Assembly (NCBI RefSeq): GCF_001613345.1
Contig: NZ_BDCE01000005.1
Span: 1 to 64,000 of the forward strand
From: Nocardia uniformis NBRC 13702
GTDB lineage: Bacteria; Actinomycetota; Actinomycetes; Mycobacteriales; Mycobacteriaceae
Direction of reading: 5' to 3'
Length of the DNA stretch: 64,000 nt
Positions 1 through 64,000 of the stretch are shown one piece after another. The notes under the pieces were generated by a model that searched no databases, was not told the DNA's origin, and worked only from the letters and a program-made list of their open reading frames with translations. The first letter of the stretch is position 1. The number at the start of each line of letters is the position of its first letter. Position numbers and translations under genes: made by a program.

Positions 1-14
1 GCGCCGGAATGACG
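1..14. repeat. Possible end of a dispersed palindromic repeat arm
   Basis: The first bases, ending CGCCGGAATGACGG, match the outer end of the palindromic repeat arms seen in full near 5.3, 31.6, 34.8 and 59.7 kb. The rest of the arm would lie outside the window, so this is only a suggestion. Confidence 0.3.
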
Positions 15-51
15 GGCTGCGGACACGAAGTGCCCGGTTGGGCCTCGGTCG

Positions 52-1218
52 TCAATCCTGGATTCCGGCATAATTCGCCAGGGAGCGCAGTCCGTAAGTG
101 GCACGACGCTGCTGAGCGGCGGCGGTTTGCAGGGCGGTTTTCACTGTGCCGCTGGCGCGGAAGTGCTCGGGGGCGAGCGCACGCGCCTGATGTAGTTCCT
201 CGATCGCATCATCAGGGCGATGGTTCAGAAGATGTGCGCGGGCGACATCGAGATGGAAATGGCTTACCCGCTCGGTGGCCATATCCTGGGGCAGGACAGT
301 GGAATTAGCGATCTGCAATGCCTTACCGATTTGGCCGAGGTCCACAGCAGCGGCCAGGGCGTGCAGGTTGACATTGGCTGGGCCGACGGTCGTTTCATAC
401 ACCACCCGGTTGCCAACGGTCTCGGCGACTCGAGCTGCTTCGGCGATGTGCTCCGAGGTGGAATCGGCATCGGCTAGCGATGCCGTGATCGTTCCCGCGC
501 GCATATGCAGGGCCGTCCATACCGCAGCGGCTTCCGGATCAGTCGCGATCAATGGCTCCACCTCATTCATCGTCCGATCGAGAAGCTGCAAAGCTTGCTT
601 ACCCGCACCGATCCTCGCCAGGGCGGCGGCGCGCAAGTAGTGAGCGGTGGCAGTGAGTAGTGGGTCGCCGCTGTGCGTGGCCGCCCATTCCATGCGATCC
701 ATTGCCGTTAGTGAGAGATCGGCGTAACCAAGTTTGTGGGCCAAGGTATTCGAAGCGCGGTACGCATCGGCCAGCAACGCGTAGGCGGGTTCGCCATAAT
801 CCCGTGCGGCGGCGAGCAGCTGCTCGACCAGATCCGGCAGAACGGCCCCGATCCGGCCGTACTTGGTATCACGCCGCCAGGTGTTGACCTGTAATACCTG
901 TTCCCGCAGCAGCTCCAAAGACCCGGGGTCGATGTCGTCGCCGATCAGATCGACCGAAGCCAGCGCGCGACGAATGGAGGGCACCAGCTGGTGCAGTTGC
1001 TCCGGACTATCCTGTGCGCCAGTCAATCTCGTGGCATCGACACCAAGAGCTTGGGCAATGGCACCGATCCATGCCGTAGATGCCGAAGCGTGGCCGGTCT
1101 CCACCTTCGCCAGCATGCTCTTACTGACCCTGGCACGCTCCGCGAGTGCCCGCTGCGTCATCCCTCGCTGCTTGCGAACTCGCGCAATCCGTACGCCGGC
1201 TCGCTCTTCCTCGTTCAC
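52..1218 (-). CDS. XRE-family transcriptional regulator with C-terminal helical (TPR-like) domain
   Basis: 388-residue DNA-binding regulator. Residues about 5-60 form a lambda-repressor-like helix-turn-helix (RKQRGMTQRALAERARVS, then SKSMLAKVETG). The remaining 320 residues are Ala/Leu-rich alpha-helical repeats like the TPR C-termini of many actinobacterial XRE regulators, which usually sense a ligand or partner protein. The start is the GTG at 1218, because the frame runs upstream only through low-quality sequence and the HTH begins directly after this codon. It is divergent from a three-gene operon of small proteins starting at 1396; the 177-bp gap holds repeated TTGAAAC/GAAACTTC sequences that could be its operator. 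Its target and signal are unknown. A second XRE gene (57742-58644) sits beside a paralogous small-gene operon, which suggests one module type. Confidence 0.85.
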   Translation of the reverse strand: MNEEERAGVRIARVRKQRGMTQRALAERARVSKSMLAKVETGHASASTAWIGAIAQALGVDATRLTGAQDSPEQLHQLVPSIRRALASVDLIGDDIDPGSLELLREQVLQVNTWRRDTKYGRIGAVLPDLVEQLLAAARDYGEPAYALLADAYRASNTLAHKLGYADLSLTAMDRMEWAATHSGDPLLTATAHYLRAAALARIGAGKQALQLLDRTMNEVEPLIATDPEAAAVWTALHMRAGTITASLADADSTSEHIAEAARVAETVGNRVVYETTVGPANVNLHALAAAVDLGQIGKALQIANSTVLPQDMATERVSHFHLDVARAHLLNHRPDDAIEELHQARALAPEHFRASGTVKTALQTAAAQQRRATYGLRSLANYAGIQD

Positions 1219-1260
1219 GCGTTCAACGCTACTTCCGGGACAAGCCCGTGGGAATGGCAA

Positions 1261-1293
1261 TTTGAAACTTCTTGGAAACTTCAAGTCTTCAAC
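1261..1293. promoter_or_regulatory. Candidate XRE operator (direct and inverted repeats)
   Basis: The intergenic region between the divergent regulator and the small-gene operon contains TTGAAACTTC (1262-1271) followed at once by TTGGAAACTTC (1272-1282), then CAAG and TTCAAC. The overlapping direct and inverted copies of TTGAA/TTCAA fit a repressor site controlling both directions. No convincing -10/-35 pair was identified. Confidence 0.35.
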
Positions 1294-1395
1294 TGTGCGT
1301 AGCGTCACATTCAGCACCGAGATCGGAGGGTCCACCAATCGGCCCCGACCTCGACGCTCCGGGACCAGGAACGTTCTGACCAGGAGGAACCCATC

Positions 1396-1575
1396 ATGGA
1401 CACCATTTTCGGCCTCATGCTCGCCGTGCTGACTTTCGCTGTCGTCCTCACCGCGACGGCGACCCGGCCGACACCACGTCACCATCGCGGTCAGTCGGTC
1501 GCCACTATCCAAGCTCGTCTGCTAGCCGAAAGCAGTTCCGCACGAGGTGTTCTCACGATCGGACACCGTCGATGA
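1396..1575 (+). CDS. Small membrane-anchored protein, first gene of XRE-linked operon
   Basis: 59-residue protein of unknown function. It begins MDTIFGLMLAVLTFAVVLTA, a single hydrophobic helix of about 18 residues that could be a signal anchor, followed by a basic, Ser/Arg-rich tail with TRPTPRHHRGQS. The ribosome binding site AGGAGG lies at 1382-1387, close to ideal spacing before the ATG. The stop overlaps the next start (ATGA at 1572-1575), so translation is probably coupled. It is divergent from the XRE regulator at 52-1218. No family is recognised. The strong ribosome site and the overlap chain support a real gene despite its size. Confidence 0.65.
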   Translation: MDTIFGLMLAVLTFAVVLTATATRPTPRHHRGQSVATIQARLLAESSSARGVLTIGHRR

Positions 1576-1784
1576 CCCTCTCGAGCGTGCCCGATGGGGC
1601 CGACGCCGCGACCGTGCGGGCCATGCTCAGCTGCGGAAATCCGCGGTGGGCGCGGCAGCATCCACACAAAGCCATGCAGGTACACCTCGAATGCGAAGTC
1701 GGTATCTGCGCTACCAAGACGGTCGCATTTCTGACCTTGCAGCAGCAAGGTCGAATAGTCCCCGATTCCGGCCGTGACCGATGA
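1572..1784 (+). CDS. Small Cys/His-motif protein, paralogue of the gene at 59093
   Basis: 70-residue soluble protein of unknown function. The core reads AMQVHLECEVGICATKTVAF followed by a Leu-rich stretch and GRIVPD. The gene at 59093-59296 carries AMQLHLDCTVDTCRVRRRAR, then ATLVEEGRCVLD, in the same order and spacing. The shared pattern is A-M-Q-x-H-L-[ED]-C-x-V-x-x-C, ten variable residues or so, then L-x-x-x-G-R-x-V-x-D. One His and two Cys within nine residues suggest metal binding or a redox pair, but this is inference. Start and stop overlap both neighbours by ATGA, so it is the middle gene of a translationally coupled trio divergent from an XRE regulator. The paralogue also sits opposite an XRE gene. 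Confidence 0.75.
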   Translation: MTLSSVPDGADAATVRAMLSCGNPRWARQHPHKAMQVHLECEVGICATKTVAFLTLQQQGRIVPDSGRDR

Positions 1785-2194
1785 CCGCGACAGCAACCCC
1801 CGGACGAAACCCACACCGTCGCAACGATGTCGGCGTGCACTGCTTCCTGGGTCTGCGCCGGTTCGCGAACGAGGCGAACATCCCCTACGACCGTTTACGA
1901 CGATGGCGACTCAATGGCCCGGTGTGGATCCCGGACCCGGTCGTGGCCGTAGGGCGCTGGCCCGGATGGCCGCTACCGCTCATCCGGTCGTGGACCCCCG
2001 ACACGATCGCCGGATCCGGACCGGTGCCGCTGCGATGGCCGCAGCCGACGATCGAATACGCGGACACCACAAGCATGTGCCGCAGATACCGTGTCGCCTC
2101 GGCCGGGCTCTGGTCACGCATCAGGGATGGCGAGATTCCGGCACCGGATGTCTGGGTGGACGACAGGCCGGGTTGGGCGATCCATCAGCGATAG
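1781..2194 (+). CDS. Putative DNA-binding protein with two AlpA/MerR-like winged-helix units
   Basis: 137-residue protein, last of the XRE-linked trio, overlapping the previous gene by ATGA. Residues about 25-75 (RFANEANIPYDRLRRWRLNG, then PDPVVAVGRWPGW) resemble the short winged-helix excisionase/AlpA fold, where a helix-turn-helix is followed by a proline-rich wing. Residues about 100-135 (RYRVASAGLWSRIRDGEIPA, then PDVWVDDRPGW) repeat the same layout. The two units together suggest a protein that reads two neighbouring half-sites. A role in regulating the operon or a mobile element is possible but not shown. No transmembrane segment or enzymatic motif is seen. Confidence 0.7.
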   Translation: MTATATPGRNPHRRNDVGVHCFLGLRRFANEANIPYDRLRRWRLNGPVWIPDPVVAVGRWPGWPLPLIRSWTPDTIAGSGPVPLRWPQPTIEYADTTSMCRRYRVASAGLWSRIRDGEIPAPDVWVDDRPGWAIHQR

Positions 2195-2215
2195 CGGTGC
2201 TTCTGCGGGTCGGCG

Positions 2216-2237
2216 GGGCTGGATAGTGTTCCAGCCC
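2216..2237. terminator. Hairpin between convergent genes
   Basis: GGGCTGGA (2216-2223) and TCCAGCCC (2230-2237) form an 8-bp stem with a 6-base loop in the 46-bp gap between the convergent 1781-2194 and 2241-3089 genes. There is no clear T-tract. It may serve both strands. Confidence 0.5.
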
Positions 2238-2240
2238 GGG

Positions 2241-3089
2241 CTATTCGGAGTTGTCCGACGACCGCACGAACCAATCGACGATCTCCTCGCCCGCCATGAT
2301 GCCGGAGGACCGGGTGATGGTGAGGTTGGGGTTGGTCCAGTTCAGCTCTTCGAGTTCGCCATGACAGGGGCGGATCGCGGCGTCGGCGGAGCCGAGTAGG
2401 TCGGCGTCGAGAGCGCCGTCACCGGCGGCGAGCAGCCGGGCGGCTGGGGCCAGTGCGCCGGAATCGGTGAGGCGGCGGCGGACTTCTTGTACGGCACGGC
2501 TTTTGCAGACCACTTTGGGCATGGTGTAGATCTTGCGGCCCTGTTGGGAGGCGGACCAGCCGCGCGGGCGGCACCAGGCATCCCATTCGGCGAGGAAACC
2601 GTCGGGGACGGCTTTGGGTTTGACGACCAGATAGCAGAAGAGGTGATCGGCTACTCGGAATTTGTCGACCCAGGAATCGTCTATGCGGGAGCGGAGTTCG
2701 GCGTTGATCTCGGAGAGCGTGGCGCTGGTGGCGCGGACTTCGGCGTCGAGGTCGATACGCCAGCGCATATCGGGGATACCGTTGACGAGGATATTGCCGC
2801 CGTTGCTCGTGACCGCGTAGCCCCACGGGGCTCCGGGTAGTCGAATCCGATTGAACTGCTTGATGGTTCGGGTAGTGGTGGGGATGACGGCGGCCGGGCC
2901 GGTGAGGGTGCGCATCCGCTGGGCCGCCGTGGTGGTCATGTATGACAGCGGTGCGCCCTCTAGGTGTTCGACGCAGACGGTGTGTAGGTCCGGCGTCGCG
3001 CCGAAGGCGTTGCGCGAGTAGATCATGGTGCGGTCCAGGTCTGTCGCGACCAAGGTCGCCCTGGCGGCTGTCCGTCTTCGATCGAGCAC
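2241..3089 (-). CDS. HAD-superfamily hydrolase of the Ter stress operon
   Basis: 282-residue HAD hydrolase. Motif I is VATDLDRTMI (residues about 15-24), with the nucleophile Asp and the acid/base Asp in D-L-D-R-T. A late motif, LLAAGDGALDADLL, supplies the C-terminal acidic residues, and the inserted cap fits the Cof/SPP-like subgroup. It is the last gene of a minus-strand operon whose ATG overlaps the stop of the phosphoribosyltransferase gene (shared base 3089). In published comparative work on Ter systems, HAD phosphatases, phosphoribosyltransferases and citrate-lyase-like aldolases recur together and are proposed to make a nucleoside-like metabolite. By that analogy it would dephosphorylate a phosphorylated intermediate in the cytoplasm; the substrate is unknown. 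Confidence 0.85.
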   Translation of the reverse strand: MLDRRRTAARATLVATDLDRTMIYSRNAFGATPDLHTVCVEHLEGAPLSYMTTTAAQRMRTLTGPAAVIPTTTRTIKQFNRIRLPGAPWGYAVTSNGGNILVNGIPDMRWRIDLDAEVRATSATLSEINAELRSRIDDSWVDKFRVADHLFCYLVVKPKAVPDGFLAEWDAWCRPRGWSASQQGRKIYTMPKVVCKSRAVQEVRRRLTDSGALAPAARLLAAGDGALDADLLGSADAAIRPCHGELEELNWTNPNLTITRSSGIMAGEEIVDWFVRSSDNSE

Positions 3090-5632
3090 TATGTCGTCAC
3101 GTCCTTGATAAGGCCCACACAGGAGTAGGCCAGGTCGGGCACCACCTCGACCGGCACGTCACGTGCGGCGGCCAGCAGGCGGATATGAGCGTGCTCGGGG
3201 GCGTCGGCGTCACGTACCAGTACGCGCCACGGCACCCGGCGCAGCAGTACCCGGGTGGTTTCGCCGACACCGGGTTTCACGAAGTTCACACTCGAGATTC
3301 CATATTCCGCACGGACCTTCTCCACTGAATCCCACCCCGCCCAGGTCGGTGAGCGGTCGGAGCTGCGTATGGCGGCGACGTTCGCGGCGACCTGGGGCCG
3401 CACCGTGTCGAAACAGGCGCTGACCGTATCGATCAGATGCCTGGACACGTCGTCGGCGGCCAGTTCACGGTAGAACTTGGCACCGTGGAAATCATCGGGG
3501 CCGATCAGGGCGTCGTTGAGCACCGTGCGTGAAACCAACCCGGACACCGTGGAGTTCAGGCTGGCCGAGGCTATGAGGAAGTCGTCGCGGGTGCCGTAGG
3601 TGCGCACACAGCTGCCGGGATCGGCCAGCACCGCCAGGTCGTCGTTGAACCGGGGCCCACCCGCGGCGTGATAGGCATCGAGCGCGGCGCTCAGTTCACG
3701 CGTGATGGCACCCTTGCCGGTCCAACCGTCCACAAAGACAGCTGACGCCGGATCATGGTGGTGGGCAATATAATCCAGGGCCACCGTATCGATACCGCGC
3801 CCCCGGACGATCGACACCGCGTAGTGCGGCACATCCAGACTCGGAGGCCGGTATTTCAACCAGCGGCGCATGAGAACCCCGATGGGCGTACCCGCTCGCG
3901 CCAGCGACACCAGCACGATGTCGTCGCCGCGTTCAGCCACCACCAATTCCGATACGGTCGCCACGGCCAGCGCCAGTCGTTCGGCACTCCGCGCGAGCAC
4001 CTTCTCGAACAGTTCGCGATAGGCCGCGTCGGGTTGGAACTCCACGGGCAGGGATTCCGCGTAGTGCGCGATCCCGGCCTGGATGCGTCGTTCGCGTTCC
4101 GACACATCACCTTCCAGGTTCACTCCGGAAAGGTCCTTCAGCAGCCAGGCGACCTCATCCGGTGGATACGACCCGAATTCCGGTCCTCGCAAGGGTTCCG
4201 GGAGGCTACGGCGCTCCGCGAGCCGCTCGGCACGCAGCGTGCGCGGGTCCGCGCCGCGTACCAAAGCCACCACCACGTCGGCACCCGATGCGGTCAGCAC
4301 GTCGACGAGACCTCCCGCGCCGGTGAGACGTTCGGTATCGGCGGGTTCGTCGATCACGACGAGCAGGATCGGTTCGAGCGCACCGGGTTCGGGCCAGTGC
4401 GCGTTGTACAGGTACCGCGGTTCGGCTTCACCGTTCTCCGGCGCGATGAACCGAAACCCGCGCCGCAGCGGATATCCGGGTTCGTCCAGCACGTAGGCGG
4501 GTGAGCGCGTGGTGGTTTGGTAGCGAGCCGGGACACCATCGTCCGCGAGGCGAGCCGCCAACCGCAACGGCAGGTACATGAATTCCTCATGCGCGAGCAC
4601 AACGACCGGCCGCGCATCAGTCGGGCCGCCCCAGGGCAGTGCGTCGATATCGCGCCGGAGCGCATCGGCGGCCTCGGTCACGGCCTTCTCGAAAGCGTCG
4701 GTATCCGAGCGCAGCAGGCCGTGCCGACCACCCTCCGGCACATTCCCCGGCCAGGGCAGTTCGATCCGGGCGAACGCGCCACGCGTGGAGGCCGTCGGGT
4801 TCAGCGTCGGATCCGGCAGGGTGGCAACAGAATTCACGAGACCGGCGGGAAGTACCGTCATCCCGGATGCGAGACACACGGTGTCGATGCGCGCGCCCAG
4901 TTCGACCGCCGCGACTTCGAAGGCGGCGCGATCCGCCTCGGTGCGCATATCCACCAGCGACGCCAGGATGTAGTGCGATCTCGGCGTGAAGGCGTGCAAT
5001 GCGCGGATCGCGTCGAGGGCGGTTGCTCCGGTGGAGATCTCGTCATCGACTAGCACCATCGGCAGGTCGTCACGGAATACCTCGGCGGGCATGGGTTGCA
5101 ACTGGTGTGAGGTGGCATGGGAATGCCCCTCCTCGAAACCGGTCAGGGTGTCGGCGGTGGGCACATTACGGCGCGTCGAGTGCAGATAGCACTCCGCTCC
5201 GATCCGGGCTGCTACGCAGTGTCCGAGTCCTGTTGCGGTTTCGGCGAATCCGAGTACCACGGCTGCGGCGGATGGTTGGTCGGGGTGGATTCCGGCCAAA
5301 AGCATGCTGGAATGACGGGAGGATGACGCACCGGAATGACCTGGGGTTGGCGCAGCCGAGGAACGGGGCGAATTGGTGGTGGCGTGACTCGCGAGTGCCT
5401 CGAGTACCAGGTCACCGAGGCGGTTACCGGCGTCGATGACGCGGTGCGGGTCGGTGGGCAGGTGTTTGCCGAGCACCGTGGAAACCAAGAGGTGGGCTCG
5501 GCGGGGATTGCGGCGCAACCCGAGTTCGAGCAGGGCGGGGACGCTCCACTGCTGCGGCTCGGTCGGGACGTGCGTGTGCTCGTGGCGCACCGCGAATCCC
5601 AGTTCCCTTGTCGCCCACGGCGCGAAACTCAC
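3089..5632 (-). CDS. Double phosphoribosyltransferase-like protein (PRTase_2-TRSP plus PRTase_1/StiP fusion)
   Basis: 847-residue protein. The N-terminal half holds an orotate-PRTase-like fold: VVLGFAETATGLGH near residues 120-135 and the PRPP loop MVLVDDEISTGATA near 195. A TRSP-like region follows. The C-terminal half (from about residue 490) matches the PRTase_1/StiP family, with IVLVSLARAGTPIGVLMRRW and SAVFVDGWTGKGAITREL as its nucleotide/PRPP loops. These two activities are often separate neighbouring genes; here they are one chain. It overlaps the aldolase gene upstream (5629-5632) and the HAD gene downstream (3089). Residues about 105-117 are encoded by an arm of a dispersed palindromic repeat, inside a Ser/Ala-rich insert between the first two conserved blocks. 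Predicted role: glycosyl transfer from PRPP in the Ter-linked metabolite pathway. Confidence 0.85.
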   Translation of the reverse strand: MSFAPWATRELGFAVRHEHTHVPTEPQQWSVPALLELGLRRNPRRAHLLVSTVLGKHLPTDPHRVIDAGNRLGDLVLEALASHATTNSPRSSAAPTPGHSGASSSRHSSMLLAGIHPDQPSAAAVVLGFAETATGLGHCVAARIGAECYLHSTRRNVPTADTLTGFEEGHSHATSHQLQPMPAEVFRDDLPMVLVDDEISTGATALDAIRALHAFTPRSHYILASLVDMRTEADRAAFEVAAVELGARIDTVCLASGMTVLPAGLVNSVATLPDPTLNPTASTRGAFARIELPWPGNVPEGGRHGLLRSDTDAFEKAVTEAADALRRDIDALPWGGPTDARPVVVLAHEEFMYLPLRLAARLADDGVPARYQTTTRSPAYVLDEPGYPLRRGFRFIAPENGEAEPRYLYNAHWPEPGALEPILLVVIDEPADTERLTGAGGLVDVLTASGADVVVALVRGADPRTLRAERLAERRSLPEPLRGPEFGSYPPDEVAWLLKDLSGVNLEGDVSERERRIQAGIAHYAESLPVEFQPDAAYRELFEKVLARSAERLALAVATVSELVVAERGDDIVLVSLARAGTPIGVLMRRWLKYRPPSLDVPHYAVSIVRGRGIDTVALDYIAHHHDPASAVFVDGWTGKGAITRELSAALDAYHAAGGPRFNDDLAVLADPGSCVRTYGTRDDFLIASASLNSTVSGLVSRTVLNDALIGPDDFHGAKFYRELAADDVSRHLIDTVSACFDTVRPQVAANVAAIRSSDRSPTWAGWDSVEKVRAEYGISSVNFVKPGVGETTRVLLRRVPWRVLVRDADAPEHAHIRLLAAARDVPVEVVPDLAYSCVGLIKDVTT
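5285..5315 (-). repeat. Palindromic repeat arm, in frame inside the PRTase gene
   Basis: 31-base arm running GTGGATTCCGGCCAAAAG to GGAATGA on the plus strand. It matches the right arms at 31.6, 34.8 and 59.7 kb with a few changes (CATGCT instead of CACGCC). On the coding (minus) strand it is read as RHSSMLLAGIHP. Confidence 0.7.
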
Positions 5633-6852
5633 AATGCCACCAGCACTTTCAGCAGATCCACGAACGAAACCCCTTTATTGGTGACCCCGAATATCCGGGC
5701 CCGCAGCAATGTCTGCAACGCCCAACTGCGGTGGGGCCGCATCTCGTTCATCTTGTTGCGGTATTCCGACGCGGCGACGCCGCCGACATCGTCTTCCAGA
5801 ATGTGCAGGGCGTCGGCGTATTCCTCATGGGTGACCACGGAGAGCGCGTGCACCGCCGCGACGTGCGACGGGTGGATGACCGTCTTGCCCTGGATGCCAT
5901 TGGCGCGGTCGAGGGTGATCTCGCGCAGCAACCCGTCCAGGTCGCGGCTGACCAGGTATTGCCGGAACGGCACCGCATCCGATTCCGCGAACGGCGAGGT
6001 GCGCAGCAGCGGCCGGAACATACGTTCGTGGTCGGCGAAGTACTCCCAGACCGGGCCGGTAATGGTGAAGCCGGTGCCATCGGTGCGGCCCAGGTAATTG
6101 ACGATATCGGCGATGACGTCGGCCACCACCCGCACGTCATAGATGGTGAGGTCACGGTCGCGGCGAATACCGAAGGTGGAGCACATATCGGTGGCGCCGA
6201 TCCGCACCGCCAAGACCCGCTCCCGGTGTCGGGCGAGCAGCTCCTCGATACCGCGTAGTTCGTGGTCGCGGGTCTGCCGGTGTACCAGCGCCGGTGATTC
6301 CAGCACCGGCATACCGAAGATGGTGCGCCCCAACCGTTGCGAAGCCTCGACAATGGCGTCGAGGTATTTGGCCCCGCTGGTGGTGTCGAATTTGGGGAAG
6401 ACGAATCCGGTGAGCGCGCTCGCGCCGCCGCCCAGCATGTCCACGATCTCGCCGATGGTGTCGGCGTCGCGCACCCGCACGAACAGCAGCGGATGCGGAT
6501 CGGTCCCGGATGCGAAGGCGTCGAGGGTGGCCACCACCTGCCGCTTACCCAATTCCAGCTCGTGGTCGGCGACGGCATCCTCGAGGTCGATGACCATGGA
6601 ACACACCCCGTGTTCGGCGCGCCGGGAAATGGTGGCGATCAGATCCTCGCGGGTGGCGGGCACATAGAGCGTCGCGCCCAGCGCCATGGCCAGCAGATCG
6701 CGGTCGGTGGAGCCGCCGAAGGCCTCCGGTGCGCGGTGGAACATGCGGCGCATCTCGGGGCCGGGAAGTTGCCGGAAGTGCCGGAGCGGAGTGCGTTTGA
6801 AGAGCGAGACCGGGACGGTCACGATGTGCGGACAGGTGGTAATCGCGGCCAT
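5629..6852 (-). CDS. HpcH/HpaI aldolase / citrate lyase beta-like TIM-barrel protein of the Ter operon
   Basis: 407-residue TIM-barrel C-C bond lyase. LYVPATREDL (near residue 65) and SMVIDLEDAVADHELE (near 87-102) match the CitE/HpcH core, where the Glu-Asp pair binds divalent metal. LFVRVRDADT, TGFVFPKFDT and KTVIHPSHVAAVHA follow in the family order. The family usually spans 270-400 residues and this longer form fits the Ter-associated branch. The start at 6852 has AAGGAAA about 12 bases upstream; an internal ATG near residue 34 is an alternative. Its stop overlaps the phosphoribosyltransferase start by ATGA. It probably forms or splits a carbon skeleton for the proposed Ter metabolite; the true substrate is unknown. 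Confidence 0.85.
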   Translation of the reverse strand: MAAITTCPHIVTVPVSLFKRTPLRHFRQLPGPEMRRMFHRAPEAFGGSTDRDLLAMALGATLYVPATREDLIATISRRAEHGVCSMVIDLEDAVADHELELGKRQVVATLDAFASGTDPHPLLFVRVRDADTIGEIVDMLGGGASALTGFVFPKFDTTSGAKYLDAIVEASQRLGRTIFGMPVLESPALVHRQTRDHELRGIEELLARHRERVLAVRIGATDMCSTFGIRRDRDLTIYDVRVVADVIADIVNYLGRTDGTGFTITGPVWEYFADHERMFRPLLRTSPFAESDAVPFRQYLVSRDLDGLLREITLDRANGIQGKTVIHPSHVAAVHALSVVTHEEYADALHILEDDVGGVAASEYRNKMNEMRPHRSWALQTLLRARIFGVTNKGVSFVDLLKVLVAL

Positions 6853-6880
6853 CGGCCCCCGTTTCCTTCTGCTCGTACGG

Positions 6881-8077
6881 CTATTTTTTGGCTTTCCGCA
6901 TCCGGTCGACCACCCCGGCGATGAACGCGGCGGACGCGTCCAGCTCGGATACGAACGCCCAGTAGTCAGGATGCCGACCGGTCAGTCCGGCGGTGGCCCG
7001 ATCGATTCGGTCGGATTGAGCATCGAGTACCGAACCCCACTCCGCGACCAAGTCGCGGTGCACAGCCAACATCTGCGCGTCACGCAGTTTGAACCGGACA
7101 GCTTTTACCTTCTGCTGTGGGTCGGCACGCACCTCACGCAGTAGCGCAAGCCGGTCGGTCACGGCGTCGGCCCGCTCTTCGGCGGTAGCGAGGTGTGCGC
7201 GCGCGGATGTGGTCAGGTCAAGGGCTTGCTCCGGGTCATTCTTTGCCAGCGCCGCTCGGGCACGGGTGAGTTCTGCCTCAGCGGCGCGTATATATTTCCG
7301 ACTTTCCCGCTCATTGTTCGCTAAATCCGCCGAACTCGCAGCGTTGAACTCACGCAGCAGCGTCGAGAATGCCGGACCGACGCGCTCACAGCGATGTTCG
7401 GCCGCCGATAGCCGAGTACTCGCCGACGACAGCGCGATGGACGCCGAATGTTGTTTGCCGGGAGCATCTTCCAGCGCACTCGACAGCGCCCGGGTCAACG
7501 TCTCGAGCCGAGTCGCCGCGTCCCGCGCCGCCCCCACACCGGTCGCGATGGCACCGTCGAGTGTGACCAGGCCCTCATCCACAGCGGTCGCGGCCCGACG
7601 CACCGAACGGTATCCCGCGTACGCGGAATCAGCCATGGCCAACAGCGCCTCTCCGGCCGCCCCACGCACCTGCTGCACCAATTGCGGCACCGACTCGAAC
7701 ACCGCGACCGAATGCTCGAGGTGCGCCTGGTTGCCGCGGTAGAACTCGTCCACCCCCCGCGCGGCATCGCCCAGGCGCCGGATAGCGGTGTCGATCTCCG
7801 GCTGCGGCACCCGCGGTCCATCACGTTCGGCCAGGTCCAGCCGTTCGCCCAGAGCTAAATACGCGGTGGCGGCGTCATAGCAGCGGGCCCGTACCGGCTC
7901 CCACCGCCGCACCATCGCGCGTTCGGGAAACATCTGTGCGGATGCGGTGACGGCGGCCTCGGCAATGCTTTGTCGACGATCCATATCGAGGAACGCGGAC
8001 GTCAGCGCATGCCGCGCCTGCTCCACCCATTCGTTGTTCCGGGACGACCGAAACCATCCGCGTCTACGCCCTGCCAC
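6881..8077 (-). CDS. Long alpha-helical (coiled-coil) protein heading the Ter operon
   Basis: 398-residue, Ala/Arg/Glu-rich protein with no recognised domain and no membrane segment. Nearly the whole chain is predicted helix with heptad-like leucine and alanine spacing, for example residues about 230-330 (ESRKYIRAAEAELTRARAAL). The N-terminus is basic (VAGRRRGWFRSSRNNEWVEQ). It lies 28 bp upstream of the aldolase gene on the same strand and is divergent from terD, so it is probably the first gene of the Ter metabolite operon. Helical proteins such as TelA are known partners of Ter systems, but this sequence does not show TelA motifs that I recognise. The GTG at 8077 is a tentative start without a good ribosome site; an ATG in MDRRQSIAEAA, about 25 residues later, is possible. 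Confidence 0.7.
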   Translation of the reverse strand: MAGRRRGWFRSSRNNEWVEQARHALTSAFLDMDRRQSIAEAAVTASAQMFPERAMVRRWEPVRARCYDAATAYLALGERLDLAERDGPRVPQPEIDTAIRRLGDAARGVDEFYRGNQAHLEHSVAVFESVPQLVQQVRGAAGEALLAMADSAYAGYRSVRRAATAVDEGLVTLDGAIATGVGAARDAATRLETLTRALSSALEDAPGKQHSASIALSSASTRLSAAEHRCERVGPAFSTLLREFNAASSADLANNERESRKYIRAAEAELTRARAALAKNDPEQALDLTTSARAHLATAEERADAVTDRLALLREVRADPQQKVKAVRFKLRDAQMLAVHRDLVAEWGSVLDAQSDRIDRATAGLTGRHPDYWAFVSELDASAAFIAGVVDRMRKAKK

Positions 8078-8278
8078 ACCGCCGATGGTAGGAGATGCGG
8101 CGGCTGTGTGGCCCCTACGTTCACATCTGCGGCCAGCCTGGCGATTCACAATCGCAGCCCGCAGGTTGTTGGCTACCAACTCTGGCGAAAACTACTACTG
8201 TCGTACTCACGGACCCGGCGATTCGGACATGCCGGGAACCATTCACGACACAAGACTTTCCAACGGAAGGAATCCCGC

Positions 8279-8853
8279 ATGGGTGTCAGTCTGTCCAAGG
8301 GCGGCAACGTTTCACTGTCGAAGGCAGCCCCGAACCTGACCGCCGTAGCGGTGGGCCTGGGCTGGGATGTACGCACCACCACGGGGACCGATTTCGACCT
8401 GGACGCCAGCGCCATCGCGCTGAACCCGGACAAGAAGGTTGTCTCGGACGGGCATTTCGTCTTCTTCAACAACCTGAAGTCCCCCGAGGGCTCCATCGAG
8501 CACACCGGCGACAACCTCACCGGTGAGGGCGAAGGCGACGACGAGGTCATCAATATCGACCTCGCCAACACCCCGCCGACCATCGACTCCATTGTCTTCC
8601 CGGTCTCGATCTACGAGGCCGAGCCCGCAGCCAGAGCTTCGGCCAGGTCCGCAACGCCTACATCCGCGTCGTCGACCGCGCCAACGGCGCCGAGCTGGCT
8701 CGCTACGACCTCACCGAGGACGCCTCCACCGAAACCGCCATGGTCTTCGGTGAGCTGTACCGCAACGGCGCCGAGTGGAAGTTCCGCGCCGTCGGCCAGG
8801 GCTACGCCTCCGGTCTGGCCGGGATCGCCCGCGACTTCGGTGTGAGCGTCTAA
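8279..8853 (+). pseudogene. terD: terD, TerD-domain calcium-binding stress protein, interrupted by a 1-base frameshift
   Basis: The first 115 residues are a textbook TerD domain: MGVSLSKGGNVSLSK, VGLGWDVR, then DFDLDASAIALN with the Asp-rich calcium-binding pattern. After YEAE (codon 8621) the frame is wrong. From 8626 the next frame reads [15 protein letters not shown] and runs through [15 protein letters not shown] to [10 protein letters not shown] and a stop at 8851-8853. The expected text is GAG-GCC-CGC; here it is GAGCCCGC, one G short. With that G restored the protein is 191 residues, the normal TerD length. In the present sequence the first frame ends near 8845 with an out-of-frame tail. 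It could be a real loss or a sequencing error in a C-rich run. The gene is divergent from the metabolite operon and upstream of terC. The upstream gap holds a GTTGG-CTA-CCAAC palindrome at 8168-8180. Confidence 0.85.
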
Positions 8854-8873
8854 CCCCCATTCGCTCGACGTTG

Positions 8874-8899
8874 AAGGGGCTCGGGACACCGAGCCCCTT
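8874..8899 (+). terminator. Rho-independent-type hairpin after terD
   Basis: AAGGGGCTCGG (8874-8884) pairs perfectly with CCGAGCCCCTT (8889-8899) around the loop GACA. An 11-bp stem between terD and terC suggests partial or full termination. Confidence 0.7.
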
Positions 8900-8948
8900 C
8901 CGCGTATCATCCGCTCGCCCGTACCCCTCCTTTGAAAGGCCACAGCCG

Positions 8949-10055
8949 GTGCGAATATTCGGCCTCTCCATCATCGTCACGATCATTTCCCTGATCGTGG
9001 CGTTTGTGTACGGCGGACCGACCGCCCTGGCGCTGTGCGCCATTCTGGGCATCCTCGAGGTGTCGCTGTCCTTCGACAACGCGGTCATCAACGCCACTGT
9101 CCTACAGCGGATGAGCGAGTTCTGGCAAAAGATCTTCCTCACCATCGGCGTGGTCATCGCCGTCTTCGGTATGCGCCTGGTGTTCCCGCTGGCGATCGTC
9201 TGGATCACCGCGGGCCTGACCCCGGTGAAGGCATTCGACCTGGCGATGAACCCGCCCCCCGACGGCGCGCTCACCTTCGCCGACGATAGCCCCAGCTACG
9301 AGAAGCTGCTCACCGACGCGCATCCCTCGATCGCGGCATTCGGTGGCGCCTTCCTGCTGATGCTGTTCCTGAACTTCATTCTCGAGGAGCGGGAGATCAC
9401 CTGGCTCAGCTGGCTGGAGCGGCCGCTGGCCAAGCTCGGCAAGTTGGACATGCTGGCGGTGGTGCTTTCCCTGGTTGCCATCGTGCTCGCCGCAGAAATC
9501 GCCGCCGCCGACAAGGACCGCCCCACCGTGCTGTTCGCCGGAATCCTGGGCGTGGTGACCTACGTGGTGGTCGACGGGCTCGGATCCATGTTCCACACCG
9601 AGGAGATGATCGAGGAGGCCGAACACACCGGACCATCGGGGCTGGTCAAGGCCACCGGTAAGGCGGGCTTCTTCCTGTTCCTGTACCTGGAGGTTCTCGA
9701 CGCGTCGTTCTCCTTCGACGGTGTGATCGGCGCGTTCGCCATCACCTCCGACCCGATCATTATCGCGCTGGGTCTGGGCCTGATCGGTGCCATGTTCGTC
9801 CGCTCCATCACCGTGTACCTGGTCCGCAAGGGCACCCTGTCGGAGTACGTGTACCTGGAGCACGGCGCGCACTGGGCCATCGGCGCGCTGGCGATCATCC
9901 TGCTCGTCTCGATCGGCGTCCACGTCAACGAGCTCTTCACCGGTCTCATCGGTGTCGCGTTCATCGGCGCGGCCTTCATCACCAGCCTCATTCGCAATCG
10001 TCGCGAGGGCGAGGCCGAAACGGTGGATGCCAAGGAAGTAACACCGGTAGGCTGA
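8949..10055 (+). CDS. terC: TerC-family integral membrane protein
   Basis: 368-residue polytopic protein of the TerC/Alx family, implicated in metal export or in membrane-linked stress complexes with TerD proteins. The start is the GTG at 8949 (VRIFGLSIIVTIISLIVAFV), since the longer open frame upstream is not conserved-looking and would run through the terminator. At least seven hydrophobic helices are visible. The conserved acidic pairs inside helices are present twice: LEVSLSFDNAVIN near residue 40 and LEVLDASFSFDGVIGA near 255. These are the likely metal-binding residues. The C-terminal tail is short and charged. It lies between terD and a terA-like gene on the same strand, each followed by its own hairpin, so the three may be separately transcribed or read through. 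Confidence 0.93.
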   Translation: MRIFGLSIIVTIISLIVAFVYGGPTALALCAILGILEVSLSFDNAVINATVLQRMSEFWQKIFLTIGVVIAVFGMRLVFPLAIVWITAGLTPVKAFDLAMNPPPDGALTFADDSPSYEKLLTDAHPSIAAFGGAFLLMLFLNFILEEREITWLSWLERPLAKLGKLDMLAVVLSLVAIVLAAEIAAADKDRPTVLFAGILGVVTYVVVDGLGSMFHTEEMIEEAEHTGPSGLVKATGKAGFFLFLYLEVLDASFSFDGVIGAFAITSDPIIIALGLGLIGAMFVRSITVYLVRKGTLSEYVYLEHGAHWAIGALAIILLVSIGVHVNELFTGLIGVAFIGAAFITSLIRNRREGEAETVDAKEVTPVG

Positions 10056-10072
10056 TTTTGCCTATCAATCGA

Positions 10073-10117
10073 CTTCCCGCACCCGCCAACGCGATTCACG
10101 GCGGCGGGTGCGGGAAG
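10073..10117 (+). terminator. Strong hairpin after terC
   Basis: CTTCCCGCACCCGCC (10073-10087) pairs perfectly over 15 bp with GGCGGGTGCGGGAAG (10103-10117) around a 15-base loop. It lies 18 bases after the terC stop. Confidence 0.75.
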
Positions 10118-10149
10118 ATCACGAAAGTCCCTGAGGGGGGATGAGATCC

Positions 10150-10773
10150 ATGGTCGGCAATCAGAATCCCGGCATGAATCTGCCGAAGGTAACGCTGTCC
10201 AAGGCCACGCCATCGGTGAATCTCACCAAACCCGGTGACAGCCAGGGCGCCATGCGAGTGAACCTGAACTGGTCGCAGGGCAAGAAGCGGGGGCTCTTCA
10301 AACGTTCCAGCGCAGTCGATCTCGATCTCGGCTGCCTCTACGAACTCGCCGACGGCACCAAGGGCGTCGTGCAGGCCATCGGCAATAACTTCGGGGCGTT
10401 GAATGCCGTGCCCTACATTCAGCTCGACAGCGACGACCGCACCGGGGAGGCCTCGGGCGGCGAGAATATGCACATCAATCTGGCTCGGCCGGATACCTTC
10501 CGCCGCATTCTGATCTTCGCTTTCATCTACGAGGGCGTACCCAACTGGGCCGCCGCCGACGGTGTGGTGACGCTCTACCCGACCGATGGACGGCAGATCG
10601 AAGTACCCCTGGACTCCCCGGTGAGCGGGGCCCGCTCCTGCGCCATCGCCCTGCTGCAGAACAGCGGTGGCGGGCTGACCGTGCACCGAGAAGTCAACTA
10701 CATCAACGGGAATCAGAGCGCCATCGACCGCGCCTACGGGTGGGGTATGGACTGGCAGCCCGGTTCCAAGTAG
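10150..10773 (+). CDS. TerA-like TerD-domain protein
   Basis: 207-residue stress protein matching the C-terminal domain of TerA. The order RSSAVDLDLGCLYELADG, KGVVQAIGNNFG, PYIQLDSDDRTG, GENMHINL, FAFIYEGVPNWAAADGVVTL and AYGWGMDWQPGSK is the usual TerA signature. DLDLG and LDSDDRTG carry the Asp side chains expected to bind calcium. The long N-terminal part of enterobacterial TerA is absent. Two ATGs compete: 10141 follows directly on a G-run, while 10150 has GAGGGGGG at a better distance and is used here. TerD-fold proteins are cytoplasmic and thought to assemble with TerC at the membrane. Confidence 0.9.
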   Translation: MVGNQNPGMNLPKVTLSKATPSVNLTKPGDSQGAMRVNLNWSQGKKRGLFKRSSAVDLDLGCLYELADGTKGVVQAIGNNFGALNAVPYIQLDSDDRTGEASGGENMHINLARPDTFRRILIFAFIYEGVPNWAAADGVVTLYPTDGRQIEVPLDSPVSGARSCAIALLQNSGGGLTVHREVNYINGNQSAIDRAYGWGMDWQPGSK

Positions 10774-10822
10774 TCACCACGCCCGCGCGGATCACATCGC
10801 GGTACACGAAGGGCCATTCCGG

Positions 10823-10843
10823 ACACTTGAGAAAGTAAAGTGT
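10823..10843. promoter_or_regulatory. Candidate HxlR autoregulatory operator
   Basis: ACACTT (10823-10828) and AAGTGT (10838-10843) form an inverted repeat that ends just before the HxlR start codon. A nested dyad ACTT-GAGA-AAGT lies at 10825-10836. The location over the start region fits an autorepressor; the link is inference. Confidence 0.4.
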
Positions 10844-10848
10844 GTGGA

Positions 10849-11487
10849 ATGGTTCGGAGCTATGGCCAGTACTGCGGTCTCGCCCGGTCGCTCGATGTCG
10901 TGGGTGACCGGTGGAATCTGCTCATCGTTCGCGAGCTCCTCACGGCTCCACGCCGCTACCGCGAACTGCTCGACGGAATCCCGGGCGTGGCCACCAATCT
11001 GCTCGCCGACCGGCTGCGCGATCTCGAGAACGCCGGGGTGGTCGAGCGGCGGCTGGCCGGAGATGGCAATGCCATCGTGTATGCCCTCACGCCATGGGGG
11101 ACCGAGTTACGGGAACCGATCGAGGGCCTCGTCCGCTGGTCCACACCACTCATGGTGCGCGGACCCGGCGACGACCATTTCCGACCCGAATGGCTCCTGG
11201 TCGCCCTACCCGCCCTCCTCTCCCGCAGGACACCGACGGGCCGCTCGGCAACAATCGGGATCGCCGTCGACGGCGTACTGGCCCAGGTGCGGGCGACATC
11301 CTCCGGCATCGAGGTGAACCCACACGACGGTCGAGAGCTCGAAGCCGTGCTGCGCGCTGACGCCGGCATCGTTCTCGGGTTGGCGGCGGGCGTGCTCGCT
11401 CTCGACGACATGCTCGGGGTCGTCGACATCGACGGCGATCAGGCCGCGGTTCGAACCGTGTTCGGCGAGCCGGTGCCGCCCGCCTGA
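10849..11487 (+). CDS. HxlR-family winged-helix transcriptional regulator with C-terminal SCP2-like domain
   Basis: 212-residue regulator. Residues about 5-95 are an HxlR domain: YGQYCGLARSLDVVGDRWNL, LIVRELLTAPRRYRELL, then VATNLLADRLRDLENAGVVE as the recognition helix and wing. The Cys in YGQYCG sits where HxlR proteins often carry a redox- or electrophile-sensing cysteine. The C-terminal 110 residues are an SCP2/sterol-carrier-like ligand domain, a common pairing in actinobacteria. It lies upstream of the Rid-protein and ene-reductase genes, which have a separate strong promoter with a paired palindromic operator. The likely role is control of that pair in response to an electrophile, by analogy with other HxlR/ene-reductase pairs. 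Confidence 0.88.
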   Translation: MVRSYGQYCGLARSLDVVGDRWNLLIVRELLTAPRRYRELLDGIPGVATNLLADRLRDLENAGVVERRLAGDGNAIVYALTPWGTELREPIEGLVRWSTPLMVRGPGDDHFRPEWLLVALPALLSRRTPTGRSATIGIAVDGVLAQVRATSSGIEVNPHDGRELEAVLRADAGIVLGLAAGVLALDDMLGVVDIDGDQAAVRTVFGEPVPPA

Positions 11488-11578
11488 ACCGCAACGTCTC
11501 GCAGCCCTCTCTCGGCACTGCGACTTGCGGCTTTTGCGTTGTCTCACAACAGCTTCACTGCTCACCCGACTGCCCGTG

Positions 11579-11637
11579 TTGACAGGGACTGAATGCAGTG
11601 TCATTATTTGCATGTACATTCAATGCATGTACATGCA
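11579..11637 (+). promoter_or_regulatory. Sigma-A-type promoter with paired palindromic operator upstream of the Rid gene
   Basis: A consensus -35 box TTGACA (11579-11584) and a -10-like CATTAT (11602-11607) are separated by exactly 17 bases. Directly downstream, over the expected transcription start, lie TTGCATGTACATTCAA (11608-11623, near-palindrome) and TGCATGTACATGCA (11624-11637, perfect palindrome). Their GTAC centres are 15 bp apart. This is the arrangement of a repressor that blocks initiation. Confidence 0.75.
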
Positions 11638-11658
11638 CAGTCTTGAAGGAGATAAGCC

Positions 11659-12054
11659 ATGACCGCACAGCGCATCGAGAAGATCGCCACCACGCCCGAC
11701 TGGTACGAGCCGTACAAGATCTCGCAGGCGATCAAGGCGAACGGTTTCCTCTATGTCTCCGGGCAGGCCGGGATCGACGAACGGGGGCGCACCGTCTCCG
11801 ACGACTTTCTGACGCAGGGACGGCAGGCGTTCGCCAATATCGCGCGGGTGCTGGCCGAGGCCGGAACCGACCTGCGTGACGTAGTGAAGGTCGGCATCTT
11901 CGTCACCGATATGGCCGCCAACCTCGACAGGGTCATCGCGCTCCGCGCGGAGTTCCTCAGCGAGCCCTACCCCGCCGACACTCTGCTCGAGGTGTCCGCC
12001 CTTGCCCAGCCCGACTGGCAGATCGAAGTAGAAGTCATCGCCCTCGCCCGCTGA
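11659..12054 (+). CDS. RidA/YjgF/YER057c family protein, deaminase arginine not conserved
   Basis: 131-residue Rid-family protein with the usual trimer-forming fold. FLYVSGQAGIDERG near residue 31, GQAGI, FANIARVLAEAGTDLRDVV and VGIFVTDMA are family hallmarks. In classical RidA the region near residue 105 reads P-A-R, and that Arg is needed for imine hydrolysis; here it reads YPADTLLEVSAL, with Asp in that place. The protein therefore probably belongs to a non-RidA branch with another activity or binding role. The ribosome site AAGGAG is well placed before the ATG. It is followed after 30 bp by an Old Yellow Enzyme gene, and both lie behind one promoter. Confidence 0.9.
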   Translation: MTAQRIEKIATTPDWYEPYKISQAIKANGFLYVSGQAGIDERGRTVSDDFLTQGRQAFANIARVLAEAGTDLRDVVKVGIFVTDMAANLDRVIALRAEFLSEPYPADTLLEVSALAQPDWQIEVEVIALAR

Positions 12055-12084
12055 CCCCGATCCGCCTCCGTGAAAGGAAACCCC

Positions 12085-13173
12085 ATGTCCGACAGCCCTT
12101 TGCTGCGTCCCTACCGGCGCGGCGCGCTCGACCTGCCGAACCGCATCGCCATGGCCCCGATGACCAGGGGCCGCGCGGACGACACCACCGGCGTCCCGAA
12201 CCCGCTGACCAAGGACTACTACGCACAACGCGCGAGCGCCGGATTGATCGTCACCGAGGGCATCTACGCCAACATCCTCGGCAAGGGCGGCCCCGGTATC
12301 CCCGGCCTCGTCGATGAAGCGCAGGTCGCGGGCTGGCGCGAGGTGACCGATGCGGTACACGCGGCGGGCGGGCGCATCTTCGCCCAGCTGTGGCATGTCG
12401 GCCGGATGACCCACCCGCTGATTCTGCCGGGCGGTGCGACTCCCCTGGCCCCCTCGCCGGTTCGGATCACCGGCTCGAAGATCTACACCAGCCAGGGGTT
12501 GGTGGACCATGTCACGCCGCGAGCGATGACCACCGCCGAAGTCGACGCCACGGTCGAGGATTTCGTCGCCGAGGCGCGCAACGCCATCGCGGCCGGATTC
12601 GACGGGGTCGAGGTACACGGCGCGAACGGCTACCTGATCCAGCAGTTCCTGGCGGAGAACACCAACCAGCGCACCGACCGCTACGGCGGCTCGCGCAACG
12701 GCCGCCTCCGGCTGGCCGTCGATATCGTGACGGCCGTCGCCGCCGAGGTCGGTGCCGAACGAGTCGGCCTGCGCATCTCACCGGACAATCCGGAAAACGA
12801 GATCGCGGAACAGGATCCGCGGGACACCTACCGCACCCTCCTGAACACCCTCGACCCACTCGGCCTGGCCTACCTCCACGTCATCGAGCGCGGCGCATAC
12901 GCCGCCCTCGCCGACCTGCGCCCCCGCTGGTCGAGCACCCTCATCGCGAACTTCAACGGCCCCACCCCGACAACCCGGGACGCGGGCGAAAAGGTACTGG
13001 AAAACGGACTGGCCGACGTCTTCTCATTCGGACGGCTGTTCATCGCCAACCCCGACCTGCCCGCCCGCTTCGCCTCCGGAGACCCGATCAACCAGTACGC
13101 GCGCGACCTGGTTTACGGCGGCGGCGCCGAGGGTTACACCGACTATCCCGTGCTGCAGGCCGAACGGGTATGA
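12085..13173 (+). CDS. Old Yellow Enzyme family alkene reductase (NemA-like)
   Basis: 362-residue FMN-dependent ene-reductase. Signatures are LPNRIAMAPMTRGRAD (FMN site, residues about 20-35), QLWHVGRMTHP, GFDGVEVHGANGYLIQQFL with the His/Asn substrate-binding pair, ENTNQRTDRYGGS, and GLADVFSFGRLFIANPDLP for the FMN phosphate. It reduces activated C=C bonds of electrophilic enones, nitro compounds or maleimides with NAD(P)H. The ATG at 12085 has AAAGGAAA upstream; the in-frame GTG at 12070 is less likely. It forms an operon with the Rid gene, under the promoter and operator at 11579-11637. The HxlR gene upstream is the likely regulator. Confidence 0.93.
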   Translation: MSDSPLLRPYRRGALDLPNRIAMAPMTRGRADDTTGVPNPLTKDYYAQRASAGLIVTEGIYANILGKGGPGIPGLVDEAQVAGWREVTDAVHAAGGRIFAQLWHVGRMTHPLILPGGATPLAPSPVRITGSKIYTSQGLVDHVTPRAMTTAEVDATVEDFVAEARNAIAAGFDGVEVHGANGYLIQQFLAENTNQRTDRYGGSRNGRLRLAVDIVTAVAAEVGAERVGLRISPDNPENEIAEQDPRDTYRTLLNTLDPLGLAYLHVIERGAYAALADLRPRWSSTLIANFNGPTPTTRDAGEKVLENGLADVFSFGRLFIANPDLPARFASGDPINQYARDLVYGGGAEGYTDYPVLQAERV

Positions 13174-13187
13174 GTCACAGTCGAATA

Positions 13188-13222
13188 CCGGAAGGGCGGC
13201 ACCAAATGCGCCGCCCCTTCCG
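13188..13222. terminator. Hairpin between convergent ene-reductase and intein-like genes
   Basis: CGGAA-GGGCGGC and GCCGCCC-CTTCCG form a stem with one bulged C around the loop ACCAAATGC. It lies in the 77-bp convergent gap and could act on both strands. Confidence 0.6.
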
Positions 13223-13250
13223 CGATTTGCCGCACGACCCCGGCCACTAA

Positions 13251-14576
13251 TCACAGTCCTCCGCTCGGACCGGTGCCGACCAATACGCCGTGGGCGAGGA
13301 AGTTGTGGGTGCCGGGCACGGTGGCGCCGTAGACCTCTTGCTCTCCGAGACACGTGACCTCAGCAATGCAATCCCAGAAGAGGTCGCTTCTCGCGAACGT
13401 CGAGAGGAGGGGATCGTCGAGGATTTCAGCGACGCGAGCCAAACGCGAGCGGCTGGGTGCGTACTTCCACATCGTAGAACCGCAGAACTTGGTTCCCATG
13501 GCGGCCTGGAATTCACGATGGCGGATCTCTTTGGTTGCGAGCAGATTACGCACCCTGCTCCAGATCTCCTTCGGAACAGTGTCCACATTGGTGTTGGGGA
13601 TCAGCTCTGCCAGTTCGACGAGCGCGCCTTCAGCGGCAACTCCGCGGGCTCCATGAGCGCCAATATCTTCCAGGAAGCTCCGCTGATTGATCATGCCGTC
13701 GACAGTAAGATGCCAGCAATCGCGGTAGCCGGGCTTGGTGACGCGTTTTATGCGTCCGTGAACCTCGAGGCGAAGCAGCAGACGTGCGACATCGTGAATC
13801 AGCCGAAGACTAGTCGATCCGTAATAGATTCGGGCTTGGCGCGCCCGCGCGTCCCATCGAACCGAGCCGTCGGTGGCCCACAGATGCCGGAGAAAAAGCG
13901 CGACCTGATCGGTGGGCAGTGTGAAAACAGGTTCCGGAACGAACTTCTCGTAGCTGCGCAAACCGAAGAGGCCGAGCTCATCGAGCCATGCCGCAATCGG
14001 ATTACGTCTGCCATGAGTGAGCCGAAAGGGCGCGGGCAAACGGAGCGTGATGACCCGAGCCGCCGGGTACTCGTCCCGAACGGCGGTAATACCGAAGTGT
14101 CTCGCTGCCGCTGCTACCGCTGCGAGATTCTCTTCGTCGATACTCGCATAGCGGATCGGTTGGCGCTTCACGCAGGAACCGTCACCGATCATGTGAGCCA
14201 GCAGAATCACCTCGGCGTCAGGCATTTCCACCGCAATGGCGGGCGCAGGAGTCCACCGCGGAATGGCCACGCGGGCACCGACCGCCAACTGTGCGACCTG
14301 AGTCCATCCATCTACAGTCAGGAGATTGAGGTCTGCCGACGCCTCGATGACACAACCGGAGGCAAGCTGCACTCGCAGGACCCCCTGCCGGCCGTCCGCG
14401 CAGACGTGCACCATCTGGCGAGCGACCATACGCATGTGCTGGTCCGCCGACCACACGGCGGGTTGCTCACCGCTGCGCAGTATCGAACCCAGCGAAACCT
14501 CAGCTCCATTGTCTGCCCGTAGAATTCGTGCCGATTCGGGCAAATGGCCGATTTGGAGAAAACGCGACGTATCCAC
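13251..14576 (-). CDS. Free-standing, splicing-defective intein-like protein with LAGLIDADG endonuclease
   Basis: 441-residue protein with intein architecture but no flanking exteins. The N-terminal splicing block (SARILRADNGAEVSLGSILR) follows MDTSRFLQIGHLPE, and the nucleophilic Cys/Ser expected at position 1 is missing. Block B reads EASADLNLLTVDGW, so the usual T-x-x-H is lost. Two endonuclease motifs remain: LLAHMIGDGSC near residue 125 and FLRHLWATDGSV near 225, each with the catalytic-type Asp. The C-terminus has block F (EVYGATVPGTHNFLAHGVLV) but then GTGPSGGL instead of His-Asn plus Ser/Thr/Cys. It therefore should not self-splice but may still cut DNA. It lies 84 bp downstream of dnaB on the same strand, and DnaB is a common intein host. 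GC content here is lower than in the surrounding genes. Confidence 0.85.
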   Translation of the reverse strand: MDTSRFLQIGHLPESARILRADNGAEVSLGSILRSGEQPAVWSADQHMRMVARQMVHVCADGRQGVLRVQLASGCVIEASADLNLLTVDGWTQVAQLAVGARVAIPRWTPAPAIAVEMPDAEVILLAHMIGDGSCVKRQPIRYASIDEENLAAVAAAARHFGITAVRDEYPAARVITLRLPAPFRLTHGRRNPIAAWLDELGLFGLRSYEKFVPEPVFTLPTDQVALFLRHLWATDGSVRWDARARQARIYYGSTSLRLIHDVARLLLRLEVHGRIKRVTKPGYRDCWHLTVDGMINQRSFLEDIGAHGARGVAAEGALVELAELIPNTNVDTVPKEIWSRVRNLLATKEIRHREFQAAMGTKFCGSTMWKYAPSRSRLARVAEILDDPLLSTFARSDLFWDCIAEVTCLGEQEVYGATVPGTHNFLAHGVLVGTGPSGGL

Positions 14577-14660
14577 TCAAATCCCCCTGTCTGCGACTGC
14601 AATCGAAGCAATTATTGCGCAAAAGACGGGGGATTGAGCTAGAATCGAACGTAGATTCGA

Positions 14661-16049
14661 TCAGCCTCGAGCCATATCCACAAAGCGACTGAGGTGCAGC
14701 TGATGTGCCACCGTAATGGTGGCAGTCGGACCATTACGATGTTTACCAACAATAAGGTCCGCTTCACCGCCGCGAGGGTCATCTCTTTCGAATGCATCAG
14801 GCCGATGGAGCAGGATGACCATGTCAGCATCTTGTTCAAGACTTCCCGACTCGCGCAAATCAGACACCATTGGCCGCTTATCCGTTCGCTGTTCCGGACC
14901 ACGGTTCAACTGCGAAATAGCGATTACCGGAACCTCTAATTCCTTGGCCATCAACTTGAGGCTTCGAGAGAATTCCGAGACTTCCTGCTGACGTGATTCG
15001 ACCTTCTTACCGGAGGTCATCAGCTGCAGGTAGTCGACCACGATCAGGCGTAGGTCGTGGCGCTGCTTGAGCCGCCTAGCCTTGGCGCGAATTTCCATCA
15101 TGGTGAGGTTCGGCGAATCGTCCACGAACAGAGGCGCTTCGCTGATTTCGCTCATACGCCGGGCCAGCTTGGTCCAGTCGTCGTCACTCATCCGGCCCGC
15201 GCGCATATCGCCTAGTTTGATCTTCGCTTCAGCGGATAGGAGACGCATGACGATTTCGGTGCGGCTCATTTCCAGGGAGAAAATAACGCTCGCCAAACCG
15301 TGCTTGATCGAGCAACTCCGCATAAAATCCATTCCGAGGGTCGATTTACCGACACCCGGCCTCGCCGCAACGATAACCATTTGGCCAGGATGTAGGCCAT
15401 TCGTCAATTCGTCGAGTTCGGTGAATCCCGTTGGTACGCCCAGGGAAATTCCGCCACGGCTGGCGATGGAGTCGATTTCGTCCATCGTGGGCTGGAGGAG
15501 GTCCTCGAGGGGGAGGAAGTCTTCGCTGGCTCGGCGTTCGGTGACGTCGTAGAGCTCGGCCTGGGCTCGGTCTACCACCTCGGCTACGTCTTGGCCGTCG
15601 GCGCCGGCGTAGCCGTACTGGACGATGCGGGTGCCCGCTTCGACCAGGCGGCGGAGGATGGCCTTCTCGGCGACGATTTCGGCGTAGTAGCCGGCGTTGG
15701 CGGCGGTGGGGACCGTCTGGGTGAGCGTCACCAGGTACGGGGGGCCGCCGATGCGCTTGAGTTCGCCGCGGCGGTCGAGGGTGGCGGAAACCGTGACGGG
15801 GTCGGCGGGTTCGCCGCGGCCGTAGAGGTCGAGGATCGCTTCGTAGACGGCTTCGTGGGCGGGGCGGTAGAAGTCGCCGGGGCGGATGACCTCGATGACG
15901 TCCGCGATGGCGTCCTTGGACAGCAGCATGCCGCCCAGGACCGATTGCTCGGCGGCCATATCGTGGGGAGGTTGGCGGCCGAAATCCTCGCCGGGGGGTT
16001 CGTAGGAGGAGCCGCCCTCGTCGTGGCCGCGATCGTCGACGACTGCCAT
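14661..16049 (-). CDS. dnaB: Replicative DNA helicase DnaB (intein-free)
   Basis: 462-residue hexameric replicative helicase. The N-terminal domain starts PPHDMAAEQSVLGGMLLSKD. The RecA-like core has Walker A ARPGVGKSTLGMDF (near residue 235), SLEMSRTEIVMRLLSAEA, Walker B LRLIVVDYLQLM, ISQLNRGPEQRTDKRPM and DLRESGSLEQDADMVILLHR. Both commonly used intein sites, GKS-T and ESG-S, are uninterrupted. An intein relic instead lies just downstream. Composition changes inside the gene: 60-base samples at 14701, 14821, 14941 and 15301 are 48-53 percent GC, while samples at 15481 and 15721 are 68-73 percent. The 3' half, including both intein sites, may be a replaced segment. It is separated from rplI by a terminator and about 570 bp. 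Confidence 0.97.
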   Translation of the reverse strand: MAVVDDRGHDEGGSSYEPPGEDFGRQPPHDMAAEQSVLGGMLLSKDAIADVIEVIRPGDFYRPAHEAVYEAILDLYGRGEPADPVTVSATLDRRGELKRIGGPPYLVTLTQTVPTAANAGYYAEIVAEKAILRRLVEAGTRIVQYGYAGADGQDVAEVVDRAQAELYDVTERRASEDFLPLEDLLQPTMDEIDSIASRGGISLGVPTGFTELDELTNGLHPGQMVIVAARPGVGKSTLGMDFMRSCSIKHGLASVIFSLEMSRTEIVMRLLSAEAKIKLGDMRAGRMSDDDWTKLARRMSEISEAPLFVDDSPNLTMMEIRAKARRLKQRHDLRLIVVDYLQLMTSGKKVESRQQEVSEFSRSLKLMAKELEVPVIAISQLNRGPEQRTDKRPMVSDLRESGSLEQDADMVILLHRPDAFERDDPRGGEADLIVGKHRNGPTATITVAHQLHLSRFVDMARG

Positions 16050-16617
16050 CAGACTCGACCGTCCTCTCTCATCCCGCCCGGAACCACCTTCGTTGTACGC
16101 CTCGGCACCGACATGTATCGGTATCTGTCGCGGCGTTGCGAGCGCGCGTCGGCAAACGCTTGGTGCCGAGCGCTGGGTACGTGAGACCGTGCCATCCCGG
16201 GTCCGTGGTCACGGCACTGGAGCGAACCTAGGCGACCGTCCGGGTGCCCGCCAAACCGACCTGTGCACATAACTGGGGACAACGTGGGCATTGTTCACCA
16301 GCTGTTGTGCACCCCCTGTGTATGACCTGGGGAGAAACTTCGGCGGAATACATCAATCCGCAGGTAGCGGCCGGTTTCACACTGTTCGCAACTGTGGATC
16401 AATTCGGTGCGGCGTGTCGCTGGACATGAACATTCGGGCGTGTTGGATGAACAGCATCCGTCATGATGTGGCTTGCGACACAACCAGGAGGGTCGGTTTG
16501 CTAAGTCATCCACAACCCCGGCAAACACCGAGAAGCGGCAAATGTTCCACCGACCCGACGAGCACCGGCAATGTGCGAAAGCCAATCACCAGCAAACCAC
16601 AAAAGGGGCAAACAGAA
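16050..16617. other. Intergenic region between rplI terminator and dnaB
   Basis: No gene is supported here. The region has an inverted repeat CTCGGCACC / GGTGCCGAG about 60 bp apart near 16110-16180. It also has two sites one mismatch from the DnaA box TTATCCACA: TGTGGATCA at 16393-16401 (read on the minus strand) and TCATCCACA at 16506-16514. It must contain the dnaB promoter, but no convincing -35/-10 was found. Confidence 0.5.
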
Positions 16618-16653
16618 CCGGAGGCCACCTCCGAGATTGAAGATGGCCTCCGG
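16618..16653 (-). terminator. Intrinsic terminator of the rpsF-ssb-rpsR-rplI operon
   Basis: CCGGAGGCCA and TGGCCTCCGG form a perfect 10-bp stem around a 16-base loop. On the minus strand it is followed by TTCTGTTTG and then CCCCTTTT, a U-rich tail. It lies 20 bases after the rplI stop. Confidence 0.8.
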
Positions 16654-16672
16654 TCGACGCCTTACCCCGCAA

Positions 16673-17128
16673 TTACTCGGCGGCAGCGACCTGCAGGTCG
16701 AACTTGGCGACCACGGACGGGTGCAGGTGCACCACGACATTGTGCTTGCCAGTGGACTTGATATGCGCCTTCGGCAGCTCGATGCTGCGCTTGTCCACAA
16801 CCGGACCGCCGGCGGCCTTGATGGCCGAGGCGACGTCGGAGGTGGTCACCGAACCGAACAGCTTGCCGGTGCCAGCGGTCTTGACAGACAGCGACACGGC
16901 AGCCAGGCCCTCAATGGCCTGCTTCAGCTCGTTGGCGTGGTCGAGGTCGCGCACCTTACGGGCGTCCTGCGCCCGGCGGATGCCCTCGACCTGCTTCTCC
17001 GCACCGCGGCTGGCAACGATCGCCAGGCCGCGGGGCAGCAGGTAGTTACGGCCGTAACCGTCTTTGACCTCAACGGTGTCGCCGGGCGCACCGAGGTTGT
17101 CCACATCAGCAGTCAGAATCAACTTCAT
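16673..17128 (-). CDS. rplI: 50S ribosomal protein L9
   Basis: 151-residue bL9. It begins [20 protein letters not shown] and carries the family signature [17 protein letters not shown] near residues 24-40. The long connecting helix ([20 protein letters not shown]) leads to a C-terminal rRNA-binding domain with [19 protein letters not shown] and [16 protein letters not shown]. The length matches actinobacterial L9. It is the last gene of the rpsF-ssb-rpsR-rplI operon, 17 bp after rpsR, and is followed by an intrinsic terminator. Confidence 0.97.
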
Positions 17129-17145
17129 CGCTGTGCTTTCCCTTC

Positions 17146-17397
17146 TCAGCGAGCCGTGGAGACGTAAGGCAGCAGGGCCACCTCACGCGAGTTCTTGACG
17201 GCAACAGCGATATCGCGCTGGTGCTGGACGCAGTTGCCCGTCACCCGACGAGCGCGGATCTTGCCGCGATCGGAGACGTACTTACGCAGCATCGTCGTAT
17301 CTTTGTAGTCGATATTGACGGTGCCGGACTTGGCTTCCTTGCAGAACGCGCAAGCCTTCTTCTTCAGCACCTTTTCGCGCGCCGGTGCTTTGGCCAT
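17146..17397 (-). CDS. rpsR: 30S ribosomal protein S18, Cys-containing form
   Basis: 83-residue bS18. [20 protein letters not shown] holds a CxxC pair, and [20 protein letters not shown] gives the third Cys and the His, so this is the zinc-binding (C+) paralogue. Actinobacteria often also carry a Cys-free copy for zinc starvation, which is not in this window. [19 protein letters not shown] is the conserved rRNA-binding core. Two ATGs are six bases apart; GGAG is nine bases before the second (17397), which is used, and only three before the first (17403). It is in the ribosomal operon between ssb and rplI. Confidence 0.96.
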
Positions 17398-17446
17398 GGT
17401 CATCTACTCCGTAGTTTCGGGAGCCTTCAGGCTCCAATGCCGTTGT

Positions 17447-18007
17447 TCAGAACGGCGGTTCATCGTCCATATGCCCGCCCCCGAAGGAGCCGGCCGCGGG
17501 CGCGCTGCCCCATGGGTCGCCGCCGCCAGAGCTTTGCTGCTGGCCGCCACGAGCGCCGCCACCACCGGAAGAGTTGGAGTTGGCCGAGTTGCCGCCGCCC
17601 CCACCGCTGCCGCCGCCGAAGCCGCCGCCCCCACCGCCACGGGTGGTCTTGGCGATCTTCGCGGTGGCGTACTTCAGCGAGGGACCGACTTCGTCGACCT
17701 CGAGCTCGACGACCTGACGCTTCTCACCCTCGCGGGTTTCGTAGGAGCGCTGCTTGAGTCGCCCGCTCACGATCACTCGTGAGCCTCGGGTCAGGCTCTC
17801 GGCGACATTTTCCGCAGCGTCACGCCAGATGTTGCAGCGCATGAATAGCGCTTCGCCGTCTTTCCATTCATTGGTATTACGGTCGAAAATGCGGGGAGTC
17901 GACGCGACGGTGAAGTTCGCGACGGCCGCTCCCGCGGGCGTGAATCGAAGCTCGGGGTCAGCCGTCAGGTTTCCGATGACGGTGATGACCGTGTCGCCTT
18001 GAGCCAT
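17447..18007 (-). CDS. ssb: Single-stranded DNA-binding protein
   Basis: 186-residue SSB. The OB fold covers residues about 1-115 ([72 protein letters not shown]). A Gly/Ser/Asn-rich linker of about 55 residues follows, then the acidic tip MDDEPPF, which recruits replication and repair proteins. The start at 18007 has AGGAGG four bases upstream. It works as a tetramer on exposed single strands at replication forks, beside dnaB in the same region. Its position between rpsF and rpsR is the usual bacterial order. Confidence 0.97.
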
Positions 18008-18111
18008 GGTTCCTCCTGCTCTCCGGTGCAGTCCGCAGTGCACACGTTCGTTGCGCTCAGCCTAGAGAAAGGGACCGACGCGAAACGAGCGCACATGCTG
18101 GAGGACTGGAC

Positions 18112-18402
18112 TTACTTCTTGTCGAGGCGCAGCACCTTGGTGCGCAGCACCGATTCGTTGAGACCGAGCTGGCGATCGAGCTCGCTCACGGTGGCGGACT
18201 CGGCGGTCAGATTGACGACCGCGTAGATGCCTTCGCTCTGCTTGCTGATCTCGTAGGCCAGACGGCGGCGACCCCAAATATCGACCTTGTCGACTTTGCC
18301 GCCCTCAACCGTCACAACATTCAACATGCTGTTCAGGTTCGGGCCAACGGTGCGCTCGTCCAGGCTCGGATCGAGAATAACCATCACTTCATAATGACGC
18401 AC
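18112..18402 (-). CDS. rpsF: 30S ribosomal protein S6
   Basis: 96-residue bS6. It begins [20 protein letters not shown] and continues with [40 protein letters not shown] and [19 protein letters not shown]. The GTG at 18402 gives the usual mycobacterial length and sits 11 bases after AGGAGG. An ATG nine bases upstream would lie only two bases from that site. It is the first gene of the operon and pairs with S18 (rpsR) in the small subunit. A small stable hairpin in its leader could be a regulatory site. Confidence 0.96.
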
Positions 18403-18433
18403 GGACCTCATCACCTCCTGTGGACTGTAAACG

Positions 18434-18454
18434 GCCCACGGACTGTCCGTGGGC
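18434..18454 (-). promoter_or_regulatory. Hairpin in the rpsF leader
   Basis: GCCCACGGA and TCCGTGGGC form a perfect 9-bp stem with a 3-base loop, 12-15 bases upstream of the AGGAGG of rpsF. Many bacteria regulate rpsF through an S6:S18-binding leader RNA. Position fits, but the motif has not been matched to the known consensus. Confidence 0.35.
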
Positions 18455-18628
18455 AGGAGGGTTCGTTGCGTCAGCAACCCGACAAGGCTACATGAGGGGT
18501 TCGCGAGACCGCGAATGGGGCGTACTCAGGGGTTTTGGTCCGTCGATCCCGAAGCGAAATGCCGGGGTCCGGCGGCTTCCGGGGGCAACCCGGGCCGACG
18601 GTAACCTCGGCCGCCTAGTCTGGTGGCC

Positions 18629-20035
18629 ATGCCGAACCGACCCGCCGCCTCGGAGCCGGTCGCCGACCATCGAGATGTCGGCCGTCGTGCGGGTGTGGCG
18701 GCGAATCTGGTGCCCGCCGTGGTGTCGATGCTGGCGTGCGCCGTCACGCTGCTGCTCGCGTATGCCAATAAGGCGCGGTGCGCGGTGGGCGCGGTCGACG
18801 GTGACGGGCGCAGTCTGATCTTCGACACGATCAAGGATTCGAACGCCTGTTACTCGGATATCCAATTCCTATGGCTCGGGCGCGATATCAATGAGCACGT
18901 CTTTCCGTATGTGTCGGGGGGTATCACGCCGGATGGCACACTGACCGGTGGTGCGGTCGAATATCCGGTACTCAGTGGACTTCTCATGTGGCTCGGGGCG
19001 CTCGGCGCCGATGATGATGTCGCATTCCTGCTGCACTCCGCGCTGCTGCTGGCCCCCTTCGCGCTGCTGACCGCGTGGCTGCTGGGGCGGATGGCCGGTG
19101 GGGCGGCACTGCTGTGGGCGGCCGGACCGCCGCTGGTGCTGTACGCGTTCCACAACTGGGAGCTGCCCGTGGTGTGCACCGCGGTGGCGGCGGTGTATGT
19201 GGTGCTGGTGCCGACCCGCTATTCGTTGCGGGCCAGGGCGATCGCGGCGGCGGTGCTATTGGGGATCGGGTTCTGCCTGAAGCTGTATCCGGGCATCTTC
19301 GTACTGCCGTTGGCCGTGTATGTGCTGGTCGCCGACCGCGACTCGGCCGCGGACAAGCGCTATGACGTGCGCGGCGCGCTCGCGGTGGTGGGGGCGGCGA
19401 TCGGCACGGTGGTCGCGATCAATCTGCCGTTCGCGCTGGTCGGCTATGAGGGCTGGCGGGCATCGATCACTTTCCAACAGTTGCGTCAGGCCGATATCAC
19501 CACGAATTCCATTTGGTACTGGGGCCTTCGACCGCTGTTCGATCCGAGCCTGGAGGCGGAGGCCGCCTTCCAGGACGTGGTGTCGATCGCCTCGCCGCTG
19601 CTGATACTGGCGGCCTTCGCACTGGCCCTGTGGCTGGGGTGGAGGCGCTACGCGGGCACGGGCGTATTCCCGTGGATCGGGGTGAGCGGGGCCATGCTGT
19701 GTGGATTCCTGCTTTTCCACAAGGTGCATTCGCCGCAGTACACATTGTGGCTGATTCCGTTTCTGGTGCTGCTCGAGGTGCCGTGGTCCGCGATCGCCGG
19801 ATATCTGATGGCGGACGCGGCCATCGGGATCGGCGTGTTCCGGTACTTCTACGCGCTCGGCGCGGGGCATTCGGCGGAGCTGGAGGAGAATATCGTGCAG
19901 TTCGGGGTGTGGGGTCGCGCCGTCCTGTTGATTTTCTTCTTCTTCGCTTTCATACGTGCAGCTCAACGGGGTTCGCACCGCGTGCCGGAGACGGTTACCG
20001 ATCAGCGTCGGGGCGCTCTCGTTCCGGTCTCGTAA
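18629..20035 (+). CDS. Polytopic glycosyltransferase (GT87/DUF2029-like), mycobacterial Rv0051-like position
   Basis: 468-residue membrane protein with about ten to twelve hydrophobic helices. YSDIQFLWLGRDINEHVFPY near residue 75, with Asp residues facing the outside, and GAVEYPVLSGLLMWLGAL are typical of C-type polyprenol-phosphate-dependent mannosyltransferases such as the GT87/DUF2029 group. FHKVHSPQYTLWLIPFLVLL near residue 370 is the other conserved loop. It would move a sugar from a lipid carrier onto a cell-envelope glycolipid or protein on the outer membrane face. Mycobacteria have a similar gene close to rpsF; here it is divergent from rpsF rather than codirectional. The start is the ATG at 18629, with a GTG six bases earlier also possible. 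Confidence 0.8.
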   Translation: MPNRPAASEPVADHRDVGRRAGVAANLVPAVVSMLACAVTLLLAYANKARCAVGAVDGDGRSLIFDTIKDSNACYSDIQFLWLGRDINEHVFPYVSGGITPDGTLTGGAVEYPVLSGLLMWLGALGADDDVAFLLHSALLLAPFALLTAWLLGRMAGGAALLWAAGPPLVLYAFHNWELPVVCTAVAAVYVVLVPTRYSLRARAIAAAVLLGIGFCLKLYPGIFVLPLAVYVLVADRDSAADKRYDVRGALAVVGAAIGTVVAINLPFALVGYEGWRASITFQQLRQADITTNSIWYWGLRPLFDPSLEAEAAFQDVVSIASPLLILAAFALALWLGWRRYAGTGVFPWIGVSGAMLCGFLLFHKVHSPQYTLWLIPFLVLLEVPWSAIAGYLMADAAIGIGVFRYFYALGAGHSAELEENIVQFGVWGRAVLLIFFFFAFIRAAQRGSHRVPETVTDQRRGALVPVS

Positions 20036-20154
20036 TGACCGATTACATCTCACCCCAGTAACGCCCAGCTTTCCGATCACGACGTTCTCCTTGACACATG
20101 GCCTGTCGGGGGGCCTGTCCGTCCACCTGTCGGTAGTGAAATGGGGAACTGGGC

Positions 20155-21918
20155 ATGGCTCTTCGGGAGTTCTTTGTGCGGCATAGAACGGCTTCGGCCG
20201 GTGCCGCATTGGCCACCTTGGCGGTCGCTGCGATCGGCGCGGCGTCAATGGGACTGACATCGACGACGCGAACAGCGGATACCCAGCTGAAGTCATCGGT
20301 TACGGAATGCCATGAGATGGTGACGATTTCGGTGGCCGGGCGCAATGACACGCCCGTCTCCGGCACCACGAAAATGCTGGTCGACGCGAACGGTAAGGAA
20401 TTGCCCGCCGCGCTGGCCGGTGACTACAACAGTAGATGGCTCGATCCGGTCGTCAATGCCCCGGACGCCAACTCGAACGCCGCCATTTACATCGCGTATC
20501 CGGCGAACCTGGATACCTATGAAGAGGCCGTCACCACCGGCGTGACGAATACCAAGCAGGTCATGCGGGAGATCGCGGCGGCCTGCCCCGACACGAAGTT
20601 CTCGATCGTCGGCTACAGCGAGGGCTCCGACGTGGTGCGGCGGGTCGCGATGGAGATCGGGAATCAGCCCGAGGGCGAGTACGGGATCGTGAATCCCGAT
20701 GATGTCCTCGGTGTGGTCATCCTCGCCGATCCGGGTCGCAAGGCGGGCGATGGGACGTTCATCGGTGCGCAGGATCCGAATAATCCGGACGGCTTCGACC
20801 TGAAGTACGGCGGGAAGACCGCGGGCGGTGCGGGCGCACTGCCCGGTACCGGTGGTGACTTCGGTGCCCTCAACGGCAAGATCGCGTCGTTCTGCTCCGA
20901 CGGTGACCTCACCTGCTCCGCACCGGAGAACATTTCACTGCTGACCCTGGGTATCAATGTGGGTCGGCAGATCAATGTCGATGCCCTGCAGCGCGACGGG
21001 CTCACCCCGGCGACCGGACAGGATGTCGCTGTCACTCTCGGCAATATCGCCTTGGCGGCGTTCGCCGATATCCAGTCGAACCCGAATTGGTGGACGAGTG
21101 ACGAGACCTTCCTCGATGTGCTGCTGAAGGTGTCGGATCCGGCCTATAAGCCGGGTGAGTCCAAGGCTCCCGCGAAGGCGGACGCCATCGCGGGCGAGCA
21201 GATGGCGCCTTTGGCCTATCTGCCGCAGAAGATCTTCAACGAGATCATCGGTCTCATCGTGACGAATCAGAACACCGTTCCGGTGATCATGAACGACCCG
21301 TACAAGCAGACGCTCGGGGATAACCACGAGGGTCATCACTTCGATTACTGGAAAGACGCTGATCCGGCCAATGGCAAGGACCTGACGTCGGCCGAGTACG
21401 CGGCGGCCTGGCTCACCCACCTGTCGAAGCAGGCGCAGGCCGGCGAGAAGGTCGATACGTCGGCCAAGCCGAACAAGGAGGACCTCGCCACCGTCTACCA
21501 GGTGACGGCCGCCTCCACGGCGCCGACCACCACGACGACCAAGAGCACGACGTCGTCGTCGACCAAGTCGTCGTCGACCACATCGTCGACGTCCACCAGC
21601 ACCACGAAGACCACCACCTCGACGACCACCCCGGCTCCGACAACCACGGTGCCGCCGACAACGACCGCACCGTCGGAGACCTCGAGCACGGCGGTCACAC
21701 CGGAGGCGACGACAACGGCGTCTCCGGCTCCGGTAGCGGCGTCGCCCACGGAGACCACCAAGCCCGAGACCACCAAGCCCGAGACCACCAAGCCCGAGAC
21801 CACCAAGCCCGAGACCACCGAGCCCGGGACCACCGAGCCCGCGGCGGCACCGAAGGCGACGACCACCGAATCGGACACGACGACAACGACATCCGCGGCG
21901 CCGACTCCCACGAAGTGA
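20155..21918 (+). CDS. Secreted cutinase-family (alpha/beta hydrolase) protein with Thr/Pro-rich stalk
   Basis: 587-residue exported protein. Residues 1-40 are a signal peptide or anchor (RHRTASAGAALATLAVAAIG). The catalytic part has the cutinase-type nucleophile elbow FSIVGYSEGSDVVRRVAMEI near residue 145. Acid and base are probably in VVILADPGRK and the later DNHEGHHFDYW region. From about residue 455 the chain is a Thr/Ser/Pro-rich stalk with six tandem ETTKP-type pentapeptides encoded by 15-bp repeats. Such stalks span the mycobacterial-type envelope and are often glycosylated. The family includes esterases and lipases acting on lipids or mycolate-like esters. It is preceded by the GT gene and followed by a perfect terminator. 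Confidence 0.85.
   Translation: MALREFFVRHRTASAGAALATLAVAAIGAASMGLTSTTRTADTQLKSSVTECHEMVTISVAGRNDTPVSGTTKMLVDANGKELPAALAGDYNSRWLDPVVNAPDANSNAAIYIAYPANLDTYEEAVTTGVTNTKQVMREIAAACPDTKFSIVGYSEGSDVVRRVAMEIGNQPEGEYGIVNPDDVLGVVILADPGRKAGDGTFIGAQDPNNPDGFDLKYGGKTAGGAGALPGTGGDFGALNGKIASFCSDGDLTCSAPENISLLTLGINVGRQINVDALQRDGLTPATGQDVAVTLGNIALAAFADIQSNPNWWTSDETFLDVLLKVSDPAYKPGESKAPAKADAIAGEQMAPLAYLPQKIFNEIIGLIVTNQNTVPVIMNDPYKQTLGDNHEGHHFDYWKDADPANGKDLTSAEYAAAWLTHLSKQAQAGEKVDTSAKPNKEDLATVYQVTAASTAPTTTTTKSTTSSSTKSSSTTSSTSTSTTKTTTSTTTPAPTTTVPPTTTAPSETSSTAVTPEATTTASPAPVAASPTETTKPETTKPETTKPETTKPETTEPGTTEPAAAPKATTTESDTTTTTSAAPTPTK
21751..21840 (+). repeat. Six tandem 15-bp repeats coding for Thr/Pro pentapeptides
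   Basis: Unit GAGACCACCAAGCCC occurs four times without change (21751-21810), then GAGACCACCGAGCCC and GGGACCACCGAGCCC. It encodes ETTKP x4, ETTEP and GTTEP in the C-terminal stalk of the cutinase-like protein. Identical units suggest recent slippage and length variation between strains. Confidence 0.9.
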
Positions 21919-21961
21919 GGACCGGTGAGGGCAGCGTAATCGCGCGTTGAGCGAATCGATC

Positions 21962-21995
21962 ACCGGCGATCAGCTTTCGGCTGATCGCCGGTTTT
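21962..21995 (+). terminator. Rho-independent terminator after the cutinase-like gene
   Basis: ACCGGCGATCAGC (21962-21974) pairs perfectly with GCTGATCGCCGGT (21980-21992) around TTTCG and is followed by TTTTCGTT. Confidence 0.88.
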
Positions 21996-22082
21996 CGTTC
22001 CCTTTGTGCCCGATTGTCGGTTATGGGAGAGTCGAGCCGCTGTATCGGGGCGTGCAGGGCGTCGCGGCAGGAGGGGCTCGGA

Positions 22083-23801
22083 ATGTCATTGGTGTTGCTG
22101 TCGAAAGATGCTGTCGAGGGGCCACTTTCCGTAATGGGGGCTTCGGGCGATATCTATGACATCGCACGGGAAGTATTCGGGTCCGGTGGTGCGGGGTCGG
22201 AGCTGCACCGGTGTCGCGATCGGCAACAGCGGGAGCGCCTGTACAAGCTCTTCGAATCCCCGATTACCGATGCGAATGCCATCGAATGGATCGCCCGCGC
22301 AGCCGATTTCGGCCGTGAGGTGGTGCTCGCCGCCGAACAGCGGGTGGGCTCGTCGGGGGCGGCCTCGAGTTCGATCACCTGGCCGATCGACCTGGTGCAG
22401 CGCGGCGGTGCGCTGGTCGGAGTAATCCTGCCCGCGGGACCCGGTGACTTCTCGCTGGCCGATGCCTCGCCGCTGACCTTCGACCGGTTGTATTCGGCGC
22501 TGGAGAGCCCACCGGACGCGTATCTGCGTGTGGCGCTATTGATTCGCGCCTGCGAGATCGTCGAAATGCTCGATGAGCGCGTGCTGGTGTACGGCGAGCG
22601 GTTCAGCCTGGCCGTACTCATCTATCGAGGTCTGTTTCTCGCGCCGGATGCGCCGCCGAGCGAGGACGGCGTATGGCAGTCGTCGGCGGGTATCCCCACC
22701 GATCTGGATCCGCGCCTGCGAGCGCTGTTCGATCGGGCGTTCGGCGGACCCTACACCCGCCCCTCCGCCGGGGAATGGCGCACCGGCCTTCGCGAGGTAT
22801 TCCTGACTCCTGACGGCGCGTTCTACCGGCAGGACTCGATGGTTGTACTCGATTGGCACACACAGCGATTCCGTACTACCGGCGCGGCACCGTCCGGTGG
22901 ACCGGTGCCGTCGGCGGCACCGGTGGCGATGGAAGCACCGGTCGCGGCGGAAACACCGGTCGCGGCGGGAACACCGGTCGCGGCGGGAACACCGCCTCCG
23001 CCACCGGCGACGGTGGGAACACCGTTCGCGCCGACGCCGCCCGGCCGGTCGCCTGCGACATCCCCCGCACCAGCCGGTAATTCGGGAGCTTGGCTCACGG
23101 GCATCCTGATCGGAGTCGCGGCTCTGGTCGCGGTGGTCAGTCTGGTCGCACTCAATATGCGCGATACCAGCACCACGAGCAATGTGGCCTCGACAACCAG
23201 CTACTCCCATTACTCCTCCGACACGACGACAAGCGGTTACGTCACCCCGACCGCTCCCCCGTTCGACTGGAATTCCCTCGGCAACGCGGCTACCGACAAG
23301 ACCCCGTTCACCTCGGACGCGCTACTGCCCCAGAGCTTCCGGGATTCGAAGAATGTGGAGTACACCCTGCGAGCCGGTGGCCCGAAGGACTGCATTACCC
23401 GAGATATGTCGGAGAATGTGAAAAATATTCTGTCGCAACATAATTGCGAGCAGATGATCGCCGGTTCGTATGTCGATGCCTCCGATCAGATCCTGGTGTC
23501 GATCAATGTGCTCGCCTTCCCGACGACCGCCGACGCGGACAGCCTGTACGAGACCATGAGGGGGCAGATACAGGATTGGGCGGTGTGGTGCCCGCAGGAC
23601 GGGGCCGGAGCGTCGGTGTGCGACAACTATGCCGGCTACGCGACGCGCAGCGGCTGGGGTGCCACGAACTACCGCTACGTCTTCGAATCGACCGCGCTCT
23701 ACATCAATCTGACTCAGGACAGCGATATCAAGGACTGGTTGGACGCGGCCGCGAGCGCGGTCGTCACGGAGGCCGGGCCGGAAAACTACTGGCAGAAGTA
23801 A
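22083..23801 (+). CDS. Membrane protein with kinase-like cytoplasmic domain and PknH-like extracellular sensor
   Basis: 572-residue single-pass protein. Residues about 1-265 resemble a degenerate protein kinase of the YegI/HhH-kinase type: SGDIYDIAREVFGSGGAGSE suggests the glycine-rich loop. The following VVLAAEQRVG, ITWPIDLVQRGGALVGVILP (hinge) and the helical C-lobe follow kinase order, but HRD and DFG motifs are not evident, so it may be a pseudokinase. A Pro/Ala linker with 18-bp repeats leads to one membrane helix (WLTGILIGVAALVAVVSLVA, near residue 350). The C-terminal 190 residues, with four Cys (CITRD, HNCEQ, WCPQ, VCDNY), match the PknH-like extracellular sensor fold. The start ATG at 22083 has AGGAGGGG upstream. 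Confidence 0.75.
   Translation: MSLVLLSKDAVEGPLSVMGASGDIYDIAREVFGSGGAGSELHRCRDRQQRERLYKLFESPITDANAIEWIARAADFGREVVLAAEQRVGSSGAASSSITWPIDLVQRGGALVGVILPAGPGDFSLADASPLTFDRLYSALESPPDAYLRVALLIRACEIVEMLDERVLVYGERFSLAVLIYRGLFLAPDAPPSEDGVWQSSAGIPTDLDPRLRALFDRAFGGPYTRPSAGEWRTGLREVFLTPDGAFYRQDSMVVLDWHTQRFRTTGAAPSGGPVPSAAPVAMEAPVAAETPVAAGTPVAAGTPPPPPATVGTPFAPTPPGRSPATSPAPAGNSGAWLTGILIGVAALVAVVSLVALNMRDTSTTSNVASTTSYSHYSSDTTTSGYVTPTAPPFDWNSLGNAATDKTPFTSDALLPQSFRDSKNVEYTLRAGGPKDCITRDMSENVKNILSQHNCEQMIAGSYVDASDQILVSINVLAFPTTADADSLYETMRGQIQDWAVWCPQDGAGASVCDNYAGYATRSGWGATNYRYVFESTALYINLTQDSDIKDWLDAAASAVVTEAGPENYWQK
22922..22993 (+). repeat. Four tandem 18-bp repeats in the juxtamembrane linker
   Basis: GGTCGCGGCGGGAACACC occurs twice exactly (22958-22993), with two variants before it (22922-22957). 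It encodes PVAMEA, PVAAET, PVAAGT, PVAAGT in the Pro/Ala linker of the kinase-like protein. Confidence 0.85.
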
Positions 23802-23941
23802 GCGGGTGGTCGGAAGTACCGCACGTTTGGCGGCCGGGCTGCCCGCAGACACCGATCTTCCTGAACACCGGGACGGCGGGTGCGCGGACAGCCCGCGATA
23901 CCTACCGTCGACTGGAAGCGGGGATCCGGCGAGGAGTTGCG

Positions 23942-25477
23942 GTGACGGTCTGGAATGAAGAAGTCGATGTGCTGGTCGCGGGGACGGGTGGCGGCCTCGC
24001 CGGTGCCTATACGGCGGCGCGCGAAGGACTGAGTGTGGCGGTTGTCGAGGCGACCGACAAATTCGGTGGCACCACGGCGTACTCGGGCGGCGGCGGTATG
24101 TGGTTTCCGGGCAATCCGGTGCTGCGGCGGGCCGGGGTGGACGACAGTTTCGAGGATGCGCTCACCTATTACCGTGCGGTGGTAGGGGATCGGACGCCGG
24201 TGGAGCTGCAGGAGACCTACGTGCGAGGTGGCGCGCGGGTGATCGAGTACCTGGAGCGCGACGAGTCCTTCGCATTCCACATGTACCCGTGGCCGGACTA
24301 TTTCGGTAAGGCGCCCAAGGCCCGGGTGGATGGGAAGCGACACATCGTTCCGGCACCACTGCGCGCGGCCGAACTGGGTGAGCTGAGCGAATCGGTGCGC
24401 GGGCCCCTGTCGACCGACCGCCATGGCGCTCCACAGCCGGAGTCGTTGATCGGTGGGCGGGCCCTGGTCGGGCGGTTCCTGCTGGCAATGTCGAAGTATC
24501 CCAATGTTTCGCTGCGCCGGAACGCACCGCTGGTGGAGCTGGTGGTCGAGGACGGTGGGGTGGTCGGTGCGATTGTCGAGGTCGAGGGTGTACGGACCGC
24601 GATCCGGACTCGAAGGGGAGTCCTGCTGGCGGCGGGCGGTTTCGAGGGCAACGACGAACTGCGGCAGCGCTTCGGCGTACCCGGCGTCGCACGAGACACC
24701 ATGGGTCCCTCGGGAAATCAGGGCAGGGCGCACGAGGCGGCGATGGCGGTCGGCGCGGATACCGATCTGATGGATCAGGCCTGGTGGTCGCCCGGCCTGA
24801 TCCATCCGGATGGTCGCGCGGCCTTCGCATTGTGGTTCACCGCAGGTATTTTCGTGAATCAGCGGGGCGAGCGTTTCGTCAATGAATCGGCCCCCTACGA
24901 CCGATTGGGCCGCGAGGTCATCGCGGGTATGGCCAACGGTTCGGTGACGCTGCCGTACTGGATGATCTACGACGACACCGCGGGTGTGGTCCCACCGGTG
25001 CAGGCCAGCAATGTGCCGATGGTCGAAACCGAGAAGTACATCGAGGCCCGACTGTGGCATACCGCCGATACCCTCGAGGAGCTGGCCGCGAAGCTCGACA
25101 TCCCGGGAGATAGCTTGGCCGCGACGGTTATTCGTTTCAACGAACTGGCCGACAAAGGCGTGGACGAGGATCTCGGGCGCGGCGACGAAGCCTACGATCG
25201 AGCCTTCACCAATGGCGCATCGCCACTGGTCCCGATCCGCAAGGGTCCGTTCCATGCGGCGGCCTTCGGTATCTCGGACCTCGGCACCAAGGGTGGTCTG
25301 CGGACGGATACGGCGGCGCGGGTGCTGGATACCTCGGGCGCTCCGATTCGGGGTCTGTACGCGGCGGGGAACACCATGGCGGCGGTCAGTGGCACCGCCT
25401 ACCCCGGCGGCGGCAATCCCATCGGCGCCTCGGTGCTCTTCAGTCACCTGGCCGTCCTGGACATGCTCGACCGTTAG
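23942..25477 (+). CDS. 3-ketosteroid-dehydrogenase-like FAD flavoprotein
   Basis: 511-residue flavoprotein of the succinate-dehydrogenase/fumarate-reductase fold. The FAD site is VDVLVAGTGGGLAGAYTAAR near residues 8-28, followed by ATDKFGGTTAYSGGGGMWFP. The C-terminal block AVSGTAYPGGGNPIGASVLF holds the Tyr and Gly that shape the active site in 3-ketosteroid delta-1-dehydrogenases. It probably introduces a double bond into a steroid A ring or a related ring ketone, in the cytoplasm. KstD paralogues are numerous in this group, so the exact regiochemistry cannot be assigned. The GTG at 23942 follows GAGGAG; the longer open frame upstream overlaps the previous gene and is rejected. A methyltransferase and another flavoprotein follow on the same strand. 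Confidence 0.85.
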   Translation: MTVWNEEVDVLVAGTGGGLAGAYTAAREGLSVAVVEATDKFGGTTAYSGGGGMWFPGNPVLRRAGVDDSFEDALTYYRAVVGDRTPVELQETYVRGGARVIEYLERDESFAFHMYPWPDYFGKAPKARVDGKRHIVPAPLRAAELGELSESVRGPLSTDRHGAPQPESLIGGRALVGRFLLAMSKYPNVSLRRNAPLVELVVEDGGVVGAIVEVEGVRTAIRTRRGVLLAAGGFEGNDELRQRFGVPGVARDTMGPSGNQGRAHEAAMAVGADTDLMDQAWWSPGLIHPDGRAAFALWFTAGIFVNQRGERFVNESAPYDRLGREVIAGMANGSVTLPYWMIYDDTAGVVPPVQASNVPMVETEKYIEARLWHTADTLEELAAKLDIPGDSLAATVIRFNELADKGVDEDLGRGDEAYDRAFTNGASPLVPIRKGPFHAAAFGISDLGTKGGLRTDTAARVLDTSGAPIRGLYAAGNTMAAVSGTAYPGGGNPIGASVLFSHLAVLDMLDR

Positions 25478-25513
25478 CCCGGTATCGGTCTCGGCCGTCC
25501 TACAGTCGATGTC

Positions 25514-26137
25514 ATGACTGAAGTCGCGAACGTGGTGCGGACGGCGTACGACAAGGTGGCGGAGCTGTATGCCGCCATGTACGAGCGGGCGCTCGGCCAG
25601 ATGCCGTTCGACCGCGCCATGCTCGGCGCATTCGCCGAGTTGGCGGCGGACACCGGCCCGGTCGCCGACCTCGGCTGTGGACCGGGGCGGCTCACCGGTC
25701 ACCTGCACGCTGTGGGGCTGGATGTATTCGGGGTGGATCTGTCCCCGGAAATGATCCGGCTGGCCCGCATCGCCCATCCCGAAATCCGGTTCGAGCAGGG
25801 CAGCATGGCGTCCCTCGACCTTGCCGACGGCGCACTGGGCGCACTCGTGGCCTGGTACTCCATCATTCACACCCCACCGGAACAACTCCCGACCATCCTC
25901 GACGAGTTCGCCCGCGTACTACGGCCCAATGGCCTTGCGCTACTGGCATTCCCGGTCACCGATGCGTCGGTGGAGGCCTTCGATCACAAGGTCGCCACCG
26001 CCTACCGCTGGTCGCCGGAGAGCCTGGCCGAACTATTGGACCGGCACGGCCTGCGCACCACCATGCGCATGGTGCGGGAGCCGAATGAGCTCGAGCGCGG
26101 CAGGCAGGCGTGCCTGCTGGTGGAGAAGGGCGCATGA
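25514..26137 (+). CDS. Class I SAM-dependent methyltransferase
   Basis: 207-residue methyltransferase. Motif I is VADLGCGPGRLTGHLHAVGL (near residues 48-67), followed by VFGVDLSPEMIRLARIAHPE with the acidic residue that holds the SAM ribose. FEQGSMASLDL is motif II and EFARVLRPNGLALLAFPV motif III. The family includes small-molecule methylases; the substrate is not predictable. It lies 36 bp after the KstD-like gene and overlaps the CrtI-like gene by ATGA (26134-26137), so it is probably part of a three-gene operon. Confidence 0.9.
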   Translation: MTEVANVVRTAYDKVAELYAAMYERALGQMPFDRAMLGAFAELAADTGPVADLGCGPGRLTGHLHAVGLDVFGVDLSPEMIRLARIAHPEIRFEQGSMASLDLADGALGALVAWYSIIHTPPEQLPTILDEFARVLRPNGLALLAFPVTDASVEAFDHKVATAYRWSPESLAELLDRHGLRTTMRMVREPNELERGRQACLLVEKGA

Positions 26138-27681
26138 GGCCGACCCGGGGCCGCTATGACGTGGTGATTGTCGGCGGTGGCCACAATGGTCTGGTCGCGG
26201 CGGCGTATCTGGCGCGGGCCGGGAAGTCGGTGCTGGTGGCGGAGCGGCAGCGGCACACCGGCGGGGCGGCGGTTTCGGAGCGGGTATTCGCCGGGGTGGA
26301 TGCGCGGTTGTCACGGTTTTCGTATCTGGTGAGTTTGCTGCCGGATCGGATTGTTCGGGATCTGGGGCTGCGGTTCGCGGTGCGACGGCGGCGCATTTCG
26401 TCGTATACGCCGGTGGGGACGGGTGGGCTGCTGGTGGACGGCGGGTCCGAGCAGCGAACCAGGGAGAGCTTCGGTCGATTGACGGGTTCGGACCGCGATT
26501 TCCGTGCGTGGCAGCGGTTTTACGAGGGTACCGGGGAGTTGGCGCGGCGGGTCTTTCCGACGCTGACCGAGCCGCTGCCGACGCGGACCGAGCTGCGCGG
26601 GGTGGTGGGCGATGACGCGGTGTGGGAGGCGGTGTTCGAGCGGCCGCTCGGGGAGGTGGTGGCGGCGACCTTCGCCGATGACACGGTGCGCGGGGTGGTG
26701 CTCACCGATGCGTTGATCGGGACGTTCACGCACGCGCACGATCCGTCGCTGCTACAGAATCGGTGCTTTCTCTATCATGTGATCGGCGGTGGGACCGGGG
26801 AGTGGAATGTGCCGGTCGGCGGGATGGGCGCACTGACGGACGCGCTGGCCGACGCGGCGCGGGCGGCCGGGGCCGAGATCGTAACCGGCTGCGCGGTGAC
26901 CGGTATCGAAACCGATGGCAGCACAGCGGAAGTCCGTTTCGACAATAGTGCGGTAGGTGCGAAGTATGTGCTGGCCAATGCCGCGCCGTACGAATTGGGG
27001 CATCTGCTCGGGCAACCCGTCCAGAAGCCCGAGGGTGCGCAGCTGAAGATCAATATGCTGTTGCGTCGGCTGCCCGCGCTGCGGGATACGACGATCGATC
27101 CGCGCGATGCCTTCGCCGGGACCTTCCATGTCGCCGAATCGGCCGCACAGCTCGAGCGCGCCTACGCGGAGGCTGCGTCGGGCCGAATCCCTTCCGCGCC
27201 ACCGTCGGAGATCTACTGCCATACCCTCACCGATCCGTCGATTCTGTCGCCGGAGCTGATCGCGCAGGGTGTGCACACCCTCACCCTGTTCGGATTGCAC
27301 ACTCCCGCGCGGCTTTTCGATAAGGATCCAGCCGGGGTGAAGGCTGCCCTGGTCGATGCCACGCTGGCAGAACTCGATTCGGTACTCGCCGAACCCATTC
27401 GCGACTGCCTGGCCCTCGACGGGAACGGCAACCCCTGTCTGGAAGCCAAATCGCCGCTCGATCTGGAGCGGGAGATCGGCATGCCCGGCGGCCATATCTT
27501 CCACCGCGATCTGGAATTCCCTTATCGCGCCGATGATTCCGACGAAAATCCGTCGACCCACTGGGGCGTTTCGACCCCGCATCGCAATATTCTCCTGTGT
27601 GGCGCTGGCGCGGTTCGCGGCGGCGGAGTCAGTGGTATCGGCGGTCACAATGCCGCCATGGCCGTCCTCGAAAGTCACTGA
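26134..27681 (+). CDS. Phytoene-desaturase-like (CrtI-type) FAD oxidoreductase
   Basis: 515-residue amine-oxidase/CrtI-fold flavoprotein. The N-terminal dinucleotide site is YDVVIVGGGHNGLVAAAYLA (residues about 8-28), and the FAD-binding C-terminus is HRNILLCGAGAVRGGGVSGI, followed by GGHNAAMAVL. LFLYHVIGGGTGEWNVPVGG-type sequence near residue 215 is typical of carotenoid-desaturase relatives. Whether the substrate is a carotenoid is doubtful, since no crtB or crtE neighbour is present. The start overlaps the methyltransferase stop by ATGA. It converges on the LysR gene at 27693 with a 12-bp gap. Confidence 0.85.
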   Translation: MRPTRGRYDVVIVGGGHNGLVAAAYLARAGKSVLVAERQRHTGGAAVSERVFAGVDARLSRFSYLVSLLPDRIVRDLGLRFAVRRRRISSYTPVGTGGLLVDGGSEQRTRESFGRLTGSDRDFRAWQRFYEGTGELARRVFPTLTEPLPTRTELRGVVGDDAVWEAVFERPLGEVVAATFADDTVRGVVLTDALIGTFTHAHDPSLLQNRCFLYHVIGGGTGEWNVPVGGMGALTDALADAARAAGAEIVTGCAVTGIETDGSTAEVRFDNSAVGAKYVLANAAPYELGHLLGQPVQKPEGAQLKINMLLRRLPALRDTTIDPRDAFAGTFHVAESAAQLERAYAEAASGRIPSAPPSEIYCHTLTDPSILSPELIAQGVHTLTLFGLHTPARLFDKDPAGVKAALVDATLAELDSVLAEPIRDCLALDGNGNPCLEAKSPLDLEREIGMPGGHIFHRDLEFPYRADDSDENPSTHWGVSTPHRNILLCGAGAVRGGGVSGIGGHNAAMAVLESH

Positions 27682-27692
27682 GCAGAAAGCGT

Positions 27693-28607
27693 TTACGATA
27701 GATTCGTGACATCGTCCGGTGCGCAGACCTCGAGGCAGCATTGGATGAAATCGCCGACCACCGGATTGGCGTCGGAGGAATCGGGCCAGGCGACCGCCAC
27801 GCGGCTGGGCCCGATCCCCCGGACCGGCCGGTAGACGATGCCCGGGCGGGGGTAGTAGCGGGCGGCGCTGGCGGGCGCGAAGCTGATGCCGAAGCCATTG
27901 CCGATGGCGGTGAGCCATTCGTCGGTGTTGTGCGCGATGGCCCCGATGATCACGGTATCGGCGGGGCGTTCATCGCCGCCGATCCAGAAGTCGCGCCACC
28001 AGCCGTTTTCGGGCGGCGAGGCGATGTACGCCTCGTGCCAGAGGTCCACGAAGTCGATCTCGTCCCGGGCCGCCAGTCGATGGTCGGCCCGCAGGACTAT
28101 CCAGCGTGGTTCGGCGAACAGCTCGCGGGTGCGATAGCGGTGGTCACCCGGGAAGGGCAGCCGGATCAGCGCGGCATCGACCTCACCGTCGTCCAGACCG
28201 GCGGACGGGTCGGTCCAGGCGTTCTGGCGCATATCGATACGCCAATCGGGATGTGCGCGCCGGAAGGCAGCGATAATCTCCGGGGTGAATTCGTTTGCGG
28301 CGCTGGCGATGAAGCCGATGCGCAGCAGCCGGGCGGCGCGACTGGCACCGCTCTTCGTTTCCCGCAGCATACGATCCCAGCCCGCGAGCAGACCCGCCGC
28401 GTGTTCGGCGAAGATCCGGCCGGGTTCGGTGAGGGTCATACCGCTGCGGGAGCGGGTGAACAGTTCCACGCCCAGTTGCTGTTCCAGGTATTTGATCTGT
28501 TTGGTGAGCGCGGGTTGCGATACGTAGAGGCGTTCGGCCGCGCGGGTGAGGTTGCCCTCGTCGGCGACGGCGGCGAAATAGCGCACCAGTCTGGTGTCGA
28601 TATCCAT
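27693..28607 (-). CDS. LysR-family regulator, second of a tandem pair
   Basis: 304-residue LysR regulator. The winged helix-turn-helix is MDIDTRLVRYFAAVADEGNL, TRAAERLYVSQPALTKQIKY and LEQQLGVELFTRSRSGMTLT (residues 1-60), followed by a periplasmic-binding-like effector domain. The start (28607) overlaps the stop of the upstream LysR gene by one base (TAATG). The two are close paralogues throughout, for example PFPGDHRYRTRELFAEPRWI versus PFPGQDEYHLRELFTEPRWI, and NTDEWLTAIGNGFGISFAPA versus NTDEWLMAIAKGFGVSFTPA. Effector and target are unknown; the convergent CrtI-like gene is not an obvious target. Confidence 0.92.
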   Translation of the reverse strand: MDIDTRLVRYFAAVADEGNLTRAAERLYVSQPALTKQIKYLEQQLGVELFTRSRSGMTLTEPGRIFAEHAAGLLAGWDRMLRETKSGASRAARLLRIGFIASAANEFTPEIIAAFRRAHPDWRIDMRQNAWTDPSAGLDDGEVDAALIRLPFPGDHRYRTRELFAEPRWIVLRADHRLAARDEIDFVDLWHEAYIASPPENGWWRDFWIGGDERPADTVIIGAIAHNTDEWLTAIGNGFGISFAPASAARYYPRPGIVYRPVRGIGPSRVAVAWPDSSDANPVVGDFIQCCLEVCAPDDVTNLS

Positions 28608-29527
28608 TACGACGGTCGCCGGTGTCCGTCGGCCGACTGGCCGATCACATCGGAGCAGCAGCGGATGAAATACCGCACCACCGGATCGGTTTCGGAGGCG
28701 TCGGGCCACACCACGGCGACGCGCGTCGGGCCGATGCCCTGGACGGGGCGGAACACCACGCCGGGCCGCGCGTGGGTGCGGGAGGTGGAGGCGGGGGTGA
28801 AACTCACGCCGAATCCCTTGGCAATGGCCATGAGCCATTCATCGGTATTGCGGGCAATGGCGCCGATAATGGCGGTATCGGCGGGCCGGGCGTCCAGACC
28901 CATCCAATAGTCGCGCCACCAACCGGTTTCCGCCGGGGAGGCGACATACGGCTCATCCCATAGCTCACGGAAGGCGATATCGTCGCGCTCGGCGAGCGGA
29001 TGGTCCTCCGGGAGCGCTATCCAGCGCGGCTCGGTGAACAGCTCACGCAGGTGGTATTCGTCCTGACCCGGAAACGGCAGGCGCAGCAGGGCTACATCCA
29101 CATCGCCCTCGTCGAGTCCGGCGGTGGGGTCGGTCCAGCCACCCTGCCGGATATCGACCTCCCAGTCGGGATGTAGCCGATGGAAGACCCGGACGATTTC
29201 GGGGATGTGCCCGTCCGCGGCGCTCTGCACACATCCCAGTCGCAATACGCAGGCCGCCCGGCTGGCATCGCTCTTGGTATCTCGCAGAATTCGGTCCCAC
29301 CGGGAAAGCAATGCCGGTACCTGTGCGGCGAGCACCTTGCCCGGCGCGGTGAGTGTCATGCCCGCCCGGGACCTGATGAACAGTTCCATACCCAGCTGAT
29401 TTTCCAGCTGCTTTATCTGGGTGGCCAGCGCGGGTTGGGCAACGTGGAGTCGCTGTGCCGCCCGCGGCAGGTTCTCGGTTTCCGCGACCGCCATGAAGTA
29501 ACGCAGCAGTCGCGTATCGATGTCCAC
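28607..29527 (-). CDS. LysR-family regulator, first of a tandem pair
   Basis: 306-residue LysR regulator with the N-terminal DNA-binding domain MDIDTRLLRYFMAVAETENL, PRAAQRLHVAQPALATQIKQ, LENQLGMELFIRSRAGMTLT. The effector domain keeps motifs shared with its tandem neighbour (DIRQGGWTDPTAGLDEGDVD, WWRDYW, GIGPTRVAVVWPD). The pair arose by duplication and stays translationally coupled through a TAATG overlap. Both proteins could form heterodimers or have split specificities. No divergent enzyme gene, the usual LysR target, is present; the upstream gene is a DHFR-like protein 126 bp away on the same strand. Confidence 0.92.
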   Translation of the reverse strand: MDIDTRLLRYFMAVAETENLPRAAQRLHVAQPALATQIKQLENQLGMELFIRSRAGMTLTAPGKVLAAQVPALLSRWDRILRDTKSDASRAACVLRLGCVQSAADGHIPEIVRVFHRLHPDWEVDIRQGGWTDPTAGLDEGDVDVALLRLPFPGQDEYHLRELFTEPRWIALPEDHPLAERDDIAFRELWDEPYVASPAETGWWRDYWMGLDARPADTAIIGAIARNTDEWLMAIAKGFGVSFTPASTSRTHARPGVVFRPVQGIGPTRVAVVWPDASETDPVVRYFIRCCSDVIGQSADGHRRPS

Positions 29528-29653
29528 ACCCTAAGGTTACGAACGCGTCTACCCCCAGGCACACCGCGGCGTCCGCGGCCGGGCCTCGCACCGGATGCTA
29601 TTCGCGATTCCGGCGCACCGTTATTGCGACACAGTGCGCTTTCCCGACACGAA

Positions 29654-30211
29654 TCAGTGGAAGCTCGGACGGACGACCGCGGGGGCGGTGACGCGGTAGG
29701 TGGTCAGCAGCACACCATTGTCGAGGGCCCTGTTCTCGCTCAGCTCCAGGGTGGCCTCGGCGTCGACCGATTCCCAGAGGCGGTCGCCCTTGCCGAGCAG
29801 GACGGGGTAGACGACCAGGCGGTATTCGTCGATGAGTCCATGGGCGTTGAGGAAGTGGACCAGCTTGCCGCTGCCGAAGACCAGCAGGTTCTGCTCGGCC
29901 TTCAGTTTGGCGATGGAATCGGCCAGGTCGCCCTCGATGCGGCTGGCATTCCATTCCAATTCGGACTGGGAGCTGGCGACGTGCTTGGGCATGCTGTTCA
30001 TCTTGTCCTTGTACCAACCCTCTTCCGGATGGGTCGGCCACGCGGAGGCGAATCCCTCGTAGGTGGTGCGGCCGAGCAGCAACGCGTCGACCTGCCGCAT
30101 CTCATCGCTCTTGTAGTCGGCGATGGCGTCGTTCCAGAACGGGGCGGTCCAGGCCGGATTCTCGATGATTCCGTCCAGCGAAACGAATTCGGCGACAACG
30201 ATCTTGCCCAT
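29654..30211 (-). CDS. RibD C-terminal/dihydrofolate-reductase-fold protein
   Basis: 185-residue protein of the RibD_C/DHFR superfamily. MGKIVVAEFVSLDGIIENPA begins the fold; ALLLGRTTYEGFASAWPTHP (near residue 50) binds the NADPH diphosphate region; NLLVFGSGKLVHFLNAHGLI (near 112-131), DEYRLVVYPVLLGKGDRLWE and a final strand complete it. Members reduce pterin or flavin precursors, but most standalone ones have unknown substrates. The ATG at 30211 has GAGGAAACC upstream; the open frame extends further but lacks the fold signature. It is monocistronic on the minus strand. Confidence 0.87.
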   Translation of the reverse strand: MGKIVVAEFVSLDGIIENPAWTAPFWNDAIADYKSDEMRQVDALLLGRTTYEGFASAWPTHPEEGWYKDKMNSMPKHVASSQSELEWNASRIEGDLADSIAKLKAEQNLLVFGSGKLVHFLNAHGLIDEYRLVVYPVLLGKGDRLWESVDAEATLELSENRALDNGVLLTTYRVTAPAVVRPSFH

Positions 30212-30632
30212 GGTTTCCTCACTCTCTCGGTACTTCCGCTTCAGCATGGCCGTGCGGTTTCGAACATGCAGACCGAACCAGCGGGAAATATTCATCGGTG
30301 CGCCACGGGATGAATTCAGCCGACGACCAGGGTGCTTTGTTGCGAAGAGTTCGCTGACCAGGGGCAGGAGGGTTCAGCCGAGGACCGGCAGTCCTGGGTC
30401 CGGTTCGGCCAGCCACACTCGCATGTGGGCCGGAGGGTTGCCAGGTGATTACGAAGACGGCGAACCAGACACGCCGGGCCGTCCTCGGCGATGGGCTCGT
30501 CCCCTCGCGTGGGTGCGACGGGTTACCGTAACCGACGAGTAGGTAATCGGGTCCGCCCGGTAACCGACCGCCCCCAACCGAGCCGACCATGGGACCGAGG
30601 CAGTTCCCACGATCCGAAAGCGCCTATAGGAC
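30212..30632. other. Intergenic region, no gene supported
   Basis: The 420 bp between the divergent DHFR-like and flippase-like genes contain only short shadow frames. No hairpin with a T-tract, tRNA or strong promoter was recognised. Promoters for both neighbours must lie here. Confidence 0.5.
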
Positions 30633-33431
30633 ATGCGAGTCGACGGACGGGAAATTCCCGTCGCCGGCAGCCTGCTGCAGCCGCGGGTCCGGCGGACCAG
30701 CGACATCTTGCGGGTAGTGCTGTCGGCGCTGCTGGTCGCCGTCGTCATCGCGGGTTCGCTGATCACCCGGCCGCAGTGGGAGGCCCTGGAAAAGTCCCTG
30801 TCCGACATCATCGGATTCCTGACGCCGGAGCAGTCCAACGCCGTCTATATCGTCTACGGCCTCGCGATTCTGGCCCTGCCGTTCGCGGTGTTCGTACGAC
30901 TGATCCTCGGGCGACAATGGAAGCTGCTCGGCGGCTACCTGTCCGCGGGCCTGATCGCGGTGCTGGCGTTCTCCATCACCGGGGGCGGACTCAACGCACC
31001 GCGCTGGCATCTGGCAGAACCGGAGCAGGTCAATACCTTCCTCTCGCAATTCCTCGACGATCCGCGCTGGATCGCCATGCTGGCCGCGACGCTGACGGTG
31101 GCCAGCCCCTGGCTGCCGCCGCGCGCCCGCCGCTGGTGGTGGACGCTGCTGCTCGCCTTCGTACCGATCCACCTGGTGGTCAGTCTCGTGGTGCCCGCGC
31201 GGGCCTTGCTCGGCCTGACGGTCGGCTGGTTCGTGGGTGCGGTGATCGTGCTGCTGGTGGGGACGCCCGCACTCGAGGTGCCGCTCGACGCGGCGGTGCG
31301 AGTGCTGGCCCAGCGTGGGTACCGGGTGACCGCCTTCCGCGTACTGCGGCCGGCCGGGCGGGGGCCGCTGACGTTGGCGGCCAGCACGACGCCGGAGCCG
31401 GGGTTCGGCGCGGCGGACGTGGTGCCGGGGGCGGAAACCCGCCGTGCCGACAGACCGGGCGATAGCGAAATCCGGGATCCCGGTGGCCCCGCTGAAACCG
31501 AGACCCGGGATCCCGACAGCCTCGCCGCGAGCGAAACCCCGCAGGCAGGCAGGTTCGCCGCAAACGAAACCGGTCATTCCGGCGTGGTTTTGACCGGGAT
31601 CCACACCGCTGAGACTGCTACTGAGGGTGGTGGATTCCGGCCAAAAGCACGCCGGAACGAGGAGAGCGGGACCGGCAGGTATGACGAGGGGGGGTCGCAC
31701 GGAAATCCTTCCGGACATGGTGCCGCTGCTACCGAGCGTGTCGCGGGCACCACGATCGTCGCGGTGGACCACACCGCCGAGACCGCTACCGCCACAGTCG
31801 ACTCGACGCCGAACACCCCGCTCGAGGACGAGCTCGTCGTGGAACTCTACGGCGCGAATCAGCGCAGTCGAGGTGCGCTGCAGGCCCTGCGGCGATGGCT
31901 CACCATTCGCAGTGGCGAGTATCCGGCGCTCTTCACGTCCATGCGTCGGGCGGTGGAGCATCGCGCGCTCATGGGTATCGCGATCGGCGATCTGGGGCTG
32001 GGCAGCAATAAGCCGCTGACGGTGGCGGCGCTGGATCGCGGTTGGATGCTGTACGCGCACACCGTGCCCGCCGGCACCCCGCTCAGCGAAGTCCATCGGG
32101 GTCGGCTGGCCGAGGTGTGGCGAGCGCTGGACACCATGCACCAGGCGCAGGTCTCACACGGCGAATTGCGTGCCGACGATATTCGAATCACCGACGGCGG
32201 CGTGCTGTTCGGCGGTTTCACGCAATCGGAGTTCGGCGCCTACGACGCGCGGTTCGAATCCGATGTGGCGCAGTTGCTGCTCACCAGCGCGGCCCTGTAC
32301 GGCGCGGAGACGGCCGTTCGAACCGCCATCGAGGTCCTGGGCAAGCAACGGGTGCTGACGGCCTCCAGGCGACTGACCAAGATCGCTATTCCGGTGCAGG
32401 TGCGCGGTTCCGTACCGGGCGTCAAAGAGGTCATGAAGTCCATCCGCGACGAGGTGGTGCGGCAGACCGGGCAGGACCGGATCGAGGCCGCGCAGATCAC
32501 CCGGTACTCGCGCAATCAGATCATCCAGCTGGTGCTGTTGATCGGCCTGGTGTACGTGGCCTACCCGTATATCAGTGCGGTGCCGACGTTTACGTCGGAG
32601 TTGAGCAATGCCAACTGGTGGTGGGCACTGCTCGGACTGGTGGTGTCGGTACTGAAGTACATCGGTGCGGCCATGGCGCTGTGGGCGTGTGCGGGCGCGG
32701 CGGTGAACCTGCGCAATCTCATGCTCATGCAGGTGGCCAATACCTTCGCCGCCACCACGACCCCGGCCGGTGTCGGCGGCCTCGCACTGAGTGTGCGGTT
32801 CCTGCAGAAGAGCGGATTGGGCGCCGTCCGAGCGACGGCGGCGGTCGCCATGCAGCAGTCGGTGCAGGTCGGCACACACGTCGTGCTGCTGATCTTCTTC
32901 AGTGTGGCAGCGGGTATTTCGGCGGATCTATCGCATATGTTCCCCGATGCCACGGTGCTGTATCTGGTCGGCGGCGTGCTGCTGGGCCTGCTCGGGGTCT
33001 CCATTTTCCTGCCGACGGTGCGACGGTGGCTGCGCACCGAGGTGCGGCCACAGCTGGCGGAGGTACTCACCCAGCTGAAGGAGTTGGGGCGCAGCCCCCT
33101 TCGGCTGGTCATGATTATCGGCGGCTGTGCGGCCACCACCCTGGGTGCGGCATTGGCGCTGTGGACGAGTATCGAAGCCTTCGGCGGCAGTACGACTTTC
33201 GTGACGGTCACCGTGGTCACCATGATCGGTGGCACGCTGGCCGCGGCCGCACCGACACCCGGTGGTGTGGGCGCGGTGGAGGCGGCGCTCATCGGCGGTC
33301 TGGCCGCCTTCGGGGTGCCCGCCAGTATCGCGGTGCCGTCGGTACTGCTCTACCGCGTACTCACCTGCTGGCTGCCGGTATTCATCGGCTGGCCGATCAT
33401 GCGGTGGCTCACCAGGAACGACATGATCTGA
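30633..33431 (+). CDS. Lysylphosphatidylglycerol-synthase-TM/flippase-like membrane protein with kinase-like middle domain
   Basis: 932-residue membrane protein. Residues 1-250 have about seven hydrophobic helices. Residues about 251-395 are a low-complexity Glu/Thr/Arg-rich insert that includes a complete dispersed palindromic repeat (residues about 314-343). Residues about 398-620 look like a degenerate kinase: HGELRADDIRITDGGVLFGG resembles a catalytic-loop region with Glu in place of the usual Asp, and LFGGFT sits in the DFG position. The C-terminal 300 residues match the UPF0104/AglD-type LPG_synthase_TM domain (VANTFAATTTPAGVGGLALS, PTPGGVGAVEAALIGGLAAF). Homologues act in lipid flipping or transfer. 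A role in envelope lipid handling is likely but the substrate is unknown. Confidence 0.82.
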   Translation: MRVDGREIPVAGSLLQPRVRRTSDILRVVLSALLVAVVIAGSLITRPQWEALEKSLSDIIGFLTPEQSNAVYIVYGLAILALPFAVFVRLILGRQWKLLGGYLSAGLIAVLAFSITGGGLNAPRWHLAEPEQVNTFLSQFLDDPRWIAMLAATLTVASPWLPPRARRWWWTLLLAFVPIHLVVSLVVPARALLGLTVGWFVGAVIVLLVGTPALEVPLDAAVRVLAQRGYRVTAFRVLRPAGRGPLTLAASTTPEPGFGAADVVPGAETRRADRPGDSEIRDPGGPAETETRDPDSLAASETPQAGRFAANETGHSGVVLTGIHTAETATEGGGFRPKARRNEESGTGRYDEGGSHGNPSGHGAAATERVAGTTIVAVDHTAETATATVDSTPNTPLEDELVVELYGANQRSRGALQALRRWLTIRSGEYPALFTSMRRAVEHRALMGIAIGDLGLGSNKPLTVAALDRGWMLYAHTVPAGTPLSEVHRGRLAEVWRALDTMHQAQVSHGELRADDIRITDGGVLFGGFTQSEFGAYDARFESDVAQLLLTSAALYGAETAVRTAIEVLGKQRVLTASRRLTKIAIPVQVRGSVPGVKEVMKSIRDEVVRQTGQDRIEAAQITRYSRNQIIQLVLLIGLVYVAYPYISAVPTFTSELSNANWWWALLGLVVSVLKYIGAAMALWACAGAAVNLRNLMLMQVANTFAATTTPAGVGGLALSVRFLQKSGLGAVRATAAVAMQQSVQVGTHVVLLIFFSVAAGISADLSHMFPDATVLYLVGGVLLGLLGVSIFLPTVRRWLRTEVRPQLAEVLTQLKELGRSPLRLVMIIGGCAATTLGAALALWTSIEAFGGSTTFVTVTVVTMIGGTLAAAAPTPGGVGAVEAALIGGLAAFGVPASIAVPSVLLYRVLTCWLPVFIGWPIMRWLTRNDMI
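31574..31660 (+). repeat. Complete palindromic repeat inside a coding sequence
   Basis: Left arm 31574-31607 (TCATTCCGGCGTGG ... GGGATCCACACC) and right arm 31626-31660 (GGTGGTGGATTCCGGCC ... GCCGGAACGA) are near-perfect inverted copies with an 18-base spacer. It is read in frame as HSGVVLTGIHT, spacer residues, then GGGFRPKARRNE. Confidence 0.85.
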
Positions 33432-33452
33432 CAGTGCCCTGCCATACCCGAC

Positions 33453-33492
33453 GACGTAGGGCCCGTATCCGAGTGGATACGGGCCCTACGTC
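33453..33492. terminator. Bidirectional terminator hairpin
   Basis: GACGTAGGGCCCGTATCC (33453-33470) pairs perfectly over 18 bp with its inverted copy at 33475-33492 around GAGT. It lies in the gap between convergent genes ending at 33431 and 33514. Confidence 0.85.
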
Positions 33493-33513
33493 GGCTGAGA
33501 TGTGCACGGCGGG

Positions 33514-33972
33514 TCACTTCGCGATGAGATTGCGGCGCAGCCCCTCCGTGGCGATCACGAGGGCGGGCACCAGGACGAGGTGCATCACCGAGAGGGCAAT
33601 GGTGGAGGCGGTGTCGAATTCGGCGGCGACCGTCATGGCGATGGTGGCGACCGTGAGCACCGAACCGGTGATCGCGGCGAGCCGCAGCACACCGACCCAG
33701 CGGTAGGACAGCAGGGCGGCCGCGGTCAGGCCGATCAGCAGCGGCACGGCCGACAGGATGATTACGCCACCGGGTGCGACGCTCTGCATTTCGGTGCCGT
33801 TGGGGACCTCGAAGGAGCCGCCCGCCGCGGCGCCGATCAGCCATACGACGATATTGGCCGCCACGGCGGCGATAACTGCGCCGAGTACGGCCGTCGGGCG
33901 GTTGAGTGCGGGGATACGGTCGCCGATCCCGGCGGTGGCGGTGGCAGTTGTGGCGGTGGCGGTGGTGCTCAT
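33514..33972 (-). CDS. Four-helix membrane protein (DUF6069-like)
   Basis: 152-residue integral membrane protein. After a Thr/Ala-rich start it has four hydrophobic helices: AVLGAVIAAVAANIVVWLIG, GVIILSAVPLLIGLTAAALL, LAAITGSVLTVATIAMTVAA and IALSVMHLVLVPALVIATEG. The layout matches the DUF6069 family of small actinobacterial membrane proteins, function unknown. A polar stretch between helices one and two (SFEVPNGTEMQSVAPG) would lie outside. It is monocistronic and converges with the flippase-like gene across a bidirectional terminator. Confidence 0.75.
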   Translation of the reverse strand: MSTTATATTATATAGIGDRIPALNRPTAVLGAVIAAVAANIVVWLIGAAAGGSFEVPNGTEMQSVAPGGVIILSAVPLLIGLTAAALLSYRWVGVLRLAAITGSVLTVATIAMTVAAEFDTASTIALSVMHLVLVPALVIATEGLRRNLIAK

Positions 33973-34085
33973 TTCGGGCTCCTCATCAAATGCTCTGCGC
34001 TTGTTCTGGATTCATCCTCATACCTGAACAATTGTTGAGGTCAAGCCGACGCATAGTGACCCCGCTCACAGGGTGTGGTGCGCAG

Positions 34086-34703
34086 TCAGTGCCGGGTGAC
34101 GTGCAGCTGCTCGAAGACCTGACCGGAGGACAGGCAACCGGCGGTGACCAATTCGAGGTTGGCCAGCGAGGTGGCGTGCGATTCGGGGGTCGCGGCGGCG
34201 ACGCAATCGGCGATCGGGTGGACGAAGAATCCGAAATCCGTTCCGTGCCGGGCGGTTTGCTCGACGGCCATATTGGTGGCGACACCGGTAATGAGCAGGG
34301 TGTCGATACCGCGGGCGGTCAACCAGTGCGGCAGGGCACTGCCCGCCAGTGCGGAGAGCTTCTGATTGTCGAAGACCGCGGCCGCCGCGGCCTGCTCCAC
34401 CATTTCCGGAACAATTTGCGAGCCTGGGGAATCCGGCCGGAACTCGGTCTGCGCCGCCGCAACCGAGCGCATGAACCCGGTATTGCGCACCAGCCCGCCG
34501 CCACCGACCGGAATGCTGAATCGGGCGAATACCAACGGTAGTCCGGCCGACAGCATCGCCTCGTGTAGCGCCGTCGCGCGGTCCACCACCCCGCTGATAG
34601 CGACCGGCTCGGCGAGCATGGGCCCGAAAAACCCTTCGGGCCGAATGATATTCACCTGCCAGTGCACGGCGAGCACAGCGGTGTGGGCGGGCTCGAGCAT
34701 CAT
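34086..34703 (-). CDS. Isochorismatase-like hydrolase with altered active site
   Basis: 205-residue protein with the isochorismatase/cysteine-hydrolase fold. Family landmarks are recognisable but catalytic positions differ. AVLAVHWQVNII aligns with the D-x-Q strand, with His instead of Asp. VFDNQKLSALAGSALPHWL aligns with the V-x-K-x-x-x-S-A-F block, with Asn in place of Lys. TLLITGVATNMAVEQTARHG aligns with G-x-x-T-N-x-C-V, with Ala for the nucleophilic Cys. It may belong to a non-catalytic or differently catalytic branch. Two adjacent ATGs follow a TTG; 34703 is used. A dispersed palindromic repeat lies just upstream and no operon partner is evident. Confidence 0.82.
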   Translation of the reverse strand: MMLEPAHTAVLAVHWQVNIIRPEGFFGPMLAEPVAISGVVDRATALHEAMLSAGLPLVFARFSIPVGGGGLVRNTGFMRSVAAAQTEFRPDSPGSQIVPEMVEQAAAAAVFDNQKLSALAGSALPHWLTARGIDTLLITGVATNMAVEQTARHGTDFGFFVHPIADCVAAATPESHATSLANLELVTAGCLSSGQVFEQLHVTRH

Positions 34704-34741
34704 CAATCAATGGTGCGCCCGCCCCGCCATCTGGGCGAGCC

Positions 34742-34812
34742 TTTGGCCGGGATCCACACTTGCTGTGCCCCAACAGTTATCGGTGGATTCCGGCCAAAAG
34801 CACGCCGGAATG
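34742..34812 (-). repeat. Palindromic repeat, intergenic copy
   Basis: TTTGGCCGGGATCCAC (34742-34757) and GTGGATTCCGGCCAAA (34783-34798) are inverted arms; the right arm extends through AGCACGCCGGAATGA to about 34812. The left arm is truncated at its outer end. Confidence 0.8.
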
Positions 34813-34880
34813 ACGAGAGGGCCACGCCGGATCGACGAGAGCGGGTGGCGCGCCGGACAGGAGGTCCGGCGCGCCGATGA

Positions 34881-36452
34881 TCAGGCGTCGGCGAACTGCT
34901 TGCGCAGGTCCACCTTCACGACCTTGCCGCTGGCATTGCGCGGCAGCTCCGCCACGATCACCAGATCCTTGGGGTGCTTGTACCGCGCCAGATTCTCATT
35001 GAGGAACGGCGTCAGTTCCTCGAGGGTCAGGTCGGTATCGGGCAGCAGCGCCACCACGGCAACGGGTACCTCGCCCCACTTCTCGTGCGGGCGACCGATC
35101 ACCGCGGCCTCGTGGATCTTGGGATGGGCGAAGAGCACGTTCTCCACCTCGGCACAGTAGATGTTCTCACCGCCGGAGATGATCATGTCCTTCTTGCGGT
35201 CCACCACCCAGACGAAACCCTCCGCATCCTGCTTCACCAGGTCGCCGGAGTGGAACCAGCCGCCCGCGAACGCTTCCGCGGTGGCCTCGGGCCGGTTCCA
35301 GTAGCCCTGCATGAGAGTCGGTCCGCGATAGACGATTTCGCCGATCTCGCCGGGGGCGACATCATTCATCTCATCGTCGACCACGCGCGCCTGAATGGTC
35401 GGGATGGGCTTGCCGACCGAGCCGAGCTTGCTCAGCGCGTCCTTACCCTCGAGCACGCAGGTAATCGGCGACATCTCGGTCTGGCCGAAGACCGCCACAC
35501 TGAACGAATTCGGGAAGCAGTCGGCCATGGCCCGCAGCACCGTATCGGAGGCCGGAGCCGCGCCCCAGCACAGCGCCTGCAACGCCAGCTTGCGGTCCTT
35601 GACGGTCGGCTCCTCGCAGATCATCTGCCACTGCGCGGGCACACAGAACGCGGTGGTCGCCTGTTCGGTCTCCACGGCATCGAGGTATTCGGTGGCATTG
35701 AACGCACCGAGGGGATGCAGCACGGTCTTGCCGCCGAGCATGAAGTACGGGGTGAGGCTGCCCAGACCCGCGATGTGGAAGAGCGGGGAGGTGCAGAAGC
35801 CGATGGAATCCGGGGTGATCTCCATGGCCCGAATACAGGTCAGCGCCTGGGCGTTCATATTCGCGTGCGAGAGCACCGCGCCCTTCGGACTACCGGTGGT
35901 GCCCGAGGTGTACATGATCAGGCAGGGGGTGTCCTCCGAGATATCCAGCGGCGCATGCGGTTCCCCCGCTTCGGCAATGAAGTCGTCGTAGCCGATGACA
36001 CCCTCGCCGGTCTCACCGTTGATGACCACGCAGGTTTCCAGTGCTGGCGCCTGCGCGACCATGGCGGTGGCCAGCGGCTGGAGCAGGGAGTCCGTGACGA
36101 TGGCCTTGGCACCCGAATCGCCCACGATAAAGGCGACCTCGGGTGGAGTGAGCCGGAAGTTCACCGGCACCGCGATGGCACCCACCGCATTGATGCCCAT
36201 CACGGCCTCGATGTACTCGGTGTAGTTCAATGCGAGCAGGAGCACGCGATCGCCGAACCCGACCCCGCGACGGGCGAGCGCGTCGGCGAATTTCTCCGAC
36301 CGCTCGTGCAGCTGTGACCAGGTGGTGTCCACACCCTTGAAACGGAACGCGACATCGTTCGGACGCATGGCGGCGTGGGTCGCGATCTGATTGACCCAGT
36401 GATTGCGCCGCGACCGGATGGGCTCGTCGAGCGGCTGGAAACCAACGGTCAT
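34881..36452 (-). CDS. Acyl-CoA synthetase (AMP-forming), FadD5-like
   Basis: 523-residue ANL-superfamily ligase that activates fatty acids as acyl-AMP and then acyl-CoA. The phosphate loop is CLIMYTSGTTGSPKGAVLSH (near residues 175-195), with VFGQTEMSPI as the adenine motif near 320. GWFHSGDLVKQDAEGFVWVV carries the ribose-binding Asp, RKKDMIISGGENIYCAEVE the hinge, and LPRNASGKVVKVDL the catalytic Lys near the C-terminus. RRNHWVNQIATHAAMRPN at the N-terminus resembles mycobacterial FadD5. The ATG at 36452 has AGAGGA upstream. The mRNA leader can form an unusually long hairpin just before the ribosome site. The gene is divergent from the nitronate monooxygenase gene. Confidence 0.92.
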   Translation of the reverse strand: MTVGFQPLDEPIRSRRNHWVNQIATHAAMRPNDVAFRFKGVDTTWSQLHERSEKFADALARRGVGFGDRVLLLALNYTEYIEAVMGINAVGAIAVPVNFRLTPPEVAFIVGDSGAKAIVTDSLLQPLATAMVAQAPALETCVVINGETGEGVIGYDDFIAEAGEPHAPLDISEDTPCLIMYTSGTTGSPKGAVLSHANMNAQALTCIRAMEITPDSIGFCTSPLFHIAGLGSLTPYFMLGGKTVLHPLGAFNATEYLDAVETEQATTAFCVPAQWQMICEEPTVKDRKLALQALCWGAAPASDTVLRAMADCFPNSFSVAVFGQTEMSPITCVLEGKDALSKLGSVGKPIPTIQARVVDDEMNDVAPGEIGEIVYRGPTLMQGYWNRPEATAEAFAGGWFHSGDLVKQDAEGFVWVVDRKKDMIISGGENIYCAEVENVLFAHPKIHEAAVIGRPHEKWGEVPVAVVALLPDTDLTLEELTPFLNENLARYKHPKDLVIVAELPRNASGKVVKVDLRKQFADA

Positions 36453-36465
36453 TCTGATTCCTCTC

Positions 36466-36531
36466 GGGCGTGAGCGGAGGCCCTCCGGGGTTACGCGAGC
36501 TGTCACCTCCGGACCTTGACCGCTCACGCCC
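36466..36531 (-). promoter_or_regulatory. Long structured leader hairpin upstream of the acyl-CoA synthetase gene
   Basis: GGGCGTGAGCGG (36466-36477) and CCGCTCACGCCC (36520-36531) form a perfect 12-bp outer stem. The inside can also pair (AGG...CCT, TCCGG...CCGGA, GGT...ACC), giving a 66-base hairpin that ends 13 bases before the ATG, next to the ribosome site. No T-tract follows, so it is not a simple terminator. The remaining 370 bp up to 36901 include an AT-rich stretch (36610-36710) likely to hold the divergent promoters; no other element was recognised. Confidence 0.5.
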
Positions 36532-36796
36532 AGGTGCTCCTCTCGGACCGTCGTCGCTGACCTGCACCGGGTTGGCCCGGCGGCGTCGACGGCTGAACTC
36601 AGGCGAGAATAGCAACTAACTTTTTGGCGTGACAAGGGTTACAGAGAAGGTTTCAGGGAAAAATTATCATTCCTTCATTAACCAGTTCAGAGCAGTAAAA
36701 TTCGATCTCGCCGAGGTCGGCAGCTACCGAAGTTATCCCCAGAAGCGGCGCAAGTGGGTAGCCAGCTGTGCAAACTCCCACTCACATCAAGGTTGA

Positions 36797-37873
<1,077 letters not shown>

Positions 37874-37908
37874 TGTTCTGACGGCCGGGTGCCGGAGGAT
37901 TGAGACGT

Positions 37909-37938
37909 AGGGCCCTCGGCGAATCCGCCCGGGGCCCT
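37909..37938. terminator. Hairpin between convergent genes
   Basis: AGGGCCC ... GGGCCCT with inner GGCG/CGCC pairing around AATC, in the gap between the genes ending at 37873 and 37960; TTGTCGTTTC follows on the plus strand. Confidence 0.65.
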
Positions 37939-37959
37939 TGTCGTTTCAGCGGACAGGTG

Positions 37960-38922
37960 TCAGGCGCGTCCGGCGCAGGCCTCGAAGTCGTGGGACGCGA
38001 TGAGCTCGATGCCGTCCGGGAGCGCGTGTAACCGCTGGATCGTTCGGAAGGCCGCGTCGCGGTCGGTATCGAAGAGCAGGCCCGGCATGGGCGCCTTCTC
38101 GCGAATCAGACTGACCTGCAGGTTGTTCCAGACGGCGTCGCCCGCCAGCAGTACGCGGGTGCCGTCGTCCACGGCGAGGAGGACGCCGATACTGCCGGGC
38201 GTATGGCCGTTGAGGTCGACCAGGATTACCGAGCCGTCACCGAAGAGGTCGTGGCTGCGCGGGAAGGTCAGTACCGGCGGACCGTCCAGTTCAAGGCTGC
38301 CGATCTTGCGGTCGCGCACGGTCTTGCGGACCACGCTCATCGGGGCGCGCGCACCGGACATGGCCCACTCGTATTCGACTGCCGGAAGGCGTAGTTCGAC
38401 CGATTCGGGAAGATCCAGCAGACCGGACACGTGATCCCAGTGCAGGTGGGTGGCGAGCGTGAAGTCGATGTCGGTACCCGCGAGATCGCGTGCGGCCAGT
38501 GCGTCCACAATCCCCGACACCGGTTTATCGGGCGCCACCAGCATCGGCACCGGGAAGGGCAGACCCGGTAGCACGCGTTCATGCACATTCGTACACAGGG
38601 CGGGGTCGACCAGGAACCGGGCCTGTGGATGCTCGATCAGGAACGCGCCCATGGCCATCGGCAGCTCGCGCAGGCTCCGCACACCCTCGGCGATGATGGT
38701 CTCGGGCGCTGTCATGCGTCCTTGAATCAGCGCGGTGAGCCGCACCGTGGTGCGCGCGGGCGGTGGGTCGACCAGCTCCAGCCCGGCGAGAAATATCCGA
38801 TCCGGCTGTCGAGGCCGTAGCAGCCGCGCGGGTGTCGCGGCCAGCGCGACGCAGCAGCGGGCGATAGTGCCGAGAGTGGATGGGCGACCGTCGGTGACGG
38901 AGTCATGGCTCACCCGCTTCAC
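37960..38922 (-). CDS. Metallo-beta-lactamase-fold hydrolase (AHL-lactonase-like)
   Basis: 320-residue MBL-fold enzyme. The dinuclear zinc motif is FTLATHLHWDHVSGLLDLPE (near residue 180). Further ligands are in LVDLNGHTPGSIGVLLAV (His), VLLAGDAVWNN (bridging Asp) and ELIASHDFEACAGRA (C-terminal His). The arrangement matches lactonases such as AiiA and related N-acyl-homoserine-lactone or gamma-lactone hydrolases; many MBL proteins have other substrates. The GTG at 38922 is a tentative start and the GTG at 38913 is equally possible. The open frame continues upstream but that part is low-quality sequence. It stands alone, convergent with the nitronate monooxygenase gene. Confidence 0.85.
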   Translation of the reverse strand: MKRVSHDSVTDGRPSTLGTIARCCVALAATPARLLRPRQPDRIFLAGLELVDPPPARTTVRLTALIQGRMTAPETIIAEGVRSLRELPMAMGAFLIEHPQARFLVDPALCTNVHERVLPGLPFPVPMLVAPDKPVSGIVDALAARDLAGTDIDFTLATHLHWDHVSGLLDLPESVELRLPAVEYEWAMSGARAPMSVVRKTVRDRKIGSLELDGPPVLTFPRSHDLFGDGSVILVDLNGHTPGSIGVLLAVDDGTRVLLAGDAVWNNLQVSLIREKAPMPGLLFDTDRDAAFRTIQRLHALPDGIELIASHDFEACAGRA

Positions 38923-39332
38923 GCTAGGCGATCGGCCACGGCTGGGAAGGTCCGCGGGTCGAGGGCGACACCCGCGGATCATCCGCACGTCCCCCATGTG
39001 GTAACCCGACATTCCTCGTGAAAAGACCAGTCCGACAGGCCAACTCGGCGGCCACCACCGCCGCCGCCAGCAACGGGCGATCGCACCGCACGTCGATACG
39101 TGCGCGGATACAGGCGCATCGGCTCCGCGAAACCCTTTCGGGGCAGGGTGGATTCTCGGCATAATCGCGGGGGGTACCTCGGCGGCCGGGACCGCCGGAC
39201 GCGGGAGGGAATTCCTGTGCGGCAGAGTTCGACGGCATCGGCCGGATCCACCCCGCGCCACCGGCACGCGCGCGGTATCGCCATGCCCACCCCAACCAGA
39301 ACCGGACCCCCTCGACTCGTGCGCGGCACGTC
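38923..39332. other. Intergenic region, no gene supported
   Basis: The 410 bp between the divergent lactonase-like and PKS-like genes contain only shadow frames. No clear promoter, hairpin or repeat was recognised. Confidence 0.5.
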
Positions 39333-42300
39333 ATGAGCGGAACCGCCCCCAGCCACCCAATGCCCGCCCCGTCCCTTCCGCCGGTAGCTATCGTCGGAAT
39401 CGGACAGCGCAGACCGACGGGAATCGCAGGGCCCGACCGAGATCGGACGACGACACCGACAAACGGCGCGCTGAGTAGCACTGCACCAGGAGGCGAGGAT
39501 CGGCGGCTCGATGCACCAATCATCAGTGGCCGGTCAGGCGCAGCACCACCCGTCGGTGGGCGGTCGGGCACAGCACCAACCATCGACGAACGGTCGGACG
39601 CAAGGTCAGCGGGCGGCGGCCGGTCGGGCACGGCACCTGCCGATGGCCGCCGCTCGGGCACCGTACCTGCCCATGGTCGCCAGTCGGACGCGCCGTCCGG
39701 CAAGAGCGGCAGCTCGAGCAGTGGGCCGAACGAACATGACCGGTCGGGATTCGATGGTTTCGACAGTTGCTGGTTCGGGATGACGGATCAGGAAGCGGCG
39801 GAGCTGGACTCGTGGCAGCGGGTCGGTCTCGAGGTGGCGGTGGAGGCACTGGATGACGCCGGTGTGGGGTATTCCGCGCGGGGATCGAATGCGGCCGTGG
39901 TGTTCGGGGCATGTGGGTGCGGGGGCGTGATGCCCTGCCGGTACGGGTCGTGTGGGGATGATGCCGCGCGGAATGTGAGCGCGCGGATGGCAGGGGATGG
40001 TGCGCGGCGCGCGGCGGTCAATGTCGCGCATCGACTGTCGCGGGTTCTCGAACTGCGCGGGCCCAGCCTGGTTTTGGACAGCGGTGGATCGTCGTCGGTG
40101 GTCGCGGTGGATATGGCGGTGCGGTTGCTCGCCGATGGGACGGTGCCGTTCGTTCTCGCGGGTGGGGTGGATCTGGCACTGCGGCCGGGCCTTTCGGACA
40201 ATCAACGGGGGCTCGTCGCGGCTGGCGCCGAACCTGGCACCTGCACGGTGGTGGTGCTGCGACGGACAACCGACGCCCGGCTCGCAGGCAGTCGGATCTA
40301 CGCGGAGATCGCCGGCACCACTGGATTCCACAGCGCCGGAACACATATTCCGCTTCGCGAGGATCGGACCGCCGCACTCAACGACCAGGTGGCTCGGCTG
40401 GATCGCGGTGACGAACCACCGGTATTGATCCCGATCGGTGGCCGGGACGTCAGGGAGGTCCACGACACCGCGATGCGGTGGGCCGCGAGTATCGGTACCT
40501 GCCGTTCGCTGCGTGAATTCGCGGCGGCCGCCGGACGATTGCTCCCGAGCGATACTCGTGCGGCGATTCTGGCCCGCGATCGCGATGACGCCGCGGTACA
40601 GCTGCGGGAACTCGCCAGACGGGTGGCCGCCACGAACCAGCCGGTCTCCGCCGCCGAACGTCGGTCCGGTGCGAACGATACCGCCGTGCCGGGCCGCGCC
40701 GTCACCGCCGACGTGTTCGGTCCCACGGGCGGGGCACCCGCCGCCGAGCGCGGTGCTGAATCGCTGCCTGGCAGTGGTGGGCTGCTGTTCTTGTTCTCCG
40801 GGGCGAGTGAGCCGTATCCGGGGATGGCGCGCAGTTTGGCGGCCCGGTATCCGGTTTTCGCGCGGGGGCTGATGGATGCCACGGATGCGATTGTCGCGGC
40901 GGACGGTCCACGGGTGTGGACGCCGCGGTTCGGGTTCGGGAGCGGTGGTGCCGGCGGACATGGCCGGGCGGGCGGGAATGGTGGTGCTGGCGGGGAGTAC
41001 GGCGACAGAGGCGAATTCGCGCAGGCGGCGACCTTCGCCTACCAGGTGGCCATGGCGGGACTACTGCGCTGGTGGGGTGTGCGCCCCGACGCGGTGGCCG
41101 GATATGGTTCGGGTGAGGTCGCGGCGGCCGCTGTGAGCGGGGCGTTGTCGGTCACCGATGCGGCACGGGTCGTGGTGGCGCGCAGTCGAATACTGTCCCG
41201 GCTGGGCGATATGGATGTGTCGGCCGTGCTGGAGGCGACCGCGGTAGAAGCCATGCGTCTGGTGGAGCCGATGCGCGCCGCCGTCGCGGTGGCCGCAATC
41301 GACAGTCCGCGCTCGGTCACCATTTCCGGCGAGCCGCGCTATATCGACGCGCTGGTGCGCCGCGCGCACCGGCGGACGATCTTCGCCCAGCGCACCCTCA
41401 CCAATGGTTCCTGGCACCCGGCCATGCCCGGTCCACGCGCCCGCGACCTGGCACCTGAATTGGTCGCACGCCTGCGCGAGATCACACCGAATCACCCCGG
41501 GGCGACCATCTATTCGACCACCCGGAACGGCGCGGCAATCCGCGGTGCGGAGATGGATGCCGAATACTGGGGCGAGAACATTGCCGGCCCGGTGAATCTC
41601 GCCGCCGCCCTGGATCAGGCTGCCACCCATGGGGTTTCGTCGATACTGGAGCTCGCGCCACAGTCCTCGCTGCACACCGTTGTCCGCGAACACCTCGCCT
41701 TCCGCGACTCCACCTATACCGTGGCAACCCGCAGCGACGAAGCTCCCGCCCTCATGCGCGCGCTGGCGCACCTGCACCTCGAGGGCCGCGCCATCGACTG
41801 GATAGCGCTCGGCCCGTTCACCGCGTCTCCGCCGAAACGGAGTTGGCGACGAGAGGCCGCCACCGCTCCGATGCGGCAGCATGAGCAGGAGAAGCCATCG
41901 GGGCCAGCGGGTCCGAGCACCAATGACGGTCAAACACTGCGGAATTCACCTCAAACGGTCGCGGCGCTGGACGAGCAATCGGCCTCGGAGGCACCGCCGA
42001 TTCCGGTGCGCGAGCTGTTCCCGGTCATGGATATCGTCCCGGAGCGCACCTATGTGGTCACCGGCGGACTCGGCGCGGCCGGGGTGGCGGCGGTGTGCTG
42101 GTTGCTCGAGGCCGGTGCGTACGATGTGGTGCTGCTGACTCCCGCCCCGCGAGCGCTGCCACCGGCGTTGCACGGGATGGAGGACCGGATCGTCCTGGTG
42201 CGCTGCGATATCGCCGATCGCGAGGATCTGGCACAGGTGCTGCACGATTTGCGGGAGTGCGGGCCGCCGATATGCGGAGTGGTGCATGCGGAGTCGGCCG

Positions 42301-42509
42301 CCGACGGCGTCATCGATCGGTATGGAATACCTGCCGTCGAACTGGCGGCCAATGTTCTCGAACTCACCGCAGCCGACGCCACCGACTTCACCGTGCTGGT
42401 CGCGACCGATTCCAGGGACGCCACGGCGCTGGACAAATTGGCTGGGGCGCACGGGTATCGGCAGGTTGTGCGGGTGGATTGGGATGATGGGACCCATCGT
42501 CGGCGATGA
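39333..42509 (+). CDS. Orphan PKS-like protein (KS-AT-KR-like) lacking catalytic residues
   Basis: 1058 residues with polyketide-synthase order but dead motifs. KS-like: PPVAIVGIGQRRPTG at the start, then a repeat-rich insert of about 70 residues, then FDSCWFGMTDQEAAELDSWQ and GPSLVLDSGGSSSVVAVDMA. The nucleophile in D-T-A-C-S-S-S is Gly here, and the HGTGT region is not found. AT-like: LLFLFSGASEPYPGMARSLA and WWGVRPDAVAGYGSGEVAAA, where the GHSxGE nucleophile Ser is Gly. KR-like: TYVVTGGLGAAGVAAVCWLL keeps the Rossmann glycines but the C-terminus stops before the usual Ser-Tyr-Asn region. No ACP, DH or TE is present. The gene has no biosynthetic neighbours. It could be a scaffold or regulatory relic, or a degraded synthase kept in frame. 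No ribosome site is clear before 39333. Confidence 0.8.
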   Translation: MSGTAPSHPMPAPSLPPVAIVGIGQRRPTGIAGPDRDRTTTPTNGALSSTAPGGEDRRLDAPIISGRSGAAPPVGGRSGTAPTIDERSDARSAGGGRSGTAPADGRRSGTVPAHGRQSDAPSGKSGSSSSGPNEHDRSGFDGFDSCWFGMTDQEAAELDSWQRVGLEVAVEALDDAGVGYSARGSNAAVVFGACGCGGVMPCRYGSCGDDAARNVSARMAGDGARRAAVNVAHRLSRVLELRGPSLVLDSGGSSSVVAVDMAVRLLADGTVPFVLAGGVDLALRPGLSDNQRGLVAAGAEPGTCTVVVLRRTTDARLAGSRIYAEIAGTTGFHSAGTHIPLREDRTAALNDQVARLDRGDEPPVLIPIGGRDVREVHDTAMRWAASIGTCRSLREFAAAAGRLLPSDTRAAILARDRDDAAVQLRELARRVAATNQPVSAAERRSGANDTAVPGRAVTADVFGPTGGAPAAERGAESLPGSGGLLFLFSGASEPYPGMARSLAARYPVFARGLMDATDAIVAADGPRVWTPRFGFGSGGAGGHGRAGGNGGAGGEYGDRGEFAQAATFAYQVAMAGLLRWWGVRPDAVAGYGSGEVAAAAVSGALSVTDAARVVVARSRILSRLGDMDVSAVLEATAVEAMRLVEPMRAAVAVAAIDSPRSVTISGEPRYIDALVRRAHRRTIFAQRTLTNGSWHPAMPGPRARDLAPELVARLREITPNHPGATIYSTTRNGAAIRGAEMDAEYWGENIAGPVNLAAALDQAATHGVSSILELAPQSSLHTVVREHLAFRDSTYTVATRSDEAPALMRALAHLHLEGRAIDWIALGPFTASPPKRSWRREAATAPMRQHEQEKPSGPAGPSTNDGQTLRNSPQTVAALDEQSASEAPPIPVRELFPVMDIVPERTYVVTGGLGAAGVAAVCWLLEAGAYDVVLLTPAPRALPPALHGMEDRIVLVRCDIADREDLAQVLHDLRECGPPICGVVHAESAADGVIDRYGIPAVELAANVLELTAADATDFTVLVATDSRDATALDKLAGAHGYRQVVRVDWDDGTHRRR
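39529..39705 (+). repeat. Degenerate repeats encoding a Gly/Arg/Ser insert in the PKS-like protein
   Basis: Units related to CGGTCGGGCACAGCACC recur about five times at irregular spacing and encode GRSGAAPP, GRSGTAPT, GRSGTAPADG, RRSGTVPAHG and RQSDAPSG. The insert separates the first strand of the KS-like domain from the rest. Confidence 0.7.
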
Positions 42510-42554
42510 CCGGGCACTTCGGTCACGAAACGCGCGGTACTTCTGACCACCCGC

Positions 42555-42950
42555 TCAGTCCTCGGTACGCCCCAATAGCCGATCCGTTTCGCGGCGTTCA
42601 CGTTTGGTGGGGCGGCCGGTCCCGCGGTCGCGGCGCGGAAGGGTGGCGACGATGAGGGGGTCGGGCGGCGGCGGGCTGCGGTCGATCAGACACTGGGCGG
42701 CAACCGGCGGGCCGACCCGTTTGGTGATTACGCGCTCGACAATGACGATGCGCTCCAGACCGGCTACCCGAACCCGGATTTCGTCGCCTGGCTTGACCTG
42801 GTGGGCGGGCTTTACCTGTGTGCCGTTGACGCGCACATGCCCGGCGCGACAGGCTGTCGCGGCCGCGGAGCGGGTTTTGAACAGGCGAACGGCCCAGATC
42901 CACGCGTCAACGCGGGCCTGGGCCGATTCACTCGCTGGAGCAGGAGCCAC
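42555..42950 (-). CDS. S4-domain RNA-binding protein (Hsp15-like)
   Basis: 131-residue protein. Residues about 13-75 are an S4 domain: RVDAWIWAVRLFKTRSAAAT, ACRAGHVRVNGTQVKPAHQV and KPGDEIRVRVAGLERIVIVE. The C-terminal basic, Pro/Arg-rich tail (LPRRDRGTGRPTKRERRETD) matches Hsp15/YrfH-type proteins, which bind stalled 50S subunits in E. coli. The role here is likely ribosome-linked RNA binding. It is three bases downstream of the NlpC/P60 gene on the same strand and may be cotranscribed with it. Confidence 0.9.
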   Translation of the reverse strand: MAPAPASESAQARVDAWIWAVRLFKTRSAAATACRAGHVRVNGTQVKPAHQVKPGDEIRVRVAGLERIVIVERVITKRVGPPVAAQCLIDRSPPPPDPLIVATLPRRDRGTGRPTKRERRETDRLLGRTED

Positions 42951-42953
42951 GCA

Positions 42954-43625
42954 CTACACGATACGGCGTGCGGTGACGATCTGGTCGGAGCGGAGGTTGG
43001 TGTAGGAGACCGGGGTGCCGGACTGGACCGCATTGAGCAGCTTGCCGTCACCGGCGTAGATGCCGACGTGGCCGCCGCCGTTGGTAATGACGATATCGCC
43101 GGGGGCGAGGTTCTCGAAGGCGACCGGAGCGCCCACGTGGGACTGCTCGAAGCTGGTGCGCGGCAACTCGACACCGGCCTGCTTGTAGGCCCACTGCACG
43201 AGGCCGGAGCAGTCGAAGTTGTACGGGCCGGACGCGCCCCACGAGTACTGGGCGCCGACCTTGGTCTTGGCGGCTTCCAGCGCGATATTGGCGGGAGCGT
43301 TGTCCTGCTGCATGAAGCCGGGCATTTCGAACTGCGGCACACCGATGCCGGGGAGCTGAGCTCCGCCGCCGACACCCAGGCCGCCACCGAACTGGTTGGA
43401 CTCGGGGTTGGTGACGCCCTTGGTAAAGGCCTGCACCTGCGAATTGACTGCTGAGGCATCCTGATCCGACAGCGGAGTGTCGAAAGTGCCGATGCCGGGG
43501 ATCTCGATCGGCGCGGCATTGGCGCTGATCGCCGGGAACGTACCCGTGACAACCGCACCCATAATGAGGGCGCCCTTCACGGAATTCGGCAACCGAGATT
43601 CCTGTTGCAAGCTGTGCTTACCCAC
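42954..43625 (-). CDS. Secreted NlpC/P60 peptidoglycan hydrolase, c-di-AMP riboswitch-controlled
   Basis: 223-residue exported cell-wall hydrolase. The N-terminus has a basic start and hydrophobic signal (VKGALIMGAVVTGTFPAISA) ending in ANA. A Gly/Gln-rich linker follows. The C-terminal 110 residues are the NlpC/P60 domain: QYSWGASGPYNFDCSGLVQW with the catalytic Cys, GDIVITNGGGHVGIYAGDGK with the catalytic His, and a final NLRSDQIVTARRIV. It cleaves D-Glu/mDAP-type stem-peptide bonds. The GTG at 43625 has GGAG ten bases upstream; the longer frame runs into the riboswitch and is rejected. The c-di-AMP leader links its expression to envelope or osmotic signalling, as for rpfA-type genes in streptomycetes. 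Confidence 0.93.
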   Translation of the reverse strand: MGKHSLQQESRLPNSVKGALIMGAVVTGTFPAISANAAPIEIPGIGTFDTPLSDQDASAVNSQVQAFTKGVTNPESNQFGGGLGVGGGAQLPGIGVPQFEMPGFMQQDNAPANIALEAAKTKVGAQYSWGASGPYNFDCSGLVQWAYKQAGVELPRTSFEQSHVGAPVAFENLAPGDIVITNGGGHVGIYAGDGKLLNAVQSGTPVSYTNLRSDQIVTARRIV

Positions 43626-43644
43626 TGAGCCGCATCTCCGATCT

Positions 43645-43790
43645 TCCTTGCTCTGACCACCGACCGAGTTAGCTGACGGGTTCGGGCCGGCAAGATCGGC
43701 CCTACCCCATCGACCCTGTGGCCGACGAGGATTCACCCCATGAACTCTGGGTCCCCGGCTCGACATCGGTAACTGACCCGATAGTCGATT
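43645..43790 (-). ncRNA. c-di-AMP riboswitch (ydaO/yuaA type)
   Basis: On the minus strand the leader shows the conserved ydaO blocks in order: CCGGGGACCCAGAGTTCA, TGGGGTGAATC, GGGTAGGG, and CCCGAACCCGTCAGCTAACT followed by GGTCGGTGGTC. It ends just before the ribosome site of the NlpC/P60 gene. In actinobacteria this class usually switches off cell-wall hydrolase genes when c-di-AMP is bound. Ends are approximate. Confidence 0.9.
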
Positions 43791-44180
43791 AGGCGGTAAC
43801 GTCGCGGGCCGCCTCTCCGATGAAGCGACAGACTCCGCTAAGTCACGAGAAGATTACGGCCAGGCCGCTGTGTTGTCCACCCCACAGCAGGGTGTGTCGC
43901 GGCGAGTCGCGAAATGTCCCGCTGAGCGGACGATTCGCGCACTTCGCGCCCGATCACAACCTGGTCTCGACGGACGTACCCCCGTTATCGGAACGAAAAC
44001 CTGGTGACCAGGCATCAAGGTCACAAACCAGCACGTCCGGCGGCATCCGATGCGCGGCAAACCATCCCGATCCGGGCCCCCGCGGTCGGCATCGACGGAA
44101 TATAACGACGCATTTGCGCCGCGGCCACCCGCGGTCACGAAATCTCACCCGCGCACCTTCGTCTCGAGCACCCGGTCGAC
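43791..44180. other. Intergenic region upstream of the riboswitch
   Basis: No gene is supported in these 390 bp; open frames on both strands lack coding character. The promoter of the riboswitch transcript should lie near 43800-43900, but no consensus boxes were identified. Confidence 0.45.
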
Positions 44181-44438
44181 TCAGTTGCCCGGATCGACGC
44201 TCCGCTCCAACTGCTCGATCCGCCGCCGCGCATCGGCCAACTCGACCTCGAGCTTGCCCAACGCCATCACCAATGGCCCCACCGCCAGATCGGCGACCAA
44301 CTGCGGATCGTCGAAGCCACGCTGGATGGCCACCAGAATGTTCTTGCGGATGCGCGTCGCCACGACCGCCTCGTCCGGCACGTTCCAGGATCCGACCACC
44401 TCCGCGACGGTGGGCACGGGCACGGCTTCTTCCGACAT
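44181..44438 (-). CDS. Small acidic helical protein, unknown function
   Basis: 85-residue soluble protein. It begins MSEEAVPVPTVAEVVGSWNV and ends with a strong amphipathic coiled-coil (ALGKLEVELADARRRIEQLE). The ATG at 44438 has a near-perfect AGGAGGG upstream, which supports a real gene. The middle (RIRKNILVAIQRGFDDPQLV) is helical with mixed charge. No family is recognised. It is monocistronic and divergent from the AAA-ATPase gene at 44638. Confidence 0.65.
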   Translation of the reverse strand: MSEEAVPVPTVAEVVGSWNVPDEAVVATRIRKNILVAIQRGFDDPQLVADLAVGPLVMALGKLEVELADARRRIEQLERSVDPGN

Positions 44439-44637
44439 GAACCCTCCTGCGCTGGATCGTCCGAATCAGACACAAGAGTAGAGAGCAGTGCTCGGCTACG
44501 GCGCGGTCTGAACTTCCCGTTCGCGCGGCCGCTTCGACCTGTTCCCGAATCCGGCTGGTATGCCGGTAAATAGCTGTCTCTACGGCCTTTCGTAGACACC
44601 CCGATATTTCCCCGATTTCCCGCTACGGTTGGGCGGC

Positions 44638-45822
44638 ATGGATCCCGTACGCAACCCGTACGCCCCCGGGGCGGGTCAACGACCGCCCGAACTCGCGGGC
44701 CGAGACCGGCAACTCGCCGCCTTCGATGTGGTGCTCGAACGGGTGGCGCGGGGGCGGCCGGAACGCAGTGTCATGTTGACCGGATTGCGTGGGGTCGGGA
44801 AGACCGTCCTGCTGAATCAGCTTCGCTCCGCGGCTCGTTCGCGCGGGTGGGGTACCGGCAAGTTGGAGGCGCGGCCGGATCAGGAATTGCGGCGGCCACT
44901 GTCGTCGGCGCTGCATATGGCGGTGCGGTCCATTGCGGTATCGCATCGCAATCCGGAGCAGGTGGACGACTTCCTCGGCATTCTCAAGGCTTTCGCGCTG
45001 CGCTCCACCGCGGATAAGGGTATGCGGGAGCGCTGGAATCCGGGTATCGATGTGCCCGCGGTGACCGGTCGCGCCGATTCCGGCGATATCGAGATCGATC
45101 TGGTGGAGCTGCTGCTGGAGGCGGCGCAGCTGGCGCGCGACTGCGGTGTCGGGATCGCCCTGTTCATTGATGAATTGCAGGATCTGGGGCCCGCCGACAT
45201 TTCGGCCATGTGCGGCGCGTGCCACGAATTGAGCCAGGACGCAGCGCCTTTGATCGTGGTGGGGGCCGGACTACCGCATTTGCCCGCGGTGCTGTCGGCG
45301 TCCAAATCCTATTCCGAGCGACTGTTCTCCTACCACCGCATAGACCGCCTCGATCGCGACTCCGCCGACCAGGCTCTCATTGCTCCCGCCGAGCGGGAGG
45401 ATGTCAAATACGCCGAGGCCGCCCTGGACGCGCTCTACCAAAAGGCGGACGGCTACCCATATTTCGTGCAGGCGTACGGCAAGGCCACCTGGGATGTCGC
45501 CGCCCAGAGCCCCGTCACCGCCGAGGATGTGGCCGTGGCCGCCCCGGCCGCCGAGGAGGAACTGGCCGTGGGCTTCTTCGGTTCTCGCTATGAGCGCGCG
45601 ACTCCGGCGGAGCGGGAGTACATGCGCGCTATGGCGGAGCTGGCGGGCGACGAGGGACCGGTCCCCACGGCATCGGTCGCGAAACATTTGGAGCGCAAGC
45701 CCGCATCCCTGTCCCCCGCCAGAGACGGCCTGATCAAGAAGGGCCTCATCTACTCGGCCGAACGCGGAACCATCGGATTCACGGTGCCGCATTTCGGCCG
45801 GTATCTGCGCGGGGTTCAGTAG
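44638..45822 (+). CDS. AAA-family ATPase with C-terminal winged helix
   Basis: 394-residue P-loop ATPase. It starts MDPVRNPYAPGAGQRPPELA and contains the box ELAGRDRQLAAFDVVLERVA. Walker A is VMLTGLRGVGKTVLLNQL (near residue 45), Walker B is GIALFIDELQDL (near 180), and PLIVVGAGLPHLPAVL is sensor 1. The C-terminus (YMRAMAELAGDEGPVPTASV to KKGLIYSAERGTIGFTVPHF) is a winged helix. This matches the archaeal-ATPase/ORC-like group common in actinobacteria, whose roles are mostly unknown. It overlaps the end of the convergent LysR gene by 44 bp. Confidence 0.88.
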   Translation: MDPVRNPYAPGAGQRPPELAGRDRQLAAFDVVLERVARGRPERSVMLTGLRGVGKTVLLNQLRSAARSRGWGTGKLEARPDQELRRPLSSALHMAVRSIAVSHRNPEQVDDFLGILKAFALRSTADKGMRERWNPGIDVPAVTGRADSGDIEIDLVELLLEAAQLARDCGVGIALFIDELQDLGPADISAMCGACHELSQDAAPLIVVGAGLPHLPAVLSASKSYSERLFSYHRIDRLDRDSADQALIAPAEREDVKYAEAALDALYQKADGYPYFVQAYGKATWDVAAQSPVTAEDVAVAAPAAEEELAVGFFGSRYERATPAEREYMRAMAELAGDEGPVPTASVAKHLERKPASLSPARDGLIKKGLIYSAERGTIGFTVPHFGRYLRGVQ

Positions 45823-46711
45823 CACCGGCTCTCGGCAGCAGGGCGAGGAAATTGCGGATGATCGGTCGGTCATCGTCGATCCGGTTGGCAACGTAAACGG
45901 TTGTCTCGGCGTCGGTCTCGGTGAGCGGCAGGATGCGTACGGACGCGGGTGCGGTGAAGGTCGCGCTGCGCGGCGCGATGGTGACACCGAGGCCCTCGGC
46001 CACCAGGTAGAGAATGGTGGTCCAGGTATTGCCCTCCTGCACGATCCGCGGACTGCGCCCGGCGCGCAGCAGCGGAGCGAGATTCTTGTCGTGCGCGAGT
46101 CCGCCTGCGGCCCTGGGGAAGAAGACCAGGGGGTTGTCGGCGAGTTCGGCTCCGGTGATGGTGGCGTGATCGGCGTCGGGGTGGTCGGCGGGGAGTACCG
46201 CCACGAAGGGTTCGGTAATCAGGGGTTCGATATGGATCCCGGGTAATTCGTCGGGGTCTCGCACAATGGCCGTATCCAGCCCACCATGGCTGAGCTGCTC
46301 CATCATTCGGGAGGAGTAGCCCTCCACCAGTTCCACCCGGACCAGCGGGTAGCGCTCGCGGAACCGCCGCACGCCGCGCAGTGGTTCCAGGGGCAGCACC
46401 GAGGGGACGAAGCCGAGGTGCAACCGCCCCTGGCTGCCCTGGCCGATGCGGGTGACCTCCTCGAGGTCGCGGGCGGCGTGGCCGAGAATCGTGCTGGCGC
46501 GTTCGCGCAGCACCGTACCGGCCTCGGTGAGCGCGACACTGCGGGAGGTGCGGTCGAACAGTCGTGATCCGAGCAGGGTTTCGAGTCGCTGAATCTGCTG
46601 GGTGAGGGCGGGTTGGGCGATATGCAGGCGGGCGGCGGCCCGGCCGAAGTGCAATTCCTCGGCGACGGCGAGAAAGTACCGCAGGTGCCGCAACTCCACC
46701 CCACTATCCAT
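45779..46711 (-). CDS. LysR-family transcriptional regulator
   Basis: 310-residue LysR regulator. The DNA-binding domain is ELRHLRYFLAVAEELHFGRA, AARLHIAQPALTQQIQRLET and LLGSRLFDRTSRSVALTEAG (residues 5-65); the effector domain follows. It is divergent from the GNAT gene at 46781 with about 70 bp between them, the usual LysR arrangement, and the gap holds ATCAA repeats that could be its binding site. The likely target is the GNAT gene. Its 3' end overlaps the AAA ATPase gene on the opposite strand by 44 bp. Confidence 0.92.
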   Translation of the reverse strand: MDSGVELRHLRYFLAVAEELHFGRAAARLHIAQPALTQQIQRLETLLGSRLFDRTSRSVALTEAGTVLRERASTILGHAARDLEEVTRIGQGSQGRLHLGFVPSVLPLEPLRGVRRFRERYPLVRVELVEGYSSRMMEQLSHGGLDTAIVRDPDELPGIHIEPLITEPFVAVLPADHPDADHATITGAELADNPLVFFPRAAGGLAHDKNLAPLLRAGRSPRIVQEGNTWTTILYLVAEGLGVTIAPRSATFTAPASVRILPLTETDAETTVYVANRIDDDRPIIRNFLALLPRAGATEPRADTGRNAAP

Positions 46712-46780
46712 AAGTTGAGCGTATCAATCGCAGCTATCAAGTATTGGACGTTATGGTTCTGCTCCGGCCATGCTGGTCCG

Positions 46781-47281
46781 GTGCCTCAGCAAACGCAATC
46801 CATCGACTCCATCGTCATCGAACCGATGACCACCGCCGCGCACGCGCGAGCCTTCAAGGAGCTCAACGAGGAGTGGATCCGCGCCATCTTCACCCTCGAA
46901 CCCGCCGACTCCGTACTGCTCGACAATCCGGAGCGCGAGATCATCGCCAAGGGCGGGCAGGTACTGATCGCCCGCGACGGTCATGAGTTCATCGGTTGCG
47001 GCGCGGTAGTTCCCGAGGGGCACGGGGTCTACGAGATCTCGAAAATGGCTGTGTCGCCGCGCTATCGCGGTCGCGGCATCGGCCGCCTCGTACTGGCGGC
47101 GGCCATCGACCATGCCCGCACCCTGGGCGCGACATCCCTGATCTTGGCCAGCAGTACGAAATTGACCAATGCCGTGCACCTGTACGAGTCGGTGGGATTC
47201 GTCCATGTGCCGCCGGAGGAGCTGCCACCGAGCCCCTACGACCGGGCGGATGTGTACATGAAATACGACTTGACCAATTAG
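46781..47281 (+). CDS. GNAT-family N-acetyltransferase
   Basis: 166-residue acetyltransferase. The acetyl-CoA loop is MAVSPRYRGRGIGRLVLAAA (near residues 88-107, pattern R-x-x-G-x-G/A). VYEISKMAVS forms strand 4 and NAVHLYESVGFVHVPPEELP the C-terminal conserved block. The substrate is unknown; LysR-linked GNATs often act on small amines or antibiotics. The GTG at 46781 is chosen because it is closest to the LysR promoter region, and an ATG about 15 codons later is possible. Confidence 0.88.
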   Translation: MPQQTQSIDSIVIEPMTTAAHARAFKELNEEWIRAIFTLEPADSVLLDNPEREIIAKGGQVLIARDGHEFIGCGAVVPEGHGVYEISKMAVSPRYRGRGIGRLVLAAAIDHARTLGATSLILASSTKLTNAVHLYESVGFVHVPPEELPPSPYDRADVYMKYDLTN

Positions 47282-47408
47282 CTACGAAATTGCCGCTTAT
47301 TCAAGATCATTGCACAATAACGCATTTCAGACCGGCAACAGATCTACCGGTGGGTAACAAACGCTCCTACACTCGAATGTGATTCCGATCACGGTCGAGG
47401 AGGACATC

Positions 47409-49364
47409 ATGGCGACTACCGCCAAAGTCGACGCCACCGAGGAACAAGCCCGACAACTCGTCGAAGAATCCCGCGAAACCACCTGGGCCAAGCCCTCGTT
47501 CGCGAAGGAGATGTTTCTCGGCCGCTTCCGGCTTGACCTGATCCACCCGTTCCCCCGGCCCAGCGTCGAGGACACGGCGAAAATGGACGCGTATCTGACA
47601 CGACTGCGCGCCTTCTGCGAAACCATCGACGGCAACCGAATCGAGGCCGAGGGCCGCATACCCGACGAATATGTCCGGGGGCTGGCGGAGCTCGGCTGCT
47701 TCGGCCTGAAGATCCCCGAATCCCACGGCGGGCAGGGTCTCACGCAGGTCGGGTACAACAGGGCGCTCATGCTGGTCGGCTCCGCGCATCCCAGCCTCGG
47801 CGTACTGCTGTCGGCGCATCAGTCCATCGGCGTGCCGGAACCGTTGAAGCTCGCGGGTACACCCGAGCAGAAGCGAGAGTTCTTGCCGCGCTGCGCCGCC
47901 GGGGCCGTGAGCGCCTTCCTGCTCACCGAACCCGATGTCGGTTCCGATCCGGCGCGGATGGCCTCCACCGCCGTCCCGACACCCGACGGCGAAGCCTACG
48001 AGGTCAATGGCGTGAAGCTGTGGACCACCAATGGCGTGGTCGCCGAACTGCTGGTGGTCATGGCGCGGGTGCCCAGGAGCGCGGGCCATCGCGGCGGGAT
48101 CTCGGCCTTCATCGTGGAGGCCGACAGCCCGGGAATCACCGTGGAGCGGCGCAATTCGTTCATGGGTCTGCGCGGAATCGAGAACGGTGTCACCCGACTG
48201 CACAATGTGCGGGTACCCAAGGAGAATCTGGTCGGGCGGGAGGGCGATGGGTTGAAGATCGCGCTCACCACCCTGAACGCGGGCCGACTCGCCATTCCGG
48301 CCATGTGTACGGCGGCGGCCAAGTGGGCGTTGAAGATCGGTCGCGAATGGTCCGGCACCCGCGTGCAGTGGGGGCGGCCGGTCGGTGAGCACGCGGCGGT
48401 CGGGGCCAAACTGTCCTTCATCGCCGCGACGACTTTCGCGCTGGAGGCGGTACTGGATCTCTCCGCCACCATGTGCGACGAGGACCGCAATGACATTCGG
48501 ATAGAGGCGGCGCTGGCGAAACTGTGGGCGTCGGAGATGAGCTGCACCATTGCCGATGAACTGGTGCAGATTCGCGGCGGTCGCGGATACGAGACCGCGG
48601 CGTCGCTACGGGCGCGCGGTGAACGTGCGGTCGGCGCGGAGCAATTGGTGCGCGATCTGCGCATCAACCGCATCTTCGAAGGCTCCAGCGAGATCATGCG
48701 ACTGCTCGTCGCCCGGGAGATGGCCGATGCGCATATGTCGGCGGCCGGAGCGCTGGTCGATCGCAATGCCGAGATGAAGGCGAAGGCGAAGGCCGCGGTC
48801 GGTGCGAGTGGGTTCTATGCCAAGTGGTTCCCGCAGCTGACGGTGGGCGCGGGCACCGTACCCGCTACCTTCGGCGAATTCGGTCCGCTGGCGAGGCATA
48901 TGCGCTACGTGGAGCGGATGGCCCGCAAGCAGGCGCGCGCGCTCATGTACGGCATGGCGCGCTGGCAGGCGAAACTCGAATACAAGCAGGGGTTCCTGGG
49001 TCGGATTGTCGATATCGGGGCGGAACTGTTCGCCATGTCGGCGGCCTGTGTGCGGGCGCAGTCGGAGGTGCTGAAGGGCGGACCGGAGGGCGAGGCCGCA
49101 CAGGAACTGGCCGATGTCTTCTGCCGCCAGTCCCGGCTGCGGATTCAGCGCCTGTTCGACGCGCTGTGGGACAACACCGATGACGCCGATACCGATATCA
49201 CCCGCGGGCTGCTCGACGGGCGCTATCGCTGGCTGGAGGACGGCGCGCTGGATCCCAGTGAGGGCACCGGGCCGTGGATCTCCGAATGGCAGCTGGGGCC
49301 GTCGACAGAGCAGAACCTGCTGCGGCCGTTCCTGCCCTCCACCAGGGCTTCCGCGGCCAAGTAG
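47409..49364 (+). CDS. Acyl-CoA dehydrogenase, FadE10-like long form
   Basis: 651-residue FAD-dependent acyl-CoA dehydrogenase with a C-terminal extension beyond the usual 400 residues. ELGCFGLKIPESHGGQGLTQ is the N-terminal helical domain. AFLLTEPDVGSDPARMASTA binds FAD, and ENGVTRLHNVRVPKENLVGR is the middle beta domain. QIRGGRGYETAASLRARGER and RINRIFEGSSEIMRLLVARE hold the flavin-binding and catalytic C-terminal parts. PSFAKEMFLGRFRLDLIHPF and the 650-residue length resemble mycobacterial FadE10. It introduces the trans-2 double bond in acyl-CoA beta-oxidation. The ATG at 47409 has GAGGAGG upstream. A pair of strong hairpins follows. Confidence 0.93.
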   Translation: MATTAKVDATEEQARQLVEESRETTWAKPSFAKEMFLGRFRLDLIHPFPRPSVEDTAKMDAYLTRLRAFCETIDGNRIEAEGRIPDEYVRGLAELGCFGLKIPESHGGQGLTQVGYNRALMLVGSAHPSLGVLLSAHQSIGVPEPLKLAGTPEQKREFLPRCAAGAVSAFLLTEPDVGSDPARMASTAVPTPDGEAYEVNGVKLWTTNGVVAELLVVMARVPRSAGHRGGISAFIVEADSPGITVERRNSFMGLRGIENGVTRLHNVRVPKENLVGREGDGLKIALTTLNAGRLAIPAMCTAAAKWALKIGREWSGTRVQWGRPVGEHAAVGAKLSFIAATTFALEAVLDLSATMCDEDRNDIRIEAALAKLWASEMSCTIADELVQIRGGRGYETAASLRARGERAVGAEQLVRDLRINRIFEGSSEIMRLLVAREMADAHMSAAGALVDRNAEMKAKAKAAVGASGFYAKWFPQLTVGAGTVPATFGEFGPLARHMRYVERMARKQARALMYGMARWQAKLEYKQGFLGRIVDIGAELFAMSAACVRAQSEVLKGGPEGEAAQELADVFCRQSRLRIQRLFDALWDNTDDADTDITRGLLDGRYRWLEDGALDPSEGTGPWISEWQLGPSTEQNLLRPFLPSTRASAAK

Positions 49365-49389
49365 AGACTCCGGACGCCGAACCGGAAAG

Positions 49390-49458
49390 GGCCTGAGCGC
49401 TCGCGTTCAGGCCAATCTGCCCCTATCTAGCTCTGACCCTAGATAGGGGCAGATTTTT
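49390..49458 (+). terminator. Tandem hairpins ending the acyl-CoA dehydrogenase gene
   Basis: First GGCCTGA ... TCAGGCC (49390-49413). Then a perfect 17-bp stem AATCTGCCCCTATCTAG (49414-49430) with its inverted copy at 49439-49455, loop CTCTGACC, and a T-run through 49458. The second is a textbook intrinsic terminator. Confidence 0.92.
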
Positions 49459-49550
49459 GTCGTAACCGAGGGGGTCACAAGAATCTCAGCCTATCTAGCG
49501 ATTCTCCTAGATTTATCTAGATTAGGCGAGATTCGCCGCTCGTGGTCGTT

Positions 49551-49688
49551 CGCAGACAACTGATTTCGTAAGGATCGGGGTAACTCGCCGGGTACGCCCA
49601 GAATTGGATTGGCTCCCAACCGGCGGCACGCGTGCGAAACGGTCGACGGCTCTCGGGTCCGCGCTGAAGTCTCGGGGAGGCGGGGGAG
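49551..49688 (-). repeat. Dispersed 138-bp repeat, copy 1 (inverted relative to copy at 59490)
   Basis: Read on the minus strand from CTCCCCCGCCTCCCCGAGAC to AATCAGTTGTC, it matches 59490-59626 at roughly 87 percent by eye over its whole length. In both copies one frame shows the same text (LPETSAR, HACRRLGA, PILGVP, QLS) without an obvious start, so it could be an eroded coding segment or a structured element. It lies in the 449-bp gap before the alpha/beta hydrolase gene; the stretch before it (49490-49525) is unusually rich in CTAG. Confidence 0.75.
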
Positions 49689-49813
49689 TTCGCGTCGTAT
49701 CGATCATGTGCGTCAGTTGGACAACTTGTGCATAACGCCTGGTGTAGGTAGTTAACGCGGCGGCTATATCTATCGACAACCGGGCAAAAGGCGAACTCTC
49801 CCAAGGAGCCGTC

Positions 49814-50788
49814 ATGTCCTTTCTCCCTCGCCCCGCCGCCGACTACGACGGCCACCACACCACGGTTTCCGCCGACGATGGCACCCCCATCGCGGTCCGC
49901 GAGTTCGGCGCGGCCGACGCACCGGTCACCATCGTGTTCGTCCACGGCCACTGCCTGCGTACCGAATCCTGGGTATTGCTGCGCGAACATCTGATGCGAT
50001 ATTGGGGCGACGAGAACCACCTGGTCTTCTATGACCATCGGGGACACGGGGATTCGGGCGTGGCCCATCCGCGCACCTACACCATCGACCAGCTGGCGCA
50101 TGATCTCGATGCCGTCCTGCGCACCATCGCACCCGTGGGACCCATTGTGCTGGTCGGACATTCGATGGGCGCCATGGTGATGCTCGCCTACGCGCGGCTG
50201 TTCCCCGAGACCATCGGAACCCGCATTGTCGGTGTCGGCCTCATCGCCGGTGCCGCCAACGGTGTCACCCGGGTCGGGCTGGGCCGTTTCCTGAGCGGAC
50301 CCGCGGTCACCTCGCTCCAGGTCGCCGTGCGCCGCGCCCCCCGCGTCATGCAGGCGTCGAAACACCTGAGCCGCCGCATTTTCGAGCCCATGATGCGCGA
50401 TGCCGCACTCGGCACCCGCAAGGTCAGCCCGCGGGTGCTGGCGGTAGCCACCACCATCCTCAACGAGACCCCACTGCTGACCATGTCCAGCTTCCTGGAT
50501 TCGCTCATTCGCTTCGACGAAACCGCCACGCTGCATCGCCTCGGCGCAATCCCCACCTTGGTACTGGCGGGCTCCGCCGACATCGTGGTCCCGTTCGCGC
50601 ACTCGGTCGTGCTGGCCTCCCAGCTCGAGAATGCCGAACTGGTCCGGCTCGACGGCGCGGGACACAGCGTGATTCTGGAGCGCGCCGAGGAGGTCGCGGC
50701 GGCCATTGTCGGCCTGGTCGGCCGGTCGGCGGCGGCGGTGCACGGGCGTGGTCCGGAATTCGGGCCGGAGTACGCGGTCGCGGGGTGA
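49814..50788 (+). CDS. Alpha/beta hydrolase
   Basis: 324-residue alpha/beta-hydrolase. The oxyanion region is VTIVFVHGHCLRTESWVLLR (near residue 40), the nucleophile elbow is GPIVLVGHSMGAMVMLAYAR with Ser in G-H-S-M-G (near 120), the acid Asp in VLAGSADIVVPFAHS, and the catalytic His in RLDGAGHSVILERAEEV. YDHRGHGDSGVAHPRTYTID is the usual second strand. The substrate is not predictable (lipase, esterase or epoxide-hydrolase-like). AAGGAG precedes the ATG. It stands alone downstream of a dispersed repeat. Confidence 0.9.
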   Translation: MSFLPRPAADYDGHHTTVSADDGTPIAVREFGAADAPVTIVFVHGHCLRTESWVLLREHLMRYWGDENHLVFYDHRGHGDSGVAHPRTYTIDQLAHDLDAVLRTIAPVGPIVLVGHSMGAMVMLAYARLFPETIGTRIVGVGLIAGAANGVTRVGLGRFLSGPAVTSLQVAVRRAPRVMQASKHLSRRIFEPMMRDAALGTRKVSPRVLAVATTILNETPLLTMSSFLDSLIRFDETATLHRLGAIPTLVLAGSADIVVPFAHSVVLASQLENAELVRLDGAGHSVILERAEEVAAAIVGLVGRSAAAVHGRGPEFGPEYAVAG

Positions 50789-50922
50789 AACGGGGGCGAC
50801 GCTCCCGGAGCATCTCCCGCTGAGCTGCCCTTTTCCCTCCGCGACGAGCCAGATCGCCAACCTTGCCGTACTGTGTTGTAGATCACGATGTGTGGTCTGT
50901 CACACGGCTCGAGGAGGTTTCG

Positions 50923-51213
50923 ATGACACGCAGCGAAATTGCGGAACTCAGCTACGCGGTCGGCCAGCTCCGGCAGTGCGTCAACGCTCTGCGTTCCCAC
51001 TACGGGGACGCCGGCTCGGTGCGTCGCCTGGAGAACGACCTCGAACGCCTCGCCATCGATGCCGACGAGTTCGAGCAGGCCCCACCCCCGGAGGTCGCCA
51101 CCCGGGGCGGGCGCGAGGTTATCTACGTCCCGGACTCCAAGTCCGACGAGGCCGCCTGGATGGGCGCGCAGGACGAGGGCCTCGGCTTCCACTCCCGCCC
51201 CCGCACCACGTAG
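50923..51213 (+). CDS. Small conserved actinobacterial-type protein, unknown function
   Basis: 96-residue acidic protein beginning MTRSEIAELSYAVGQLRQCV. The first half is helical with a coiled-coil character (RRLENDLERLAIDADEFEQA). The second half is Pro/Gly-rich with VIYVPDSKSDEAAWMGAQDE. GAGGAGG lies just before the ATG. No enzymatic motif or membrane segment is seen. It is followed by the perfect palindrome in front of the toxin-antitoxin pair. Confidence 0.75.
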   Translation: MTRSEIAELSYAVGQLRQCVNALRSHYGDAGSVRRLENDLERLAIDADEFEQAPPPEVATRGGREVIYVPDSKSDEAAWMGAQDEGLGFHSRPRTT

Positions 51214-51224
51214 CGCCGGATTTC

Positions 51225-51280
51225 CTTTACGCGTCCGCCGCGGCGGACGCGTAAAGCACATTCGCTATACAGGCGTAAAG
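51225..51280 (+). promoter_or_regulatory. Perfect 32-bp palindrome and extra half-site: candidate antitoxin operator
   Basis: CTTTACGCGTCCGCCG (51225-51240) abuts its exact inverted copy (51241-51256), with no loop. A third half-site, GGCGTAAAGC, lies at about 51272-51281. GCTATAC at 51264-51270 could be a -10 element. The layout fits autoregulation by the ribbon-helix-helix antitoxin; the palindrome could also end the previous gene. Confidence 0.65.
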
Positions 51281-51301
51281 CTCGGCCGTATCGTGGGGTA
51301 C

Positions 51302-51562
51302 ATGACGAAGCCCGTGAACATGCGCCTGCCCGACGATCTCGTCGACGCGGCCAAGCAGATCGCGCAGCGTGAGGGCATTACGGTCACCGCCTTCGTCACC
51401 AGGGCGATCGAAGCCGAGCTGCTACGCCAGGAGTTCACGGATCACGCAGCCATGGTGACAGCGGCCGAGTCCAACGATGCCGGTCGCCTCGCAGAGAAGT
51501 CGGTCGCCATTCGCAAGGGCCTCGCCCACTGGAAGCGGACACGTTCCAGCGGGGCCGCGTGA
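51302..51562 (+). CDS. Ribbon-helix-helix antitoxin
   Basis: 86-residue protein with an N-terminal ribbon-helix-helix: KPVNMRLPDDLVDAAKQIAQ, then REGITVTAFVTRAIEAELLR (residues 3-45). The C-terminal 40 residues are flexible and charged, the usual toxin-binding tail. Its stop overlaps the GTG of the MazF-like toxin gene (GTGA at 51559-51562), the classic coupled antitoxin-toxin order. It is expected to bind the palindrome at 51225 as a dimer and repress the operon. Confidence 0.85.
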   Translation: MTKPVNMRLPDDLVDAAKQIAQREGITVTAFVTRAIEAELLRQEFTDHAAMVTAAESNDAGRLAEKSVAIRKGLAHWKRTRSSGAA

Positions 51563-51873
51563 GACAGGGCGATATCTATATCTCCGACCCCTCCCCACTG
51601 ACCGATGAGCGCGAGTTGTACCTGATCGTGTCCAGCGACGCGTACAACGACGCGGGTGGCCCGACGGTGGTAGTCGTCGAGATCGAAACCGGAACCCGAT
51701 ATCGCGCAACACCTTTCGGTACTGCTGTTGAGACGCCATTCGGCGTAGCCCTCGCCGACCGGCTGCTCTGGTTACCACGCACCCATGTGGGTGAACGGTT
51801 CGACGGCTTGGACCCGGATCTGACTCGCCGTGTCGTCGATGCGAGTTGCCGGGTGCTGCGGGGCGCACGCTGA
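51559..51873 (+). CDS. MazF/PemK-like toxin
   Basis: 104-residue protein. It begins MRQGDIYISDPSPLTDEREL and YLIVSSDAYNDAGGPTVVVV, matching the MazF/PemK strands, where the second strand usually reads R-P-V-L-I-V-S. Here the Arg of that strand is replaced by Tyr, so the active site may be divergent. The remaining fold (ALADRLLWLPRTHVGERFDG, then LTRRVVDASCRVL) fits. MazF toxins cut single-stranded RNA. The GTG start overlaps the antitoxin stop. Confidence 0.8.
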   Translation: MRQGDIYISDPSPLTDERELYLIVSSDAYNDAGGPTVVVVEIETGTRYRATPFGTAVETPFGVALADRLLWLPRTHVGERFDGLDPDLTRRVVDASCRVLRGAR

Positions 51874-51894
51874 GACATACCGCACCACCCCATC

Positions 51895-53175
51895 TCAGGC
51901 GCGATGGCGGCCGGAGCGGCGGGTGCGCGCGCCGTGGAAGCGCGCTCCCCTGGGAGTTGGTGCCACCGGACGGCCGTTCGCGGATTCGAAGACCGCGGCC
52001 AGGGATTGCGAGGGGCCGGAAGAGGTGACAGCGAGGCCGCGACCGCCTTCACGGCGGGTCAGTTCGTGCAGCAGGGTGGTGACCATGCGCAGGGCCGCCG
52101 CACCGCCCGGGTCGCCCAGGGCTATCGCGCCTCCGTGCACATTGAGGCGATCACCTTCCGGATCCCAGTCACCCCACCAGCGGTGCAGCGCCAGGACTTC
52201 CACGGCGTCGGTTTCGTCCACCTCCACCAGATCCAGGTCGTGAATGTCGAGTTCAGTGCGGGCCAGTACTTTCGCGGCCGCCGCGGTGGAGGTGGGTTGT
52301 GCGCCATCGGGTTCGGCGGCATCGGCGGTGGCCCAGCCGACCAGGTAGCCCATGGATTCGAGCCCGAGGTCGGCCAATCGTTCCTCGGCTACCACGAGGC
52401 AGGCGGAGGCGGCGAAGGTGCGCGAGCTGCTATTGGCGGCGGTGATCACGCCGCCGGGAAGTAGCGGCACGAGGGTGGCGAAGGCGCGTGGTGAGACATC
52501 GTCACGCAAGCCCTCGTCCCGGTCCACCAACTGCACTACGCCCGAATTCATATCGTCGGGGTCCGCGCAAACCACCACGGGCGCTACCTCGGCTCCGAAA
52601 ACACCCTGTCGGCGCGCGCGGGCCGCGCGGCGATGACTGACCGCCGCGAACTCATCGGCTTCCGCCCGGGTGATCTCGTGCCGTACCGCAAGATCTTCGA
52701 TGCGCTCGAGCGCCGCACGCACCGGCCCGGGAGAACGCACCGCCGCGGCGGCACCGGCCCCGGCCAGGCGTAGACCGCTGGGACACTGCGCCCCGAGGTC
52801 CGCATTGTCCGATCTAGGCGATTCCGCTGTGCCCCAGGGATATTCGGCACCAATCGCGACCACCACGTCGGCCTGACCGGTCTGCACCATCATGGCGGCG
52901 GTGATCAGGGCACGCATACCGCTGCCGGGGCCGCTGTCGACGGGGAATTCACCGACGGCGGGCAGCAATCCGGCAATCTCGGCGGCGGCGCGCGCGGTGT
53001 GCGGGGTCGGGACTGCGGTGACCAGGTGTTCAATCCGGTGCGGGTCGATGCCGGAGCGGCCGATGACGGCGGTTAGGGCCGTGGCCAGTAGACGGTGGGG
53101 CGCTACCGCCGCCAATGCGCCTTCGGGTAAGCCGACCGGTGTGCGCATCGGCATGACGATCGCGGCTCTCCTCAT
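51895..53175 (-). CDS. Thiolase-fold protein lacking the catalytic Cys/His residues
   Basis: 426-residue thiolase-like protein. RRAAIVMPMRTPVGLPEGAL opens the fold and FPVDSGPGSGMRALITAAMM aligns with the nucleophile block V-N-x-x-C-x-S-G, where the Cys is Pro. LVEVDETDAVEVLAL aligns with E-x-N-E-A-F-A. LNVHGGAIALGDPGGAAAL aligns with G-G-A-I-A-L-G-H-P, where the His is Asp. GRGLAVTSSGPSQSLAAVFE aligns with the last block, where the second Cys is Ser. So no known thiolase chemistry is expected. It may be a regulatory or structural partner, or part of a lipid-carrier thiolase-like branch. GGGAGGAG precedes the ATG. It is divergent from the Sdh1 operon. Confidence 0.85.
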   Translation of the reverse strand: MRRAAIVMPMRTPVGLPEGALAAVAPHRLLATALTAVIGRSGIDPHRIEHLVTAVPTPHTARAAAEIAGLLPAVGEFPVDSGPGSGMRALITAAMMVQTGQADVVVAIGAEYPWGTAESPRSDNADLGAQCPSGLRLAGAGAAAAVRSPGPVRAALERIEDLAVRHEITRAEADEFAAVSHRRAARARRQGVFGAEVAPVVVCADPDDMNSGVVQLVDRDEGLRDDVSPRAFATLVPLLPGGVITAANSSSRTFAASACLVVAEERLADLGLESMGYLVGWATADAAEPDGAQPTSTAAAAKVLARTELDIHDLDLVEVDETDAVEVLALHRWWGDWDPEGDRLNVHGGAIALGDPGGAAALRMVTTLLHELTRREGGRGLAVTSSGPSQSLAAVFESANGRPVAPTPRGARFHGARTRRSGRHRA

Positions 53176-53544
53176 ATCCCCGCTCCTCCCCCTGCCTGCT
53201 CGAAGCAGTGGAATGTCGATCTCGAGGAAAGGGCATCACAGAAGTGTTGCTGCCGTGTGACGACGGGAGTGCCGAATACCGGGGAGCACATCTCGTTTCC
53301 GACCGGCGTCCAATGAATCGCACTGAGCTCGAGCCATGTTCGTGAGGGTTGCGGTCTGTTCACCACCGCGACCAACCCGGGATCGATCTTGGAAATGTGG
53401 CGCAAATCACGGGTCAGGGGGCGGGTCTTTATTCACTGGACCACGCTCGAGTGATAGCGCTCCTGTCGTAAGGTGCTGGGCATCACATCCGATGCCGGAG
53501 GTAACGATGACGTTCCACGGGGTAGATCAGCGAGGCATCCAGCA
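53176..53544. other. Divergent intergenic region before the Sdh1 operon
   Basis: No gene is supported in these 369 bp. It must hold the promoters for the thiolase-like gene and the sdh operon. No consensus boxes or clear operator were identified. Confidence 0.45.
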
Positions 53545-54375
53545 GTGAGCGCCGCACCGACCAGCGCCCCTGACAAAGGGACGACCGGAGTCTTCAGCAA
53601 GGGCCGCGCGGCCATTGCCGCCCGTACGCTGCGCACCGATCGCTGGTGGTTGCCACCACTGATAACAGTGCTCGGCTTCAGCGTTTTCATTATTTACGCG
53701 ACCGTCAGAGCCTTTGTGCGGACCGCGTATTGGGTCGACGACTACAACTATCTGACGCCGTTCTATTCACCCTGCCTGAGCACGGTGTGCGTACCCGGTT
53801 CCGCACACTTCGGCACCCCGGTGGGCGAACTGCCGATGTGGATTCCGCTCGGCTTCCTGGTGCTGCCGGTCCTGCTGTTGTTCCGGCTCACCTGCTACTA
53901 CTACCGCAAGGCCTACTACCGGTCGGTGTGGTTCTCGCCCCCGGCCTGCGCCGTCGCCGAACCACACACCAAATACACCGGCGAGACCCGACTTCCGCTG
54001 ATTATCCAGAACGCGCACCGCTACTTCTTCTACGCGGCGGTCATCGTGACGCTCATCAATACCTACGATGCGATCCTCACGTACCAATCCCCCAGCGGTT
54101 TCGGCATCGGCCTGGGCACCGTGATCATCACGGCCAACGTGGTCATGCTGTGGGGGTACACACTCTCGTGCCACTCCTGCCGTCATATCGCGGGTGGGCG
54201 GCTCAAGCACTTCTCCGCGAACCCGGTGCGGTATCGGTTGTGGACCCTGGTGTCCAAGCTGAACACCCGGCATATGCAGCTGGCGTGGATCACGCTCGGA
54301 ACACTCATGCTGACCGACTTCTACGTCATGCTGGTCGCGAGCGGGACCATCTCCGATCTGCGCTTCATCGGCTGA
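53545..54375 (+). CDS. Sdh1 membrane anchor subunit (mycobacterial Rv0249c-like)
   Basis: 276-residue protein with five hydrophobic helices (WWLPPLITVLGFSVFIIYAT; MWIPLGFLVLPVLLLFRLTC; YFFYAAVIVTLINTYDAILT; GLGTVIITANVVMLWGYTLS; AWITLGTLMLTDFYVMLVAS). It is the membrane anchor of a succinate:menaquinone dehydrogenase of the Sdh1 type. The motif LSCHSCRHIAGGRLKHF after helix four gives C-x-x-C-x-H ligands. A membrane-embedded Rieske-type 2Fe-2S centre has been reported for mycobacterial Sdh1, and this motif would fit it. The GTG at 53545 is the chosen start; the longer frame lacks coding character. sdhA follows 37 bp later. Confidence 0.88.
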   Translation: MSAAPTSAPDKGTTGVFSKGRAAIAARTLRTDRWWLPPLITVLGFSVFIIYATVRAFVRTAYWVDDYNYLTPFYSPCLSTVCVPGSAHFGTPVGELPMWIPLGFLVLPVLLLFRLTCYYYRKAYYRSVWFSPPACAVAEPHTKYTGETRLPLIIQNAHRYFFYAAVIVTLINTYDAILTYQSPSGFGIGLGTVIITANVVMLWGYTLSCHSCRHIAGGRLKHFSANPVRYRLWTLVSKLNTRHMQLAWITLGTLMLTDFYVMLVASGTISDLRFIG

Positions 54376-54412
54376 CATCCAATCCCCCAGCTTCCCAGGA
54401 GTATTCGGTCCT

Positions 54413-56356
54413 ATGCCTGAAGTCGAACGGCACAAGTACGACGTCGTCGTGATCGGTGCGGGCGGCGCGGGCCTGCGCGCCGTCATCGAAGCGCGCGAGC
54501 ACGGGCACTCGGTGGCGGTGGTGTGCAAATCGCTGTTCGGCAAGGCGCACACCGTCATGGCCGAGGGCGGATGCGCCGCCGCCATGGGTAATGCCAATGA
54601 AAAGGACAACTGGCAAACCCATTTCAAAGACACCATGCGTGGCGGCAAGTTCCTCAATAACTGGCGTATGGCCGAACTCCATGCGCAAGAGGCCCCGGAC
54701 CGGGTGTGGGAGCTGGAAACCTACGGTGCGCTGTTCGACCGCACCAAAGACGGTCGCATCAGCCAGCGCAACTTCGGCGGCCATACCTACCCGCGCCTCG
54801 CGCATGTCGGCGACCGCACCGGGCTCGAACTCATCCGCACCATGCAGCAGAAGATCGTCTCGCTACAGCAGGAGGATTTCGCGGAGACCGGTAACTACGA
54901 GGCGCGCATCAAGGTGTTCGCCGAATGCGCCATTACCGAACTGCTCAAGGACGGGGATCGCATCTCGGGCGCGTTCGGCTACTGGCGCGAATCGGGCAAC
55001 TTCATCCTCTTCGAAACCCCCGCGGTCGTACTGGCCACCGGCGGTATCGGCAAGTCCTACAAGGTGACCTCGAACTCCTGGGAGTACACCGGTGACGGGC
55101 ATGCGCTCGCCCTGCGCGCGGGGGCCTCGCTCATCAATATGGAGTTCCTGCAGTTCCATCCGACCGGCATGGTCTGGCCGCCCAGTGTGAAGGGCATTCT
55201 GGTCACCGAGGGCGTGCGCGGTGACGGCGGCGTGCTCAAGAACTCCGAGGGCAAGCGGTTCATGTTCGACTACATCCCCGCGGTGTTCAAGGGCCAGTAC
55301 GCCGAGAGCATCGAGGAGGCGGACCAGTGGTTGAAGGACAACGACTCCGCGCGCCGCACCCCGGACCTACTCCCCCGTGACGAGGTGGCGCGCGCCATCA
55401 ATGAAGAGGTCAAGGCGGGTCGCGGAACTCCGAATGGCGGCGTGTATCTCGATATCGCCTCCCGGATGCCCGCCGCCGAGATCGTGAAGCGGCTGCCGTC
55501 CATGCACCACCAGTTCAAGGAACTGGCCGATGTGGATATCACCAAGGAGCCCATGGAAGTTGGGCCCACCTGCCATTACGTCATGGGTGGTATCGAGGTG
55601 GAGCCCGACACCGGTGCGGCCACCGTGCCCGGATTGTTCGCGGCGGGTGAGTGTTCCGGCGGTATGCACGGCTCGAACCGCCTCGGCGGCAATTCGCTGT
55701 CGGATCTGCTGGTCTTCGGCCGTCGGGCCGGCATGGGCGCGGCCACCTATGTCGAGGGGCTGGCGCAGCGTCCCGAGATCGCCGACGCCGATATCGCGGC
55801 GGCCACGAAAGCCGCTCTGGTGCCGTTCGATCCACCGGTCACCGGACCCGGCGAGAACCCGTACTCGCTGCATACCGATCTGCAGAATCTCATGCACGAC
55901 CTGGTCGGCATCATCCGCAAGGAACACGAGCTGAAGCAGGCCATCGAGCGCCTCTCGGAATTGCGCGACCGCTACGACGACGTCACCGTGGAGGGTCATC
56001 GACAGTTCAACCCGGGCTGGCATCTGGCCATCGATCTGCGAAATATGTTGCTGATCAGTGAATGTGTGGCGCAGGCGGCCATGCTGCGCACCGAGAGCCG
56101 GGGCGGCCATACCCGCGACGATCATCCCGGAATGGATCCGACCTGGCGGAACAAACTGCTGGTGTGCCGGGTCGACGCGGATGAGGTCGGATTCACGGTG
56201 CCGTCGGTGACGGTGACTCCGGAGGAACAACAGCCCATGCCGAGCGAGCTCATGAGCCTGTTCGATCCGGCCGAGCTCGAAAAGTACTACAGCTCCAGCG
56301 AACTCGCGTCGACACCGGGCGAGGCCGCGCAGACGGCGGAAGGGAAGGCCGAATAG
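54413..56356 (+). CDS. sdhA: Succinate dehydrogenase/fumarate reductase flavoprotein subunit (Sdh1)
   Basis: 647-residue SdhA. The FAD site is YDVVVIGAGGAGLRAVIEAR (residues 9-28), and GKAHTVMAEGGCAAAMGN is the covalent FAD/His region. QFHPTGMVWPPSVKGILVTE and GVRGDGGVLKNSEGKRFM form the active-site capping region. HYVMGGIEVEPDTGAATVPG, LFAAGECSGGMHGSNRLGGN and SLSDLLVFGRRAGMGAATYV are the FAD C-terminal blocks. It oxidises succinate to fumarate and passes electrons to SdhB, on the cytoplasmic membrane face. It shares an operon with the anchor and SdhB, the mycobacterial Sdh1 order. Confidence 0.97.
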   Translation: MPEVERHKYDVVVIGAGGAGLRAVIEAREHGHSVAVVCKSLFGKAHTVMAEGGCAAAMGNANEKDNWQTHFKDTMRGGKFLNNWRMAELHAQEAPDRVWELETYGALFDRTKDGRISQRNFGGHTYPRLAHVGDRTGLELIRTMQQKIVSLQQEDFAETGNYEARIKVFAECAITELLKDGDRISGAFGYWRESGNFILFETPAVVLATGGIGKSYKVTSNSWEYTGDGHALALRAGASLINMEFLQFHPTGMVWPPSVKGILVTEGVRGDGGVLKNSEGKRFMFDYIPAVFKGQYAESIEEADQWLKDNDSARRTPDLLPRDEVARAINEEVKAGRGTPNGGVYLDIASRMPAAEIVKRLPSMHHQFKELADVDITKEPMEVGPTCHYVMGGIEVEPDTGAATVPGLFAAGECSGGMHGSNRLGGNSLSDLLVFGRRAGMGAATYVEGLAQRPEIADADIAAATKAALVPFDPPVTGPGENPYSLHTDLQNLMHDLVGIIRKEHELKQAIERLSELRDRYDDVTVEGHRQFNPGWHLAIDLRNMLLISECVAQAAMLRTESRGGHTRDDHPGMDPTWRNKLLVCRVDADEVGFTVPSVTVTPEEQQPMPSELMSLFDPAELEKYYSSSELASTPGEAAQTAEGKAE

Positions 56357-56358
56357 CC

Positions 56359-57105
56359 ATGGGTTACGAGGCGAAGTTCAAGGTCTGGCGCGGCGACCCG
56401 GAGAGCGGTGAACTGCGGGACTACACCGTGCAGGTGAACGAGGGCGAGGTGGTGCTCGACATCATCCACCGTCTCCAGGCCACCCAGGCTCCGGATCTGG
56501 CGGTGCGCTGGAACTGCAAGGCGGGCAAGTGCGGTTCGTGCTCGGCGGAGGTGAACGGGCGGCCGCGACTGCTGTGTATGACCCGCATGTCGACCTTCAC
56601 CGAGGAAGACGTGGTGACGGTGACGCCCATGCGCACCTTCCCGGTGATTCGGGACCTGGTCTGCGATGTGTCGTTCAACTACGAGAAGGCGCGCGAAATC
56701 CCGTCCTTCACACCGCCCGTTGATCTCAAACCGGGGCAGTATCGGATGCAACAGGCCGATATCGAACGGTCGCAGGAATTCCGCAAGTGCATCGAGTGCT
56801 TCCTCTGTCAGGACACCTGTCATGTGGTGCGCGATCACGAAGAGAACAAGGTGTCCTTCTCCGGCCCGCGATACCTGATGCGTATAGCCGAATTGGAAAT
56901 GCATCCGCTGGATGTGGGGGATCGACGCGAACTCGCACAGGAGGAGGCCGGACTCGGTCTCTGCAATATCACCAAGTGCTGCACCGAGGTGTGCCCCGAG
57001 CACATCAAGATCACCGACAATGCGCTGATCCCGCTCAAGGAGCGGGTGGTGGATCGCAGCTACGATCCGCTGGTCTGGTTGGGCAACAAGCTCTTCCGCA
57101 GGTAG
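56359..57105 (+). CDS. sdhB: Succinate dehydrogenase iron-sulfur subunit (Sdh1)
   Basis: 248-residue SdhB, two bases after sdhA. The N-terminal 2Fe-2S ligands are in WNCKAGKCGSCSAEVNGRPR and RLLCMTRM (residues about 52-76). The 4Fe-4S ligands are FRKCIECFLCQDTCHVVRDH (near 140), and the 3Fe-4S ligands are LGLCNITKCCTEVCPEHIKI (near 205). It relays electrons from SdhA to the membrane anchor. A perfect hairpin 20 bases after the stop ends the operon. Confidence 0.97.
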   Translation: MGYEAKFKVWRGDPESGELRDYTVQVNEGEVVLDIIHRLQATQAPDLAVRWNCKAGKCGSCSAEVNGRPRLLCMTRMSTFTEEDVVTVTPMRTFPVIRDLVCDVSFNYEKAREIPSFTPPVDLKPGQYRMQQADIERSQEFRKCIECFLCQDTCHVVRDHEENKVSFSGPRYLMRIAELEMHPLDVGDRRELAQEEAGLGLCNITKCCTEVCPEHIKITDNALIPLKERVVDRSYDPLVWLGNKLFRR

Positions 57106-57124
57106 CGGACCACATCCGGCGCGC

Positions 57125-57158
57125 TTTCGGCCGGAATCCCAGGGGATTCCGGCCGAAA
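57125..57158 (+). terminator. Perfect hairpin after sdhB
   Basis: TTTCGGCCGGAATCC (57125-57139) and GGATTCCGGCCGAAA (57144-57158) form a 15-bp stem around CAGG. No long T-tract follows. The GGATTCCGGCC core also resembles the arms of the dispersed palindrome family. Confidence 0.75.
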
Positions 57159-57193
57159 CCAGGTCGGCGCTGCGGGCTGTTCGACGAACCTGG

Positions 57194-57391
57194 TCACAGC
57201 ACTTCGACCACGCCGATGGCCACGGCCCCCACCAGCAGTCCGACAGCCAGTGCGGGCACGAATGCCCCGGTCAATACAAATACGCCTACAGTCGATACCG
57301 CGAAGAGCATTACAACGATCAGGCGTTCCACCCAATCGTCGGGAAGCAATTTGCGGTACCGGGGATGGGAATTTCTGAGCCCTCGGTCCAC
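57194..57391 (-). CDS. Small two-helix membrane protein
   Basis: 65-residue protein of unknown function. After a basic segment (RGLRNSHPRYRKLLPDDWVE) come two hydrophobic helices, RLIVVMLFAVSTVGVFVLTG and VPALAVGLLVGAVAIGVVEV. The GTG at 57391 is a tentative start; the frame is open further to a TTG at 57424. No strong ribosome site is present. It lies between the sdh operon and the DUF397 gene. Confidence 0.5.
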   Translation of the reverse strand: MDRGLRNSHPRYRKLLPDDWVERLIVVMLFAVSTVGVFVLTGAFVPALAVGLLVGAVAIGVVEVL

Positions 57392-57538
57392 GCATTCTTG
57401 GTTACCCGTACTTAGCGCTGGCAAACATACTTTCGTTGCCGAACGGGTGCCATTTTGTGATCTTGTGATACTCGCGTGATCTCGTGTACGCCGGGTGATC
57501 TCGCGATGGCGACGGGTTGCCCGCCCGCCGCCACGCGC

Positions 57539-57745
57539 TCAGTCCTCGAACGTGCCGGCACCGATACCCGCGGTGAAGTTCGCCCAGTCCTGGTCGGCGA
57601 AGATCAGCGCCGGGCCACCAGGGTTCTTGCTGTCCCGCACGCCGACTCCGCCGCTCGGTAGGAACGCGACCTCTACACACTCCTTACCCGCGCCACTGCG
57701 ACTGCTCTTGAACCAGTGCGCCCGGGACAGATCCTCCATACTCAT
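57539..57745 (-). CDS. DUF397-family small protein
   Basis: 68-residue DUF397 protein. SRAHWFKSSRSGAGKECVEV, AFLPSGGVGVRDSKNPGGPA and DQDWANFTAGIGAGTFED are the family pattern (W-x-K-S-x-x-S, C-V-E-V, V-R-D-S-K, W-x-x-F). Members are paired with an XRE regulator in streptomycete WhiJ/AbaA-like systems, where they modulate the regulator. Its ATG overlaps the XRE stop (ATGA at 57742-57745), confirming coupling. Confidence 0.93.
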   Translation of the reverse strand: MSMEDLSRAHWFKSSRSGAGKECVEVAFLPSGGVGVRDSKNPGGPALIFADQDWANFTAGIGAGTFED

Positions 57746-58644
57746 GCCGAATACTCCTTCGCCACCTGTCGCAGCAGGTTTCTGCTGGATTGAATGTCCA
57801 ACGCGCAGCCCTCGAGACACTCCTGTGCCCGGCGATAGCGCTGTACGTCGGCTTGCCTCTCGAGATACAGATCTCCGGTGAAGCCCTCCACGTAGACGAC
57901 CGGCGGCTCCACCGGCTGCCCCCTGCCGTCGGTCCCGAACTCGAGAATCACGAACGGACCGGTCGAAAGCCCCAGGGGGACACCGGCTGTGAAGGGCAGA
58001 ATGCGCAAAGCGACATTTTCGCGCGTGCTCAGCTCCGCCAGGTGCCGCACCTGCGCCGCCATCACCTTGGCACCTCCCACCGACCGGTGCAATACCGATT
58101 CGTGCAACACCATTGCGACGCTGGCGGGATGGTGACGCCGGGTGATCATCGCCTGGCGCTGCATCCGCAACTGCACCCGGCGGGCCAACTCGGCCTCGGT
58201 ATCGTCCGGGTAGCCGAGCAGATTGAGGGCACGGGCGTAGTCGGCGGTTTGCAGCAGTCCGGGTACCAGTTCGGACTGGTAGCAGGAAAGCTGCTGGGCG
58301 GATGCCTCCAATCCCACGTACACATCGAAATTCTCCGGAATGAGATCGCCGTAGGAATGCCACCAGCTCTTGACGGCGGCCTGCTGGGCCAAACCCTTCA
58401 GTCCCTCGGCAATGTCATCGGGTATGCCGTAGATGCGGCACAGTTCGTGGACATCGATGGTGCGTATGCGGTCGGCATTGCCCTTCTCGAGGCGCTGCAG
58501 GGTGCTGGCGCCCCACTCCATGAGTTTGGCGGCCTCCGCGATGGTCAAACCTGCCTGGGAGCGCCAGTCCCGCAGATAGCGGCCCAATTGGCGGCGTGGC
58601 AGGGTCGAGGCGGCGCTCGAGGAATTGGCGGAAACGACAGGCAC
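57742..58644 (-). CDS. XRE-family regulator of the WhiJ-like type
   Basis: 300-residue regulator. Residues about 18-75 are the helix-turn-helix (LGRYLRDWRSQAGLTIAEAA, KLMEWGASTLQRLEKGNADR). The rest is the DUF5753 ligand-like domain common in actinobacterial WhiJ-type regulators (FDVYVGLEASAQQLSCYQSE, LVPGLLQTADYARALNLL, VALRILPFTAGVPLGLSTGP). It is coupled to DUF397 and is divergent from a two-gene operon of tiny proteins at 58974-59296, one of which is a paralogue of the protein at 1572-1784. The GTG at 58644 is used as the start. This is the second locus in the window with that design. Confidence 0.93.
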   Translation of the reverse strand: MPVVSANSSSAASTLPRRQLGRYLRDWRSQAGLTIAEAAKLMEWGASTLQRLEKGNADRIRTIDVHELCRIYGIPDDIAEGLKGLAQQAAVKSWWHSYGDLIPENFDVYVGLEASAQQLSCYQSELVPGLLQTADYARALNLLGYPDDTEAELARRVQLRMQRQAMITRRHHPASVAMVLHESVLHRSVGGAKVMAAQVRHLAELSTRENVALRILPFTAGVPLGLSTGPFVILEFGTDGRGQPVEPPVVYVEGFTGDLYLERQADVQRYRRAQECLEGCALDIQSSRNLLRQVAKEYSA

Positions 58645-58973
58645 AGCGCGCTCCGTTCACAGTGTGGGCGCGGGGGGTTACCTAAACGCTGGAGATCTTG
58701 CAGCACACCGGCTCCCGCCCGTACGCACAAATCAATCGCCCACGGGGATTCGTCCACTTTGGACAATCCTGCTCCCCCAACCGGATTCGGTGCTGGGAAT
58801 TCGCGCGTTTTTCCGAATGAATCTCGGAAACCGCTACGCCGATCGGCTGCTCATGGTGTGCTGAAAATGTGCCCGGAGCGGACAGCACCTCGGCCCCTTC
58901 CTTGACTGAAACCTCCGGGCACGCTTCAAAACTCGCACGCAGGGACAGGATTCACGCGCAGGAACGAGGAGTC
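58645..58973. other. Divergent intergenic region of the XRE/DUF397 locus
   Basis: No gene is supported in these 329 bp between the XRE start and the small-gene operon. It should contain both promoters and the XRE operator; no clear dyad was found by eye. Confidence 0.45.
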
Positions 58974-59093
58974 ATGGCTGAAGGCATCACTCAATATCGC
59001 GTCCACACCGCTCTTCCCGCTAATGGTTGGGAAACCCGAGACGGTCATCAACCGCCGCACTATCGGAGGGGACGTGCGGCGGGAGTGGCGTAA
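58974..59093 (+). CDS. 39-residue small protein, first gene of the XRE-linked operon
   Basis: Very short protein, MAEGITQYRVHTALPANGWE followed by a basic His/Arg-rich tail (HQPPHYRRGRAAGVA). The ribosome site GAGGAG is well placed, and the stop overlaps the next start (TAATG at 59091-59095). No homologue is recognised. It stands where the membrane-anchored 59-residue protein stands in the 1396-2194 operon, but the two sequences are not alike. Confidence 0.6.
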   Translation: MAEGITQYRVHTALPANGWETRDGHQPPHYRRGRAAGVA

Positions 59094-59296
59094 TGCAGCT
59101 GACTTCCTTGAATATGCATGTGGCCGGACTAATGCGCTGCCGGGTCGAACCGGGCATCCTGAGCACCGAGCAGGCGCATGCCGCCATGCAGCTGCATCTG
59201 GACTGTACGGTCGACACCTGCCGGGTGCGGCGGCGGGCCCGCGCCACCCTGGTCGAAGAGGGGCGGTGTGTACTCGATGAGCGCGCCCTGCCGTAA
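59093..59296 (+). CDS. Small Cys/His-motif protein, paralogue of the gene at 1572
   Basis: 67-residue protein MQLTSLNMHVAGLMRCRVEP, then AMQLHLDCTVDTCRVRRRAR and ATLVEEGRCVLDERAL. It shares the A-M-Q-x-H-L-[DE]-C-x-V-x-x-C core and the L-x-x-x-G-R-x-V-x-D tail with the protein at 1572-1784, 57 kb away. An extra Cys lies upstream (LMRCRVEP) where the paralogue has LSCGNP. The Cys/His spacing suggests metal or redox chemistry, but no known zinc-finger class fits exactly. It overlaps the upstream 39-residue gene by TAATG, and a 16-bp terminator hairpin follows. Confidence 0.75.
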   Translation: MQLTSLNMHVAGLMRCRVEPGILSTEQAHAAMQLHLDCTVDTCRVRRRARATLVEEGRCVLDERALP

Positions 59297-59432
59297 TCGT
59301 AAATGCCCACCCGGACCGGACCGCTACGACCGGTTCATGTACCGACTGGTGTGGTTCCTTCTCCGCCAGTCCACCAGTACCCACACGAATAACCCACAGA
59401 CTCACCGGCTTTCAGGACACTGAAGGGCGGTG

Positions 59433-59476
59433 CCGGTTCGGCTCGCCCCGACCGCCGAAAGGGCGAGCCGAACCGG
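59433..59476 (+). terminator. Strong hairpin ending the small-gene operon
   Basis: CCGGTTCGGCTCGCCC (59433-59448) pairs perfectly over 16 bp with GGGCGAGCCGAACCGG (59461-59476) around a 12-base loop. No T-run follows. Confidence 0.75.
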
Positions 59477-59489
59477 ATCCACTGTCCCG

Positions 59490-59626
59490 CTCCCCCGCCT
59501 CCCCGAGACTTCAGCGCGCGGCCGGGAGCCGTTGACCGTTATGCACGCGTGCCGGCGGTTGGGAGCCGAGCCGATTCTGGGCGTACCCGACGAGTTACCC
59601 CAATGGTTACGAGATCAGTTGTCGCG
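59490..59626 (+). repeat. Dispersed 137-bp repeat, copy 2 (inverted relative to copy at 49551)
   Basis: Runs from CTCCCCCGCCTCCCCGAGAC to ATCAGTTGTCGCG and matches the reverse complement of 49551-49688 with about 17 differences by eye. The frame LPRLPETSARGREPL, HACRRLGAEPILGVPDELP is open here but lacks a supported start. It is followed directly by a complete palindromic repeat. Confidence 0.75.
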
Positions 59627-59672
59627 TTTCTCAATGGTCGCGTTTCTCACTGGTCGGTGTCGCCGACCCCTG

Positions 59673-59746
59673 TCATCCCGGCGTGCTTTTGTCCGGGATC
59701 CACTACGCATCAGCGGTGGATTCCGGCCAAAAGTATGTCGGGATGA
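59673..59746. repeat. Complete palindromic repeat (intergenic)
   Basis: Two 31-base arms (59673-59703 and 59716-59746) with a 12-base loop. The left arm reads TCATCCCGGCGTGCTTTTG then TCCGGGATCCAC; the right arm reads GTGGATTCCGGCCAAAAG then TATGTCGGGATGA. It is the clearest copy of the family in the window. Confidence 0.9.
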
Positions 59747-59793
59747 CGAGAGGGTGGGCGACACTACGTATTCGAGCTCGGTAAGGGGGCGTT

Positions 59794-60147
59794 GTGGACC
59801 CGTCCGGACCGCTACAAACCCTCCGGACCGCCTCGGTCGATGATCTGGCGGCCATCGGGGCCATCGAGGTGGAGCAGTTCGCGCACCTGGCCTATCCGTA
59901 TTTCGTGCTGCGACAGCTCTTCGAGCTGCACGGGCCGGATTGGACAGTGGCCGAGTACGGCGGCGTGGGCTGTCTTCTGCTGCTGCCGATCGTGGTGGTG
60001 CTGTCCCACCGGCGGCGCGTTGAACGCACTCGTCGGTCGGCGGATCGAATGGCTCAGATGCGGCTGTGGTCGGTGTACGGGGTGCGGGGGCCGAACTTCG
60101 GTTTACGCGCGAATCCCGCGAGGCCGAGCAGCCGGACGGCTCGATAG
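59794..60147 (+). pseudogene. Truncated GNAT acetyltransferase remnant
   Basis: The GTG at 59794 starts LRTASVDDLAAIGAIEVEQF, AHLAYPYFVLRQLFELHGPD and WTVAEYGG, a typical GNAT N-terminal half (first helix, second strand). After about residue 58 the text becomes LLLLPIVVVLSHRRRVERTR and basic low-complexity sequence, with no acetyl-CoA loop. The 3' end runs 94 bp into the AlkA-like gene on the other strand. It is either a decayed gene or a chance fusion to a hydrophobic tail; the GNAT part ends near 59967. Confidence 0.6.
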
Positions 60148-61004
60148 CGGTGCGGGCGCAGGGGTTCCAGGTACTCGACCATGGCGTCGTCGTCGATGGG
60201 GCGGCCCAGCAGGGTCCAGCCGACGGTGGCGGCGAGGTGGAAGTCGCCCACGGACAGGGCATCCGGGTCGCCGAGGGCGCGCTGGGCGATTTCGGCGGCT
60301 GTCCACACGCCGATACCGGGGACCGCGCACAGGCGTTTCGCGGCCGTGGCATGGTCCAGGTGTGCGGCCTCCTCCAGCTTCGCTGCCATTCGGGCCGCCA
60401 GCACAATGGTTTTCGAGCGCTGCGGGCCGACATTGGCGCGGTGGTAGACCCACGACGGGATATAGCGCCAGGTTTCGGCGTCCGGAGGCAGGCGCAGGCC
60501 ATCGGGAGCCGGACCGGGTGCGGGAGTTCCATAGCGCCACACCAGTTTCCGCCAGGAAGCCTGGGCGGTGACGGTGTGCACCTTCTGCTCCAGGATGGCC
60601 GGGACCACGGCCTCGAAGACCAGGCCGGTGCGCAGCATGCGCAGACCGGGATTGAGCCGATGGGCCTCGGCGATTTTGGGGTGCTCCGGGGCGAAATCGG
60701 TGAGGTCCTCATCCAGGCACAGCATGACGGGGAGGCGGTCGAGGAATTCCGCCGCGCCACTCCCCCACGCCTGCGCCGCTACCGCGTGGCGGTCGGCCTG
60801 GGTGAGGCGGTAGGTGACCGGACCGCTCGGCATGCGGGAGGCGTGCCAGTGCGCACCGTCGCGGGTAATGCGATGGCAGGGGTCACCGGAACCACGACGC
60901 AGCGGACTGACGGTGGCGGCGAGATCGAGCGGACGGGCGGACCGCACGGTGCGCGCCTGGGCGGTCGCCGTCGTCGCTGATGTCACCGGGCCATTGTGCG
61001 CCAT
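60054..61004 (-). CDS. DNA-3-methyladenine glycosylase II family (AlkA-like, HhH-GPD)
   Basis: 316-residue base-excision glycosylase. The N-terminal part contains RRGSGDPCHRITRDGAHWHA. The HhH-GPD core includes LVFEAVVPAILEQKVHTVTA near residue 130 and CAVPGIGVWTAAEIAQRALG near 225 (helix-hairpin-helix), followed by DPDALSVGDFHLAATVGW with the catalytic Asp. It removes alkylated purines from DNA. No adaptation-type ada domain is fused. The ATG at 61004 is used; a GTG a few codons later is possible. Confidence 0.88.
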   Translation of the reverse strand: MAHNGPVTSATTATAQARTVRSARPLDLAATVSPLRRGSGDPCHRITRDGAHWHASRMPSGPVTYRLTQADRHAVAAQAWGSGAAEFLDRLPVMLCLDEDLTDFAPEHPKIAEAHRLNPGLRMLRTGLVFEAVVPAILEQKVHTVTAQASWRKLVWRYGTPAPGPAPDGLRLPPDAETWRYIPSWVYHRANVGPQRSKTIVLAARMAAKLEEAAHLDHATAAKRLCAVPGIGVWTAAEIAQRALGDPDALSVGDFHLAATVGWTLLGRPIDDDAMVEYLEPLRPHRYRAVRLLGLAGFARKPKFGPRTPYTDHSRI

Positions 61005-61154
61005 GGTTGCCCGCCTCGCGTCCGGTATCCCAGCGGCAAGTGAGCCGGGCCACAGGCCCCTCGGCTAACACCGATATCGAATTCCTCGATATCCCGTCCG
61101 ATGCTTCTGTCCTGATGGGCAATCGAATGGCATCCGACGAGAATGGGGATTCGA

Positions 61155-61259
61155 ATGATCACCGATCTGATCAATGTGCTGCTCGGGGCGTGGGGCAGCG
61201 TATTCGCCGGTAGCTCGGGCTACCAGATCCCCCCGGGCACCCTGCCGTCCGGCAGCTGA
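61155..61259 (+). CDS. Possible 34-residue peptide
   Basis: Short open frame MITDLINVLLGAWGSVFAGS then SGYQIPPGTLPSGS. The first 20 residues form an amphipathic to hydrophobic helix. GGGGA lies upstream of the ATG. It ends three bases before the convergent oxidase stop. It may be a real small membrane-active peptide or a chance frame; no homologue is recognised. Confidence 0.35.
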   Translation: MITDLINVLLGAWGSVFAGSSGYQIPPGTLPSGS

Positions 61260-61262
61260 GCC

Positions 61263-64000
61263 CTACGGGCCCAGTAGGAACTGGGCGAGGTGGCGGCCGG
61301 TGTAACCGGCCAGCTGGTCGGCCTGGGTGCGGCAGGAGAAACCGTCCGCCAGGAATACCGTGTCCGGGCCTGCCGCCCGCAGCGCGGGCAGTAGGCCGTT
61401 CTCGGCGACTGCCACCGATATGTCGTAATGCCCGCGCTGCATGCCGAAGTTTCCAGCAAGTCCACAGCAACCAGCAATCTCGGTAACCGTCGCGCCGGTT
61501 TTCTCCAGAATTCTCCGGTCCGCGGCGAATCCCATGACGGCGTGCTGATGGCAGTGCGGCTGCACCAGTACCGTCCATCCGCTGCGGTCCGGTGGTTGCC
61601 AATCCGGTTGCTCGGTCAGGAATTCCGCGAGTGTCCGCACGGCACCGGCCACCCGGGTGGACCGGTCGTCCTCGGGCAGGAGGCGGGGTAGATCGTCACG
61701 CAGGGCCGCCGTACAGGAGGGCTCGAGTCCGACCACCACTCCCCCGGCGCGCACATGGTCCGCGAGTGCTTCCACGGTGGCGCGCAAGCGCTTTCGGGCT
61801 CCATCTAGCTGGCCGGTGCTGATCCAGGTCAGGCCGCAGCACACCCGGCGGTCCGGAATTCGCACCCGGTGTCCGAGTGATTCGATCAACTCGACCGCCG
61901 CCGTGGCGATTTCGGGGTCGAACGCATCGGTGAAGGTATCTATCCACAGCAGCACACCGGGATCGGCCGTTGTCGGCGTGCTGCGCTGCGACCAGCCACG
62001 TCGGAAGCTCCTGTCCGCGAGGGTCGGGATTGGGCGGCGCGGGTCACTTCCGCTGGCACGCAGCCCTATTCGTCGGAGCGGTCCGAGACCGGCGATGGCG
62101 TTGGCGGCGCGGGGGAGACGAGTCGCGGCGGCGAGCCACTGTGGCAGGCGGCCGAGGACGTAATGGTCCAGCGGGCGAAGTCGGCCCCGGTAGCGACGGT
62201 GCAGCGCCTCGGCCTTGTAGGTGGCCATATCCACGCCCGCCGGGCAGTCCGAATGACATGCCTTGCAGGACAGGCACAGATCCAGGGATTCGGCGACGGC
62301 ATCCGAGCGCCAATCGAGGGCTCCGCGCACCACCTCCTGTAGGACGCGGGCACGACCGCGGGTGCTGTCCTTCTCATCGGCGGTGGCGAGGTAGGACGGG
62401 CACATGAATCCGCCGGCGGCACTACTGTCGGCACGGCACTTTCCGACGCCCACGCAACGATGTACGGCGGTACCGATATCGCCGTCGGCGGGGAAGGCGA
62501 AGCCGTCCGCGGCGGGGATCGGACGCAGGCCCGCGACACGCAGGTCGGTATCGACCGGTTGGGGACGGACCAGGACACCCGGGTTGAGCACCTCCTCGGG
62601 GTCGAACAGGGCCTTGAAGTCGGCAAAGGCCGCCAGTGCCTCGGGGGAGTACATGCGCGACAACAGTTCCGAGCGGGCGCGACCGTCACCGTGTTCGCCG
62701 GACAGGGAGCCGCCGTAGCGCACCACCTGGTCGGCGGCATCCTCGAGGAAGGACCGGAACCGTTGCGGTGCATCGGCTATCGGTAGGTCGAGGCGAACGT
62801 GGATACAGCCGTCACCGATATGGCCGTACAGCAGGCCGTCGAGGTTGTGTTCGCGCATGAGGGATTGGAAATCGCGCAGGTAGGCACCGAGGTGCTCCGG
62901 GGGAACGGCGGCGTCCTCCCATCCCGGCCAGGCCGGATTGCCGTCCGGCGTGCGGCCAGACAAGCCCGCGCCATCCGCGCGAATACGCCAGAGTGCCTGC
63001 GCCTCGGAGGTATTCGTGACAATTCTGGAATCCAGCGCTCCGGCCGTACAGCACAGCGCCTGCGCCGACTCCAGCACCTGTCCGGGACTGTCGCCGCCGA
63101 ACTCCACGAACAGCCAACCCCCGCCGCGCGGTAGTTCGGGCACCGCGCCGCGATGCGCGCGCACCACATCGACCAGGCGGGCATCCATGCCCTCCACTGC
63201 GATCGGCCCGCCCGCCATGACGGCGGCGATATCGTCTGCGGCAGTGGGCATATCCGGGTAGCCGAGGATCACCAGAACGGTGGCCGTGGGTACGGGCACC
63301 AGCTCGACGGTCGCCTCGAGTAGCAGTCCGCAGGTGCCTTCGGTGCCGACGAGTGCCTTCGCGATGGACGAACCGCGTTCCGGAACAAGGTGTTCCAGGC
63401 TGTAGCCGGACGCCTGTCGGTCGAAACGACCGAGTTCGGTGCGAATCAGCGCGAGATTGGCACGCGTGAATTCGGCCAATCCGGGCACGACGGACAGACT
63501 GTCCGCTAACCTCCGCTCCGCGCCGGTGCCATCGAGCATTCGCAGTTCACGCACCGTATCGGCGGTGCGGCCCCACGCCACCGCATGCGGACCGCAGGCA
63601 TTGTTGCCAATCATGCCGCCCAGGGTGCAGCGGTTCTGGGTGGATGGATCCGGGCCGAATCGCAACCCGTGCGCCCCCGCCCGCCGCTGCAATCCGGCCA
63701 GCACCACCCCGGGCTGTACGCGCGCCACGTGCCGCGTCGGATCGACTTCGAGGATCGCGTTCATATGCCTGCTGAAGTCCAGTACCAGGCCGGATCCGAT
63801 CGCATTGCCCGCCACCGAGGTTCCGCCGCCGCGCGCGGTCAGCGGCAGACCCTCGGCACGTGCGAAAGCGAGGGTGGCGGCCACATCGGCGTCGGTGCGC
63901 GGGAATACGACGGCCGTGGGCGGCACCCGGTAGTTGGACGCGTCCGAGGAGTACTCCGCGAGCCGCCGCGGTGCGGCGTCGACCTCACCTGCTATCCGGC
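61263..64000 (-). CDS. FAD-linked oxidase with Fe-S domain (GlcD-GlcF/YdiJ-like), 5' end outside the window
   Basis: At least 912 residues, the start lying beyond the right edge. The N-terminal FAD_binding_4 domain has PPTAVVFPRTDADVAATLAF and TARGGGTSVAGNAIGSGLVL; TQNRCTLGGMIGNNACGPHA is the second FAD block. The FAD-oxidase_C domain ends with GSLSGEHGDGRARSELLSRM. The Fe-S part has CVGVGKCRADSSAAGGFMCP and LCLSCKACHSDCPAGVDMAT (two 4Fe-4S sets), then CCG-type motifs RVCCGLTWISTGQLD and EIAGCCGLAGNFGMQ. This is the fused D-2-hydroxyacid dehydrogenase/glycolate-oxidase type; D-lactate or a D-2-hydroxyacid is the likely substrate, with electrons passed to the quinone pool. Confidence 0.92.
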   Translation of the reverse strand, partial: RIAGEVDAAPRRLAEYSSDASNYRVPPTAVVFPRTDADVAATLAFARAEGLPLTARGGGTSVAGNAIGSGLVLDFSRHMNAILEVDPTRHVARVQPGVVLAGLQRRAGAHGLRFGPDPSTQNRCTLGGMIGNNACGPHAVAWGRTADTVRELRMLDGTGAERRLADSLSVVPGLAEFTRANLALIRTELGRFDRQASGYSLEHLVPERGSSIAKALVGTEGTCGLLLEATVELVPVPTATVLVILGYPDMPTAADDIAAVMAGGPIAVEGMDARLVDVVRAHRGAVPELPRGGGWLFVEFGGDSPGQVLESAQALCCTAGALDSRIVTNTSEAQALWRIRADGAGLSGRTPDGNPAWPGWEDAAVPPEHLGAYLRDFQSLMREHNLDGLLYGHIGDGCIHVRLDLPIADAPQRFRSFLEDAADQVVRYGGSLSGEHGDGRARSELLSRMYSPEALAAFADFKALFDPEEVLNPGVLVRPQPVDTDLRVAGLRPIPAADGFAFPADGDIGTAVHRCVGVGKCRADSSAAGGFMCPSYLATADEKDSTRGRARVLQEVVRGALDWRSDAVAESLDLCLSCKACHSDCPAGVDMATYKAEALHRRYRGRLRPLDHYVLGRLPQWLAAATRLPRAANAIAGLGPLRRIGLRASGSDPRRPIPTLADRSFRRGWSQRSTPTTADPGVLLWIDTFTDAFDPEIATAAVELIESLGHRVRIPDRRVCCGLTWISTGQLDGARKRLRATVEALADHVRAGGVVVGLEPSCTAALRDDLPRLLPEDDRSTRVAGAVRTLAEFLTEQPDWQPPDRSGWTVLVQPHCHQHAVMGFAADRRILEKTGATVTEIAGCCGLAGNFGMQRGHYDISVAVAENGLLPALRAAGPDTVFLADGFSCRTQADQLAGYTGRHLAQFLLGP

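Follow-up and report, generated by a model that had tools for sequence, protein, structure and literature searches.

The question raised by this locus is whether a large gene resembling a type I polyketide synthase (PKS), whose product has lost the catalytic residues of such an enzyme, is a relic in decay or is maintained for something other than synthesis. The gene lies on the plus strand at 39333-42509 of the window, i.e. the whole 64 000-nucleotide stretch of Nocardia DNA analysed here, where an open frame runs from ATG to stop over 1058 aa. From its translation, its same-locus orthologues and their dN/dS ratios, we conclude with high confidence that it encodes a selected pseudo-synthase. 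The best overall explanation, which we regard as probable, is a selected, non-catalytic pseudo-synthase that likely retains an additional function of its parent, in binding or scaffolding.

A KS-AT-KR remnant without catalytic residues

The protein matches the Pfam profiles ketoacyl-synt (partially, E 1.1e-21), Acyl_transf_1 (2.1e-33) and KR (1.4e-14, covering the first half of the profile). The KS C-terminal domain, DH and PP-binding gave no Pfam match in it, which agrees with the missing carrier protein of the first-pass annotation, and an ACP match was absent from the part of the window searched (27001-57000). Judged by its sequence, the protein is a KS-AT-KR remnant. Its KS portion is recognizable in Pfam and in the structural model as an N-terminal part (aa 140-330, 39750-40322), and also contains a low-complexity insertion, partly of 30-bp repeats and modelled with low confidence (aa 31-139, 39423-39749). 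The KS active-site codon at 40086-40088 has changed from Cys to Gly (aa 252, motif DSGGSSS), as seen in the translation and by comparison with orthologues. Within the AT domain shell (aa 481-840, 40773-41852) the nucleophile codon at 41106-41108 has likewise changed from Ser to Gly (aa 592, motif GYGSGE), so that both replacements are as first read. By Pfam and alignment, the KR nucleotide-binding part (aa 905-1050, 42045-42482) carries GGLGAAG at aa 911-917. The KR had been called truncated; the part that would carry the catalytic Tyr is indeed absent, but the domain is not simply cut off, since the frame runs on to a later strand (VVRVDW). All these features lie on the plus strand.

Of the residues of a functional type I PKS, KS Cys, AT Ser in GHSxG, carrier-protein Ser and KR Tyr are all lacking. 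The best NCBIfam matches of the window protein and of an intact orthologue are the same, namely NF045894 PKS_plus_SDR and the mycobacterial PKS models (Pks13, Pks2), and in both cases the NF045894 score (276.8 and 936.5 bits, respectively) is far below the curated cut-off of 1740. In the window copy, moreover, AT His is replaced by Pro, AT Gln by Ala and the KR Arg expected to contact the NADP 2'-phosphate by Pro, and ligand binding may therefore be weaker than in its relatives.

An AlphaFold2 model predicts folded KS, AT and KR parts of mostly high confidence (pLDDT mostly >90 for AT and mostly 80-93 for the KR part), with a strand (587-590) and a helix (594-602) around Gly592. Matches of the model in the PDB have PKS folds and are topped by KS-AT didomains; the AT shell also has PDB matches. 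The fold is thus predicted to be retained, as the first-pass annotation had supposed from motifs.

Ser and Gly orthologues at one locus

The locus could be read in 134 of 150 genomes; the other 16 were left out mostly because the match to the neighbouring NMO-family gene was weak, partial or missing. A syntenic orthologue is present in 122 of these 134 genomes, presumably all of the genus Nocardia, for which the nocobactin PKS NbtC served as a marker (1594.5 bits, cut-off 1150). Together with a dN/dS of 0.32 against the nearest relative, this establishes the 1058-codon frame as a real coding sequence and rules out the lone relic of a gene; antisense frames were rejected as genes, with substitutions falling mainly at third positions of the plus-strand frame. 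No gene was found at the locus in the other 12 genomes, two of them on contigs <9 kb, and the gene thus seems dispensable in some species. A search for related loci with the single protein found one distant Streptomyces locus and none from a named Nocardia.

At the AT nucleophile, the 120 orthologues covering the site (two fragments do not) have either Ser (59) or Gly (61) and nothing else. The Ser forms keep KS Cys and AT Gln, Arg and His in 59/59, and all five that were scanned have the architecture KS-AT-DH-KR-ACP; they look like working synthases, usually beside a FAAL-like ligase, and from their residues would be active. The Gly forms keep the ACP Ser in 0/61, KS Cys in 3/61 and KR Tyr in 6/61. 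Shared Gly substitutions had been proposed as a check, and they are found for AT in all 61 inactive forms, but not for KS, where the commonest residue is Arg (17), followed by Gly (5), Gln (4) and Cys (3), with eight others and 24 unaligned. That intact synthases exist among the orthologues had been named as a possible refutation; they do exist, but belong to other clades and represent the starting point, and maintenance of the inactive forms stands.

These losses are specific to catalytic residues. When the columns that never vary in Ser forms are ranked by retention, those of AT Ser, Gln and His and of KR Lys, Ser and Tyr fall near the bottom (percentiles 0-12); AT Arg is at 40, and the glycines, Arg and CD..D residues of KR rank higher (61-74). 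What stays is the shell of AT, found with its Gly elbow in 8/8 Gly groups, and the nucleotide-binding half of KR, found in seven; the eighth (G066) is a stretch that ends before KR. AT and KR share one open frame in 59 of the 61 Gly forms, G066 and G085 being the exceptions. AT Arg, the expected contact of a carboxylate, persists in 51/61, and this fits binding, although the window copy has Pro in place of AT His. Protein lengths at the locus range from 1906 down to 639 aa, and a motif RRAxRR (aa 676-681) does not vary among either the Ser or the Gly forms.

The retention of the KR nucleotide-binding residues (56-59 of 61 Gly forms), of KR Tyr in six long Gly forms and of a full-length KR match in one Gly clade (3/3 scanned) could also point to a still-active enzyme with altered chemistry, e.g. 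a reductase or hydrolase using other residues. Such an enzyme is improbable: it should not have KR Tyr, Ser and Lys among its least kept columns or AT His in only 35/61, and no shared replacement residue is apparent: of the columns present in the window protein, only AT Gly has changed completely in every Gly group.

At least six origins of the Gly forms

The Gly forms arose at least six separate times within one genus. The minimum number of changes is seven on a tree of flanking proteins (119 scored tips, omitting G006, G015 and G099) and six on the gene tree (118 rows, omitting G015, G060, G079 and G166), or eight and six, respectively, if the change is taken as irreversible. An AU test on 54 of the 118 gene-tree rows, picked for spread, rejected a single clade of Gly forms with a loss in lnL of 146 (p-AU 1.5e-26). 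This, and the fact that several Gly clades adjoin the same Ser-form relatives in both gene and flank-protein trees, leaves hardly any room for a single ancestral dead allele spread or sorted by horizontal exchange, with repetition only apparent, in spite of weak support for some deep branches in both trees. The uniformity of the change from Ser to Gly may be partly mutational, because AGC or AGT, which encode Ser in 58 of the 59 Ser forms, need only a single A-to-G change to become Gly codons. Three Gly forms (G035, G068 and G092) retain KS Cys and no Ser form has lost it (0/59), by which an order of losses is only indicated.

Purifying selection on a putatively inactive protein

Whether these proteins are maintained or merely not yet broken was addressed with NG86 dN/dS ratios and bootstrap intervals. 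All 18 pairs of Gly forms gave ratios of 0.22-0.43, the highest upper bound being 0.57, as compared with 0.20-0.32 in eight pairs of Ser forms; several Gly-form pairs are somewhat above the Ser forms, and in divergent pairs the synonymous sites are close to saturated. By region, the window gene against G126 gave 0.17 for KR, 0.24 for AT and 0.42 for the KS remnant, i.e. the latter is less constrained. Among the 61 Gly forms, the third position of the Gly592 codon has changed at least 21 times and the amino acid never, which places it in a set of 25 invariant columns out of 404. With intervals <0.6 and this codon, purifying selection is evident. By sequence, the protein is also a homologue of an enzyme, with the parent activity inferred, that has lost its catalytic residues.

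A slow decay, with repeated inactivation of the synthase and pseudogenes that are still unbroken, would account for the uneven loss between clades of catalytic residues, of ACP and DH and of the FAAL-like gene, for the locus lacking the gene in some genomes, and for G085, where AT and KR lie in different frames owing to a frame break or a sequencing error. It is, however, at odds with the dN/dS ratios, with the constancy of Gly592 and with frames (831-1288 aa) that are open in all 20 members of the window gene's own clade despite dS values of up to about 1. Neutral simulation yielded a mean of 11.4 stops at 0.46 changes per site (0 of 200 runs free of stops) and 3.0 stops at 0.1 changes per site (11 of 200). 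We therefore consider slow decay unlikely. The earlier surmise of selection for a role other than synthesis is thus well supported, and disruption in close relatives, which had been named as a second possible refutation, was not seen, though the start of the window gene itself is frameshifted: a short leader frame of 39 codons (39217-39336, plus strand), with a GTG start that fits the relatives, ends in a TGA that overlaps the main gene's start codon (ATGA), an arrangement also seen in G145.

Neighbourhood and the remaining PKS genes

The first-pass annotation saw no pathway neighbours. A FAAL-like gene, which adjoins most intact orthologues, is indeed lost at the window locus, but an AMP-binding ligase (34881-36635, minus strand) and the NMO-family (nitronate monooxygenase) gene (36839-37873, plus strand) are conserved, and a metallo-beta-lactamase-fold hydrolase (37960-39267, minus strand) is present in part of the genus. 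The conserved flank on the other side encodes an S4-domain protein (42555-42950) and an NlpC/P60 protein (42954-43766), both on the minus strand.

Elsewhere in the same genome there are many other PKS modules, and matches to the window protein do not exceed 40 percent identity. No intact copy that might have moved elsewhere was seen in this genome, the only one examined for it, among the matches listed for an intact-orthologue query (37-40 percent identity). As a general trait of this genome's PKSs, or of its assembly, AT Gly is not supported: of 11 other loci, nine matched the AT motif, all with Ser, and of the two missed by the pattern, one on contig C7 has Ser. Conserved PKS clusters have been reported (PMC12153302, PMC7413640, PMC4035055), and in the parts of these sources available to us the window locus could not be linked to any named cluster.

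The presence of other PKS modules, the predicted retention of KS, AT and KR folds and RRAxRR-type motifs common to both forms would suit a structural partner of an active PKS or FAS, which the dead protein would shape or anchor as a chain-length factor does with a ketosynthase. Yet KS, the usual dimer part, has been lost in two Gly clades (no KS match in 5/5 members scanned), most Gly forms lack the FAAL-like gene, and no further PKS gene was apparent there; we regard such a partnership as conceivable and rather unlikely.

Non-catalytic binding as a possible retained function

Judged by its sequence, the protein descends from a single-module KS-AT-DH-KR-ACP synthase and, for want of residues and domains, is no longer able to make a chain; dN/dS and open frames show that purifying selection keeps this pseudo-synthase. 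The most likely mode of action would be non-catalytic binding, with the AT-KR body a putative scaffold or sensor for a partner protein and/or small ligand. That AT-KR serves in binding or as a scaffold has, in our view, about even chances, and that the ligand is NADP(H), with a candidate site at the KR half, or acyl-CoA, at AT, is a tentative proposal. The roles named in the first-pass annotation, sequestration of acyl-CoA or scaffolding, may thus apply, with AT Arg retention in line with the former only as far as binding goes. The active parent probably engaged in such binding already, alongside synthesis, and this would account for an outcome repeated at least six times. In its full form, this idea appears plausible to us, if somewhat short of likely: the AT-KR body of the parent would have had a second, non-catalytic task, e.g. 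as a sensor of NADP(H) or acyl-CoA status or as the anchor of a partner, and this task would have become independent of synthesis at least six times in one genus, always with AT Ser-to-Gly and accompanied by losses of ACP, of KS Cys and KR Tyr, and of entire domains.

The closest known relatives are the Ser forms, single-module type I PKSs with an adjacent FAAL-like AMP ligase, which share locus and domain order with the window gene and, where they match it, are about 35-56 percent identical. Unlike them, the window copy lacks the KS C-domain, DH, ACP, the KR Tyr segment and the FAAL-like neighbour and has Gly for KS Cys and AT Ser. The structure alignment included 54 of the 122 proteins, picked for spread. 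Pseudoenzymes as such are known. Chain-length factors (KS-beta) and KSQ domains are ketosynthase relatives that act alongside an active synthase with their active-site Cys replaced, typically by Gln; the window KS shares a replaced Cys, but here the functions of AT, KR and ACP are gone too. The AT docking remnants of trans-AT PKSs are dead, much reduced pieces kept as structure inside working modules, whereas the window protein keeps a whole AT shell and elbow in a dead protein. In animal FAS, the pseudo-KR and pseudo-ME are non-catalytic, Rossmann-type domains retained for structure; here the half kept is the nucleotide-binding one, with no active domain alongside. To our knowledge, the repeated conversion of a megasynthase into a maintained dead protein via the same residue is undescribed, and we found no paper on PKS pseudoenzymes in the open-licence literature.

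Overall, the locus constitutes a replicated natural experiment in which an enzyme loses catalysis and retains function and, if the parent did have a second function, it would provide a naturally occurring gradation between enzyme and pseudo-enzyme. For genome mining it calls for caution, as homology searches may score such loci as type I PKS clusters from which no product is possible. For the genus Nocardia, it suggests that a conserved synthase may have a non-catalytic role.

Architecture of the window gene and conservation of its locus

The gene at 39333-42509 (+) runs through 1058 codons without a stop, and its protein (P0001) gives partial Pfam matches to KS, AT and KR and none to DH or carrier protein. 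Glycine occupies both the KS active-site position (aa 252, motif DSGGSSS) and the AT nucleophile position (aa 592, motif GYGSGE), i.e. the first-pass annotation was right in describing a PKS-like open frame with both nucleophiles replaced and no carrier protein. Its description of the KR as truncated holds only in part: the stretch bearing the catalytic Tyr is missing, but the nucleotide-binding motif GGLGAAG is kept and the chain continues into a later strand. The window belongs to contig C5 of a genome of 8.77 Mb, whose match to the nocobactin PKS model NbtC (1594.5 bits, cut-off 1150) points to the genus Nocardia; other matches to P0001 in this genome have at most 40 percent identity.

At 39217-39336, both in the window and in the related genome G145, the GTG start that agrees with the relatives opens a reading frame other than that of the main gene, and the TGA of the resulting 39-codon frame overlaps the main-gene ATG at 39333, which suggests a coupled restart. 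Within the KS remnant, tandem repeats of 30 bp (39513-39681) code for a portion of an insertion rich in Gly, Arg and Ser, which has low confidence in the predicted model.

The genus search covered 150 genomes, most of them 5-10 Mb in size. Loci were fetched from 33 genomes picked for having a PKS match and from 100 reached, independently of such a match, via the neighbouring NMO gene, which together with the window represents 134 of the 150. An AT-bearing orthologue is present at the locus in 122 of these 134 genomes and was not found there in 12, all from the NMO-selected set and two of them on contigs below 9 kb. The flanks are largely conserved, with the AMP ligase, the NMO gene and often the MBL gene on one side and, past the PKS, the S4 and then the NlpC/P60 genes. 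Three loci (G105, G140, G128) are without the AT domain, yet have the NMO, MBL and S4 flanks, and a further one (G149) has NMO and MBL, with no S4 found within the stretch (L124, L128, L146 and L152 for the four, the absence of AT referring to this locus). G017, G033 and G008 (L049, L051, L055) carry the AMP ligase/NMO pair in inverted orientation with respect to the PKS, and in G021 (L044) the vicinity of the PKS gives at least two S4-domain matches.

Two states of one synthase

Among orthologues covering the AT nucleophile only two states occur: in the 122-row alignment, 59 have Ser and 61 Gly, and two are fragments that do not reach the site. The Ser forms look like working synthases in their domain content, with KS, AT, DH, KR and PP-binding all present in the five scanned with Pfam, and the KS Cys and the AT Gln, Arg and His kept in 59 of 59. 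An ACP match (tblastn) was obtained at 52 of 59 Ser-form loci versus 1 of 61 Gly-form loci, this one (G035) having Arg at the Ser position; at several Ser-form loci without a match the fetched stretch or contig ends at that place, whereas G171 has none despite the flank being present. On stretches that also contain the S4 flank, the FAAL-like gene, named after one example in which a DIP2-like AMP domain comes after the AMP-binding domain, accompanies 35 of 37 Ser forms (absent in G081 and G171) versus 5 of 51 Gly forms. Gly forms range from 1906 down to 639 aa, and in two Gly clades without KS all five members scanned show AT and KR only, besides generic short-chain-dehydrogenase-type matches. 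Some Ser forms exceed 2300 aa (G009, G114, G135, G142; L045, L099, L129, L130), the additional sequence in G009 sitting between domains.

The NMO-family gene (36839-37873) adjoins both Ser and Gly forms. Trans-acting enoyl reductases of PKS/PUFA systems belong to this family, and the gene may once have served the active synthase.

Repeated origin and maintenance of the Gly forms

Forcing all Gly forms into a single clade cost 146 log-likelihood units and was rejected at a p-AU of 1.5e-26 (54 representative rows). Ser/Gly changes number at least seven on the flank-protein tree (131 genomes, of which 119 could be scored as Ser or Gly) and at least six on a PKS tree built with the motif columns excluded (118 rows); if reversal of Gly is disallowed, the counts are eight and six. 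Because deep branches are weak in places, we claim at least six origins and no exact number. The window's own clade has 20 members, with G126 and G145 nearest. Separate Gly clades (L040-L175) also show, in parallel, the changes KS DPQQR to DPRQR, KS Asn to Asp and KR Tyr to Asp, the first two being possible single A-to-G steps like that from Ser to Gly in the AT.

The Gly forms evolve under constraint. By NG86 with bootstrap, dN/dS ranges from 0.22 to 0.43 across 18 Gly-form pairs, with no upper bound above 0.57, and from 0.20 to 0.32 across eight Ser-form pairs. For the window gene against G126 it is 0.32 (0.26-0.37) at a dS near 1, with regional values of 0.17 for KR, 0.24 for AT and 0.42 for KS. 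When neutral evolution was simulated at 0.46 changes per site, the 1058 codons acquired 11.4 stops on average and none of 200 runs stayed stop-free; at 0.1 changes there were 3.0 stops, and 11 of 200 runs remained stop-free. Of the 61 Gly forms, 59 have AT and KR within a single open frame. For G066 the fetched stretch stops ahead of the KR; in G085 (L121) the two domains are in different frames, which reflects either a recent break or a sequencing error, the frames of its near relatives G084, G086 and G008 being open. Overall, the window gene is very probably a maintained pseudo-synthase.

What is lost and what is kept

Retention in Gly forms was ranked in percentiles among positions invariant in Ser forms, with residue roles assigned as is usual for AT and KR domains. 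Catalytic positions are least kept (in the AT, Ser 0, Gln 6, His 12; in the KR, Lys 2, Ser 8, Tyr 0). Percentiles are higher, 61-74, for the glycines, the Arg and the CD..D residues of the KR, which 57-59 of the 61 Gly forms retain, and reach 40 for the AT Arg, retained in 51; 57 of 61 have the exact GGLGxxG motif, and the KR HAAG motif is less well retained towards its end, where 22 of 61 have the Gly. KS positions are generally poorly kept (mean 0.42 versus 0.75 for AT and 0.74 for KR). This pattern suggests that the Gly forms gave up catalysis and kept the AT and KR folds along with the probable nucleotide site. The window copy deviates in AT His to Pro and KR Arg to Pro, the latter Arg being kept in G126 and G145.

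PMC4186864 identifies the Ser of GHSxG as the nucleophile of the AT. Across the 61 Gly forms, third-position changes in the Gly codon at this position number at least 21, and the amino acid never changed. The column is among the 25 of 404 without any change, and of the columns represented in the window's protein no other has moved away completely from the Ser-form residue in all Gly groups. Since the Ser codon is AGC or AGT in 58 of 59 Ser forms, one A-to-G change suffices for the first step, and mutation may therefore partly explain how Gly was reached, but not why it persisted. In the predicted model, aa 592 lies between a strand (587-590) and a helix (594-602), i.e. in the nucleophile elbow, whose tight turn Gly would suit.

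According to Nocardia genome surveys, every species has T1PKS clusters, and mono-modular PKS-like families are abundant; in the accessible portions of these surveys, a conserved dead synthase is not mentioned (PMC12153302, PMC7413640, PMC4035055). In open-licence literature, nothing on point was found for pseudoenzymes of the PKS family or for PKS and AT domains lacking activity; chance word matches included a paper on a fungal PKS pseudogene.

Judged from what is kept, there is about an even chance that the AT-KR body has a non-catalytic role in binding or as a scaffold, and NADP(H) or acyl-CoA as its ligand is a tentative guess from the retained residues. The simplest explanation for the same outcome having arisen repeatedly would be that the active parent synthase already carried this second function.
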